From Flavobacteriales bacterium (GTDB lineage: Bacteria > Bacteroidota > Bacteroidia > Flavobacteriales_F > PHOS-HE28), in NCBI GenBank assembly GCA_023382455.1, contig JAHDVX010000012.1, positions 1-44,518 on the forward strand: a DNA stretch of 44,518 bases. Direction: 5' to 3'. This document shows positions 1 to 44,518 of this stretch, piece by piece. The notes beneath the pieces are model-generated. The model was not told the DNA's origin, did no database searches, and worked only from the letters and a program-made list of their open reading frames with translations. Numbering within the stretch: the stretch's first letter is position 1; each line of letters begins with the position of its first letter. The position numbers and the translations under genes are program-made.

Positions 1-793
1 GGTCGTATGCGTACCGCGTCATCATGCCGTTGGCCATGGCCATCAGCAGGCGCTGGCCCTTGGCGTTATAGGCGATGTCCACCAGGTAGGGCGCTTCGTC
101 CACCAGCACGCTGCGCAAGGCCCCCGCCCGGTTGTAGGTGGGCCGCACCGCCGTGCGGTGGTTGTTCACGTCCTCGGGCAGCAGGGTGCCCAACACCCGG
201 TTCAGCGCATCGTAGGCCAAGGTGGTGTTGTAGGTCTTGGTATCCAGGATGCTCTCATCCAGCCCCGTCCAGTCCACCACATGGACAAACAGGGGCTGGG
301 CCTGGTCATCCTTGATCATCCGGCGGGTCTTCTCCAAGGGGTTGCCCTTGAAGTCATAACCTTCAATCTGCACTTTGCCTGCTTCATCATAGTGCTGGTA
401 CAAGCGGCCCTTGAGGTTCTTTTCCTCGGGCGGCCACACGTCGTATTGTTGGTCGCCGTAGATCAGCACTTGCCGCTTGGTGAAGAGTTCCGTGGCCTTG
501 TTGCGCGCCCACACGCCGGTGGGCCGGCCTATGCGGTCGTGGCTGGTGTAGGTGCGCGCGCCTTTGGCATCGTTGCCATAGAGGGGCTGCCCCAGCGCAT
601 CGATCACCACGGTCTTCACGCCGCTGTCCAAGTGTTCGGTCCGCAGGTTGTTGCCCGCCGTGTCGTACTTGTGGCGGAAGTTGACGCGGCCCAGCGGGTC
701 GGTCACTTCCAGCAGCTGCCCCTTGATGTCGTAGCGAGGCCGCCAGCGATAGGCAGGCGATGCTTTGGAACAAGACCAGATTGGGTTCACCAT
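1..793 (-). CDS. Rhs-family cassette, partial (runs off left edge)
   Basis: The minus strand is open from position 793 to the window edge and encodes Rhs/YD-repeat sequence, with segments such as RYDIKGQLLEVTDPLGRV, AYDALNRVLGTLLPED and YNRAGALR. An in-frame ATG at 793 overlaps the stop of the upstream membrane-protein gene, so translation may be coupled. There is no signal peptide or N-terminal Rhs region: homology starts abruptly about 12 codons in, inside the core. The segment around LEKTRRMIKD and LDESILDTKTYNTT aligns closely with the start of the Rhs gene at 3642, so the two are paralogous cassettes. Rhs cores form a shell around a C-terminal toxin; the toxin tip of this copy would lie outside the window. 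It is best read as a displaced (orphan) Rhs cassette that may be silent until recombined with a full-length rhs gene. Confidence 0.75.
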   Translation of the reverse strand, partial: MVNPIWSCSKASPAYRWRPRYDIKGQLLEVTDPLGRVNFRHKYDTAGNNLRTEHLDSGVKTVVIDALGQPLYGNDAKGARTYTSHDRIGRPTGVWARNKATELFTKRQVLIYGDQQYDVWPPEEKNLKGRLYQHYDEAGKVQIEGYDFKGNPLEKTRRMIKDDQAQPLFVHVVDWTGLDESILDTKTYNTTLAYDALNRVLGTLLPEDVNNHRTAVRPTYNRAGALRSVLVDEAPYLVDIAYNAKGQRLLMAMANGMMTRYAYD

Positions 794-1203
794 TTGACAC
801 CCGAAATGAAATGTGCCGCAATGCCCACGAAGAGGATGCCCTCGCACAGGATAAGGGTCCAAGCCCTTCGTTTTCGGATGGGACGTTCATCCTGCTGGCA
901 GCGGCGAATGAAGCGAACCCAGCGCCAACCATGGAAAAAGATGACATACTGAAGAAGCATCATGATCAGGATAACGAGCAAACTCAAATCCTTGCGGTCT
1001 AGGGTGACCCATGTCCCTGGTTGAGTAGAGACCCAAGGCCGAACCGCTTGCTGGAACAAGTGAGGAAAGAAGAACATGTGATAGAGGCTCATTCCTCCTA
1101 CCATGGCATCATTCAACTTTTCCAAGGGCAAGCGCTTGGCGCGTTGGTTGATCCGCTCCAATACGAGGTAGATCAGATAGGCGTGGTAGCGTAACGGCCA
1201 CAT
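787..1203 (-). CDS. Small membrane protein, probable immunity to the adjacent Rhs toxin
   Basis: This 138-residue protein starts 3 nt after the Rhs stop codon. It has two clear hydrophobic segments, LSLLVILIMMLLQYVIFF and LILCEGILFVGIAAHF, separated by a strongly basic loop (RRCQQDERPIRKRRA), plus a hydrophobic stretch near SLYHMFFFPHLF. I do not recognise a named family. Immunity genes normally follow their Rhs toxin directly, and membrane-embedded immunity proteins are usual for toxins that attack the inner membrane. That fits the hydrophobic helical tip of the upstream Rhs protein. The immunity role is inferred from position and topology only. The downstream Rhs cassette ATG overlaps this stop codon. 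Confidence 0.6.
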   Translation of the reverse strand: MWPLRYHAYLIYLVLERINQRAKRLPLEKLNDAMVGGMSLYHMFFFPHLFQQAVRPWVSTQPGTWVTLDRKDLSLLVILIMMLLQYVIFFHGWRWVRFIRRCQQDERPIRKRRAWTLILCEGILFVGIAAHFISGVKW

Positions 1204-1206
1204 GGG

Positions 1207-3642
1207 TCACATAGCGAATGGTCTTCCGGTGCGCGATATCCTGTTCTCCATCTCTATGAAGCCGCTTTTTGTTTTGTCCCATATGTCGCGTCCATATTCT
1301 GTGGTCCTCTTCCACACTCGCTCCATTCCATCAAGGGCTTTATCTATAACTCCAAAGTAATCTAAGACACCATAAGCGAATCCCGCGATGGCCAACGCTC
1401 CAGAGACCGGCGCAGAAACGACTGCGGCAATAACCCCTGCAACTGCCAGCCCACCACCTATAACGACTTTCGTCACGGCCTTCCAATTCACTCCATCCTC
1501 AGCAAGGGTATTATAGGCATCCCATCCTGCTGCGATAATCCCCAACCAGCCAAGGCCTTTGGATACCTTGCCCAAAAACCGCGTTGCCTTCGCCAAGGGT
1601 TTGCCGCCTTTCTCAAATAATCTTTCGGTCTTCTCCACATACCCTTGGCCCAGGGTGAGCATTAACGGCCATACATCTTTCCCCTCGGCAGGAGTAGACG
1701 TACTTGGCGGTTTGGTTTCGTTCGGCCCGTGTTGGACGGCTGCACTGGAGGTGGAATTAACAGATGGAGAAGCTGTCGGTTCATTGGTTAAGGAGGGACC
1801 TTGAGGTTCGCCTTTCTGAGCGTTGGCCGATTCTCCTTCAGGAGGATTTTCCGGCAGGATAAGCAACCCTTCCGCATCTCTCTGTGGAATACTCAACCCG
1901 CCTTGCGTGTTCGCTTTCTGCAGCACATTCCCGGCGGGGTCAGTGAACCCCACATTGGAATCGTAGCATTCGGTATTGCCATCCGTGGTGATTGATCCAT
2001 AGGAGTTGACCCCGTCCGTTGAAAATTCCAGCTCGAAGGTCGTAGGGTTCGATTTGAGTGCATCTTGCGCACGCTGATTGAACTCCTCATTCCCAATGTC
2101 ACTCGAAGCAGGGTTGGATGGTGTATCTCCCGTCCCCTGCATCCCATCAATGTCCAGATCCCCTATCGGCTTGTTGCCCGCGTAGTTGTACGGCGTCAAC
2201 TGGGCATACTTATCCGCCAGCGGATCCACACTAATGAACCTGCACGTCCACGCCGCATAGAACCGCGCCCCGTAGTACAGGAGGCCGCTCTCGCGCTCAT
2301 ATTCCTTGCCCACGTAGCCATAACGCTTCAACCCATACTGGAGCAGGCTGCTCTCCCCGAAGGGATAATACTCCTCACTGTCCACGAAGGCGCCGTATGC
2401 GTCCAAGCGCACGGTGCTGCTGCCCAAGTGGTCCTCCAGTTCATAGGTGACATAAGGGATGTTCCCTTCCATGGGATCCCCGGCCCGCACCGTGGCGATC
2501 TTGCTGCGGCCGTCCATTACCAGCAGGGAGGTTTGCTGCTGGTTGGTATTGTAGCGATGCTCGAAGATGCCGTCGATGTAGACGGTGGCCTCGAGTATGT
2601 CTCCAGTTCCATTGCGGATCAATTTCTTCACCCGCTGCCCACCGGAGTAGAAGTGGTGGCTTTGCATGCTCACCGCACTGCCACTTACCTGGAGTTTATA
2701 GAAGGCCATCTCATCGCCTGCGTTCCACCCGTAGTAGCGCGTGGTGTCGGTCTTCACCCAATTGCCATTGAGGTCGTAGAGGAAGCTCGCGTTCACCGAG
2801 GGCGGGCTGCCGCCGCTGTCGATGCTGGCCAAGTGGTTCTTCCCACTTAGGTAGTTGTAGTGCCGCGTGTAGTTGTTGCTGATGGCCTGGTGTACCAGGT
2901 CCTGCACATTGCCCACCTTGTCATAACTGTACCGCCGGGTGTAGGCCCGTACGTTATTTGCATTGGGGCTGGCCGTACCAGCGTTCACGGGCCGCCAATG
3001 ATCACCGTTCCACTTGCCACCACCCTCACGGCCGGTGGCCTTCAGCAGCCGCTTGAGCGGGTCGTACTCGAAGGCCTTGTCCAGCGCATCACTACCTAAC
3101 AGGCTACCGTTGATGCCACAATCGGCAACTCGCTCCTTGACCTTGATGATATTGCCCCCCAGATCGTATTCATAGCCGGTGTCCTGCCGCACATTGCCGC
3201 TGAGCGGGGTGTAGGTGTTCCCGCTTTGGCTGAAGCGTTCGGTGCGGATGCGTTGCAACCGGAAGGTGATGGGATCGTAGGCATAGCGCGTGTGGAAACC
3301 GTTGGGCCGTGCCACCAGGATCCGTTGGCCCTTGGCGTTGTAGGCCAGATGTTCCAGCACGGGTGCGCCCTGCAGGTCGATCCGTACGAGGGCACCCGCC
3401 CGGTTGTATCGCGGAGAGAGTTCCTGCCGCTGGCTGTTGGCGTCCTCGGGATAGGTGAGGATGCGTACCCGGTTCAGCGCATCGTAGGCGGAGGTGGTGG
3501 TGTAGGCCCGCGTATCGAGGATGCTTTCATCCATCGGCGTCCAATCCACCGCCCACTTAAGGCCCGACCAGACGGCGCTGTCCTTGATCACCCATCTTGT
3601 CTTCTCCAGGGGCGAAAACGGGCCGTTCGTATTCTGGCACAT
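1207..3642 (-). CDS. Rhs-repeat protein with polymorphic C-terminal toxin domain
   Basis: The protein has 811 residues. Residues ~40-440 contain YD repeats (for example YDLGGNIIKVKE, YDPLKRLLKATG, YDKVGNVQDLVH, YDLNGNWVKTD). The conserved end of the core, YYGARFYAAWTCRFISVDPLA followed by TPYNYAGNKP, lies at ~455-495. A variable tip follows: a Pro/Ser/Thr-rich linker (~590-660), then a C-terminal ~150 residues with two hydrophobic, Gly/Ala-rich stretches (GWLGIIAAGWDAYNTL and VVIGGGLAVAGVIAAVVSAP). That is compatible with membrane insertion, but no known toxin fold is recognised. The N-terminus is truncated: the ATG sits inside the core, right after the SUKH gene stop (7 nt gap), with no secretion signal. 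It is probably a displaced cassette rather than a free-standing effector. The start is the only sensible ATG. Confidence 0.85.
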   Translation of the reverse strand: MCQNTNGPFSPLEKTRWVIKDSAVWSGLKWAVDWTPMDESILDTRAYTTTSAYDALNRVRILTYPEDANSQRQELSPRYNRAGALVRIDLQGAPVLEHLAYNAKGQRILVARPNGFHTRYAYDPITFRLQRIRTERFSQSGNTYTPLSGNVRQDTGYEYDLGGNIIKVKERVADCGINGSLLGSDALDKAFEYDPLKRLLKATGREGGGKWNGDHWRPVNAGTASPNANNVRAYTRRYSYDKVGNVQDLVHQAISNNYTRHYNYLSGKNHLASIDSGGSPPSVNASFLYDLNGNWVKTDTTRYYGWNAGDEMAFYKLQVSGSAVSMQSHHFYSGGQRVKKLIRNGTGDILEATVYIDGIFEHRYNTNQQQTSLLVMDGRSKIATVRAGDPMEGNIPYVTYELEDHLGSSTVRLDAYGAFVDSEEYYPFGESSLLQYGLKRYGYVGKEYERESGLLYYGARFYAAWTCRFISVDPLADKYAQLTPYNYAGNKPIGDLDIDGMQGTGDTPSNPASSDIGNEEFNQRAQDALKSNPTTFELEFSTDGVNSYGSITTDGNTECYDSNVGFTDPAGNVLQKANTQGGLSIPQRDAEGLLILPENPPEGESANAQKGEPQGPSLTNEPTASPSVNSTSSAAVQHGPNETKPPSTSTPAEGKDVWPLMLTLGQGYVEKTERLFEKGGKPLAKATRFLGKVSKGLGWLGIIAAGWDAYNTLAEDGVNWKAVTKVVIGGGLAVAGVIAAVVSAPVSGALAIAGFAYGVLDYFGVIDKALDGMERVWKRTTEYGRDIWDKTKSGFIEMENRISRTGRPFAM

Positions 3643-3649
3643 TCCCCGG

Positions 3650-4078
3650 TTACTTCAGATACCAAAGAAGCAGGTCGTTAAAACTATCCCACTTAGGAGA
3701 ACTCAAACCTGCCGCAAGGTCGTCAATTTCGGCTACTCCTATGTCATATACGTGTTCATCAGAAATCGAGTAAAGAATAAATCCTTCGTTCTCTCCTGAT
3801 GTAAGACAGGCATATCCGCCAGGAACACCGAATACATCCCTGCCAAATTTTGTTGCAATAAAAATTTCAGAAGAAGGAGAAGAAATGTCCAACAATTCGC
3901 AGTTACGTCTACTTAGTACTCCTGCAAGCGTATAATCCAAGAAAAACTCACCGAACTGACTATCTGTTTTGATGCCAAGATTGCGCAAGTCAGACAGCAC
4001 TTTCGGAATCTCATCCGCTGAACGAACTACTCGTCCGGGATGCTTGCGAATGATGTCACGTATTTCGTTTGGGATCAT
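3650..4078 (-). CDS. SUKH (SMI1/KNR4)-like immunity protein
   Basis: This is a 142-residue acidic soluble protein. Its layout fits SUKH immunity proteins: a helical N-terminus (EIRDIIRKHPGRVVRSADEI), then a beta-rich core with FGVPGGYACLTSGENEGFIL, and a C-terminal segment (IGVAEIDDLAAGLSSPKW) ending in a helix with aromatic residues. SUKH proteins neutralise diverse nuclease and other toxins of contact-dependent and Rhs systems. Only 6 nt separate it from the stop of a short toxin-like reading frame upstream (4085-4417). The DNA is visibly more AT-rich than the flanking chromosome, suggesting acquisition by transfer. The family call comes from pattern and context without a profile search. 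Confidence 0.6.
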   Translation of the reverse strand: MIPNEIRDIIRKHPGRVVRSADEIPKVLSDLRNLGIKTDSQFGEFFLDYTLAGVLSRRNCELLDISSPSSEIFIATKFGRDVFGVPGGYACLTSGENEGFILYSISDEHVYDIGVAEIDDLAAGLSSPKWDSFNDLLLWYLK

Positions 4079-4084
4079 GGTATT

Positions 4085-4417
4085 CTAAAACTGTTGTACG
4101 CGGTTCATCCAATACGCTGCTCGATCAACATCAAACAATGCGCGATTGACCGGAAAATCAGGATGCTGGGCCTGCCCATATGGATGAAGGGCTCTTCCGC
4201 CTGCATCTCTTGGCGTCTGTAGGTGGGTAGCTCGCGTAACCTCAAACAATACGCCTCGCGCCGCCAGAAAAGGGGAAGGCAAGTGACGGATTGGAACATG
4301 ACCGTCATGGGTTGGGCGGGAACACTTGCGACAAGTTGGGATGACCCCCACCTTCCCGATACAGCGAACGAAACTCAATTGGCGATTCAAACAGGTCCCA
4401 ATTATTCTCGCTGTATG
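4085..4417 (-). pseudogene. Toxin C-terminal remnant (orphan CT cassette)
   Basis: This open minus-strand frame has no ATG until four codons before the 3' region (WMNRVQQF); only TTG or GTG starts exist. Its end, with GGRALHPYGQAQHPDFP and DVDRAAYWMNRVQQF, looks like the C-terminus of a polymorphic toxin and stops 6 nt before the SUKH immunity gene, the normal toxin-immunity spacing. The first third overlaps the end of the upstream immunity-like gene in another frame, so only ~4085-4304 is likely genuine. No Rhs core precedes it. I read it as a toxin tip without its carrier, left beside its immunity gene. Activity and fold are unknown. Confidence 0.35.
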
Positions 4418-4712
4418 TCATGCTCCTTGCACAGATAAGGTAGCGCCGTTCTTCGGACTTCAATACAAAGAGCTGGCGGTCATCATAAAGAAACGCTTCA
4501 TGCTCCTGGACCTCATCGTGGGTAGGAGTGACTACTTCAAGTCCGCGCATCAAATTCGCTATGTGCATGTATGTGACACCGGAGAAGTGCAAATCGCAAT
4601 TCTCAACTTGGGCATCCAGGTCACCACTTCTTGGTGACCTAGGGCTTCGAATAAGCAAGGAGGCATGGCTCACTTGATATTCCCATATTTGATAGATGCG
4701 CGTTCGCTGCAT
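4305..4712 (-). CDS. Hypothetical small protein, possible orphan immunity
   Basis: This 135-residue frame starts with ATG at 4712. The well-composed part is the C-terminal ~90 residues (from GDLDAQVENCDLHFSGVTY through RQLFVLKSEERRYLICARSM), which reads as an alternating strand/helix soluble protein rich in acidic residues. I do not recognise the family. A stop codon lies 12 nt upstream of the ATG, ending a short frame that looks like a toxin tail, and a toxin-like frame plus SUKH gene follow. Context therefore suggests an immunity gene in a decayed toxin array. The true start could be an internal ATG such as MHIANLMRGLEVV. Confidence 0.45.
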   Translation of the reverse strand: MQRTRIYQIWEYQVSHASLLIRSPRSPRSGDLDAQVENCDLHFSGVTYMHIANLMRGLEVVTPTHDEVQEHEAFLYDDRQLFVLKSEERRYLICARSMTYSENNWDLFESPIEFRSLYREGGGHPNLSQVFPPNP

Positions 4713-4724
4713 TGGCGGTTGGAA

Positions 4725-4811
4725 TTATTGGAATGGATTTGGAACAGGTCTTCCCGAATCCCAGAAACGCACGCGATCCCATACCTGAGGATTACTCCGG
4801 ATGAGGAAGAG
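4725..4811 (-). pseudogene. Toxin-tail remnant cut off by the REP/RAYT insertion
   Basis: About 28 codons in the frame LFLIRSNPQVWDRVRFW, continuing to RPVPNPFQ and a TAA at 4725-4727, resemble the end of a secreted toxin. They stop 12 nt before the immunity-like gene at 4712. Reading upstream, the frame soon runs into the REP palindrome at 4819-4847 and the transposase gene. The rest of the toxin appears to have been lost or displaced when the REP/RAYT block arrived. This is a short segment and a low-confidence inference from composition and position. Confidence 0.25.
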
Positions 4812-4818
4812 TTCCCCC

Positions 4819-4847
4819 CTCTGGCGCGAGCGTCCTCCGCTCGTGCC
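4819..4847 (-). repeat. REP-like palindrome, inverted copy downstream of RAYT
   Basis: This is the reverse complement of the 29-nt element found four times upstream of the transposase. The imperfect stem is GGCACGAGCG / CGCTCGCGCC around GAGGA, with one A-C mismatch. It lies 9 nt beyond the stop of the first RAYT copy and points the opposite way to the other copies, as in BIME-type arrangements. A GTAG tetranucleotide stands 5' of the stem on the minus strand. Confidence 0.7.
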
Positions 4848-4856
4848 CGCTTGCTT

Positions 4857-5387
4857 CTACGCCTCATCGCACTCAAATCCCAAATGCGGGTTGGCGCTGC
4901 TCCACATATAGGCTGTTTCATCGTTGACCAATCCTGCACGTAACGGGTTCTCGCGAAGGTAGCGTCTTCGCTGTTCAAACAATTCAGGCTTGTCCAGGAT
5001 GATCGGATGGTTGCTCTGCTGCCAGAACTGATGATTTACGTTCTGCGGGTTGGCCGCGCCATGTTCGCGAAACACGCGCATCATCCATTCCTTCCGGCTT
5101 TCCCGCGGATTAGCCACGATCAGCTTCACCAGTTCCTTGCTCGTATAGGTCTTGAAGTCGCGCATGATCTCCCCTAAGCTTCCATTCGCTGCGGCCGCGA
5201 TCAAGTGCAGGTGGTTCGGCATGATCACGAACTCATACAGCCGGAGACCCTTGTTCTTCCGGCAGTACGCCAGGTTCTGCAACAGGAATTCGGCGTATTC
5301 GCGGCGCGTGAACACATCCACCCAGCCCACCACGGCGAAGGTGATGAAGTGCGCATAGCCCTCAACGAACCTGTAGCGTTCGCTCAT
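4857..5387 (-). CDS. REP-associated tyrosine transposase (RAYT, IS200-like), intact copy
   Basis: This 176-residue Y1-family transposase starts at MSERYRFVEGYAH. The HUH motif is HLH within VIMPNHLHLIAAA, and the likely nucleophilic tyrosine is in the following helix (MRDFKTYTSKELVK). Further family hallmarks are VNHQFWQQSNHPI and RRYLRENPLRAGLV near the C-terminus. The length fits single-domain RAYTs. RAYTs are domesticated IS200/IS605 relatives that bind and cleave REP hairpins through a GTAG-like tetranucleotide, and matching REP-like hairpins surround this gene. It ends with a complete C-terminus (CDEA then TAG), so this is the intact copy. The open frame continues upstream of the ATG through the REP element, but that extension is not protein-like. 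Confidence 0.88.
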   Translation of the reverse strand: MSERYRFVEGYAHFITFAVVGWVDVFTRREYAEFLLQNLAYCRKNKGLRLYEFVIMPNHLHLIAAAANGSLGEIMRDFKTYTSKELVKLIVANPRESRKEWMMRVFREHGAANPQNVNHQFWQQSNHPIILDKPELFEQRRRYLRENPLRAGLVNDETAYMWSSANPHLGFECDEA

Positions 5388-5907
5388 GTGGGTGAAGGTA
5401 GATTGTAGAACGGCACGAGCGGAGGACGCTCGCGCCAGAGAGGGGGACCAATCCTGCACGTAACGGGTTCTCGCGAAGGTAGCGTCTTCGCTGTTCAAAC
5501 AATTCAGGCTTGTCCAGGATGATCGGATGGTTGCTCTGCTGCCAGAACTGATGATTTACGTTCTGCGGGTTGGCCGCGCCATGTTCGCGAAACACGCGCA
5601 TCATCCATTCCTTCCGGCTTTCCCGCGGATTAGCCACGATCAGCTTCACCAGTTCCTTGCTCGTATAGGTCTTGAAGTCGCGCATGATCTCCCCTAAGCT
5701 TCCATTCGCTGCGGCCGCGATCAAGTGCAGGTGGTTCGGCATGATCACGAACTCATACAGCCGGAGACCCTTGTTCTTCCGGCAGTACGCCAGGTTCTGC
5801 AACAGGAATTCGGCGTATTCGCGGCGCGTGAACACATCCACCCAGCCCACCACGGCGAAGGTGATGAAGTGCGCATAGCCCTCAACGAACCTGTAGCGTT
5901 CGCTCAT
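5362..5907 (-). CDS. REP-associated tyrosine transposase, second copy with altered C-terminus
   Basis: The ATG at 5907 is the duplicate of 5387, and the first ~153 residues are identical to the first copy, including HLH and the KTY tyrosine. After LRENPLRAGLV the duplication junction switches the frame into the REP/upstream region of copy one, so the native last ~23 residues (from NDETAYMWSS) are replaced by ~27 unrelated ones (PLSGASVLRSCRSTIYLHP...). The catalytic core is present, but the end that follows the family-conserved LRAGLV is lost, so function is doubtful. The open frame extends further upstream to 6297 through REP repeats without protein-like content. Confidence 0.75.
   Translation of the reverse strand: MSERYRFVEGYAHFITFAVVGWVDVFTRREYAEFLLQNLAYCRKNKGLRLYEFVIMPNHLHLIAAAANGSLGEIMRDFKTYTSKELVKLIVANPRESRKEWMMRVFREHGAANPQNVNHQFWQQSNHPIILDKPELFEQRRRYLRENPLRAGLVPLSGASVLRSCRSTIYLHPHERTLQVR
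5412..5440 (+). repeat. REP-like palindrome 2
   Basis: An imperfect hairpin with arms GGCACGAGCG and CGCTCGCGCC and loop GAGGA, preceded by GTAG at 5405-5408. It lies 25 nt upstream of the start codon of RAYT copy one. Confidence 0.75.
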
Positions 5908-5931
5908 GTGGGTGAAGGTAGATTGTAGAAC

Positions 5932-5960
5932 GGCACGAGCGGAGGACGCTCGCGCCAGAG
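5932..5960 (+). repeat. REP-like palindrome 3
   Basis: Identical to the element at 5412-5440 because it is part of the second 520-bp unit. It lies 25 nt upstream of the start codon of RAYT copy two and has the same GTAG 5' of the stem. Confidence 0.75.
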
Positions 5961-5990
5961 AGGGGCACGGGTGAAGGTAGATTGTAGGAC

Positions 5991-6018
5991 GGCACGAGCG
6001 TGGACGCTCGCGCCAGAG
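5991..6018 (+). repeat. REP-like palindrome 4 (variant loop)
   Basis: Same arms as the other copies, but the loop is TGGA rather than GAGGA. It is preceded by GTGAAGGTAGATTGTAG, the same leader as copies 2 and 3, so leader and palindrome move together. Confidence 0.7.
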
Positions 6019-6039
6019 ACATGCGTGAACACTTAGGAA

Positions 6040-6068
6040 GGCACGAGCGGAGGACGCTCGCGCCAGAG
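6040..6068 (+). repeat. REP-like palindrome 5
   Basis: A 29-nt copy identical in stem and loop to copies 2 and 3, but without the GTAG leader: it is preceded by ACACTTAGGAA. It is the outermost copy on this side. From 6069 to about 6277 I see no gene or clear signal. Confidence 0.7.
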
Positions 6069-6277
6069 ACAAGGATGGACAGGATGGCTTCGGGAGCGCA
6101 CATCCTGCAATCCTGTCAAGAACAGAGATCACCATCAACACCCGTGGATAACTTGAGTCTTCCCGCCAAAAGCCCATGGCCCTAGGGAGGTCCGCACCTT
6201 CAACAGCCCGCGTGGACAACTTCCCGCAGCTGGTGTTTTTCGCACCACCGCACGCCTTCTCTTTGTGCCAGTTCCTT

Positions 6278-6394
6278 GTCTGATGAGGCTGCCCCACCCG
6301 GGGCAGAGCGTAGGGGAATCATGTGAAATTCATGAGCTGTTGCGCAACTGTAAGCAGCATTAAGCTGTAAGCCAGATCGCCTTCTTCATCAGCC
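6278..6394 (+). promoter_or_regulatory. Adenosylcobalamin (B12) riboswitch
   Basis: The conserved cobalamin aptamer signature is readable in order: GGGGAATCATGTGAAATTC, then GAGCTG, then the B12 box GCGCAACTGTAAGC (6342-6355), then TAAGCCAGATCGCC (6368-6381). A closing P1 stem is present: CTGATGA at 6280-6286 pairs perfectly with TCATCAG at 6386-6392. The element lies in the leader of nrdB, about 110 nt before the start codon. In known cases, AdoCbl binding represses the downstream class I ribonucleotide reductase so that a B12-dependent class II enzyme takes over. Sequence order and the P1 pairing make the call strong even without a covariance-model score. Confidence 0.88.
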
Positions 6395-6408
6395 AGGACT
6401 TCGTTTTC

Positions 6409-6472
6409 GCATAAGGAACGAGGTTCGCCGATGCCGTACGCCGCCCGCGCACTTGCCGCCCCGCCCTTATGC
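6409..6472 (+). promoter_or_regulatory. Candidate riboswitch expression platform (long-range stem)
   Basis: GCATAAGG at 6409-6416 is perfectly complementary to CCTTATGC at 6465-6472, enclosing a GC-rich stretch. It sits between the aptamer and the nrdB start at 6504. No T-run follows, so control of translation is more likely than termination. Inferred from complementarity only. Confidence 0.4.
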
Positions 6473-6503
6473 CTGTGTTCAACCGTTCACAAGCATCAAT
6501 ACC

Positions 6504-7457
6504 ATGGGCATCTTCGACAAGCGCACCAACTATAAACCCTTCGAGTATCCCGGCATCCTGCAGTTCACCGAGGCGATGAACCGCTCCTTCTGGGTGCATT
6601 CCGAGATCGAGTTCACCGCCGACGTGCAGGACTTCAAGGCACACCTCACCGAGGTGGAACGCGAGGTGGTGAAACGCAGCCTGCTGGGCATCGCCCAAGT
6701 GGAGGTGGGCGTGAAGCTGTTCTGGGGCGATATCTACAAGCACTTCCCCAAGCCGGAGTTCAACGGCCTGGCCGCCACCTTCGCCGAGAGCGAGTTCCGC
6801 CACTCCGAGGCCTACTCCCGCCTGCTGGAGGTGCTGGGCCACGAGAAGGATTTCGCCAAGCTGCCCGAGGTGCCCGTGTTCCAAAAGAAGATCGCGCTGA
6901 TCGAGGACAGCCTTTATGCCGAACAGGACATCATCGGCAAGCTGCTCTTCTTCACCATCGTCATCGAGAACGCCTCGCTCTTCTCGCAGTTTGCCAACAT
7001 CCTCTCCTTCACCCGCTTCAAGGGCTACCTGAAGAACACCTCCAACATCATCGCGTGGACCTCCATCGATGAGCAGACCCACGCCAGCGCCGGCATCTAC
7101 CTGCTGAACCTGCTGAAGGAGGAGGGCCACCTGCCGCCCGCCATGCTGGAGCGCATGACCGATGAGGTGCGCCGCTACATCCGCTACGAGGAGGAATTGC
7201 TCGACTGGATCTACGAGGCCGGCGAACTGGACTTCTTCAGCAAGGAGGACATGCTCAACTTCATGAAGTACCGGGTGGATGATGCCCTGGTGCGCATCGG
7301 GGCCGCCAAGGCCTTTGGCATCACCGAGGCCCAGTATGCGCCCATGAAGTGGTTTGATGAGGACGTGTTCGCCAACGAACTGGACGACTTCTTCGCCAAG
7401 CGCCCCACGGCCTACACCAAGCACGACAAGAGCATCCAAGCCACCGACCTGTTCTGA
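6504..7457 (+). CDS. nrdB: Class I ribonucleotide reductase, beta (radical) subunit
   Basis: This 317-residue ferritin-like diiron protein makes the radical used by NrdA to reduce ribonucleotides for DNA synthesis. Counting from MGIFDKRTNY, the candidate metal ligands are E67 (in AQVEVGV), E97 and H100 (SEFRH), E155 (IENASLF), E190 and H193 (DEQTHA). The radical tyrosine is Y104 in HSEAYSRLL, so this is not the Phe-type class Ic variant. The short C-terminal tail (KSIQATDLF) is the expected NrdA-docking region. No ATP-cone precedes the fold. An upstream in-frame ATG at 6453 would add 17 residues of unlike composition inside the riboswitch leader, so 6504 is preferred. It is the first gene of nrdB-thioesterase-nrdA. 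Confidence 0.93.
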   Translation: MGIFDKRTNYKPFEYPGILQFTEAMNRSFWVHSEIEFTADVQDFKAHLTEVEREVVKRSLLGIAQVEVGVKLFWGDIYKHFPKPEFNGLAATFAESEFRHSEAYSRLLEVLGHEKDFAKLPEVPVFQKKIALIEDSLYAEQDIIGKLLFFTIVIENASLFSQFANILSFTRFKGYLKNTSNIIAWTSIDEQTHASAGIYLLNLLKEEGHLPPAMLERMTDEVRRYIRYEEELLDWIYEAGELDFFSKEDMLNFMKYRVDDALVRIGAAKAFGITEAQYAPMKWFDEDVFANELDDFFAKRPTAYTKHDKSIQATDLF

Positions 7458-7466
7458 GCGAGGCCG

Positions 7467-7859
7467 ATGGAAAGCGAACTGCACACGCGGATCGGGGCGT
7501 CGCGCACGTCCCTGTTCAAGGTGATCTTCCCGAACACCACCAACCACTATAATACCCTCTTCGGCGGCAAAGCGCTGGAGCTGATGGACGAGGTGGCCTT
7601 CATCTCCGCCACCCGGTTCAGCCGGAAAAAGGTGGTGACCATCTCCTCGGACAAGATCGACTTCAAGGAACCCATACCGGCGGACACCATCATTGAGCTG
7701 GTGGCCCAGGTAAGCAGCGTGGGCACCACCAGCCTGCAGGTGCGCGTGGAGATCTTTCAGGAGGAAATGTACCGGCCCGCCACGCGGCGCCGATCGATCA
7801 CCGGCCAATTCACCTTCGTTGCACTGGACGAAAACAACAAACCCACATCCGTACTATGA
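7467..7859 (+). CDS. Acyl-CoA thioesterase, hot-dog fold
   Basis: This 130-residue protein has the hexameric hot-dog thioesterase signature. HYNTLFGGKALELMDEVAF carries the catalytic Asn/Asp region, and VTISSDKIDFKEPIPADTI the conserved core strand. Members hydrolyse acyl-CoA to free acid and CoA in the cytoplasm; chain-length preference cannot be read from sequence. It begins 9 nt after nrdB, and its stop overlaps the nrdA start (ATGA), so the three genes are almost certainly co-transcribed and the last two translationally coupled. Its presence between the RNR subunits is unexpected and puts it under the B12 riboswitch. Confidence 0.85.
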   Translation: MESELHTRIGASRTSLFKVIFPNTTNHYNTLFGGKALELMDEVAFISATRFSRKKVVTISSDKIDFKEPIPADTIIELVAQVSSVGTTSLQVRVEIFQEEMYRPATRRRSITGQFTFVALDENNKPTSVL

Positions 7860-9505
7860 ACAAATTATGGTGGCTCAATGACGAAAGCGAGCAGATGCTC
7901 AACCGGGGCTATCTGCTGAAGGGGGAAACCGTGGAGGGCGCCATCCAGCGGGTGGCCACCGCGGCCAGCAAACGCCTGTACCGGCCCGAGCTGCGCCGGC
8001 CCTTTGCCGAGCTGATCGAGAACGGATGGATGAGCCTGAGCTCGCCGGTGTGGGCCAACATGGGCACCGAGCGCGGGCTGCCCATCTCGTGCTTCAACGT
8101 GCATGTGCCCGACCAGATCGAGGGCATCACCCACAAGCTGGGCGAGGTGATCATGCAGACCAAGCTCGGGGGTGGCACCTCCGGCTACTTCGGCGAGCTG
8201 CGCGGGCGCGGCACGGCCGTTACCGACAACGGCCAAAGCAGCGGCGCCGTGTCCTTCATGAAACTGTTCGACGGGGTGATGGACACCATCTCGCAGGGCG
8301 GCGTGCGGCGCGGCGCCTTCGCGGCCTACCTGGACATCGACCACCCGGACATCGGCGAGTTCCTGCAGATCAAGGACATCGGCAATCCCCTGCAAAACCT
8401 GTTCTACGGCGTGTGCGTGCCCGACTACTGGATGCAGGAGATGATCGAGGGCGACATGGAAAAGCGCGAGCTGTGGGCCAAGGTGCTGGAGTCACGCCAA
8501 CAGAAGGGGCTGCCCTACCTGTTCTTCACCGACAACGTGAACGGCAACAAGCCGCAGGTGTACAAGGACCGCAACATGCAGATCCACTCCAGCAACCTGT
8601 GCTCGGAGATCATGCTGCCCTCCAGCGCCGACGAGTCGTTCATCTGCTGCCTGTCGTCCATGAACCTGGAGCTGTACGACGAGTGGAAGGACACCGACGC
8701 CGTGCGGCTCGCCATCTTCTTTCTGGACGCGGTGCTGCAGGAGTTCATCGAGAAGACCGACGGCAACCACTACCTGCGCAACGCCAACAACTTCGCCCGG
8801 TGCCACCGCGCCGTGGGCCTGGGCGCCATGGGCTGGCACTCCTTCCTGCAGCGCAACATGATCCCCTTCGAGGGCCTGGAGGCCAAGCAGCACACCCGGG
8901 CCATCTTCGAGCATATCCGCGAACAGGCCGACCAGGCCACCCGCGAGCTGGCGGAGATCTATGGCGAGCCGGAGCTCCTGAAGGGCTATGGCTGCCGCAA
9001 CGCCACCGTGATGGCCATCGCGCCCACCACCTCTTCCTCGGCCATCCTGGGGCAGGCCTCGCCCGGCATTGAGCCCTACAGCAGCAACTACTTCAAGGCG
9101 GGCCTTTCCAAGGGCAACTTCATCCGCAAGAACAAGTACCTGAAGGCCCTGCTGGAGGAAAAGGGCCTGGACAACGAGGAGACCTGGCGCGGCATCATGC
9201 TGAACCAGGGCAGCGTGGCACATATCCACGAACTGTCGGAACACGAGCGGGCGGTCTTCAAGACCTTCAAGGAGATCAGCCAGCTGGAGATCATCCAGCA
9301 GGCCTCCATCCGGCAGCGCTTCGTCGACCAGTCGCAGAGCCTGAACCTGAACATCCCGTCCAACCTGCCGGTGAAGGAGGTGAACAAGCTGATCATCGAA
9401 GCTTGGCGGCTGGGGGTGAAGACGCTGTACTACCAACGGAGCCAAAGCGTATCCAAGGAAACGGCCGTGAAGGAGCTGGTGGGCTGCGTGAGCTGCGAGG
9501 CGTGA
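7856..9505 (+). CDS. nrdA: Class I ribonucleotide reductase, alpha (catalytic) subunit
   Basis: This is a 549-residue reductase. Key residues visible: C79 (ISCFNVH) and C264/C265 (ESFICCLSSMNL), of which one pairs with C79 as the substrate disulfide; the NxCxE motif N247-C249-E251 (NLCSEIMLP) with the thiyl cysteine; the radical-transfer tyrosines Y525-Y526 (TLYYQRSQS); and the C-terminal redox pair C544/C547 (CVSCEA). It is short for class Ia, and the N-terminus goes directly into the reductase fold with no ATP-cone, so overall activity control by dATP through a cone is absent. The start overlaps the thioesterase stop. Confidence 0.94.
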   Translation: MNKLWWLNDESEQMLNRGYLLKGETVEGAIQRVATAASKRLYRPELRRPFAELIENGWMSLSSPVWANMGTERGLPISCFNVHVPDQIEGITHKLGEVIMQTKLGGGTSGYFGELRGRGTAVTDNGQSSGAVSFMKLFDGVMDTISQGGVRRGAFAAYLDIDHPDIGEFLQIKDIGNPLQNLFYGVCVPDYWMQEMIEGDMEKRELWAKVLESRQQKGLPYLFFTDNVNGNKPQVYKDRNMQIHSSNLCSEIMLPSSADESFICCLSSMNLELYDEWKDTDAVRLAIFFLDAVLQEFIEKTDGNHYLRNANNFARCHRAVGLGAMGWHSFLQRNMIPFEGLEAKQHTRAIFEHIREQADQATRELAEIYGEPELLKGYGCRNATVMAIAPTTSSSAILGQASPGIEPYSSNYFKAGLSKGNFIRKNKYLKALLEEKGLDNEETWRGIMLNQGSVAHIHELSEHERAVFKTFKEISQLEIIQQASIRQRFVDQSQSLNLNIPSNLPVKEVNKLIIEAWRLGVKTLYYQRSQSVSKETAVKELVGCVSCEA

Positions 9506-9570
9506 CCCGTTGAGGTATTACCGCGGAGACGTTGGGGGGCGGGCCGGCATCGGGGCCGCTCCCCATCACC

Positions 9571-9579
9571 GACCTTTGC
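9571..9579 (+). promoter_or_regulatory. Candidate -7 element for the RidA gene
   Basis: GACCTTTGC resembles the Bacteroidota -7 consensus TAnnTTTG except for the first base. It lies 62 nt before the RidA ATG in a 136-nt gap after nrdA. No convincing -33 TTG is seen. Confidence 0.25.
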
Positions 9580-9641
9580 CTCTCCGCAGTCTGCAACGAC
9601 CTGCGAACTCCACAGCCACGAACCACTCAACTACGCACCCC

Positions 9642-10052
9642 ATGCCATCCCTCAATAGCAGCAAGGCTCCCGAGCCTGTTGGCCACTATCCGCACGCCCG
9701 CCGTGTGGGCGACCTGCTCTTCCTGAGCGGTGTGGGGCCTCGCGAGCGGGGCACGAAGAAGATCCCTGGTGTTGAACTGGATGCAGATGGGAGGATCGTC
9801 TCCTACGACATCGAAACACAGGTGCGCAGCGTGTTCCAGAACGTGAAGTGGATCCTGGAGGACAGCGGCTCGTCGTGGGAGAAGATCGTGGACGTGACGG
9901 TCTTCCTCACCAACATGAAGGACGACTTCCCCACCTACAACCGGCTGTGGAAGGAGTACTTCGAGAAGGACCCACCCTGCCGCACCACGCTGGAGATCAA
10001 CTGCCTGCCCACGCCGATCGCGATCGAGCTGAAGGTGGTGGCAACGGCGTGA
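9642..10052 (+). CDS. RidA/YjgF-family deaminase (2-aminomuconate deaminase-like)
   Basis: This 136-residue protein has the RidA trimer fold signature: GDLLFLSGVGPRERG at the N-terminus, IETQVRSVFQNVKWILEDSG in the middle helix, VDVTVFLTNMKDDFPTYNRLW, and the C-terminal PCRTTLEINCLPTPIAIEL with the conserved arginine that binds the substrate carboxylate. RidA proteins hydrolyse reactive enamines/imines. The GPRERG-type insert and DADGRIVSYD segment recall the 2-aminomuconate deaminase branch of the tryptophan/kynurenine pathway, but no other genes of that pathway are nearby. The start MPSLNSSKAPEP was chosen because the upstream extension is Arg/Pro-rich and not protein-like. Confidence 0.85.
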   Translation: MPSLNSSKAPEPVGHYPHARRVGDLLFLSGVGPRERGTKKIPGVELDADGRIVSYDIETQVRSVFQNVKWILEDSGSSWEKIVDVTVFLTNMKDDFPTYNRLWKEYFEKDPPCRTTLEINCLPTPIAIELKVVATA

Positions 10053-10199
10053 TCAGGACACCGGCGTGAACGCCACCACCATCAGGACCACGAAGGCCAG
10101 GGCCGCCACCACGCAAAGCCACAAGGCAATGTCCCAGCAACGCGCCGCAAACATTTTCCGGGGGCCGGTGCCGAGGTTGAACTTCATGGCGACCATCAT
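10053..10199 (-). CDS. Small single-pass membrane protein, hypothetical
   Basis: About 48 residues: a short basic N-terminus (MKFNLGTGPRKMFAARCW) and one hydrophobic helix (ALWLCVVAALAFVVLMVV). Its stop codon abuts the RidA stop, so the genes converge. The exact start among three near ATG codons is unclear. No family recognised; the helix and codon pattern are the only support. Confidence 0.4.
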   Translation of the reverse strand: MMVAMKFNLGTGPRKMFAARCWDIALWLCVVAALAFVVLMVVAFTPVS

Positions 10200-10402
10200 G
10201 GAACCCGAAGGAAAGGTCACCGGACGACATTTATCGGAAAATCCGAGCAAGTGGTTGATTTATTGAGGGAATCGCTACCACCCCCCGCTCCCACGGCTGA
10301 AGTGCGCCCTTTTGGCAGCCTTGCGCTGGATGGAACGTGCTGTTTTGATGGAACTGTCCGCCTTCCCGCATCGGAACGGAATTTGCTCCCCTTCCGCCAA
10401 AC

Positions 10403-10780
10403 ATGAAAGCCATGAGAACAGGAAGCATCCTTGCAGCCGTGGTCATGGTAATGTCCACGGCTGCGATGGCCGGAAACGGCCCATACACGACCTTGCATTG
10501 GGGTGACGGGCAGTATGCCCAGCACAACGATGCCCAAATTGTGGTTTATCCCAACCCGGCCAATGATCAGGTGAGCATCACCTTCCCCGGCCTTCAGGGG
10601 GATGCCACGCTATCGATCTACGCGGAGGACGGACGCCTGGTGCGGAGCATCCAATTGGGCGAAACCCGTGACCTGCGCACGGTCCTGAACGTGGAGGACC
10701 TGGCCAACGGCATCTATCTGGTGCGCGTGGTGCAGCCTACCGGCTTCGACTACGCCCGCCGGTTGGTGGTGGCCAAGTAA
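10403..10780 (+). CDS. Tiny T9SS-secreted protein with C-terminal sorting domain
   Basis: The protein has 125 residues. A signal peptide (RTGSILAAVVMVMSTAAMA) is followed by only ~20 residues (GNGPYTTLHWGDGQYAQHND) and then a complete type A T9SS sorting domain: VVYPNPANDQVSITF, LSIYAEDGRLVRS, then NGIYLVRVV and a basic end (ARRLVVAK). The domain directs export through the outer-membrane T9SS, where it is normally cleaved and the cargo attached to the surface or released. Here there is almost no cargo. The gene stands alone; its stop codon touches that of the convergent cbpM. Confidence 0.8.
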   Translation: MKAMRTGSILAAVVMVMSTAAMAGNGPYTTLHWGDGQYAQHNDAQIVVYPNPANDQVSITFPGLQGDATLSIYAEDGRLVRSIQLGETRDLRTVLNVEDLANGIYLVRVVQPTGFDYARRLVVAK

Positions 10781-11089
10781 CTAGCCCAACGGCTCAAAGC
10801 GCCGCAGGCGGTTGCGCAGGCGGTTCATTTCCTCCTGCATGGCCGCCATGCGGTCCAGCATGTGGGTGATGGCCTCCAGGCCCTCCACGTTGATCCCCAG
10901 GTCCTCGTGCAGCCGCACCAGGCGGTCCAGCTGCGGGAGTTGTTCAGCGGGCAGAAAACGCCGCTCTTCGCGGATGGTGATCTCCACCAGGCCGCTTTCC
11001 TCCAACGATTCGATGAAGGACAGCTCCACGTGGCTCCCGGCGCAGTAAGCTTCCAGGGAGACCCATTCCATGTCGTCCATCGTGCTCAT
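10781..11089 (-). CDS. cbpM: CbpM-like chaperone modulator
   Basis: This 102-residue MerR-like helical protein has [27 protein letters not shown] for the N-terminal part and [25 protein letters not shown] plus a coiled-coil end ([17 protein letters not shown]). CbpM binds the J-domain of CbpA and blocks its stimulation of DnaK. The ATGA overlap with the cbpA stop at 11086-11089 shows translational coupling, so the chaperone and its inhibitor are made together. Confidence 0.85.
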
Positions 11090-11961
11090 GAGCTGGCCAG
11101 TTGTTTGAAGAGTTCGCGTTGCCGGTCGGTGAGGTTCACCGGCAGTTTCACCTGCAGGGTGACGAAGAGGTCGCCGAAGCTGCCCTCCTTTTTGTAAACG
11201 GGGAAGCCCTTGCCCTTCAGGCGCACCACGGTACCGTTCTGTGTTTCGGGCTTCACGGTGGCCTTCACGTGTCCGTCCAGGGTGGGCACCACCACCTCAC
11301 CGCCCAGCATGGCCGTGTACAGCGGCAGGTCGATGGTCTGGTACAGGTTGCTGCCCGTGCGCTTGAATACCGGGTCGTCCGCAATGGCGAAGGTGATCAG
11401 CAGGTCGCCGTTCGGCCCGCCGTTCATGCCCGGCCCGCCGTGGCCCTTGATGCGGATGGTCTGCCCGTTCTCCACCCCGGCGGGGATGGTGAGGCGGATC
11501 TGCTTGCCGTTGACCGTGAGCGTGCGCTTTTCCGTGCGGGCGGCCTCGCGCAGGTCCATCTGCAGCTCGGCCTGGTAGTCCTGCCCCCGGAAGCGCATGC
11601 GGCCACCGGCGCTGCCGAACATGGATCCGAAAATGTCGTGAAGGTCCTGCTCCTCACCACCGGTGTATCCGCCGAACGGTTCGCCCCCGCCGAAGCCGCC
11701 ACCTGCTGCCGCCCGCTCACGCTGCGCTGCTTCGATCTGATCGGCATGCTTCCACTGATCGCCGTACTTGTCGTACTTCTTCCGGCTCTCCGGGTCGCTC
11801 AGCACCTCGTTGGCCTCATTGATCTCCTTGAAGCGCTTCTCCGCCTCCTTATCGTTGGGGTTGAGGTCGGGGTGGTGCTTCCGCGCCAGCTTGCGGTAGG
11901 CCTTCTTGATCTCATCCGTGGAGGCGTTTCGGTCCACGCCCAGGATCCGGTAATAGTCCAT
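11086..11961 (-). CDS. cbpA: CbpA-like DnaJ-family co-chaperone
   Basis: This 291-residue protein has an N-terminal J-domain ([14 protein letters not shown], with HPD in ARKHHPDLN), a Gly/Phe-rich linker ([19 protein letters not shown]), and a two-part C-terminal substrate-binding region ([19 protein letters not shown], then [17 protein letters not shown]). There is no Cys-rich zinc domain, which makes it a class B CbpA rather than DnaJ. It stimulates DnaK ATPase and helps fold proteins under stress. The start at 11961 follows the canonical MDYY; the open frame upstream is Arg/Pro-rich noise. It is the first gene of cbpA-cbpM. Confidence 0.92.
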
Positions 11962-12371
11962 GCGTAGGGATGCCAAGTTACACCCCGCGGCATGAATGAA
12001 CAAGGTGGCGGACCCTTCGGTTCGCACCATGGTCGGAGCTTCCTCGATCGGGGCGGCGGCGGGGCGATATTTCCCCGACATCGGGTGCACCGGTGGGAAG
12101 AAACCGTGCGGTGCGGGCACACGGCAGGTGTGCGGAAAGGGATGGCATGGAATATGGTGCCGGTGACCCTGCGTATTGGGTACTGGAGCCCGCCTGGGGC
12201 GGGCCATCGGGAACAGCGGTCTTCGACCGTTGTGCAGTGGCGCTTTGGTGGAAGTGCCGCGGCAGGGACGGCGCCTTCGGGCGCCGTTCTTCATGGGTGG
12301 TGCATGGTGCGGGAATGACGGCATCGAAATTTCCGCCTTGGTTCGGACCATGGTCCACATATTCGCATCTC
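11962..12371. other. 410-nt divergent intergenic region with GC hairpins
   Basis: This region separates divergent cbpA and the APC permease. No gene is convincing. Two strong hairpins occur: a GC stem near 12189-12205 (GCCCGCC facing GGCGGGC) and a perfect 8-bp stem closed by a TTCG tetraloop at 12268-12287 (ACGGCGCC-TTCG-GGCGCCGT). Promoters for both flanking genes must lie here, but none stands out. Confidence 0.5.
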
Positions 12372-14117
12372 ATGGCGCACTCCCCCAAGAAGCTCGGCCC
12401 GCTGCCTGCCACGGCCATCGCCGGCAACGACATCACCAGCAGCTGCCTGTACGTGAGCTCCATCGCCATCGTGCATGCCGGGGTATGGGCGGTGCTGGCG
12501 CTGCTGCTGGTGGCCGGGGTGCTCTTTCTGTTCCGCAAGGTGTATGGCGAGGTGGTGGGTGCCTTGCCGCTGAACGGCGGGGCGTACAACGTGCTGTTGA
12601 ACACCACGAACAAGTTCAATGCGAGCATCGCGGCCACACTCACCATTCTCAGCTACATGGCCACCGCGGTGCTCAGCGGCACCACGGCCATGCACTACTT
12701 GCATGAACTGGTGCCCTCGCTGCCCATGCTTTTGGCAACTGTGGGCGTGCTGCTGCTCTTCATGCTGCTGAGCATCGGCGGGCTATCCGAATCCTCGGTG
12801 GTGGCCACGGTGATCTTCATCGCCCACCTCTCCATCATGCTGCTGCTGCTGCTGGGTGGTGTGTGGTATGTGGCCACGCACGGTTATTCCACCTTCACCT
12901 TGAACTGGAACGCCCCCCTGCCGCATGCCGGGGGCATCGGTGCCGCCTTGTTCTTCGGTTTCAGCACCGCCATGCTGGGGGTGACGGGCTTCGAGAGTTC
13001 CGCCAATTACGTGGAGGAGCAGAAGCCGGGCGTATTCCCGCTGACGCTGCGCAACATGTGGATCGCGGTGTCCGTGCTCAATCCGCTGATCGCCCTCATG
13101 GGCCTGATGGTGCTGCCCATGGATGCCATTGCGGCGAACAGCGAGGCCATGCTTTCCTCTATGGGCCTGGCCATCGGGGGCAATTGGTTGGAATTGGTGA
13201 TCGTGGTGGATGCCGTGGTGGTGCTCTGCGGGGCGGTGCTCACCAGCTACGTGGGCGTCACCGGCCTGGTGAAGCGGATGACGTTGGACCGGATCCTGCC
13301 GCAGGTGTTGCTGCGGGAGAACAAGCGGGGCAGCTCGCCGCGCATCATCATCCTCTTCTTCCTGCTCTGCCTCTCGGTGCTGCTGATCACCAACGCACGG
13401 GTGGAGGCCCTGGCCGGGGTGTACACCATCTCCTTCCTCACGGTGATGGCCTTTTTCGCCCTGGGGAACTTCCTACTGAAGATCAAGCGTGCCCGCCTGC
13501 CCCGTCCGGAAACGGCCAGCACGGCGGCTGTGACGATGGCGCTGGCCGGGGTGATCACGGCGCTGTACGGCAACGTGAAGCTGGACCCTGAGCACCTCGT
13601 GGTGTTCCTGCAGTATTTCGCCCCGGCCATTATCATCATCGCCATCCTGCTGAACCGCAAGGCCATCCTGGAGTATCTGATGATCTGGGTGAGCGGCTTC
13701 GTGGAGAGCATGCCGGGGTTGGCAGTGCTGGGGCGCTTCACCATCTCGCGCACCATCCGCCGCCTCAACCGCCAGGAGTTTGTCTACTTCACCAAGGGCG
13801 ATGACCTCTCCATCCTGAACCGTGTGATGATGTACGTGCAGGCGAACGAGATCACCCGGAAGCTGCGCATCGTCACGGTGCTCAAGGAGGGCGAGCACGT
13901 CCGCAAGGAATTCCTGGACGACCTGCACGTGCTGGACCGCGCCTACTCGGAACTGGACGTGGAGTTCATCGAGATGCGGGGCATTTTCGGCCCGGAGCTG
14001 ATCCAGCGGCTGAGCGCGGAGTGGAACATCCCCACGAACTTCATGTTCATCGGCTCACCCGGTGACCGGTTTCCGTACCGCGTGGCGGACATGGGCGGGG
14101 TGCGGCTGGTGATCTGA
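12372..14117 (+). CDS. APC-family amino-acid/cation permease
   Basis: This 581-residue membrane protein has about 12 hydrophobic helices, beginning LPATAIAGNDITSSCLYVSS, which matches the unwound TM1 substrate-binding region of APC transporters, and continuing with VYGEVVGALPLNGGAYNVLL. A C-terminal soluble domain of ~130 residues follows the last helix (from about RRLNRQEFVYFTKGD to PYRVADMGGVRLVI). It resembles the regulatory or UspA-like tails of some APC permeases. The substrate is not predictable. The start MAHSPKKLG is preferred; an in-frame ATG at 12315 would add 19 residues. The gene is monocistronic and ends facing the RND operon terminator. Confidence 0.85.
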   Translation: MAHSPKKLGPLPATAIAGNDITSSCLYVSSIAIVHAGVWAVLALLLVAGVLFLFRKVYGEVVGALPLNGGAYNVLLNTTNKFNASIAATLTILSYMATAVLSGTTAMHYLHELVPSLPMLLATVGVLLLFMLLSIGGLSESSVVATVIFIAHLSIMLLLLLGGVWYVATHGYSTFTLNWNAPLPHAGGIGAALFFGFSTAMLGVTGFESSANYVEEQKPGVFPLTLRNMWIAVSVLNPLIALMGLMVLPMDAIAANSEAMLSSMGLAIGGNWLELVIVVDAVVVLCGAVLTSYVGVTGLVKRMTLDRILPQVLLRENKRGSSPRIIILFFLLCLSVLLITNARVEALAGVYTISFLTVMAFFALGNFLLKIKRARLPRPETASTAAVTMALAGVITALYGNVKLDPEHLVVFLQYFAPAIIIIAILLNRKAILEYLMIWVSGFVESMPGLAVLGRFTISRTIRRLNRQEFVYFTKGDDLSILNRVMMYVQANEITRKLRIVTVLKEGEHVRKEFLDDLHVLDRAYSELDVEFIEMRGIFGPELIQRLSAEWNIPTNFMFIGSPGDRFPYRVADMGGVRLVI

Positions 14118-14160
14118 GCAACCTGCAGTGGGCCGCACCCGGCCCCCATGGGCGGGAACG

Positions 14161-14185
14161 AAAAAGGCGCAGCCGTAGCCACGCC
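14161..14185 (-). terminator. Rho-independent terminator of the efflux operon
   Basis: Read on the minus strand, GGCGTGGC-TACG-GCTGCGCC forms an 8-bp stem (two G-T pairs) followed at once by TTTTT. It starts 23 nt past the RND gene stop codon. Confidence 0.75.
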
Positions 14186-14207
14186 CCTTTCACCAGGAAG
14201 ACCTGCT

Positions 14208-17200
14208 TCACGGTGCTGGTTGCGCCGCGGCCTTCTCCGCATCACGCAACTGCTTCTTCCACTGCCTGCGGTGCTTGATCTTCTGCACGATCAACAGCAT
14301 CACCGGCACCATGATCAGCGTGAGGAAGGTGGCGAAGATGAGGCCGTAGATCACCGCCCAGCTGAGCGGGCCCCAGAACACCACGTTGTCGCCGCCCATG
14401 TGGATATGCGGGTCCAGCTCACTGAAGAGTGTGAAGAAGTTGAAGTTGAGCCCGATGGCCAGGGGCAGCAGGCCCAGGATGGCCGTGACCGCGGTGAGCA
14501 GCACCGGGCGCAGGCGTGTGCGGCCCGCCACCACCAGGGCCTCGCGGCTCGCATCGTTGGGGATGACCGTGTGCTCGTCCAGCCCCAATTTCCGCTGCTC
14601 GCGTTGGAAGAGCAGGCGCGCGAAGTCCATGAGCACGATCGCGTTGTTCACCACCACGCCGATGAGCGAGATGATGCCGAGCATGGTCATCAGGATGATG
14701 AAATCCATGCGGAACACGATGAGGCCGAGGAACACGCCGATGGTACTGAACACCACCGTGCTCATCACGATCACCGGGTAGCTGATGCTGTTGAACTGCG
14801 CGACGATGATGAGGAACACCACGAAGATGGCCACCAGGAAGGCGGTCATCAGGAAGTTCATGTCCTTGGCCATGTCCTCCTGCTCGCCGGTGAAGCGCAG
14901 GTTGAAGCGGTCGTCCACGTGGTATCCGTTGGCCATCTCATCCTTGATCTGTTGCACCACCTCGTTGTTATTGTATCCCGCGATCACGTTGCTGCTCACG
15001 GTCACCACGCGGTCCAGGTCCTTGCGCTTTATGGCGCTGAAGGTGGTCGCATACTCCGCCTTGGCCACGGCGCTGATGGGCACTTGGCGGATCTGGCCGG
15101 TGAGCATGTCGCGGAAGGTGATGCGCATGTCCATCAGCTGCTGCGTGCTGTACCGGTACTGGTCCTTCAGGCGCACGTTGATCTCGTAGTCATCATCGTC
15201 GCCCTCGATGCGGAAGGTGCTCACCTCCTTGCCGAAGAGGGCGGTGCGGATGGCATCGGCCACCTGGTAGGTGCTCACGTTCAGGCGGCGTGCTTTTTCG
15301 CGGTCGATCACGATGGGCATCTCGGGCTTGGCGCGGTCGATGTCGATGCGCAGTGCCTCCACGCCGGGCACGTTCTTGTCCTCGATGAAGGCCTTCACCT
15401 TCTCCGCCTCGTCGAGCAGGCCTTCGATCTCCTTGCCCCGGATCTCGATGTTGATGGGCTTTCCCACGGGCGGGCCGTCGGCGTTCTTCACCACGGTGGT
15501 CACCACGCCCGGATAACCGGTCACGCCGGCCTGTAGGCGTTCCAGCACGTCGTTGGTGTTGATGCCGTGGCGGTCGGCGTACTTCACGAAGCTCACCTGG
15601 ATCCGCGCCTTGTGCGGGGTGGCACTCAGTTCCACATCACCGGTTCCCGGGTCGCTGGTGCCCTCACCCACTTGCGCGATCACCGAGCTCACCAGGAAGT
15701 TCACGGTGTCCGAGCCGATCACGTCGCCGTTCTCGTTCCTCACCTCACGGACTTCCTTGTACTCCGGCACGTCGATCACCTTCATCACCTGTTTCTCCAC
15801 GATGCGGGTCACGCTGTCGGTCTTCAGGATGTCGGTGCCGATGGGTGCTTCAATGAACACATTGATGAACATCGGTTCGTTCGTGGGGAAGAAGAGCGTC
15901 CTGGGCGGGAAGATGCCCAGCAGGATGAACGCCAGCAGGAGCAGGCCCACCGTGCCGAGGAGGAAGGTGCGCGGGTGATGCTTGGCGAGGGCAAAGCGCA
16001 GGAAGCTTTCGTAGCGGGCTTCGAGCCGGGGGAGCCAGGTGTACTGGAACCAGTGCGCGGCGGGCACGAAGAGCTTTTCGTTGGCCACGCCCATCAGGCC
16101 GAAGAAGATGGTGAGCATGCCGATGCCGAAGAGGAAGGGGCTTTGCGTGCCGGCACCCAGTGCACCCACTGCGGCGCCCACGACGGCGAGGATGATGGCC
16201 AGGCGCCACATCTTCCTCGTGGGCATGTGGTCTTCCTCCACCTTCATGAACTTGGAGGCCAGGGCGGGGTTCACCACCAGCGCCACGAAGAGTGAGGAGG
16301 CCAGGGCGATCATGAAGGTGATGGGCAGGAACTTCATGAACTCGCCCATGATGCCCGGCCAGAAGAGCAGCGGCACGAAGACCATCACCGTGGCCGTGGT
16401 GGCGGCGATGATCGGCATGGTCACCTCGCCCACCGCCAGCTTGGTGGCCTTGAGCGCGGGTTCACCGTTGGTCATGTGGCGGTGGATGTTCTCCACGATC
16501 ACGATGCCGTCGTCCACCAGGCGGCCCAGGGCGAGGATAAGGGCGAAGAGCACCATCATGTTCAGGGTGACCCCGAACATGTTGAGCAGGGTGAAGGAGA
16601 TGAACATGCTCATCGGGATGGCCAGGCCGACGAACACGGCGTTGCGCAGGCCGAGGAAGAGCATGAGCACACCCACCACGAGGATCACCCCGAGCACGAT
16701 GTGGTTCATCAGTTCGGCCACGCTCACCCGCGTCTGGTCGCTCTGGTCGCCGGTGAGGGTGATCACCAGGTCCTTGGGCAGCACCGTTCCGTGATCTTCC
16801 TTGATGATGGCGTTGATCTTGTCGCTCGCGTCGAGCAGGTTCTCACCTGCGCGCTTGATCACGTCCAGCATCACCACGCTCTTGCCGTACTCACGGGCAA
16901 AGCTCTCGGGCTCCTTGAAGCCGAAGCTCACGTCGGCCACATCCCGCAGGCGCACCTCGCGCTGCCCTTCGTTCTTCACCACGATGTTGCGGATCTGCTC
17001 CATGTCCGTGAACTCGCCGATCACACGGACGCTGCGGCGCTGGTCCTTGGTGAGGATGTCGCCACCGCTCATGGTGAGGTTCTCGCTGCGCAGGGCATTG
17101 GCGATGTCATCGAAGTTGAGTTGCAGCATCTCCATGGCCGGGAGGTCCACGCTCACCTTCACCTCGCGCTCGGGCACGCCGCGGATCTCCACCTTGTTGA

Positions 17201-17768
17201 TCTCGGTGAGGTCCTCGATGCGGTCCTCCAGGTGCTTGGCGTACTCGTGGAGCTGCTCCACCGGGTAGTCGCCGCTGAGGTTGATGTTCATCACCGGCAT
17301 CAGTTCGGAGAAGTTCATCTCGAACACGTTCGGCTCGGCGGGCAGGTCGGTGGGGAAGTTGGAATCGCCGCGTGCCTTGTCCACCGCGTCCTTCACCTTG
17401 CGCAGGGCCTCGGTGGGGCTCACGTTGTAGTCGAACTTGATGTGGATGGAGCTGAAGTTCGGCACGCTGGTGCTCTTGATCTCGTCCACCCCGGAGATGG
17501 TGTTCAGCTCCTTCTCGATGGGCTTGGTGATCAGCTTCTCGATGTCCACCACCGAGCTGCTGTTGTACGGTGTGCCGATGAACACCTCCGGCGTCACCAC
17601 CTCGGGGAAGCTCACCTTGGGCATCACCACATAGGCACGGATGCCCATGATGCAGATGAGGATGGTGAGCACGATCACCGTGGTGCGGTTGTTCACCGCC
17701 CAAGTGGTGATGGCGAACTGGCGCTCCGGTCCGTGGAGGTCTTTTTCGATGTCGTGGTTCGAACTCAT
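14208..17768 (-). CDS. RND efflux pump inner-membrane permease
   Basis: This 1186-residue protein belongs to the AcrB/HAE-1 superfamily. It has TM1 after ~25 residues (TTVIVLTILICIMGIRAYVV), a periplasmic porter loop, the TM4 motif ALILALGRLVDDGIVIVENI with the paired aspartates of the proton relay, and a second TM half with GVVVNNAIVLMDFARLL. It is ~130 residues longer than AcrB; part of the excess is an extra pair of hydrophobic segments in the centre (LAIILAVVGAAVGALGAG and FGIGMLTIFFGLMG). It uses proton motive force to pump substrates through the adaptor and TolC encoded just upstream. It is the last gene of tetR-tolC-hlyD-rnd, with a 144-nt gap before it. Confidence 0.93.
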   Translation of the reverse strand: MSSNHDIEKDLHGPERQFAITTWAVNNRTTVIVLTILICIMGIRAYVVMPKVSFPEVVTPEVFIGTPYNSSSVVDIEKLITKPIEKELNTISGVDEIKSTSVPNFSSIHIKFDYNVSPTEALRKVKDAVDKARGDSNFPTDLPAEPNVFEMNFSELMPVMNINLSGDYPVEQLHEYAKHLEDRIEDLTEINKVEIRGVPEREVKVSVDLPAMEMLQLNFDDIANALRSENLTMSGGDILTKDQRRSVRVIGEFTDMEQIRNIVVKNEGQREVRLRDVADVSFGFKEPESFAREYGKSVVMLDVIKRAGENLLDASDKINAIIKEDHGTVLPKDLVITLTGDQSDQTRVSVAELMNHIVLGVILVVGVLMLFLGLRNAVFVGLAIPMSMFISFTLLNMFGVTLNMMVLFALILALGRLVDDGIVIVENIHRHMTNGEPALKATKLAVGEVTMPIIAATTATVMVFVPLLFWPGIMGEFMKFLPITFMIALASSLFVALVVNPALASKFMKVEEDHMPTRKMWRLAIILAVVGAAVGALGAGTQSPFLFGIGMLTIFFGLMGVANEKLFVPAAHWFQYTWLPRLEARYESFLRFALAKHHPRTFLLGTVGLLLLAFILLGIFPPRTLFFPTNEPMFINVFIEAPIGTDILKTDSVTRIVEKQVMKVIDVPEYKEVREVRNENGDVIGSDTVNFLVSSVIAQVGEGTSDPGTGDVELSATPHKARIQVSFVKYADRHGINTNDVLERLQAGVTGYPGVVTTVVKNADGPPVGKPINIEIRGKEIEGLLDEAEKVKAFIEDKNVPGVEALRIDIDRAKPEMPIVIDREKARRLNVSTYQVADAIRTALFGKEVSTFRIEGDDDDYEINVRLKDQYRYSTQQLMDMRITFRDMLTGQIRQVPISAVAKAEYATTFSAIKRKDLDRVVTVSSNVIAGYNNNEVVQQIKDEMANGYHVDDRFNLRFTGEQEDMAKDMNFLMTAFLVAIFVVFLIIVAQFNSISYPVIVMSTVVFSTIGVFLGLIVFRMDFIILMTMLGIISLIGVVVNNAIVLMDFARLLFQREQRKLGLDEHTVIPNDASREALVVAGRTRLRPVLLTAVTAILGLLPLAIGLNFNFFTLFSELDPHIHMGGDNVVFWGPLSWAVIYGLIFATFLTLIMVPVMLLIVQKIKHRRQWKKQLRDAEKAAAQPAP

Positions 17769-17860
17769 GCTTTTGTTCTGTTCGGGATATTGCCGGAAGG
17801 GGAGGCGTTGGAGGCGGGATTTCCCCCTGCACCGTGTTGACTTTCACCCCTTCTTTTCAT

Positions 17861-17878
17861 CCCTTACTTCCCTTACTT
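17861..17878 (-). repeat. Short direct repeat in adaptor-RND spacer
   Basis: Two perfect copies of CCCTTACTT stand in tandem, followed by a degenerate CCCTTCCCT, in an unusually C/T-rich 144-nt spacer between the two efflux genes. Meaning unknown. Confidence 0.5.
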
Positions 17879-17912
17879 CCCTTCCCTCTTCCCATATCAC
17901 CGCATGCGGCCA

Positions 17913-19070
17913 TCAGTTGGCCACGCGCACGGTGAGGCCGTCGGTCACGTTCTTGGCGCCTTCGTCCACGATGCGTTCGCCCCCCTTCAGGGCACCTGCA
18001 ACCGCCGGTTCAATGCTGAGCCGGCCGCGGTACTCGCTCACGCGGTTCACCATCACCTTTCGGGCCGTGGCCTCGTTGTCCTTGGTGGGGTCCAGCACGT
18101 AGAGGTAGTTGTTTCCCTTCACATCCTGCAGCACGGCCCGGCTGGGCACCACCAGGGCGCTGTCGCTGTGGTGGTCCTGGATGCTGATGTCGCTGAGCAG
18201 GTTGGGGCGCATGTATTGCTCGCCCTTCGGCACCCGTACGGTCACCTTGAACGTGCGGTTGGCCGGGTCGATGTACTCACCCACGTGCGCGAGCGTGGCA
18301 TCGAACGATTCGTCCAAGCTGGGGAAGCGCACCTTCGCCGGAGCGCCGCGCTTGATGGTGGTGAGGTAGCTCTCGGGCACATCGGCCTCCAGTTGCACCC
18401 CGCCCAGGTCCACCACGCGCGCAGCGGGCTGCATCGGAGTGGTCATGTCGCCGACCCGCACCATGATGTCGTCCACCGTGCCGTCAAAAGGCGCGGTGAT
18501 GTTGGTGAGCCGCTGCTGTTCGCGCAGGGTGGCGAGCCCCGCTTCGGCCTGTTCCTTCTGGCTTTTGGCCTGGAGGAACTGGATCTCGCTGCCGATGTTC
18601 TGCTTCCACAGGCGGTCCTGCTTTTCGAAGGCTGTCTTTGCCAGTTCGTAGGCGGCTTCAGCTTGTTGGATCTGTTCGGCGGCCAGGTCGTTATCGATGC
18701 GGATGATGAGCTGCCCGGCGCGCACCCGGTCACCGGGCTGCACCAGGATGCTGCGCACGCGGCCGCCATTGCTGTACAGCGCGGCGGCCTTGTCGGCGCG
18801 CACGTTCCCATGTACGTCCACGTAATGGGTGAAGGCCCCTGCCTCCACCGGCGCGCCGGTGACCACCGGGAGATTGCGCCGGACGGTGCTGTCGTTCTCC
18901 GCCAGCCAGTTCTCGATGGCCTTGATGCTGTCCGCATAGGCCTTGTAGGTGGTTTTCAATACCTCCAGCTTGGCACGCTGTTGGCCCAGTTCGCTCGTAT
19001 CGGCACCCCCTCCGCAAGCTGCCAGGAAGGCCGTCATCAGGGTGAAGAGGATGGTCTGCTTCATGTTCAT
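17913..19070 (-). CDS. RND periplasmic adaptor (HlyD/MFP) lipoprotein
   Basis: This 385-residue protein has a lipobox (FLAAC then GGG) after a short signal, so it is lipid-anchored. Next come a coiled-coil segment (ELGQQRAKLEVLKTTYKAY), the lipoyl/barrel-sandwich halves (VHGNVRADKAAALYSNGG, then ILVQPGDRVRAGQLIIRI), a helical hairpin with YELAKTAFEKQDRLW, and the second lipoyl half with ITAPFDGTVDDIMVRVG. A C-terminal beta-barrel and membrane-proximal domain finish the protein. It joins the RND permease to the TolC channel. It starts 12 nt after the tolC-like stop. Confidence 0.92.
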   Translation of the reverse strand: MNMKQTILFTLMTAFLAACGGGADTSELGQQRAKLEVLKTTYKAYADSIKAIENWLAENDSTVRRNLPVVTGAPVEAGAFTHYVDVHGNVRADKAAALYSNGGRVRSILVQPGDRVRAGQLIIRIDNDLAAEQIQQAEAAYELAKTAFEKQDRLWKQNIGSEIQFLQAKSQKEQAEAGLATLREQQRLTNITAPFDGTVDDIMVRVGDMTTPMQPAARVVDLGGVQLEADVPESYLTTIKRGAPAKVRFPSLDESFDATLAHVGEYIDPANRTFKVTVRVPKGEQYMRPNLLSDISIQDHHSDSALVVPSRAVLQDVKGNNYLYVLDPTKDNEATARKVMVNRVSEYRGRLSIEPAVAGALKGGERIVDEGAKNVTDGLTVRVAN

Positions 19071-19082
19071 TCGCTGGTCGGG

Positions 19083-20405
19083 TCAGAAAAGGTCAAGTGC
19101 CTTGCGCATGTCCACGCGGGCCTTCAGCAGGTCCACGATGCGCTGGATGTAGGCTTGTTGGGTTTGGAGGTAGTTGCTGTGTTCCTGGGTGAGTTCGAAG
19201 CTGGTGGCCATGCCTTCGCTGAACTTCACCGAGGTCTGCTCGAAAATGCGCCGGCTGAGGGCCAGGCTGTTCTTTCCGGTGTTGTAGCTCTCCTGCGCCG
19301 CCGTGAGCACGGCCTTCTGCTGCAGCTGGTCGGTCAGCAGGCGTTGTTCGGTGGCCTTCAGGTTCAGCTCGGCCTGCTGCAGGCTCAGCTTGGCCTGGGC
19401 CACTTGCTTGTGGCGCATGCCGCTGCTGAAGATGGGCACGTTCAGTTGCAGGCCCCACATGCTGGAGGGGAACCAGAAGTTGCCGTCGCCGGGGGTGAAG
19501 TCCGTGTTGCTGAACTGCTGCTGGTAGTTGATGAAACCGCCCAATGTGGGCAGGTAGGCGGCGCGCTTGTTCCGCAGGTCGAGCTCGCCGAGCCGCAAGG
19601 TGGAATTGGCCACCTCGGCCTCGATGTGCGTGCCGGGGTCGAACGGGGTGGCGGCGAGCTGTGCGGCCGAACCGTCGTCCAGCAAGGGCTGCAGGGAGTC
19701 GGTGAGGGCAATGGGTGTACCGCTGGGCAGGCCCAGCACCAGGGCGAGGTAGGCGCGGGCCACATCAGCCTGTTGTTGCAGCATGCGTTGCTGGTTCCCG
19801 GCTTCCTCCACCTGCACGGCGAGGCGGTCGGCATCGGTGGTGCCCATCATGCCTTGTTGCACCATGGCGGCCGCATCATCGGCGGCCTTTTTCACCACCG
19901 GCAGCCCCGCCGCCACCAGGCGCACGCCTTCCTCGGCGGCCAGCACGCCCAAGTAGGCCTTGGCCGCCTGTACACGGGCATCGAGCTGCACCTGTTCCAG
20001 GATCTTCCCGCTCTGGTTGCGCAGCTCACGCGTGGCCTGCAGGCCCACGAGGTAGCTGCCGTCGAAGAGCAGCTGGTTCAATTGCACCGCCCCGGTCATG
20101 GTCCAGGGAATGCCGAACTGCACCTCGATGGTCTTCGGTTCGCCGCCGAAGAAGTTCGGGATCAGCTGCGTGGGCACCTTCAGGTAGTTGCCCAGGGAGC
20201 CGGTGGCATTGATCTGGGGCAGGCCGATGGCCATCACCTCCTTGATCTTGGCCAAGGCCTTTTCCGCTTCCAGCTGGCTGCCCTGCACCTGGTAGCTCTG
20301 CGTGGCCGCCATGTCCATGGCCTGCTGCAGCGACAGGCTTACCGGGCCTTGGGCCCATGCCCCTGCAGCCCATGCCACGGTCGCAATGATGAACAGGTTT
20401 CTCAT
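19083..20405 (-). CDS. TolC-family outer-membrane efflux protein
   Basis: The protein has 440 residues with a signal peptide (MRNLFIIATVAWAAGAWAQ). Two OEP repeats are seen, each with long helices: LSLQQAMDMAATQSYQVQGS starts the first; AQAKLSLQQAELNLKATEQ and YNTGKNSLALSRRIFEQTS belong to the second. The family forms a trimeric outer-membrane channel for the adaptor and RND permease encoded downstream. The start MRNLF was chosen over the upstream in-frame ATG because it gives a clean signal peptide. Confidence 0.92.
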   Translation of the reverse strand: MRNLFIIATVAWAAGAWAQGPVSLSLQQAMDMAATQSYQVQGSQLEAEKALAKIKEVMAIGLPQINATGSLGNYLKVPTQLIPNFFGGEPKTIEVQFGIPWTMTGAVQLNQLLFDGSYLVGLQATRELRNQSGKILEQVQLDARVQAAKAYLGVLAAEEGVRLVAAGLPVVKKAADDAAAMVQQGMMGTTDADRLAVQVEEAGNQQRMLQQQADVARAYLALVLGLPSGTPIALTDSLQPLLDDGSAAQLAATPFDPGTHIEAEVANSTLRLGELDLRNKRAAYLPTLGGFINYQQQFSNTDFTPGDGNFWFPSSMWGLQLNVPIFSSGMRHKQVAQAKLSLQQAELNLKATEQRLLTDQLQQKAVLTAAQESYNTGKNSLALSRRIFEQTSVKFSEGMATSFELTQEHSNYLQTQQAYIQRIVDLLKARVDMRKALDLF

Positions 20406-20499
20406 CGTTTCGTTCCTCTTGTTGCTCCTGCTGTTTCCTGTTTTTCCTTCCGCTCTTACCATCCGGCTCTCCCTTTCATTCCCGGTTGTCGGGTGTTGG

Positions 20500-20534
20500 T
20501 TGTCAGTTGTCAGTTCTCAGTTGTCAGTTCTCAG
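20500..20534. repeat. Heptanucleotide tandem repeat (TTSTCAG x5)
   Basis: Five perfect tandem heptamers in the order TTGTCAG, TTGTCAG, TTCTCAG, TTGTCAG, TTCTCAG lie between tetR and the tolC-like gene. A second short tandem (13-nt CTGCCCACTGCTC twice) follows at 20570-20595. The 201-nt spacer contains no gene. Confidence 0.8.
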
Positions 20535-20569
20535 TTCGCAACCTGCAACCCATAACGCCCAACATTTAC

Positions 20570-20595
20570 CTGCCCACTGCTCCTGCCCACTGCTC
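20570..20595. repeat. 13-nt tandem repeat
   Basis: CTGCCCACTGCTC occurs twice in direct tandem, a few bases after the end of the TetR gene as read on the minus strand. Non-coding; no function evident. Confidence 0.6.
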
Positions 20596-20606
20596 CTACC
20601 TTTTGC

Positions 20607-21257
20607 TCAATCCTTCCCTTTCCCCGTCTCCCGTTTCATCATCTTTTCCAGGTGCTCAACCCCCTTGGGGCTGGCGATCCCCCGGATGTGGTACCGGAAC
20701 ATCTCTTTTTGCACCTCTTCCATATTGAACTGTCCAGCAGGGAAAAGCTCCCCATCGAACATCATGTCGAACCGGGCGATGTGGACCGTGGCGATCACCT
20801 CGACGTCCAGGTCTTTCCGGTACAGTCCTTCCTCGATGCCGCGTTTGAGGTTGGCCACCATGCTGGAGAAGATCTCCGCACGTTTCCTTTTGCGCCAGGC
20901 ATGGAAGGCCTCGGGGTGGTATTTCTCCAGGTCGAAGTGGATGGAGGGGTGGATGCCCGCCAAGCGCTTGGACACGCGGTTGGCAATGGCGAACAGCTCG
21001 TCAATGGCGCTGGGCTCCCGGTCCAGCTCCTTGGTCATCTCCCGGGAGGACTCCACGGCCATGCACATCAACACCTGCTCCACCAGGTCGTTCTTGTCCT
21101 TCACACATTGATAGAGCGTCTTCTTGCTGATGCCGAGCCGGGCAGCCATGTCATCCATGGTCATGCTCTTGATGCCGTACGTCCAGAAGACCTTGGCGGC
21201 CTCCGCCACCAGGCGTTGGCACCGCCCGTCCTTGGGCCTTTCCTTGTCCTGTTCCAT
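20607..21257 (-). CDS. TetR/AcrR-family transcriptional regulator
   Basis: This 216-residue protein has an N-terminal helix-turn-helix: KVFWTYGIKSMTMDDMAARL then GISKKTLYQCVKDKNDL, the standard TetR recognition-helix sequence. The C-terminal helical domain binds an unknown ligand. As the first gene of tetR-tolC-hlyD-rnd it most likely represses the efflux genes and itself, with relief by pump substrates. The start MEQDKERPKD at 21257 was chosen because upstream codons run into the promoter region and a palindrome. Confidence 0.9.
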   Translation of the reverse strand: MEQDKERPKDGRCQRLVAEAAKVFWTYGIKSMTMDDMAARLGISKKTLYQCVKDKNDLVEQVLMCMAVESSREMTKELDREPSAIDELFAIANRVSKRLAGIHPSIHFDLEKYHPEAFHAWRKRKRAEIFSSMVANLKRGIEEGLYRKDLDVEVIATVHIARFDMMFDGELFPAGQFNMEEVQKEMFRYHIRGIASPKGVEHLEKMMKRETGKGKD

Positions 21258-21296
21258 CACTTTCGGGGCGCGAAAGTAGAGTACGGATTTCACGCC

Positions 21297-21324
21297 GGAA
21301 ACAAATTGAACAAAAAATGTTTCC
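21297..21324. promoter_or_regulatory. Candidate TetR operator palindrome
   Basis: GGAAACA (21297-21303) and TGTTTCC (21318-21324) are perfect inverted repeats 14 nt apart in an AT-rich patch 40 nt upstream of the tetR start; an inner GAACA/TGTTT pair sits between them. Size and place suit an autoregulatory TetR site. Confidence 0.45.
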
Positions 21325-21409
21325 TGTGTTCCCTGGGGGGTTAACAATTCGTAACCCGCCCACGCCCCTCCAAGGCCGCCTGGCCACGAACGGAGAAGCG
21401 GGATCGACC

Positions 21410-21417
21410 TAACTTTC
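21410..21417 (+). promoter_or_regulatory. Candidate -7 element for the DUF4175-like gene
   Basis: TAACTTTC resembles TAnnTTTG with one change and lies ~49 nt before the ATG at 21466. No clear -33 element. Confidence 0.25.
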
Positions 21418-21465
21418 GGGATCCTTCGCCCGGTCGGCACACGTTCCGGTCCGGCACGGCATGCC

Positions 21466-24400
21466 ATGGCCTCCGACTACGAGCTGCTCCTCACCAAGCT
21501 GGACGGGTTCATCCGCAAGTACTACAAGGACCGGGTGATCCGCGGGGCCTTGTACAGCGTGGGGCTGCTGGTGCTCTTCTTCCTGGCCGTATCGCTGGGT
21601 GAATACTTCGGCCGCTTCGGTACCGTGGCACGCACGGTGCTGTTCTGGGCCTGGGCCACGGCCAGCGCGGTGGTGCTGTTCCGTTTCGTGGCCGTGCCCG
21701 TGGTGAAGCTCTTCCGCCTGGGCGCCGTGATCGGGCATGCCGAGGCGGCGGTGATCGTGGGCGACCACTTCCCGCAGGTGAAGGATAAGCTGCTGAACAC
21801 CCTGCAGTTGCGCGGCCAGGCGGGGGAGGACCCCGGCCAGCGCGCCCTCATCGAGGCCAGCATCGCCCAGCGGAGCCGCGAGCTCTCCCCGGTCCCGTTC
21901 AGCCGGGCCATCGACCTGCGCCGCAACCGCCGCTACCTGCGCTACGCCCTGCCTCCCTTGGGTGTGCTGCTCATCCTGCTGTTCGCGGCGCCCAGCCTGA
22001 TCACCGGCCCCACCAAGCGCATCCTGGCGCACAACCGGGAGTTCCTGCCTGAGGCCCCCTTCCGCTTCGTGGTGCTGAACCAGGAGCTCACCGTGCCGGA
22101 GAACGAGGATTTCGAACTGCAGGTGGAGATGCAGGGCGCCACCCTGCCGCAGCAGGTCTTCCTGGAGGCGGACGGCAACCGCATCCCGCTGGTGCGCCAG
22201 GATGCCGCACACTTCACCCATCGCTTCCGCAACGTCCAGGAACCCGTTGACTTCCGCCTGTCCGCCGACGGCTTCCACAGCGCCCCCATGCACCTTGCCA
22301 CCGGGGCCAACCCCATGCTGCTGGGCCTCTCCATGGCCTTGGACTATCCGCCCTACCTCGGCCTGAAGAACACCGTGAGCAACCAGAGCGGAGACATCAG
22401 CGTGCCCGCCGGCACCCGCATCACCTGGGTGGCCGAAACGCGCAGCACCGACCGGCTCGATCTCGTCTTCGACGACACCACCTTCACCCTGGTCCCTGCA
22501 CACCCCGGCGACCAGCGCTTCACCGCCAGGCGCCGCTTCCTCAAGGGCGGCACCTACGCCGTGGTGCCCTTCCACGGTGATCTGAAGGCCCACACCCCGG
22601 CGCAGTACCGCATCGACGTGGTGCCCGACCTCTATCCCACCATCGCCGTGGAGCAGAAGGCCGACAGCCTCTCGCCGCGCCGCCTCTACTTCAAGGGCGA
22701 CATCGGCGACGACCACGGCTTCAAGCGCCTCGCCTTCCACTACAAGGTGGTGCAAGGGGGCGACAGCATCCCGGCCGGGCAGCGCGAGCTCACCAAGGAC
22801 CTCAACCTGCAGCCCGCCACCACCCGGCAAAGCTTTTTCCACTTCGAGGACCTGGGCGGGCTGCGCCTGTTGCCCGGCGACAAGCTGGAATACTGGTTCG
22901 AGGTGTGGGACAACGACGGCGTGAACGGCAGCAAGAGCGCCCGCAGCGCCTCCCGCTACTTCGAGGCGCCCACCCTGAAGGAACTCGCCGACAAGCAGGA
23001 CAAGCAGGGCGAGGCCATCAAGGAGGAATTGCGGGAAAGCATCCGCCAGGCCCAAGGCCTGCAGCAGGAACTGGACAAGTTGCGCCGCGACCTGCTGGAC
23101 AAAAAGGAACTGAACTGGCAGGACCGGCAGAAGATGCAGAACGTGCTGGACCGCCAGAAGCAGCTGGAGCAGCGCGTGGAGAAGGCCACCGAGCAGCTGC
23201 GCCAAAGCCAGCAGGAGCAACAGGACTTCAAGGAGGCCGACGAGCGCATCCTGCAGAAGCAGCAACAGGTGCAGGAGCTCTTCGAGAACGTGCTCAGTGA
23301 GCAGATGAAGGAACTCTACCGCCAGATCCAGGAAATGCTGGAGAAGATCGACAAGGAGCAGCTACAGGAAAGGATGCAGGACATGAAGCTGAGCCAGGAG
23401 GACATCGAGAAGGAGCTGGACCGCGCCCTGGAGCAGTTCAAGCAGATGGAGGTGGAGCAGAAGGCCGAGGACATCGCCGACCAGCTGGAGAAACTGGCCG
23501 ATAAACAGAAGGAGCTCAGCGAGCAGACCAAGCAGGGCGACACCCCCAAGGAGGAACTGCAGCAGAAGCAGGACGAACTGTCCAAGGAGTTCAAGGACGT
23601 GCAGGACCAACTGGATTCCCTGGAGAAGAAGAATGAGGCCCTGGAGCATCCGCTGGACCTGCCCAAGACCGGTGAGCAGGAGGAGGGCATCAAGCAGCAG
23701 CAGCAGAACAGCAGCGAGCAACTACAGAAGCAGCAGAACAAGAAGGCCAGCGAAAGCCAGCAGAAGGCCGGGGAACAGATGCAGCAGCTGGCCATGGACA
23801 TGCGCAGCGGCATGCAGCAGAACCAGCAGGAACAGGCCGAGGAGGACATGGACGCACTGCGGCAATTGCTGGAGAACATCGTGCAGCTCAGCTTCGACCA
23901 GGAGGCCAACATGGACGCCCTGGAGGCCACTGCCGTGCGCGACCCGCGCCTGGTGGACATCGGCCGGCAACAGAAAAAGCTGCGCGATGACGCGCGCCTG
24001 GTGGAAGACTCCCTGTTCGCCCTGAGCAAGCGTGTACCCCAACTCCAGGCCTTGGTGAACCGAGAGATGAACCTGGTGAACGAGAACATGGACCAGGCCT
24101 TGGGGCACTTGGCCGAGGCGCGGGCCAACGCCACCGAGCGCCCCAGGGCGGCTGATCGGCAGCAGCGGGCCATGACCAGCCTGAACAACCTGGCCCTGAT
24201 GCTGGACGAGGCCCTGCAGCAGATGCAGCAGCAGGCCAGCGGCATGCCGGGAACCGGCAATTGCAACAAGCCCGGCGGCGGGGGCAGCAGTCCGGGCAAC
24301 AGCAAGAAGATGCAGAAGATCCGCAGCCAGCAGGAAGCCCTGGGCAAGCAGCTGGAGGAAATGCGCAAGGCCTTGGAGAAGGGCCGCAAGCCGGGGGAGA

Positions 24401-24867
24401 AGCCCGGTCAGCAGAACCCCGGGGGTATGGGCGCGGGCATGAGCGAGCAGCTGGCCAAGCTGGCCGCCCAGCAGGCCGCCCTGCGGCAGGAAATGCAGCG
24501 CATGGCCCAGGAGCTCAACAAGGACGGCTCAGGCAGCGGCAACGGCCTGCAGAAATTGGCCGACCAGATGGAACAGAATGAGAAGGATCTCGTTAACAGG
24601 AACCTTACACAAGAATCCATCAGGCGCCAACAGGACATCATGACACGGTTGCTCGAGGCCGAAAAGGCGGAGCGTGAGCGGGAATTGGACAACAAGCGGG
24701 AAAGCACTCCGGGGCAGGACCGCGACCATCCGGACCCGGCCCGTTTCTTCAACTACCAGCGGGACAAGATGCGCGAGGCCGAGCTGCTGCGCACGGTGCC
24801 CCCGGGCCTGAAGCCGTACTACAAGGCACGCGTGGATCAGTATTTCGATACTTTTGACCGACCCTGA
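21466..24867 (+). CDS. DUF4175-like membrane protein with long Gln-rich coiled coil
   Basis: This 1133-residue protein has two N-terminal hydrophobic segments (GALYSVGLLVLFFLAVSLG and VARTVLFWAWATASAVVLF), a third near residue 160 (ALPPLGVLLILLFAAPSLI), a beta-rich periplasmic-type region to ~residue 500, and then an extreme charged/Gln-rich coiled coil (~500-1040; for example LRQSQQEQQDFKEADE). A Gly/Pro-rich stretch (PGTGNCNKPGGGGSSPGNS) interrupts the coil. The layout matches the large DUF4175 family of Bacteroidota; function is unknown. It is the first of three close genes (10-nt and 2-nt gaps) with an RsbW-type ATPase and YbeY. The coil suggests a scaffold or envelope-spanning role. Confidence 0.75.
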   Translation: MASDYELLLTKLDGFIRKYYKDRVIRGALYSVGLLVLFFLAVSLGEYFGRFGTVARTVLFWAWATASAVVLFRFVAVPVVKLFRLGAVIGHAEAAVIVGDHFPQVKDKLLNTLQLRGQAGEDPGQRALIEASIAQRSRELSPVPFSRAIDLRRNRRYLRYALPPLGVLLILLFAAPSLITGPTKRILAHNREFLPEAPFRFVVLNQELTVPENEDFELQVEMQGATLPQQVFLEADGNRIPLVRQDAAHFTHRFRNVQEPVDFRLSADGFHSAPMHLATGANPMLLGLSMALDYPPYLGLKNTVSNQSGDISVPAGTRITWVAETRSTDRLDLVFDDTTFTLVPAHPGDQRFTARRRFLKGGTYAVVPFHGDLKAHTPAQYRIDVVPDLYPTIAVEQKADSLSPRRLYFKGDIGDDHGFKRLAFHYKVVQGGDSIPAGQRELTKDLNLQPATTRQSFFHFEDLGGLRLLPGDKLEYWFEVWDNDGVNGSKSARSASRYFEAPTLKELADKQDKQGEAIKEELRESIRQAQGLQQELDKLRRDLLDKKELNWQDRQKMQNVLDRQKQLEQRVEKATEQLRQSQQEQQDFKEADERILQKQQQVQELFENVLSEQMKELYRQIQEMLEKIDKEQLQERMQDMKLSQEDIEKELDRALEQFKQMEVEQKAEDIADQLEKLADKQKELSEQTKQGDTPKEELQQKQDELSKEFKDVQDQLDSLEKKNEALEHPLDLPKTGEQEEGIKQQQQNSSEQLQKQQNKKASESQQKAGEQMQQLAMDMRSGMQQNQQEQAEEDMDALRQLLENIVQLSFDQEANMDALEATAVRDPRLVDIGRQQKKLRDDARLVEDSLFALSKRVPQLQALVNREMNLVNENMDQALGHLAEARANATERPRAADRQQRAMTSLNNLALMLDEALQQMQQQASGMPGTGNCNKPGGGGSSPGNSKKMQKIRSQQEALGKQLEEMRKALEKGRKPGEKPGQQNPGGMGAGMSEQLAKLAAQQAALRQEMQRMAQELNKDGSGSGNGLQKLADQMEQNEKDLVNRNLTQESIRRQQDIMTRLLEAEKAERERELDNKRESTPGQDRDHPDPARFFNYQRDKMREAELLRTVPPGLKPYYKARVDQYFDTFDRP

Positions 24868-24876
24868 ACACCGAAC

Positions 24877-25314
24877 ATGGCTGCGCTAACCGAGGACGTC
24901 CACTTCACCCAACGCATTGAGTTTCCGGCCAAGGCGGAGAACATCCACTTGGCGGAAAAGTTGATCGATGAGGTGTGTACCCGCTACAAGGTGCACGAGT
25001 CGCTCTACGGCAACATCCTCATCGCCCTCACCGAGGCGGTGAACAACGCGATCCACCACGGCAACCAGCTCGATCCCGGCAAGCAGGTCCGGCTCGGCTA
25101 TGCCATGGCAGGGGACAAGGTCACCTTCGTGGTCAGCGACGAGGGCCCCGGCTTCGACCACGAGCACCTGCCCGACCCCACCGACCCCCAGAACATCGAG
25201 AAGCCCCACGGGCGCGGCGTATTCCTCATGCGCGCCCTGGCCGATGCCGTGGAATTCTCCGACAACGGGGCCACCGTGGCCGTCACCTTCAACCTGGCAC
25301 CGGCAACCGAATAG
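24877..25314 (+). CDS. RsbW-type ATP-binding protein (anti-sigma factor kinase family)
   Basis: This 145-residue protein has a GHKL/HATPase fold. The N-box ALTEAVNNAIHHGNQ holds the Mg-binding Asn, and the G1 box DEGPGFDHEHLPDP and G2 region PHGRGVFLMRALADAVEFSD follow. Such small proteins are related to RsbW/SpoIIAB and can phosphorylate an anti-anti-sigma partner or bind a sigma factor; no partner is encoded next to it. It lies 9 nt after the DUF4175-like gene and 2 nt before ybeY, so all three are probably one operon. Confidence 0.85.
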   Translation: MAALTEDVHFTQRIEFPAKAENIHLAEKLIDEVCTRYKVHESLYGNILIALTEAVNNAIHHGNQLDPGKQVRLGYAMAGDKVTFVVSDEGPGFDHEHLPDPTDPQNIEKPHGRGVFLMRALADAVEFSDNGATVAVTFNLAPATE

Positions 25315-25316
25315 CC

Positions 25317-25742
25317 ATGGCTTCGGAAGGTGCCATCGCGTTCAAGGCCATCGGGGTGCCCAACGCCTTCCGCGAGCGCGAACGCCTGCGCCAATGGATC
25401 CAGGCCGTGGCCCGCGACCATGGCCACTCCATCGGCGAGGTCACCTTCGTTCTCCTCAGTGACAAGGGCCTGCTGCCCTACAACAAGCGCTACCTCGGCC
25501 ACGACGAGTATACCGACGTGATCACCTTCGACCTGCAGAACGGCAACGGCATCAGCGGCGACATCCTCATCAGCCATGACCGGGTGCGGGAAAATGCCGC
25601 CACCTACGGCGCCAGTGCCGCGCACGAACTTCGCCGCGTGATGGTGCACGGCCTGCTCCACCTGCTGGGCCACAGCGACAAGAGCGAGGCCAAGCGCAAG
25701 GCCATGCGCGCCGTGGAGGACAAGTACCTCAGCCGGTATTGA
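25317..25742 (+). CDS. ybeY: Endoribonuclease YbeY (rRNA maturation factor)
   Basis: This 141-residue protein carries the zinc motif HGLLHLLGHSD, with H111, H115 and H119 as ligands. Upstream features are LLPYNKRYLGHDEYTDVITF (the YbeY core, with DVITF) and GISGDILISHDRV. YbeY is a metal-dependent single-strand RNase involved in 16S rRNA 3'-end maturation and ribosome quality control. ATG at 25317, 2 nt after the previous stop. Confidence 0.95.
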   Translation: MASEGAIAFKAIGVPNAFRERERLRQWIQAVARDHGHSIGEVTFVLLSDKGLLPYNKRYLGHDEYTDVITFDLQNGNGISGDILISHDRVRENAATYGASAAHELRRVMVHGLLHLLGHSDKSEAKRKAMRAVEDKYLSRY

Positions 25743-25765
25743 CCCGGCCCAGGACCTCGCCGCCC

Positions 25766-25773
25766 TACCTTCG
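25766..25773 (+). promoter_or_regulatory. Candidate -7 element for pepP
   Basis: TACCTTCG fits the TAnnTTTG-like element with one change and lies 68 nt before the pepP start in a 99-nt gap. The nearest upstream TTG (25739) is 24 nt away, slightly long. Confidence 0.35.
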
Positions 25774-25841
25774 CACATCCCTCCGAACACCGGCCACCAG
25801 TTCCGGGCCGCGGCGGGCCATTCACCCATCTGCGAACAGCC

Positions 25842-27152
25842 ATGCGCTACCAACCGCTATCCGCCGCCACCTACCGCGAACACCGTGCCCGCTTCCGCCA
25901 GGCCATGGAGAAGGGCGGCCTCGCCGTCTTCCACAGCAACGACATCATGCCCACCAGCGCGGATGGCACCATGCCCTTCAAGCAGGCCGCGGACATCATG
26001 TACCTCACCGGCATCGACCAGGAGGAGACCATCCTGCTGATCTTCCCCGATGCCATGGACCCCAAGGACCGGGAGATCCTCTTCGTGCGCGAGACCAGCG
26101 AGCTGATCGCCATCTGGGAGGGGGCCAAGTTCACGCAGAAGGAGGCCGCCGAGCTGAGCGGCATCCCCACCGTGCTGTGGACCACCGCCTACGAGGCCAC
26201 CATCAAGCGGCTGATGCCCCAGGCCCAGCTGCTGTACCTGAACAGCAACGAGCACCTGCGCCAGAGCAACGAGGTGGAAACGCGCGAGGAGCGCAAGAAC
26301 AAGGAGTTGATCGCACAATACCCGCTGCACGGCCTGCGGCGCAGCGCCCCCATCATGCACCGCATCCGCAGCCGCAAGACGCGGGAGGAGGTGGAGCAGA
26401 TCAAGCGCGCCATCGCCATCACCGGCAAAGCCTTCGAGCGGGTGTGCGGCTTCGTGCGGCCCGGCGTGAAGGAGTACGAGATCGAGGCGGAGATCACCCA
26501 CGAGTTCATCCGCAACGGTTCGCGCGGCCATGCCTACACGCCCATCCTGGGCAGCGGGTACAACGCCTGCGTGCTGCACTACATCACCAACGATGCGGTG
26601 TGCCACGACGGTGACGTGATCCTGATGGACTTCGGCTGCGAGTACGGCGGCTACGCCAGCGACCTTACCCGCAGCATCCCCGTGAACGGCACCTTCACCC
26701 CGCGCCAGCGCGACGTGTACAACGCCGTGCTGCGCGTGCAGAAGGAGGCCACCGCCCTGCTGCGCCCCGGCGTGATGCTGGCCGACTACCACAAGGAGGT
26801 GGGCCGCATCATGGAGGGTGAACTGATCGGCCTGGGCCTGCTTGACAAGGCCGACGTGGCCAAGCAGGACCCCGAGCGCCCGCTGTACAAGAAGTACTTC
26901 ATGCACGGCACCAGCCACTTCCTGGGCCTGGACGTGCACGACGTGGGCCTGTGGACCGAGATGATCCAGCCGGACATGGTCTTCACAGTGGAACCCGGCA
27001 TCTACATCCGCGAGGAGAAGCTGGGCATCCGCATCGAAAACAACATCCTCACCACGCGCGACAACCCGATCGACCTTTTCGACGCCATCCCGCGTGAAGT
27101 GGAGGAGATCGAGGCGCTGATGGCCGCTTCCCGGAAGAAGGCGAAGGCCTAG
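25842..27152 (+). CDS. pepP: Xaa-Pro aminopeptidase (aminopeptidase P, M24B)
   Basis: This 436-residue protein has an N-terminal AMP_N domain (~1-150, YREHRARFRQAMEKGGLAVF) and a C-terminal pita-bread metallopeptidase domain. The two-metal site residues are seen as D in ILMDFGCEYGGY, D in YASDLTRSIPV, H in MHGTSHFLGLDVHD, E in VFTVEPGIYI and E in GIRIENNIL. It removes N-terminal residues preceding proline in the cytoplasm. It seems to be expressed from its own promoter. Confidence 0.95.
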   Translation: MRYQPLSAATYREHRARFRQAMEKGGLAVFHSNDIMPTSADGTMPFKQAADIMYLTGIDQEETILLIFPDAMDPKDREILFVRETSELIAIWEGAKFTQKEAAELSGIPTVLWTTAYEATIKRLMPQAQLLYLNSNEHLRQSNEVETREERKNKELIAQYPLHGLRRSAPIMHRIRSRKTREEVEQIKRAIAITGKAFERVCGFVRPGVKEYEIEAEITHEFIRNGSRGHAYTPILGSGYNACVLHYITNDAVCHDGDVILMDFGCEYGGYASDLTRSIPVNGTFTPRQRDVYNAVLRVQKEATALLRPGVMLADYHKEVGRIMEGELIGLGLLDKADVAKQDPERPLYKKYFMHGTSHFLGLDVHDVGLWTEMIQPDMVFTVEPGIYIREEKLGIRIENNILTTRDNPIDLFDAIPREVEEIEALMAASRKKAKA

Positions 27153-27245
27153 GTCAACCGGAATGGGCTGGTCCACCACGGCCCGAACTTCCTGTCCGGC
27201 CCGATGAAATATCTTCGCCGACTTGCTGTTGATACAGCAGCAGCC

Positions 27246-29861
27246 ATGCGCCTCCGTTTCCCCCGAACGATCTTGCCTGTATTGGCACTGCTGGTGGTGG
27301 CCGGCTGCTCCACCAACAAGGACGCCTTCCTGAACCGCACCTTTCACCGGTTGGTGACGCGGGACAACGGCTGGTTCAACGCCAACGAGAAGCTGAAGGA
27401 AACGGTGGGGGACATGCAGAAGGCCCACGTGGACGATTACGACCAGGTGCTGCCCATCTTCGTGAACGGCACGGAGGACGAGGCGAACGCCATGGTTCCC
27501 GCGTTGGAGATCTGCATCGAGAAGTGCGCCACCGTGATCGACCGCAACTCCATGGAGTTCGGGGGCAAGGAGAAGAACAACTGGATCGATGACGCCTGGT
27601 TCGTCATCGGCAAAAGCCACTTCTACAAGCGCAGCTACCTGGACGCGGCCCGCACCTTCGACTACATCGGTCGGCGCTACAAAGGCCAGGACCGCCAGAT
27701 GGAGAGCAAGGTCTGGTTGGCACGCACGTCCATCGAGCTGGAGCAGTACGCCCGCGCACAAAGCACCTTGGACGAGGTGAAGGGCGCGAAGGTGCTGCCC
27801 AAGAAATTCCCGCACGACCAGCTGAGCGCCGTGCAGGCCGACCTGGACATCCACCGCGGCAAGGCGGATGACGGCATCGTGTCCCTGGAGCATGCCGTGT
27901 CCATCACCCGCAACAAAAAGGACCGGGTCCGTTGGAGCTTCATCCTGGCCCAACTCTACCAGATGAAGGGGCAGGAGGAGAAGGCCATCGCCATGTACAG
28001 CAAGGTGGTGCGCATGGGGCCACCCTACGAGATGGGCTTCCATGCCCAGATCTTCCAGGCCCTGGCCCTGGCCCACGGGAACAGCAAGGGCATGCGCCAG
28101 AAACTGGAGCGCATGCTGCGCGACGACAAGCACCGGGACCACTTCGACATGATCCACTACGCCCTGGCCGAGCTGGACCTGAAGGACAACCTGCGCGCGG
28201 ACGCCATTGCCCGGCTGCAGCTGAGCACCCGCGCCAGCACGGTGGACACCCGCCAGAAGGCCAAGAGCTTCCTGAAGCTCGCCGACCTCTATTTCGATGA
28301 CAAGAAGTACCCCGAGGCGCAGCAGTACTACGACAGCACCGCCACGGTGATCGCCGAGGACCACCCCCGCGCCGAGGAGGTGGCCACCCGGGCCGAGGTG
28401 CTGGGCGACCTGGTGGAGCAGCTGAACACCATTGCCCGGGAGGACAGCCTGCAGGCCTTCGTCAAGCTGGATCCCGAGGAGCGGGATAAGCGCATCCGGG
28501 AACTGATCCGCGAACGCGAACGGCAGGAGGCGGCCAAGGAACAGGCCGAGAATGATGCCCGTGAGCTGCTGGCCAGCACGCCTGTGGCGCCTTCCACCCC
28601 GGCCGGCGGAAGCGGCGGTGCGTGGTACTTCTACAACCCCACGCAGATCGCCCGGGGCATGGCCGACTTCCGCAAGAAATGGGGCAACCGCAAGAACGAG
28701 GATGACTGGCGCCGGGCCGACAAGAGCGGATCCGCCCTGGTGGACTTCACCGACGAGGAATCCGACACCACCGGCACCGACGTGACGGCCGATACCGGCG
28801 AACCCGAATGGAAGAAACCCGAAAGCTACCTGCGCGACCTGCCCGTGGACCAGGCCAAGCTGGATTCCAGCAACGCCCGGATCTGCAAGGCGCTCTACCT
28901 CTCGGGCATGATCTACAAGGAGAAGCTCAAGGATGTGGACAACGCCATCGAGAGCTTCCAGGTGCTTAACGATCGCTTCGACGATTGCCGCTACACCCCG
29001 GAATCCTACTATCAGCTCTACCGCATCTATCTGGCCAAGGAACGGGCAGGCAACTTCATGGACTTCGGCGGCGCCAGCTCCAAGCACTATGCCGACATTA
29101 TCCTGGAGCGCTGGCCGGATTCGGAATTTTCCCGCCTGGTGCGCAACCCCGACCAGCAGCAGGCCGACGAGGCCGCGCGCATCGCCGAGGCCCAGGCCTA
29201 CGAGGACATCTACCAGCTCTTCCGGCAAGGCAGCTACCGGTCCGTGGTCTCCACCTGCGAGAGCGTGCTGGCCACCGAGACCCGCAACCACTTGCTGCCC
29301 AAGTACGCCCTGCTGAAGGCCATGGCCATCGGGGGCCTGCACCTGGTGGGGCCGTTCCGCGATGCCTTGGGCGAGGTGCGCGGCAAGTACCCCGGCACCG
29401 ATGAGGCCAAGGCCGCCGAGGCCCTGTTGGCCAACTTGGACAAGACGGGCAGCGGGGCCGGGGAAGGCGCCGCCAAGGAGGCGGCACCGACCTACGCCGC
29501 CAGCACGGGGGAGCATTTCGTCATCATCATCGTTCCGGACAGCGCGGGGCCCATGTCCGAGGTGACCGCCGCCATCAGCAACTTCAACCAGCGCTACTTC
29601 CGCAACCAGGGCATTGAGGTGAAGACCAGCATCTGGGGCGGAGGTAACCAGGTGGTGCTGGTCCGCCACTTCCAGACCCGGCAGCAGGCCATGACCTATT
29701 ACGACCGCTTCAAGCAGAACAAGGAGGACCTTGTCGGGATCAATGACCAGGGTTTCCCCCTGTTCGCCATCAGCAGCGAGAACTACCCGCGCTTTTACAT
29801 GGCCAAGGACTCCGAGGGCTACGCGGCCTTCTTCGGCAAGACTTACCTCGAGGGCAAGTAG
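27246..29861 (+). CDS. porW: Type IX secretion system TPR lipoprotein PorW/SprE
   Basis: This 871-residue lipoprotein has the signal LPVLALLVVAGC with the lipid-modified Cys in AGCSTNKDAF. Long helical, TPR-like repeats follow (for example DDAWFVIGKSHFYKRSYLDA, and PESYYQLYRIYLAKERAGNF near ~590). Conserved NRTFHRLVTRDNGWFNANEK after the Cys matches the PorW/SprE family, which links the T9SS core to other machine parts. The start at 27246 was chosen because it opens the lipoprotein signal; an upstream ATG (27204) adds 14 residues. A poorly conserved, charged segment lies between ~430 and 540. Confidence 0.85.
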   Translation: MRLRFPRTILPVLALLVVAGCSTNKDAFLNRTFHRLVTRDNGWFNANEKLKETVGDMQKAHVDDYDQVLPIFVNGTEDEANAMVPALEICIEKCATVIDRNSMEFGGKEKNNWIDDAWFVIGKSHFYKRSYLDAARTFDYIGRRYKGQDRQMESKVWLARTSIELEQYARAQSTLDEVKGAKVLPKKFPHDQLSAVQADLDIHRGKADDGIVSLEHAVSITRNKKDRVRWSFILAQLYQMKGQEEKAIAMYSKVVRMGPPYEMGFHAQIFQALALAHGNSKGMRQKLERMLRDDKHRDHFDMIHYALAELDLKDNLRADAIARLQLSTRASTVDTRQKAKSFLKLADLYFDDKKYPEAQQYYDSTATVIAEDHPRAEEVATRAEVLGDLVEQLNTIAREDSLQAFVKLDPEERDKRIRELIRERERQEAAKEQAENDARELLASTPVAPSTPAGGSGGAWYFYNPTQIARGMADFRKKWGNRKNEDDWRRADKSGSALVDFTDEESDTTGTDVTADTGEPEWKKPESYLRDLPVDQAKLDSSNARICKALYLSGMIYKEKLKDVDNAIESFQVLNDRFDDCRYTPESYYQLYRIYLAKERAGNFMDFGGASSKHYADIILERWPDSEFSRLVRNPDQQQADEAARIAEAQAYEDIYQLFRQGSYRSVVSTCESVLATETRNHLLPKYALLKAMAIGGLHLVGPFRDALGEVRGKYPGTDEAKAAEALLANLDKTGSGAGEGAAKEAAPTYAASTGEHFVIIIVPDSAGPMSEVTAAISNFNQRYFRNQGIEVKTSIWGGGNQVVLVRHFQTRQQAMTYYDRFKQNKEDLVGINDQGFPLFAISSENYPRFYMAKDSEGYAAFFGKTYLEGK

Positions 29862-29879
29862 CCTTCCGGCCGTGCGTAT

Positions 29880-29887
29880 TACCTTCG
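29880..29887 (+). promoter_or_regulatory. Candidate -7 element for the bactofilin gene
   Basis: TACCTTCG is identical to the element upstream of pepP, 26 nt before the bactofilin ATG. It may also drive the start of the following ATP synthase-leading genes. Confidence 0.35.
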
Positions 29888-29912
29888 CACTTCACCCTCC
29901 AGAAGCCTTGCC

Positions 29913-30398
29913 ATGTTCCGGAACGACAAAACGCACGAAACCATGACCAAGCCTGCCGAGCCCGTCAGTCCCGGCAAGATCAACAGCATCATGGAAGGCA
30001 CCTCCATCGAGGGGGAGGTGCGCTCGGACAGCAATGTCCGCATCGACGGGCGGGTCAAGGGCACCATCCATGTGCGCGGCCGCCTGATCGTGGGTGCCAC
30101 GGGCGTGGTGGAGGGCGATGTGAACTGCCAGAGCAGCGATATCGAAGGGACCGTGAACGGCAAGATCAATTGCCAGGACCTGTTGTCCTTGAAGGCCACC
30201 GCCAAGCTCAACGGCGACATCCTCACCCGTAAGCTGGCCATTGAGCCGGGCGCGGTGTTCACCGGCAATTGCAACATGGGCGGCGGCAACCCCGTGAAGG
30301 AGCCCGAGCCGGTGCGCCTGAGCACCGCCACGGAGCGGCCCGCCATGCACACTGCCCAGCCCGGCCAGCGCCCGGAACCGGTGAAGACCGGCCATTGA
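29913..30398 (+). CDS. Bactofilin (polymer-forming cytoskeletal protein)
   Basis: This 161-residue protein has the beta-helix DUF583/bactofilin core in the centre: GKINSIMEGTSIEGEV, IDGRVKGTIHVRGRLIVG, VVEGDVNCQSSDIEGTVNGK and LKATAKLNGDILTRKL, with flexible Pro-rich ends. Bactofilins polymerise spontaneously into filaments that help shape the envelope and localise enzymes. It is placed just upstream of the ATP synthase leader genes. A second in-frame ATG at 29943 could be the start. Confidence 0.9.
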   Translation: MFRNDKTHETMTKPAEPVSPGKINSIMEGTSIEGEVRSDSNVRIDGRVKGTIHVRGRLIVGATGVVEGDVNCQSSDIEGTVNGKINCQDLLSLKATAKLNGDILTRKLAIEPGAVFTGNCNMGGGNPVKEPEPVRLSTATERPAMHTAQPGQRPEPVKTGH

Positions 30399-30409
30399 CC
30401 GCCGGCGCC

Positions 30410-30829
30410 ATGTCCACCCAAGCATCCCGGCCCGGCAAGGCCGCCCGCCCGCTGCGCGCCCTCACCGCCACCGGGCTGTTCACCTTGGCGGCGGGTGCGG
30501 CCACGTATGGCGCGCACGTGCTTGCGGGCCTACCCTTTGGCAAGGCCCAATTGGCCGTCATCGCTTTCCTGGGCGTGCTCACCGCCGTGCTCATCCACTG
30601 GCAGGAGCGTTCCATGGCCGCGGACCCCAAAGGATTCATGTCCCGGTTCATGCTGGCCCTGGCCCTGAAGCTTGTGGTCTCCCTGGTGGCGGTGGCCGCC
30701 ATCCTGCTCCTGAAGCCGCGGTCCGAGGCCGTGCCCCTGGCCCTCACCTTCGCCGCACTGTACCTGATCTTCCTGGTGTTCTCCACCGCATGGCTGGGCC
30801 GGAGCGCCCGCAATGCCCCGCGCGCATGA
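30410..30829 (+). CDS. Hypothetical membrane protein of the ATP synthase leader
   Basis: The protein has 139 residues with about four hydrophobic helices (ATGLFTLAAGAATYGAHVLA, QLAVIAFLGVLTAVLIHW, LALALKLVVSLVAVAAILLL and FAALYLIFLVFSTAWLG). The stop overlaps the next ATG (ATGA). Conserved position between bactofilin and the AtpZ-like gene suggests an F1Fo assembly or ion-handling role, similar to the AtpI-type leader genes of other bacteria; this is inference. The start at 30410 gives MSTQASRPG. Confidence 0.7.
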   Translation: MSTQASRPGKAARPLRALTATGLFTLAAGAATYGAHVLAGLPFGKAQLAVIAFLGVLTAVLIHWQERSMAADPKGFMSRFMLALALKLVVSLVAVAAILLLKPRSEAVPLALTFAALYLIFLVFSTAWLGRSARNAPRA

Positions 30830-31053
30830 GCAGCGGGGACAAGGGGAACAGGCTGCGCCGGTCCACCAGGGATTACGCCCGCTTCAGCGGCATCGGCTTC
30901 CAAATGGCCGGCATCATCGGCCTTGGGGCCTACGGCGGCTGGTGGCTCGATGGGCGCACGGGATGGAAGTTCCCGGTCTTCACCCTCGCCGGCTCCCTGG
31001 GCGGCGTGGCCGCCGCCATGTGGATTCTCTTCAAGGAAACCCGCACCCGCTGA
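30826..31053 (+). CDS. atpZ: AtpZ/AtpI-like protein
   Basis: This 75-residue protein has two hydrophobic helices: FSGIGFQMAGIIGLGAYGGW followed by WWLDGRTGWKFPVFTLAGSLG and ending in a helix (AAAMWILFKET). This is the AtpZ/AtpI-type pattern (short, two helices, WWLD-type loop). AtpI/AtpZ proteins assist assembly of the c-ring or Mg/Ca transport in some bacteria. The overlap with the upstream gene shows coupling. The symbol is by family only. Confidence 0.75.
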   Translation: MSSGDKGNRLRRSTRDYARFSGIGFQMAGIIGLGAYGGWWLDGRTGWKFPVFTLAGSLGGVAAAMWILFKETRTR

Positions 31054-31102
31054 GGCTTTCCGGCGTGTGGGCCGGTTCCGGGCCACCCTTTTCTCGGGAG
31101 GC

Positions 31103-32257
31103 ATGTTTGCATTGAACGTCAATGGCTACATTTGCGGCCGCAAAGCAGCGGGCATCCGCCCCGCCAAACCCCTGAAAACGTTGCTACGCCTAGCTTTCCT
31201 CTCGTTGGTCCTGCTTCTGGCGGGCACCTTGCCGGCCCACGGGCACGGGCCGGAGGCTCCTGCCGCACACGGTGATGCCGAAGCCGCGGAGTTCAATGCC
31301 GGGCAGCTCATCATGGGCCACGTGGTGGACGACCACAGCTGGCACATCGCGGGCGACTTCGCCATCCCCCTGCCGGTGATCATCTACGATACCCAGCGTG
31401 GCTTGCAAATGTTCAGCAGCGGCCGCTTCGAGCATGGCCATGCCGCCTACAACGGCTACATGCTCCATGATGGGAAGATCGTGGCGGTGGACGCGGCCGG
31501 CAACGTGGACGAGGCCGCCTCGGCGAACATCTGGGACATCTCCATCACCAAGAACACCTTGGCCATCTTCATGGTGGTCGCCCTCATGCTGGTGGTCTTC
31601 ATCAGCGTGGCCGGCTCGTACAAGGCCCGCACGGGCATGGCCCCCAAGGGCCTGCAATCCCTGCTGGAGCCGATAATCCTCTTCGTGCGCGACGACGTGG
31701 CCAAGAGCTCCATCGGGCCGGAGTATGCCCGCTTCATGCCCTTCCTGCTCACGCAGTTCTTCCTGATCCTGTTCGCCAACCTGCTGGGCCTGGTGCCTGT
31801 GTTCCCGGGCGGCGCCAACGTCACAGGCAGCATCGCGGTCACCTTCACCCTCGCGCTGTTCACCTTCGTGGTGGTCACCTTCAACGGCAACAAGCACTAC
31901 TGGCACCACATCCTGGCCATGCCGGGCGTGCCGGCCTGGGTGCTCATCATCCTCACCCCGGTGGAGATCCTGGGGATGTTCCTCAAGCCCTTCGTGCTGA
32001 TGATCCGTCTGTTCGCCAACATCACCGGCGGTCACATCATCGTCATGAGCTTCTTCAGCCTGATCTTCGTGTTCGGGGTTTCCAGCCCCGTTGCGGGCTA
32101 CGGCGTTTCCATCGTCAGCGTGGCCTTCACCATCTTCATGAACCTGCTGGAAATGCTGGTCGCGTTCATCCAGGCCTACGTCTTCACCTTCCTCACGGCG
32201 CTCTATCTGGGTGCCGCGGTGGAACAGTCGCACGAACACAAAGAATCACTCGTTTAA
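31103..32257 (+). CDS. atpB: ATP synthase F0 subunit a
   Basis: The a-subunit forms the proton channel facing the c-ring. The essential arginine is in MIRLFANITGGHIIV, and the conserved C-terminal helix is LVAFIQAYVFTFLTALYLG. As in other Bacteroidota there is an N-terminal signal-like segment (LRLAFLSLVLLLAGTLPAHG) and a His/Asp-rich periplasmic stretch (MGHVVDDHSWHIAGDF). Coordinates use the only upstream ATG (31103, 384 residues). A promoter-like element overlaps codons ~4-14, so a TTG start at 31181 (358 residues) directly before the signal segment may be the real one. Confidence 0.9.
   Translation: MFALNVNGYICGRKAAGIRPAKPLKTLLRLAFLSLVLLLAGTLPAHGHGPEAPAAHGDAEAAEFNAGQLIMGHVVDDHSWHIAGDFAIPLPVIIYDTQRGLQMFSSGRFEHGHAAYNGYMLHDGKIVAVDAAGNVDEAASANIWDISITKNTLAIFMVVALMLVVFISVAGSYKARTGMAPKGLQSLLEPIILFVRDDVAKSSIGPEYARFMPFLLTQFFLILFANLLGLVPVFPGGANVTGSIAVTFTLALFTFVVVTFNGNKHYWHHILAMPGVPAWVLIILTPVEILGMFLKPFVLMIRLFANITGGHIIVMSFFSLIFVFGVSSPVAGYGVSIVSVAFTIFMNLLEMLVAFIQAYVFTFLTALYLGAAVEQSHEHKESLV
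31112..31145 (+). promoter_or_regulatory. Candidate Bacteroidota promoter at the atpB start
   Basis: TTG at 31112-31114 and TACATTTGC at 31137-31145, 22 nt apart, fit the TTG ... TAnnTTTG promoter. It lies 9-43 nt downstream of the first in-frame ATG of atpB, which argues that the real start of atpB is further downstream. Confidence 0.5.
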
Positions 32258-32268
32258 AAACCAACCAC

Positions 32269-32511
32269 ATGTTCCTCTCAGCACTTCTCGACATCGGCAC
32301 GGGTTACGGCATCGCCGCAGTGGGCGCCGGTCTGGCAGCCCTGGGCGCCGGCGTTGGCATTGGTCGCATCGGCGGTGACGCCGTGCAGGCCATGGCCCGC
32401 CAGCCGGAAGCCATGAACGACCTCCGCGCCAACATGATCCTCACCGCCGCACTGGTGGAAGGCGCCGCCTTCTTCGCCATGGTGGTGGGCCTGCTGGTGG
32501 TGCTGAAGTAA
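32269..32511 (+). CDS. atpE: ATP synthase F0 subunit c
   Basis: This 80-residue hairpin of two helices has a Gly/Ala-rich TM1 (AVGAGLAALGAGVGIGRIGG), the polar loop ARQPEA, and TM2 with the ion-binding carboxylate E64 in AALVEGAAFF. It forms the rotor ring. It is 11 nt after atpB and is followed by a GC hairpin before atpF. Confidence 0.96.
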   Translation: MFLSALLDIGTGYGIAAVGAGLAALGAGVGIGRIGGDAVQAMARQPEAMNDLRANMILTAALVEGAAFFAMVVGLLVVLK

Positions 32512-32521
32512 GCACCCGCCA

Positions 32522-32551
32522 CCCCGGTCCCCCGGGGCGACGGCCTTTTTT
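32522..32551 (+). terminator. Hairpin between atpE and atpF (attenuator or processing site)
   Basis: CCCCGG (32522-32527) pairs with CCGGGG (32532-32537); a T6 run ends at 32551 after an 8-nt spacer. The distance from stem to T-run is longer than in a standard terminator, so partial termination or RNA processing/stability is likelier than a full stop. It separates the highly demanded subunit c from the downstream genes. Confidence 0.4.
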
Positions 32552-32578
32552 CAAGGATCACAACCCAACCGCATTCGC

Positions 32579-33088
32579 ATGTTGTTAGCCAGCCTTGTAG
32601 AACCGGCGTTCGGGCTCATCTTCTGGATGACCCTGTCCTTCGGCGTGGCCTTCTTCCTGTTGGCCAAGTTCGCTTGGAAGCCCATCCTCAACGCCCTGCA
32701 CGAGCGGGAGCGCTCCATCGAGGACGCCATCGGCGAGGCCAGGAAGGCCCGCGAGGAGGTGGCCGCCATGAAGGCCGGCAACGAGGAGCTCCTGCAGCAG
32801 GCCCGCAATGAGCGCGACCAATTGCTGAAGGAGGCCCGCGAGATCCGCGACCGCGAGATAGCCGGCGCCAAGGACCGCGCCAAGGCCGAGGCCGACGCCA
32901 TCCTTGCCCGTGCCCGCGAGGACATCCGCAACGAGAAGAACGCCGCCATCACCGAGATGAAGAACCTCGTGGGCGAGCTCAGCATCGAGGTGGCCGAGCG
33001 TATCCTGCGCGAGAAGCTCAGTGACAAGGCCGCCCAGGAGGCCCTGCTGGAGAAGGTGTTGAAGGAAAGCGACCTGCGCCGTTCATGA
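32579..33088 (+). CDS. atpF: ATP synthase F0 subunit b
   Basis: The protein has 169 residues. One N-terminal membrane helix (FGLIFWMTLSFGVAFFLLAK) with the usual FAWKPI follow-up is followed by a long charged coiled coil (EARKAREEVAAMKAGNEELL and on) that forms the peripheral stalk. The stop overlaps atpH (ATGA at 33085). Confidence 0.95.
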   Translation: MLLASLVEPAFGLIFWMTLSFGVAFFLLAKFAWKPILNALHERERSIEDAIGEARKAREEVAAMKAGNEELLQQARNERDQLLKEAREIRDREIAGAKDRAKAEADAILARAREDIRNEKNAAITEMKNLVGELSIEVAERILREKLSDKAAQEALLEKVLKESDLRRS

Positions 33089-33645
33089 ACGTCTCCCCCG
33101 TCGCATACCGCTACGCCACTTCCTTGATGCAAATGGCCAAGGAGCACGGTGAGGTGGGTTCCGTGCGCGAGGACATGCGCCTGGTGGCGGCCTCGGCCGC
33201 CGGCAGCCTGGACCTGCGCCTGCTGCTGAAGAGCCCCGTGATCAAGGCGGACAAGAAGCAGGATGTGCTGGGCCGCCTGTTCGGCGGGCAGATCGGGCGC
33301 ATCACCGAGCGCTTCATCAACATCCTGGTGCGCAAAGGCCGCGAAGGCCTGCTCCAGGAGATCGCCGAGGGCTACGAGGACGTGTACTGCCGGGCCAACA
33401 ACATCCTGGTGGCCGAGGTGCGCAGCGCCATGCCCCTCTCCGATGAGGCCCGCGGCCGCGTGGAGAAGCTCGTGGCCGAGCGCTACCCGGGCATGGCCAT
33501 CACGCTCAATGCCGTGGTGGACCCCGCCCTCATCGGCGGCGTGGTGATCCGCGTGGGCGATGAGCAGGTGGATGCCAGCGTGAGCCGCCGCCTGAGTGAC
33601 CTGCGCCGCAAGTTTTCAGAGAATCCCTACATACCCGAGATCTAA
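33085..33645 (+). CDS. atpH: ATP synthase F1 subunit delta
   Basis: This 186-residue OSCP/delta subunit has an N-terminal helical domain (VAYRYATSLMQMAKEHG), VIKADKKQDVLGRLFGGQIG, and a C-terminal ALIGGVVIRVGDEQVDASV hallmark. It links the b stalk to the alpha3beta3 head. The start overlaps the atpF stop. Confidence 0.95.
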   Translation: MNVSPVAYRYATSLMQMAKEHGEVGSVREDMRLVAASAAGSLDLRLLLKSPVIKADKKQDVLGRLFGGQIGRITERFINILVRKGREGLLQEIAEGYEDVYCRANNILVAEVRSAMPLSDEARGRVEKLVAERYPGMAITLNAVVDPALIGGVVIRVGDEQVDASVSRRLSDLRRKFSENPYIPEI

Positions 33646-33657
33646 AGAGTGAGCCCC

Positions 33658-35235
33658 ATGGCACAGATCAAACCCGCCGAAGTATCGGCGATCCTCAAGG
33701 AAGAACTCGCCGGCCTGCGCACCGAGGCCGAGCTCGAGGAGGTCGGTACCGTGCTGCAGATCGGCGACGGTATCGCCCGCATCTACGGCCTGAACAGCGT
33801 GCAGAGCGGCGAGCTGGTGGAGTTCCCCGGAGGCCTGCGCGGCATCGTGCTCAACCTCGAGGAGGACAATGTGGGCGCCGTGCTCCTGGGCCCCAGCGTG
33901 GGCGTGAAGGAGGGCGACACCGTGAAGCGCACCAAGCGCATCGCCAGCGTGAACGTGGGCGAGGGCATGGTGGGCCGCGTGGTGGACAGCCTCGGTGAAC
34001 CCATCGACGGCAAGGGCCCCATCCAGGGCAAGACCTACGAGATGCCCATCGAGCGCAAGGCCCCGGGCGTCATCTTCCGTCAGCCCGTGAAGGAGCCGCT
34101 GCAGACGGGCATCAAGGCCATCGACGCCATGATCCCCATCGGCCGCGGCCAGCGCGAGCTCATCATCGGTGACCGCCAGACCGGCAAGAGCACGGTGGCC
34201 ATCGACACCATCATCAACCAGAAGGAATTCTACGACGCGGGCAAGCCCGTGTTCTGCATCTATGTGGCCGTGGGCCAGAAGGGCAGCACCGTGGCCGGCA
34301 CCGTGAAGGTGCTGGAGGAGGCCGGTGCCATGGCCTACACCATCGTGGTGGCCGCCAACGCCAGCGACCCCGCGCCCATGCAGTTCTACGCGCCGTTCAC
34401 CGGCGCCGCCATCGGTGAGTACTTCCGCGATACCGGCCGCCCGGCGCTGATCGTGTACGACGACCTTTCCAAGCAGGCCGTGGCCTACCGCGAGGTGTCG
34501 CTGCTGCTGCGCCGCCCGCCCGGACGCGAGGCCTACCCCGGTGACGTGTTCTACCTGCACAGCCGCCTGTTGGAGCGCGCCGCCAAGATCATCGAGGATG
34601 ATGCCATCGCCGCCCGCATGAACGACCAGCCGGAAAGCCTCAAGGGGCTGGTGAAAGGCGGCGGCTCGCTCACTGCGCTGCCCATCATCGAGACCCAGGC
34701 CGGCGACGTGTCCGCCTACATCCCCACCAACGTGATCTCCATCACTGACGGGCAGATCTTCCTCGAAAGCAACCTCTTCCTCAGCGGCGTGCGCCCCGCC
34801 ATCAACGTGGGCATCAGCGTGAGCCGCGTGGGTGGCAACGCCCAGATCAAGTCCATGAAGAAGGTGGCCGGCACCCTGAAGCTGGACCAGGCGCAGTACC
34901 GCGAACTGGAGGCCTTCAGCAAGTTCGGCTCCGACCTCGATGCGGCCACCAAGGCGGTGCTAGACAAGGGCGCGCGCAACGTGGAGATTCTCAAGCAGGG
35001 CCAGAACAGCCCCATGCGCGTGGAAGAGCAGGTGGCCATCATCCACCTCGGCACCAAGGGCCTGCTGGGCAAGGTGCCCGTGGCCAAGGTGCGCCAGTTC
35101 GAGCAGCAGTTCCTCACCCTGCTGCGCAACAGCCACAGCGATACGCTGGAGGCCCTGAAGCGTGGCGAATACAGCACCCAGCTGACCGATACGCTGGAGA
35201 AAGTGGCCGCCGACCTGGTGAAGAGCTTTGCGTAA
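33658..35235 (+). CDS. atpA: ATP synthase F1 subunit alpha
   Basis: The protein has 525 residues: beta-barrel start ([20 protein letters not shown]), P-loop (GDRQTGKST), [19 protein letters not shown], and a C-terminal helical domain. The P-loop Gln of GDRQTGKS is typical for the non-catalytic alpha subunit. A GTG at 33649 could add three residues, but the ATG at 33658 gives the expected [17 protein letters not shown]. Confidence 0.97.
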
Positions 35236-35260
35236 TCGGGAAATTGAACGCTGCTGATCG

Positions 35261-36148
35261 ATGGCCAGCCTGAAGGAAGTCCGCAACCGGATCGTCTCGG
35301 TGAACAGCACCAAGCAGATCACGGCCGCCATGAAGATGGTGAGTGCCGCCAAGCTGCGCCGTGCCCAGGATGCCATCATCCGCATGCGGCCCTACGCCGA
35401 GAAGCTGGGTGAGGTGCTGGGCAACGTGAGCGCCTCCTTGGACGGGAGCGAGAACAAGTTCGCGCAGCAGCGCGAGGTGAAGAACGTGCTGCTGGTGGCC
35501 ATTGTGAGCAACCGTGGCTTGGCCGGCGCCTTCAACACCCAGGTGTTCCGCATGGTGAGAAAGGCCATTACCGAGGCCGAGGCGCGTGGCGAGAAGGTGC
35601 ACGTCCTCTCCATCGGCAAAAAAGCCTCCGACCACTACCGCCGCTCCGCTTGGCACGCGGCCGGGCTGCCGGAGAACCTGGCCTCGGTGTACGACAGCCT
35701 CAACTTCGACCACGTGGCCCCGATCGCCGAGGCCATCATGGCCAAGTTCGCCGCCGGTGATTACGACCGTGTGGAACTGTTCTACAACAAGTTCAAGAAC
35801 GCGGCCACGCAGCTCATCACCCGCGAGCAGTATCTGCCCATTGCGCCTGCGGCTTCCGCTGAAGCGGGGACCAAACAGCCTGCGAAGACGGACCACATCA
35901 TGGAGCCGGACCGGCAGACCATCGTGGAAGGCATCATCCCCAAGAGCCTGAAGATCCAGCTCTACAAGGCACTGCTGGACAGCTTCGCCGCCGAACACGG
36001 CGCCCGCATGACAGCCATGCACAAGGCCACGGACAATGCCGATGCCCTGCTCAAGGACCTCCGGCTCTCCTACAACAAGGCCCGCCAGGCAGCCATCACC
36101 GGCGAGATCCTGGAGATCGTGGGCGGCGCAGAGGCGCTCAAGGGCTAA
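35261..36148 (+). CDS. atpG: ATP synthase F1 subunit gamma
   Basis: This 295-residue rotor shaft has an N-terminal coiled coil (LKEVRNRIVSVNSTKQITAA then MKMVSAAKLRRAQD) and a C-terminal helix (LRLSYNKARQAAITGEILEI) that insert into the alpha/beta head. A central insert (ASAEAGTKQPAKTD) is variable. It is the last gene of the operon in this window. Beta and epsilon are not present here and must be elsewhere. Confidence 0.96.
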   Translation: MASLKEVRNRIVSVNSTKQITAAMKMVSAAKLRRAQDAIIRMRPYAEKLGEVLGNVSASLDGSENKFAQQREVKNVLLVAIVSNRGLAGAFNTQVFRMVRKAITEAEARGEKVHVLSIGKKASDHYRRSAWHAAGLPENLASVYDSLNFDHVAPIAEAIMAKFAAGDYDRVELFYNKFKNAATQLITREQYLPIAPAASAEAGTKQPAKTDHIMEPDRQTIVEGIIPKSLKIQLYKALLDSFAAEHGARMTAMHKATDNADALLKDLRLSYNKARQAAITGEILEIVGGAEALKG

Positions 36149-36166
36149 CCTCCCGACCAAGAATGA

Positions 36167-36200
36167 GGAAGGGGCCCGATGCGCGCATCGGGCCCCTTCC
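36167..36200. terminator. Strong palindromic terminator between atpG and porP
   Basis: A perfect 34-nt palindrome: GGAAGGGGCCCGATGCG and its reverse complement, followed on the plus strand by CTTTT. It lies 19 nt after the atpG stop and 19 nt beyond the convergent porP stop, so it can serve both operons. Confidence 0.8.
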
Positions 36201-36218
36201 CTTTTGAGCCTTGATCAT

Positions 36219-37205
36219 TTAGAAGGCGCTGCTGGTCAACCGCCGTGAGCGGCCGGAAAGGGTGCCATAGTACACCAGGGAGAATTCGAAGGCACCGTTG
36301 CTGTGCGTGTAGCCCTTCAGCGGTGAAATGTTCACATCATAGCTGAAGCGGTAGTAGTTGTTGCCGTGCTTGATCCCCACCTGGGCGATCACGGCGTCCT
36401 TGAGGCGGTAGGAAACGCCGGCCACGGCGCTGTAAACGTTGTTCATGAAGGCTATCTGGCCCAGGAGGCCGGCCTGCACCTGCTGGTCGGCGCCCTGCCG
36501 CATGTACAGGCCTTGGGGCACCAGGTCCAGGCCTTCCATCAGGGTGATCTTCGCTCCGCCGTTCACGCTCCAACGGATGGGCAGGTCGCTTTTCACCTCG
36601 CGGAAGATGGATTCGTCCGGCGTGGTCACGTGGAACAGCGCAAAGCCACCGAACGGGTTCACGGTGCGGTTGCGGTCCACCGAGCGGTAGTTGATGCCGG
36701 CACCCAGGTCGGGCATGATCCGGCTTCCGCGTTGGAACTCCTCGCCCGAGGGCAGGTCGCTGTCGAAGTGATCACGGTCATATTGGGCATCCCACACCAG
36801 CTTGTCGTAGTTCACCTTCTTGTAGATCACGCCCAGGTTCACGCCAGCGGAAAGGGTGTGCTTGGCCTTGGGGCTTGAGACGTTGTAGGCTGCCGTGGCG
36901 CCGGCCTGGAAGGTGTTCAAGTTGCCCGCCATGTTGTAGTTGTTCAAATAGGCGCCGAACCCGTACTGCCGGTCCATGCTCATGTCCACCGCGAAGGCCG
37001 TGGTGAGGAAGTTGCTTCCCAGGCTGCCCCATTGGCTGCGCAGGTTGCTGCTCACCCGGAAATCGGCCTCCTCGTACATCCCGGTATGCGCGGGGTTGAG
37101 CAGGATGGCAGCGGCCTCATACTGGCTCAGTTGCGCGTCTTGCGCGAGCACCGTACCTGTGCCCAGGATGGTGATCGCCAAGGTCAATGCTGTCGTTGTT
37201 CTCAT
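36219..37205 (-). CDS. porP: PorP/SprF-family type IX secretion membrane protein
   Basis: The protein has 328 residues, with a signal peptide (LTLAITILGTGTVLAQ) and then QDAQLSQYEAAAILLNPAHTG, the typical PorP/SprF N-terminal region (QLSQY ... NPA). A ~14-strand beta-barrel outer-membrane layout follows, with alternating aromatic strands such as YGFGAYLNNYNMAG, to the C-terminal FEFSLVYYG. SprF is needed for export of the SprB adhesin to the surface. It lies 11 nt downstream of the giant repeat protein gene, so the two are probably one operon; the pair parallels sprB-sprF. Confidence 0.9.
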   Translation of the reverse strand: MRTTTALTLAITILGTGTVLAQDAQLSQYEAAAILLNPAHTGMYEEADFRVSSNLRSQWGSLGSNFLTTAFAVDMSMDRQYGFGAYLNNYNMAGNLNTFQAGATAAYNVSSPKAKHTLSAGVNLGVIYKKVNYDKLVWDAQYDRDHFDSDLPSGEEFQRGSRIMPDLGAGINYRSVDRNRTVNPFGGFALFHVTTPDESIFREVKSDLPIRWSVNGGAKITLMEGLDLVPQGLYMRQGADQQVQAGLLGQIAFMNNVYSAVAGVSYRLKDAVIAQVGIKHGNNYYRFSYDVNISPLKGYTHSNGAFEFSLVYYGTLSGRSRRLTSSAF

Positions 37206-37216
37206 CGTCGTAAGGC

Positions 37217-40200
37217 TTAGCGGATCAAGGTGAGTTTTCCGGCACGGTCATGTTGCTGGCCATCGGTGGAGGTGGCCACCACGGTGTATACGTAGGTTCC
37301 ATTGATCTCCGGCTGACCCTTGTAGGTGCCGTCCCAGCCGAAGAGCGGGTCGGTGGACTCGAAGATCAGTTCACCCCATCCATTGTAGATCCGGAGGTGC
37401 AGTTCCTTGAAGGGTCCGCCCCGGACGTAGAACACATCGTTCACGCCGTCGCCGTTCGGGCTGAAGGCATCGGGCAGTTTCGGCGGCACGATCTTGTTCT
37501 CCTGGATCGCGATCAGCAGCGAGTCGGAGGTGCTGCACCCGGCCGCATTGGTCACCGTTTGCACCACGACGTACTGGCCGGCTTCCAGGAAGGTGTGCAC
37601 CGGGTTCCGGTCCAGGGATCCTTGGCCGTCACCGAAGTCGTACTGCCAGTTGTTGCCGCCTTGCGAGCTGTCGGTGAAGGCGATGGCCTCCTCCGTGAAC
37701 AGCTCCCCGCTGTAGTTGAAGCCCGCCACCGGCGATGCCATCACCTGCACGGTCTGGCTGGTGGTGGCGCTGCAGCCGTTCTGGGCGTACACGGTGAGCG
37801 ACACGGTGTACAGGCCGGTGTCGGCATAGGTGGTGCCCGTCTGTTGGCCGGCACCGGTGGCGCCGTTGCCGAAGTCCCAGTTCCAGCCGATGATGGGCAG
37901 GCCGGTAGTGGTGCTGGCATCCACGAAGGCCGTTTGCGAGCCTACGCAGGTATTGCTGAAGGTGAAGGCCGGGTTCAGCGGGTTCGTGAAGGAGAGGAGC
38001 GCGCTGTCCACCGCCGCCGCGCAGTAGGAGTCGCCCGTGGTGGTGAGCACCAGGAAGACCTGCTGCATGGCGCTATCTGCGGCACTGGGCTGGTAGATGG
38101 CGTTCGGCGCGGTGTTGCCCGGGCTGAAGCTGCCGCTGCCGCTGGTGGTCCACTGCACGCCGGGGGCGCCGGTGAAGCTGCCGTTCAATTGCACCGGGGC
38201 CGAGGCATCGCAGGTGCTGATGTCCAGGCCGGCGTTCGCCGTGGAGGGCTGGTGCAGGTTCACCAGCAGGGTGTCTGTACCTGCCGGGCAGCCCATGTTT
38301 CCCGTGGTGCTGAGCACGAAGCTCAGTTGGCCGAAGAGCAGGTCGGGTGCGCTGGGCACGTAGGTGGCGTTCAGGGCGTTTGCATCGGGGACGAAGCTGC
38401 CGGAGCCGTTGGTGGTCCAGGTTCCGCCGCTCACGCCGGTGATGGTACCGCCCAGCTGGATCGGGCTGCCGTCGGCGCACACGTCCATGTCGCTGCCCGC
38501 GTTGGCGATGCGCGTGGGGCCCACGCCAATGAAGAGCGAATCCGAGGCGTTGCCGCAGGTGCCGCTGCCGTAGGCGGTGAGGATCAGGTACACGCCGCCT
38601 TGGATGCTGTCGTTGGCCGAGGGCGTGTACACCGCGTTCAGGCTGTTGGCATCGGGGCTGAAGCTGCCGGTGCCGGTGGTGACCCAGTGCACCAGCGAAT
38701 CATTCAGGGCGGTGGCGTTCAGTTGCACCGGTTGCACACCGAGGCAGAGCAGGTGGTCCGCACCGGCATTCACCGTGGGCGGCACGTGGTAGCTCACCAC
38801 CAGCGTGTCGCGGCCCGCGGGGCAGCCTTGGTTGTTGGTGGTGCTCAGCACCAGGTTGATGTTGCCGATCACGAAGTCCGCCGCACCGGGGATGTAGGTG
38901 GCGTTGAGGTCCGTGGCGCTGGGGCTGAAGGAGCCCGTGCCGGAGGTGGTCCACACGCCGGTGGTGGTGCCGTTCACCACTCCGCTCAGCGCCACGTTGG
39001 GGCTGGTGCTACAGGTGATCACATCGTTGCCGGCCTGTGCGGTGTACCCGCCGCCGAAGCTGATGGTGAGTACATCGGACACGGCGCTGCACGGGGCCAT
39101 GCCGGTGCTGGTCACGGTCAGCGTCACGCTGCCGGCAAGGCTGTCCGCCGCACTGGGGTAGTAGAACGTGGCCAGGGCGTTGGCATCAAAGAAGGTGCCC
39201 GTGCCGCTGGAGGTCCAGCTGCCGCCGGTGGCGCCGGTAACGTTGGCGGCCAGTTGCACCGGCCCGGCGGTGCAGGCGATCACGTCGTTGCCCGCGGTGA
39301 TGGTCGGGATGGCATTCACCGACAACAGCACCTGGTCGGAGGCTGCGGCACAGCTGCCGCTGGTGATGGTGGTCATCGTCAGCGTCACCGCACCGGCGGC
39401 AATGTCCGCGTTGCTCAGCGTGTAGGTGGCGGCCGGATTGGTGGTGTTGCTGAAGGTGCCCGATCCGGAAGTGGTCCATTGCACGCCCGTGGCGCCACCG
39501 CTGAAGTTGCCGGCCAGTTGCGCGATGGGCGCGTTGGCGCACAGGCTTTGGTCAGCACCGGCATAGGCGTAGCTGGTGTTGCCGAAGGTCAGCGTCATCT
39601 GGTCGCTGCCGCTGGGGCAGGTGCCCGTGTTGGTGGCGGTGAACGTGAGCACCACGGCCCCGTTGGCCACGTCGGCCGGGCTGAAGTAGTACTGCGCGTT
39701 CAGCACGTCGGCGCTGGGCTGGAAGGTGCCCGTGCCGGTGGTGGTCCAGGTGCCCGAGGGCGAGCCGTTGGTGATGGTGCCCTGCAGGTTGGCGTGGTCG
39801 GAGGCGACGCACACGCTCTGGTCCGGACCGGCGCTCACGATGATGCCGTCGGTGAGGAAGATCGTCATGTTGTCGCTCACCGGGCCGCAGTTGCCGTTGT
39901 TCAGCGAGGTGAGCGTGAAGGTGATCTGCCCGGCGGCGATGTCCGCGGCGCTGGCCGTGTAGGTGGTGTTCATCGATCCGGCATTGGCGATGGTGCCGGT
40001 GCCGGTGGTGGTCCATTGGCCCACGTTGGTGATGCCGGAGATGGTGCCGCTCAGCGGGAACACGCTCACCTGGTCGCAGTAGGTCTGGTCAGGGCCCGCG
40101 TTCACATAGGGCGCCGGGGTGAGGGTGAGCGTCATGGCATCGCTCGCGTTGTTGCAAGTGTTCACCGCGGAAAGCGTCAGCGTGAGGCTGCCGATGGCCG

Positions 40201-43200
40201 TGTCGATGGCGCTGGGCACGTAGGTGGGCGTGAGCACCGTGTTGCTCGGGTAGAAGCTGCCCGTGCCGGAGGTGCTCCATTGCACTTGGGTGGCATCGCC
40301 GCTGAGGGTGCCCGCCAGTTGCACGTTGGCGTTGTTGGCGCAGAAGGTCTGGTCAACGCCCGCACTCACGGTACCTGCCGGAAGGATGGCGATGTGCAGG
40401 GTGTCGGAGGCCGCGGCGCAGCTGCCGGTGTTGGTGGCCGTGAGCACCAGGTCCACGCCTTGGGCGATGGAATCCTGGGCGCTGGCCTGGTAGATGTTGG
40501 CCAAGGCATTGGCCGGATTGGCGAAGCTGCCGCTGCCCAAAGTGCTCCACACACCGGTAGAGGAGGCACCACCCACCGAACCGTTGATCACCACATTCAG
40601 GCTGCCGAAGCAGACCGTCTGGTCGGAACCCGCATTTACCGTGGAGACCGGCACGATGGTCAGAACCATCTGGTCCGCGGCGTTGTCGCAGCTGTTCACG
40701 CTCCAGGTGAAGGTGAGCGTACCGAGTGCCGCATCGCCAGCAGCCACTTGGTACACGGCGTTCGCGTCATCGGCGTTGGGCACGAAGCTGCCCGCACCGG
40801 TGGTGGTCCAGTGGCCTTGCGTGGCGTTGCCCGCGATGGAGCCTGCCAATTGCACGGTGGCCGTGCTGGCGCAGATGCTCTGGTCGGGGCCGGCGTTGGC
40901 CACGGCGTTGGGCAGGATGGTCAGCGTCATCACATCGCTCACCGCGTTGCACAGGCCGTAGTTGGTGGCCGTCAGCGTGAGGTCCACGGTACCGTTGAGC
41001 GAATCCAGCGAGCTGGCCATGTAAGTGGCGTTCAGGTCGGTGGCGCTCGGGAAGAAAGTGCCGGTCCCGGAAGTGCTCCACACGCCGGTAGTGGCGCCGC
41101 CTTGCACCGTGCCGGTCATTGGCACTTGCAGATTGTTGGAGCAGGTGGTCAGGTCTGCACCCGCGTTCACCACAGGGGCAGGTGTTACGGTGATGGTCAT
41201 CTGGTCGGTCACGGCCAAGCAATTGCCATTGCCGGTGGTGGTGAGCGTGAGCGTCACTGAGCCGCTCTGCAGCTCGAAGGGCGTGAGCGTGTATTGCGCA
41301 TTGGCACTCTGGGCATTGGGCGCATAGCTGCCCAGGCCACCGCTCCATTGCACGCCGCCAGCCACGGTGCTGCCGCCGTTCAGCGTCACCACCGGGTTGT
41401 TGGCGCACACGTTCTGGTCCACGCCGGCATCCACGGTGGGCGCCGGCGTGAAGGTGATGTGCATGGTGTCCTTCACTGCAAGGCAGTTGCCGTTGCCGGT
41501 GGAGGTGAGGTAGAGGTTCATGCCGCCCGAGGCGATCTCCGCCGCGGTGGGCGTATACACCGGGCTGAGCACGTTGGCCGAGGGGCTGAAGCTGCCGCTA
41601 CCGCCGGTCCAGGTGCCGCCGTTGGCGTTCACTACATCACCGTTCAGTTGCACGGCGGAGTTGTTCGCGCAGATGCTTTGGTCCGCACCGGCATTCACCA
41701 CTGGTGCATCGGTGAAGTACACCGTCACCTGGTCCGTGACGGCATTGCAGTATGCGGTACCCGTGGAGGTCAGCGTGAAGGTGACCGATCCCGCCGCGAT
41801 CTCCGCCGCCGTAGGCGTGTATTGCACCGCCATGGAGGTGTTGTTCGGGAAGTAGTTGCCCGCGCCGCCGCTCCATTGGCCGCCCGGGGCATTGCCCGCG
41901 AAGCCGTTGAGCTGGAAGCCGGGGTTGTTGGCGCAGATGCTTTGGTCCGGTCCGGCGTTCACCACGGGCACGGGGTCCACGATGATCGTCAGGCTGTCGC
42001 GTACGGCCATACAGTTGCCGTTGCCCGTGCTGGTGAGCACCAGGGTGATCTGCCCGGCGGCCAATTCGAGCGCACTGGGGGTGTAGAGGGCATTCAAGGT
42101 TTGCGCGTTGGGCGTAAAGCTGCCCGCACCGCCGCTCCAGGTGCCGCCAGTGGCCACGCTCACACTGCCGGCCAGTTGCACGTCGGCATTGTTGGCGCAC
42201 ACGTGGGCGTCCGGCCCGGCGTTCACCACGGGTGCCGGGGTGAAGCTGAGCAGCACGGAATCGCGCGAGGCCAGGCAGCCGCCGTTGCCGGTGCTGGTGA
42301 GGTAGAGCCATGCGCTGCCTGCGGCCACTTCAGCGGCGCTGGCGGTGTACACGGCGTTCAGGGTGTTGGCATTGGGCGCGAAGCTGCCCGCACCGCCGCT
42401 CCAGGCGCCGCCATTGGCGTTGATCACCTGGCCGTTCAGTTGGGCGGCCACGTTGTTGGCGCACAAGGTCTGTGCGCTGCCCGCCTCCACGATGGGCGCA
42501 TCGGTGATGATGATGGTCACCTGGTCGCTCACCGCATTGCACAGGCCGTTGCCGGTGCTGGTAAGGGTGACCGTGGCGCTGCCCGCCAGTACTTCCGCTG
42601 CGCTGGGCGTGTAGATGGCGCTCAGACTGTTCACATTGGAGAAGGTGCCCGCACCGCTCCAGGTGCCGCCGGTGGCGTTCTGCACCGAACCGGCCAGTTG
42701 CACACTGGGGTTGTTGGCGCAGGACTGCAATGGAGGTCCGGCATCCACCACGGGTGCCGGGGTGATGGTCACCGTGATCTGGTCGCTTACCGCGTTGCAA
42801 AGGCCGTTGCCCACGGTGGTGAGCGTCAGCGTGGCACTGCCCGCGGCGATCTCCGCCGCCGAGGGCGTGTACACGGCGTTCAGCGTGCCGTTGTTCGGGC
42901 TGAAGCTGCCGCTGCCGCCGCTCCACAGGGCGCCGGTGGCCACGGTGATGGCGCCGTTCAGCTGCAGGGTGGCGTTGTTCGCGCAGATGCTGGCATCCGC
43001 ACCGGCATTGGCCGTGGGCGCGGGAGTGAAGGTGTAGGTCACCTGGTCGCTCACCGCGGTGCAGCCGTTGTTGCCCGTGGTGGTCAGGGTCAGCGTGGCG
43101 AAGCCTGCCGCGATCTCGCCCTGCGACGGGGTGTAAACCGCGTTCAGCGCGTTGGCGTTGGGCGAGAAGGTGCCACCGCCGCCGCTCCAGGCACCGCCAT

Positions 43201-44518
43201 TGGCCACGGTCACGCTGCCGTTCAGCTGGATGGCCGCATTGTTGGCGCAGTACGTGCCGTCGCTGCCTGCGTTGGCCGTGGGCGGCGCAGTGAAGGTGAT
43301 CTGTACGTTATCGGACACCGGCACGCAGTTGCCATTGCCGATGGTGGTGAGCGTGAGGGTGAGCGTGCCCGCCGCGATCTCCGCCGCCGTGGGCGTGTAC
43401 ACCGCGTTCAGGTCCGCGATGGAGGGCGAGAAGGTGCCCGCGCCGCCGCTCCACTGGCCGCCGCCCGCTCCGGTCACCGAAGCGCCGAGCTGCACCGTGG
43501 CGTTGTTGGAGCACACGGAGATGTCGTTGCCGGCATTGGCCACGGGCGAGGCGATGATCGTGATGGTCATCTGGTCGCTTACCGGGCTGCACAGGCCGTT
43601 CTGGGTGGAGGTCAGCGTCAGGGTGGCCGTGCCCAAGGCCACTTCAGCGGGGCTGGGGTGGTAGGTGGCGTTCAGCGCGTTGGCATTCGGCGTCCAGGTG
43701 CCGGTACCGCCGCTCCATACACCGCCGCCGGCGATGGTCACCGACCCGTTCAGCACCACCGTGGGGTCGTTGGCACAGACCGTGCGGTCCGCGCCCGCAT
43801 TCACCACGGGGCTTTGCGAGAAGTAGATAGTCACGGCATCATTCACCGCCAGGCAGCTGCCGTTGCCGGTGCTGGTGAGCGTGAGCGTCACGGAGCCGTT
43901 GGCCAGCTCGGTGGCGCTGGGGGTGTACTGCGCATTCAGCGCATTGATGCTGGGGCTGAAGCCGCCCGTGCCGCCGCTCCAGATGCCGCCCGCGGCGTTG
44001 GCCACGGATCCGGCCAATTGCACGGTGGCATTGTTGCTGCACACGGTCTGGTCCGTACCGGCGTTCACTACGGGCGCCGGGGCGATGTTGATCACCACTT
44101 GGTCGCTCACCGCCGTGCACAAGCCATTGCCCGTGCTGGTCAGCGTGAGCGTCACGGTGCCTGCGGCGACCTCGCCCAAGGTGGGCGTGTAGGTGGCGTT
44201 CAGGTTGTTCGCGCTCGGGTTGAAGCTGCCCGATCCGCCGCTCCACACGCCGCCGGTGGCGTTGGTCACCACACCGGCCAATTGGGCGGTGGGCTGATTG
44301 GCGCAGATGGTGAGGTTGGCCCCGGCATTCACTACCGGCGCGGGAGTGATGGTGATGGTGATCTGATCGGTAACGGGGTTGCTGTTGCCGTTGCCCACGG
44401 TGGTGAGCGTAAGGGTCACGCTGCCCGCCGCGATCTCCGCCGCCGAGGGGAAGTAGGTGGTGTTCAGCGAGGTGGCGCCGGGGGTGTAAGTGCCCGTGCC
44501 GCCGCTCCAGATGCCGCC
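37217..44518 (-). CDS. Giant T9SS-secreted repeat protein with gliding-motility C-terminal domain, partial
   Basis: More than 2430 residues, with the start beyond the right edge. The N-terminal part is a partial repeat plus 24 complete tandem ~88-residue repeats (consensus: VNAGxDQxxCANN, xxxLxGxV, GGxWSGGxGxFxP, LNAxYTPSAAEIAAGS, TLTSTGNGxCxAVSDQ). Two PKD-like domains follow (ending near 37740 and 37500; WNWDFGNG and WQYDFGDG). The end is the type B T9SS sorting (gliding motility-associated) domain: LPDAFSPNGDGVNDVF, LRIYNGWGELIFES, GTYVYTVVATSTDGQ. It is a surface or secreted adhesin of the SprB style. It is followed by porP/sprF. Nothing suggests enzyme activity. Confidence 0.9.
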   Translation of the reverse strand, partial: GGIWSGGTGTYTPGATSLNTTYFPSAAEIAAGSVTLTLTTVGNGNSNPVTDQITITITPAPVVNAGANLTICANQPTAQLAGVVTNATGGVWSGGSGSFNPSANNLNATYTPTLGEVAAGTVTLTLTSTGNGLCTAVSDQVVINIAPAPVVNAGTDQTVCSNNATVQLAGSVANAAGGIWSGGTGGFSPSINALNAQYTPSATELANGSVTLTLTSTGNGSCLAVNDAVTIYFSQSPVVNAGADRTVCANDPTVVLNGSVTIAGGGVWSGGTGTWTPNANALNATYHPSPAEVALGTATLTLTSTQNGLCSPVSDQMTITIIASPVANAGNDISVCSNNATVQLGASVTGAGGGQWSGGAGTFSPSIADLNAVYTPTAAEIAAGTLTLTLTTIGNGNCVPVSDNVQITFTAPPTANAGSDGTYCANNAAIQLNGSVTVANGGAWSGGGGTFSPNANALNAVYTPSQGEIAAGFATLTLTTTGNNGCTAVSDQVTYTFTPAPTANAGADASICANNATLQLNGAITVATGALWSGGSGSFSPNNGTLNAVYTPSAAEIAAGSATLTLTTVGNGLCNAVSDQITVTITPAPVVDAGPPLQSCANNPSVQLAGSVQNATGGTWSGAGTFSNVNSLSAIYTPSAAEVLAGSATVTLTSTGNGLCNAVSDQVTIIITDAPIVEAGSAQTLCANNVAAQLNGQVINANGGAWSGGAGSFAPNANTLNAVYTASAAEVAAGSAWLYLTSTGNGGCLASRDSVLLSFTPAPVVNAGPDAHVCANNADVQLAGSVSVATGGTWSGGAGSFTPNAQTLNALYTPSALELAAGQITLVLTSTGNGNCMAVRDSLTIIVDPVPVVNAGPDQSICANNPGFQLNGFAGNAPGGQWSGGAGNYFPNNTSMAVQYTPTAAEIAAGSVTFTLTSTGTAYCNAVTDQVTVYFTDAPVVNAGADQSICANNSAVQLNGDVVNANGGTWTGGSGSFSPSANVLSPVYTPTAAEIASGGMNLYLTSTGNGNCLAVKDTMHITFTPAPTVDAGVDQNVCANNPVVTLNGGSTVAGGVQWSGGLGSYAPNAQSANAQYTLTPFELQSGSVTLTLTTTGNGNCLAVTDQMTITVTPAPVVNAGADLTTCSNNLQVPMTGTVQGGATTGVWSTSGTGTFFPSATDLNATYMASSLDSLNGTVDLTLTATNYGLCNAVSDVMTLTILPNAVANAGPDQSICASTATVQLAGSIAGNATQGHWTTTGAGSFVPNADDANAVYQVAAGDAALGTLTFTWSVNSCDNAADQMVLTIVPVSTVNAGSDQTVCFGSLNVVINGSVGGASSTGVWSTLGSGSFANPANALANIYQASAQDSIAQGVDLVLTATNTGSCAAASDTLHIAILPAGTVSAGVDQTFCANNANVQLAGTLSGDATQVQWSTSGTGSFYPSNTVLTPTYVPSAIDTAIGSLTLTLSAVNTCNNASDAMTLTLTPAPYVNAGPDQTYCDQVSVFPLSGTISGITNVGQWTTTGTGTIANAGSMNTTYTASAADIAAGQITFTLTSLNNGNCGPVSDNMTIFLTDGIIVSAGPDQSVCVASDHANLQGTITNGSPSGTWTTTGTGTFQPSADVLNAQYYFSPADVANGAVVLTFTATNTGTCPSGSDQMTLTFGNTSYAYAGADQSLCANAPIAQLAGNFSGGATGVQWTTSGSGTFSNTTNPAATYTLSNADIAAGAVTLTMTTITSGSCAAASDQVLLSVNAIPTITAGNDVIACTAGPVQLAANVTGATGGSWTSSGTGTFFDANALATFYYPSAADSLAGSVTLTVTSTGMAPCSAVSDVLTISFGGGYTAQAGNDVITCSTSPNVALSGVVNGTTTGVWTTSGTGSFSPSATDLNATYIPGAADFVIGNINLVLSTTNNQGCPAGRDTLVVSYHVPPTVNAGADHLLCLGVQPVQLNATALNDSLVHWVTTGTGSFSPDANSLNAVYTPSANDSIQGGVYLILTAYGSGTCGNASDSLFIGVGPTRIANAGSDMDVCADGSPIQLGGTITGVSGGTWTTNGSGSFVPDANALNATYVPSAPDLLFGQLSFVLSTTGNMGCPAGTDTLLVNLHQPSTANAGLDISTCDASAPVQLNGSFTGAPGVQWTTSGSGSFSPGNTAPNAIYQPSAADSAMQQVFLVLTTTGDSYCAAAVDSALLSFTNPLNPAFTFSNTCVGSQTAFVDASTTTGLPIIGWNWDFGNGATGAGQQTGTTYADTGLYTVSLTVYAQNGCSATTSQTVQVMASPVAGFNYSGELFTEEAIAFTDSSQGGNNWQYDFGDGQGSLDRNPVHTFLEAGQYVVVQTVTNAAGCSTSDSLLIAIQENKIVPPKLPDAFSPNGDGVNDVFYVRGGPFKELHLRIYNGWGELIFESTDPLFGWDGTYKGQPEINGTYVYTVVATSTDGQQHDRAGKLTLIR
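37985..44518 (-). repeat. 264-bp tandem repeat array in the giant gene
   Basis: There are 24 complete repeats of about 264 nt plus a partial one at the edge. Repeats 1-12 (N-terminal side) are the WSGG type; repeats 13-24 carry WTTSGTG or WSTSGTG instead. Nearly every unit has two cysteines ~52 residues apart (CANN and GxCxAVSD). High DNA similarity makes the array a candidate for copy-number change by recombination. Confidence 0.85.

Follow-up and report, generated by a model that had tools for sequence, protein, structure and literature searches.

A putative B12-responsive OFF switch in the leader of a class Id-like ribonucleotide reductase operon of Bacteroidota

A short-form cobalamin riboswitch aptamer precedes a class I ribonucleotide reductase (RNR) operon in the window (the whole 44,518-base stretch of DNA analysed; the features located below are on its + strand), and the same genome encodes NrdJ, a class II, adenosylcobalamin (AdoCbl)-dependent RNR. 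A helix between loop L13 of the leader and a downstream tract is conserved among relatives, and the switch and class II RNRs occur together. We consider it likely that the element turns off a B12-independent, class Id-like RNR operon on sensing B12; the RNA probably shuts the reductase down when B12 is present and NrdJ can substitute for it.

A short cobalamin aptamer

The first-pass annotation had placed a cobalamin aptamer in the leader of nrdB, and a search of the whole window with Rfam cmscan agrees: the sole match to any family at the gathering threshold is RF00174 at 6269-6402 (35.6 bits against a cut-off of 31.5, E 1.5e-5), at a distance of 101 nt from nrdB. The P1 stem that had been singled out there is likewise present, with CTGATGA (6280-6286) paired to TCATCAG (6386-6392) in the Rfam alignment, within the outer stem of the model. 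About 59 model positions are skipped in this alignment, and the P8-P12 extension by which class I cobalamin riboswitches are recognised (PMC11260477) is absent. The modest score is not attributable to chance, because the same element precedes nrdB in relatives with scores of up to 62.1 bits and because its helices covary: in an alignment of 14 leaders, 94.4% of the cells of the drawn structure pair and 15 of 30 pairs have changed on both sides (shuffled mean 6.9, none of 500 shuffles as high).

The switch is found 5′ of nrdB in 26 of 80 named loci and in five further genomes, other Bacteroidota included. Psychroflexus halocasei (L025) and Brumimicrobium salinarum (L081), both cultured relatives, combine the switch with class Id genes and NrdJ. 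The other, distant-type nrdB genes of the window's genus (about 24-30% identical), which we take to be class Ia, were rejected as carriers: none of the seven loci fetched is matched by model R1, and the four of them that were scanned with Rfam (L125, L126, L128, L131) gave no match.

The operon and its class II counterpart

The class I RNR operon that had been assigned to this leader is in place, in the order nrdB, thioesterase gene, nrdA. The nrdB gene (6504-7457) encodes a radical-generating subunit of 317 amino acids (PF00268, 196 bits; best solved relative 6cwo, 409 bits) and nrdA (7856-9505) a catalytic subunit of 549 amino acids (TIGR02510, 700 bits against a cut-off of 602; best solved relative 6dqw, 1023 bits; 6dqx, 629 bits). 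No Pfam ATP-cone domain was found in NrdA or NrdB at an E-value of 0.001. The nearest characterised relatives of both subunits are class Id enzymes, and by these nearest solved structures the reductase resembles class Id (NrdAi/NrdBi), the RNRs with a Mn2(IV,III) cofactor. Entries 6cwo and 6dqw are presumably from Flavobacterium johnsoniae, and 6dqx is assigned to its organism on the same presumption. Between the two RNR genes lies a 4HBT-type acyl-CoA thioesterase gene (7467-7859; PF03061, 60 bits), to which the first-pass annotation did not refer; of the 26 named loci that carry the switch, 8 have it at this position by coordinates, and nrdA comes after nrdB in 25.

A gene of the nrdJ type had been predicted elsewhere in the genome, and a genome search found it on contig C2 (TIGR02504, 477.8 bits against a cut-off of 399.95), so that a B12-dependent isozyme accompanies the B12-independent one that is proposed to be under B12 control. 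No CbiC was found in the genome; the organism therefore probably imports its B12, and the switch would read the outside supply. Among other genomes, a class II RNR was found in 31 of 31 with the class Id switch and in 3 of 54 that lack it, with two further cases unclear. Kinship inflates this raw co-occurrence, and the tree-corrected test (p = 0.125) is underpowered, with only five independent pairs on supported branches; the raw counts are therefore not accepted as independent evidence. The rule suggested is that a genome with a switch-bearing nrdB of this type also encodes a class II enzyme.

Identity of the ligand

That the window aptamer binds AdoCbl is an assumption, because it has no P8-P12 arm like that of class I switches. 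We think it rather unlikely that the ligand is instead methyl- or hydroxocobalamin, in which case the RNA would read total or light-exposed B12 and not the cofactor of NrdJ. The absence of the arm fits such a ligand, as does the preference of class IIa switches for methyl- and hydroxocobalamin (PMC11260477), but class IIb switches are short too and bind AdoCbl. Class IIb is defined by GGAA in J3/4 together with UCU in J6/3, although an exceptional member without UCU is described in the same source (PMC11260477). In the window, J3/4 has GGAA, which favours AdoCbl, and J6/3 reads AUCG by eye, which departs from the UCU of reported class IIb switches and favours the other cobalamins. The best match of loci L015 and L016 is RF01689 (AdoCbl-II), a further point for AdoCbl.

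Proposed control of the nrdB start codon

The model built on the leader predicts that control by B12 is translational and OFF. The P13 hairpin (6396-6426; stem 6396-6405/6417-6426, loop L13 at 6406-6416, UUCGCAUAAGG) corresponds to helix 6 of the 14-leader alignment, with 97.9% of cells paired and double-sided changes at 3 of its 10 pairs. Loop L5 (UUGCG, 6340-6344), located from the sequence and the Rfam alignment, can be matched by eye to L13 over four pairs (UGCG 6341-6344 with CGCA 6408-6411), a predicted kissing contact of the kind whose coupling role is known for cobalamin riboswitches (PMC10653944). Downstream, the tract CCUUAUGC (6465-6472) is the exact complement of GCAUAAGG in L13 (6409-6416) and is the proposed anti-sequestor of the B12-free ON state. 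This L13-tract helix has 95.5% of cells paired in the 14 leaders, but only two of its pairs have changed on both sides, which is no excess over shuffles; its duplex energy in the window has p 0.04 against linker shuffles, and it outperforms shuffles in 25 of 32 leaders. The strand AUGCCUGUG (6469-6477) can form a helix with CAUGGGCAU (6503-6511) that spans the nrdB start codon (p 0.014 against shuffles) and is the proposed sequestor of the B12-bound OFF state.

With cobalamin bound, L5 would kiss and hold L13. Strand 6469-6477 would then be available for the helix over the start codon, lowering the translation of nrdB and perhaps that of the downstream genes. With no cobalamin, L13 would pair with 6465-6472 and the start codon would open, allowing the class I enzyme to take over from an idle NrdJ.

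The start-codon helix surpasses shuffles in 16 of 26 leaders, in a test that left out six leaders (L078, L087, L056, L068, L146 and L148) and used a 14-nt stretch set after the pairing had been seen by eye. Its registers differ between groups (nine pairs in the window group, bulged in the AT-rich group), and it was therefore tested leader by leader and not by column-wise covariation. The RNA from 6463 to 6520 folds at z -2.67, into a closing hairpin of the same tract that is slightly different from 6469-6477/6503-6511. In RNAfold the leader with P13 differed little from the leader without it: the start codon of the window did not open, and in 3 of 32 leaders the change was in the opposite direction. 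The small effect is probably due to the program's inability to form the pseudoknot of loop and tract; duplex and masking tests were therefore used instead. When the tract is masked, the start region becomes more open than in shuffles in just 3 of the 32 leaders (p 0.21 for the window).

The L13-tract device is not special to nrd leaders. Of 27 further cobalamin switches in this genome and those of its relatives, taken whatever gene follows, 10 have it too, in a count that leaves out 3 of 30 matches and includes several P13 placements by model R1 that look wrong; by one common definition the nrd set has it in 16 of 32 leaders, not different from the other cobalamin switches (p 0.16). A Shine-Dalgarno role for AAGGA with a small open reading frame at 6431 was rejected, the frame being out of phase with nrdB; the three closest leaders are the only ones to share its codons.

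It is unlikely that the switch ends transcription in the leader, by an intrinsic or Rho-dependent terminator, instead of hiding the start codon. Transcription is what the B12 switch of Streptomyces nrdABS controls (PMC4991794), transcription of Propionibacterium acnes nrdAB seems to break off ahead of its first gene (PMC3848588), at Priestia megaterium metE the same L13/P13 exchange of partners operates a terminator (PMC10653944), and in several AT-rich relatives a leader hairpin is followed, by eye, by a T-rich tract. Nevertheless, no site resembling a terminator occurs between 6100 and 7900 in the window, and the better-than-shuffled pairing of the tract-overlapping strand in 16 leaders falls over the start region.

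We regard it as very improbable that the aptamer is a decaying remnant which has lost the ability to sense B12: its score is just 4 bits over the cut-off and far below those of the two other cobalamin switches of the genome (123.6 and 112.2 bits), but the low value results mainly from the missing P8-P12 arm, a short-form model gives 136.9 bits (the window was in its training set), and compensating changes keep the helices. Least probable of all is activation of nrdB by B12 through the leader, which has one precedent in the activating corrinoid switch of A. halodurans cobT (PMC10653944), whereas the B12-independent isozymes studied are repressed (PMC4991794; metE, PMC6538847) and the helices proposed here make the bound state the closed one.

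Significance and comparison with known systems

The predicted translational repression of nrdB by B12 invites a broader proposal, which we put forward tentatively, as a serious possibility and not an expectation. In many Bacteroidota, B12 supply may select between AdoCbl (NrdJ) and dimanganese (class Id) radical chemistry for DNA precursors, by means of a short aptamer whose loop L13 alternates between two partners, L5 and a downstream tract, the strand of which masks the start codon when it is not paired with L13. Such a switch would act at the initiation site and would suit mRNAs that lack a Shine-Dalgarno sequence. Class Id enzymes mostly lack a dATP activity switch, and vitamin sensing on the mRNA would therefore be a main control of them. 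Control of DNA-precursor supply by B12 has been shown or proposed in actinobacteria; the proposal would add the class Id-like reductases of Bacteroidota, and it offers base-level predictions for a cobalamin switch acting at an initiation site without a Shine-Dalgarno run. Class Id reductases use manganese (PMC6754362); if the proposal is true, growth of such bacteria in the absence of B12 would rely on this metal.

The B12-switched RNRs invoked as precedents by the first-pass annotation are real. In Streptomyces, a cobalamin switch precedes the class I operon nrdABS and the genome encodes an AdoCbl-dependent NrdJ (Borovok 2006, cited in PMC4991794); that operon is class Ia, actinobacterial and controlled at transcription (PMC4991794), whereas the window's is class Id-like, from Bacteroidota, and has a short aptamer with proposed start-codon control. 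P. acnes also keeps B12-independent RNR genes (nrdAB and nrdDG) behind cobalamin switches and has a cobalamin-dependent nrdJ, but the RNR types are others and the evidence comes from a transcript map suggestive of early termination (PMC3848588). The corrinoid riboswitch of P. megaterium metE shares the ligand-driven L5-L13 kissing proposed in the window, and in its ligand-free state the 3′ side of P13 base-pairs with the 5′ strand of the hairpin that follows. In metE that following hairpin is a terminator (PMC10653944), whereas its counterpart in the window would lie over the initiation site of nrdB, with the competing pairing mostly in the L13 loop. The class Id RNRs of F. johnsoniae and Leeuwenhoekiella blandensis (structure 5olk, PMC6754362) share the NrdAi/NrdBi subclass with the window's enzyme, as judged by nearest solved structures, and L. 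blandensis likewise has a class II RNR; its NrdB has an ATP-cone, whereas none was found in the window's, as in F. johnsoniae (PMC6754362, PMC5794259). The word riboswitch is absent from the main text of PMC6754362. The regulatory logic is thus already known from Streptomyces and Propionibacterium; what differs here is the enzyme subclass and the proposed device.

Riboswitch and operon

The only Rfam match at the gathering threshold in the whole window is a cobalamin riboswitch (RF00174) on the forward strand at 6269-6402, scoring 35.6 bits against a cut-off of 31.5. Its P1 stem (6280-6286 with 6386-6392) lies in the sequence as the first-pass annotation had named it, and the aptamer is short, skipping the P8-P12 arm (about 59 of 189 model positions). 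Behind it, on the same strand, stand nrdB (6504-7457), a 4HBT thioesterase gene (7467-7859) and, third, nrdA (7856-9505). The first-pass annotation was right to place a B12 riboswitch before a class I ribonucleotide reductase (RNR) operon, and its reading that B12 controls the operon is supported. On the 5′ side, two tandem orfs for IS200-like Y1 transposases (PF01797; 4860-5919 on the reverse strand, and 5406-6081) contain a 300-nt stretch, 100% identical at a spacing of 520 nt, and several REP-like repeats of 30-36 nt stop about 190 nt before the riboswitch. A tandem array at 42803-43464 comprises 2.5 copies of a 264-nt unit with 70% matches.

The nearest solved structures are 6cwo (409 bits), 8dq4 (408 bits) and 8dq5 (407 bits) for NrdB, and 6dqw (1023 bits) and 6dqx (629 bits) for NrdA; we take 6cwo and 6dqw to be the class Id enzyme of Flavobacterium johnsoniae. 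NrdA passes both TIGR02510 and PRK09102. A domain search of both subunits found no ATP-cone, and in this NrdB resembles that of F. johnsoniae, which has no added domain according to the accessible text of its description (PMC6754362).

Class II RNR and B12 supply

In the genome of the window (51 contigs, 99.95% complete), PF02867 has two hits, nrdA of the operon and a contig C2 gene for an 896-aa protein that TIGR02504 (477.8 bits, cut-off 399.95) identifies as an adenosylcobalamin-dependent RNR, so the nrdJ-type gene that had been predicted elsewhere in the genome exists. There is one small subunit (PF00268). At locus L009 (4775-5311, reverse strand), a 178-aa orf downstream of nrdJ, in which no Pfam family was found, repeats the Cys-rich tail of NrdJ, the final 36 residues, with 92% identity.

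Because no match to CbiC (PF02570), a family that marks synthesis of the corrin ring, was found in this genome (the control search matched 7 of 14 genomes), the cell probably imports B12, to judge from this one family. The genome has two further cobalamin riboswitches (123.6 and 112.2 bits). The one on contig C7 stands before genes for a secreted protein, a TonB receptor and a DUF5074 protein, which look like B12 uptake genes. The one on contig C35 (123.6 bits; L010 10800-12480) is upstream of a short orf and then an RHS-like frame; by eye, the short orf looks like the beginning of the secreted protein encoded after the C7 switch, and the arrangement appears to be either a truncated duplication or a join made in assembly.

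Distribution of the switch

When NrdB relatives in named genomes were scanned and the best 80 of 195 loci kept, the switch was found before nrdB in 26 of the 80, with nrdA 3′ of nrdB in 25 of these. Eleven (L013, L015-L020, L022-L025) reach the Rfam gathering score, L015 and L016 being best matched by RF01689; in L014 and L078, which fall below it, inspection by eye picked out the core that the others share. With a covariance model (R1) trained on the window and these 13 loci, whose own leaders match it by construction, 13 more are found at E <=1.3e-5 (L034, L039, L052, L056, L059, L068, L073, L081, L084, L085, L087, L089 and L092). The aptamers of L056, L068 and L087 are longer (207-220 nt), and in L056 and L068 L5 and L13 also differ, as though another aptamer had been swapped in. 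In an alignment of 14 leaders, 94.4% of cells pair, and of 30 pairs 15 show two-sided changes, a count that none of 500 shuffles reached (mean 6.9).

R1 matched 174 of 395 class-level genomes, probably for the most part at other cobalamin switches. The best 30 of these loci, when examined, gave five new class Id nrdB loci (L144-L148), besides the window and genome G028, and also L150 (1501-1648, reverse strand; genome G399, another Bacteroidia), where the switch is directly 5′ of a distant nrdB. The L150 NrdB, presumably class Ia, is 23% identical to that of the window, and G399 also has a class II RNR.

Co-occurrence with class II RNR

NrdJ was sought in every genome that contributed one of the 80 loci or L144-L150 (55 + 32 genomes). 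A class II RNR is present in all 31 genomes with the switch on class Id nrdB (26 named and five from the class-level search, the window's own genome being extra) and in 3 of 54 with a switchless class Id nrdB (L021, L086, L082), absence of the switch being judged by R1 in all 54 and by Rfam too in 15. L149, where the switch is followed by an epimerase-like gene and a metE-like frame (by eye), and L150, with an NrdB of another subclass, were left out. NrdJ is of the window's type in 26 of the 31; the other five (L018, L022, L023, L056, L068) have a longer class II RNR (1115-1123 aa). TIGR02504 and PRK06556 both recognise these five proteins, as they do the corresponding orfs of L082 and L150. 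Two ambiguous cases among the 54 were counted as lacking class II RNR: L058, with a 575-aa orf (123 bits to NrdJ), and L027, with a 292-aa orf matching the C-terminal part (134 bits). In L021 a frame resembling NrdJ stops immediately upstream of nrdB at 4001 (by eye); Rfam and R1 scans found no riboswitch in between, and the two genes are possibly co-transcribed.

These raw counts overstate the evidence, since 35 of the 54 switchless genomes belong to one clade, Chryseobacterium and kin. On the NrdB tree (86 rows) the switch needs six changes, and of the independent pairs 3.6 are concordant, none is discordant and 1.4 show no difference (median p 0.125).

A probable switching device

Ligand binding to corrinoid riboswitches lets L5 kiss L13 and stabilises P13, according to the accessible text of PMC10653944. 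In the window, the L13 loop UUCGCAUAAGG (6406-6416, forward strand) includes GCAUAAGG, the exact complement of a tract CCUUAUGC at 6465-6472. A strand AUGCCUGUG (6469-6477) shares four bases with the tract and can form an unbroken helix of nine pairs, counting G-U, with CAUGGGCAU (6503-6511), the segment that contains the nrdB AUG. The L13-tract helix and the start-codon helix would be mutually exclusive, and the former would compete with the L5-L13 kissing loop. Because of these paired helices and because no terminator-like site was found at 6100-7900, the leader may be modelled as a translational OFF switch. By eye, no Shine-Dalgarno-like run precedes the AUG directly (CAAGCAUCAAUACC); many Bacteroidota genes have none.

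Across 14 leaders, 95.5% of cells in the L13-tract helix are paired (35.7-70.5% if slid by 1-3 columns) and six cells have changed on both sides (shuffled mean 1.4); pairs with such changes number two, not above shuffles. This helix has a better duplex energy than linker shuffles (p <=0.05) in 25 of the 32 leaders compared (0.04 for the window), and the start-codon helix is better than shuffles in 16 of 26 (window p 0.014), the leaders being related and these tests not independent. The RNA at 6463-6520 has a fold z of -2.67 and uses the tract in a slightly different closing hairpin.

Equilibrium folding without pseudoknots does not open the window's start codon; of 32 leaders folded this way, 16 open to a greater degree than their shuffles and three close. 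With the tract masked, the start region opens by 0.14 on average versus 0.07 in shuffles; taken singly, three of the 32 leaders reach significance, and the window does not (p 0.21). That the device is an invention of nrd leaders was rejected: of 27 other cobalamin switches, 10 show L13 complementarity of the same kind, and when a single definition is applied to all, the nrd leaders (16 of 32) do not differ from them (p 0.16), so in these bacteria the device probably characterises cobalamin leaders in general.

Comparison with known systems

Judged by its sequence, the aptamer is not class I, because P8-P12 is missing (criteria in the accessible text of PMC11260477); reported class IIb switches have GGAA in J3/4 and UCU in J6/3 (same source), whereas the window has the GGAA only and its J6/3 lacks UCU. 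A literature search, with most subscription papers outside it, found no report of class Id or Bacteroidota nrd switches. A survey of cobalamin regulons names, among their functions, isozymes of B12-dependent enzymes, and 'nrd' is absent from its main text (PMC3766115); in F. psychrophilum, the available text describes a cobalamin switch before a TonB transporter (PMC9723704). As far as the accessible text of the sources goes, B12 riboswitches precede the class I RNR operon, with nrdJ alongside, in Streptomyces (PMC4991794, citing Borovok 2006) and in P. acnes (PMC3848588), and the window is like both in having a B12 switch on class I RNR and nrdJ in the genome. The switch is of a known kind, a variant by its class Id-like target in Bacteroidota, its short aptamer and its proposed start-codon device.
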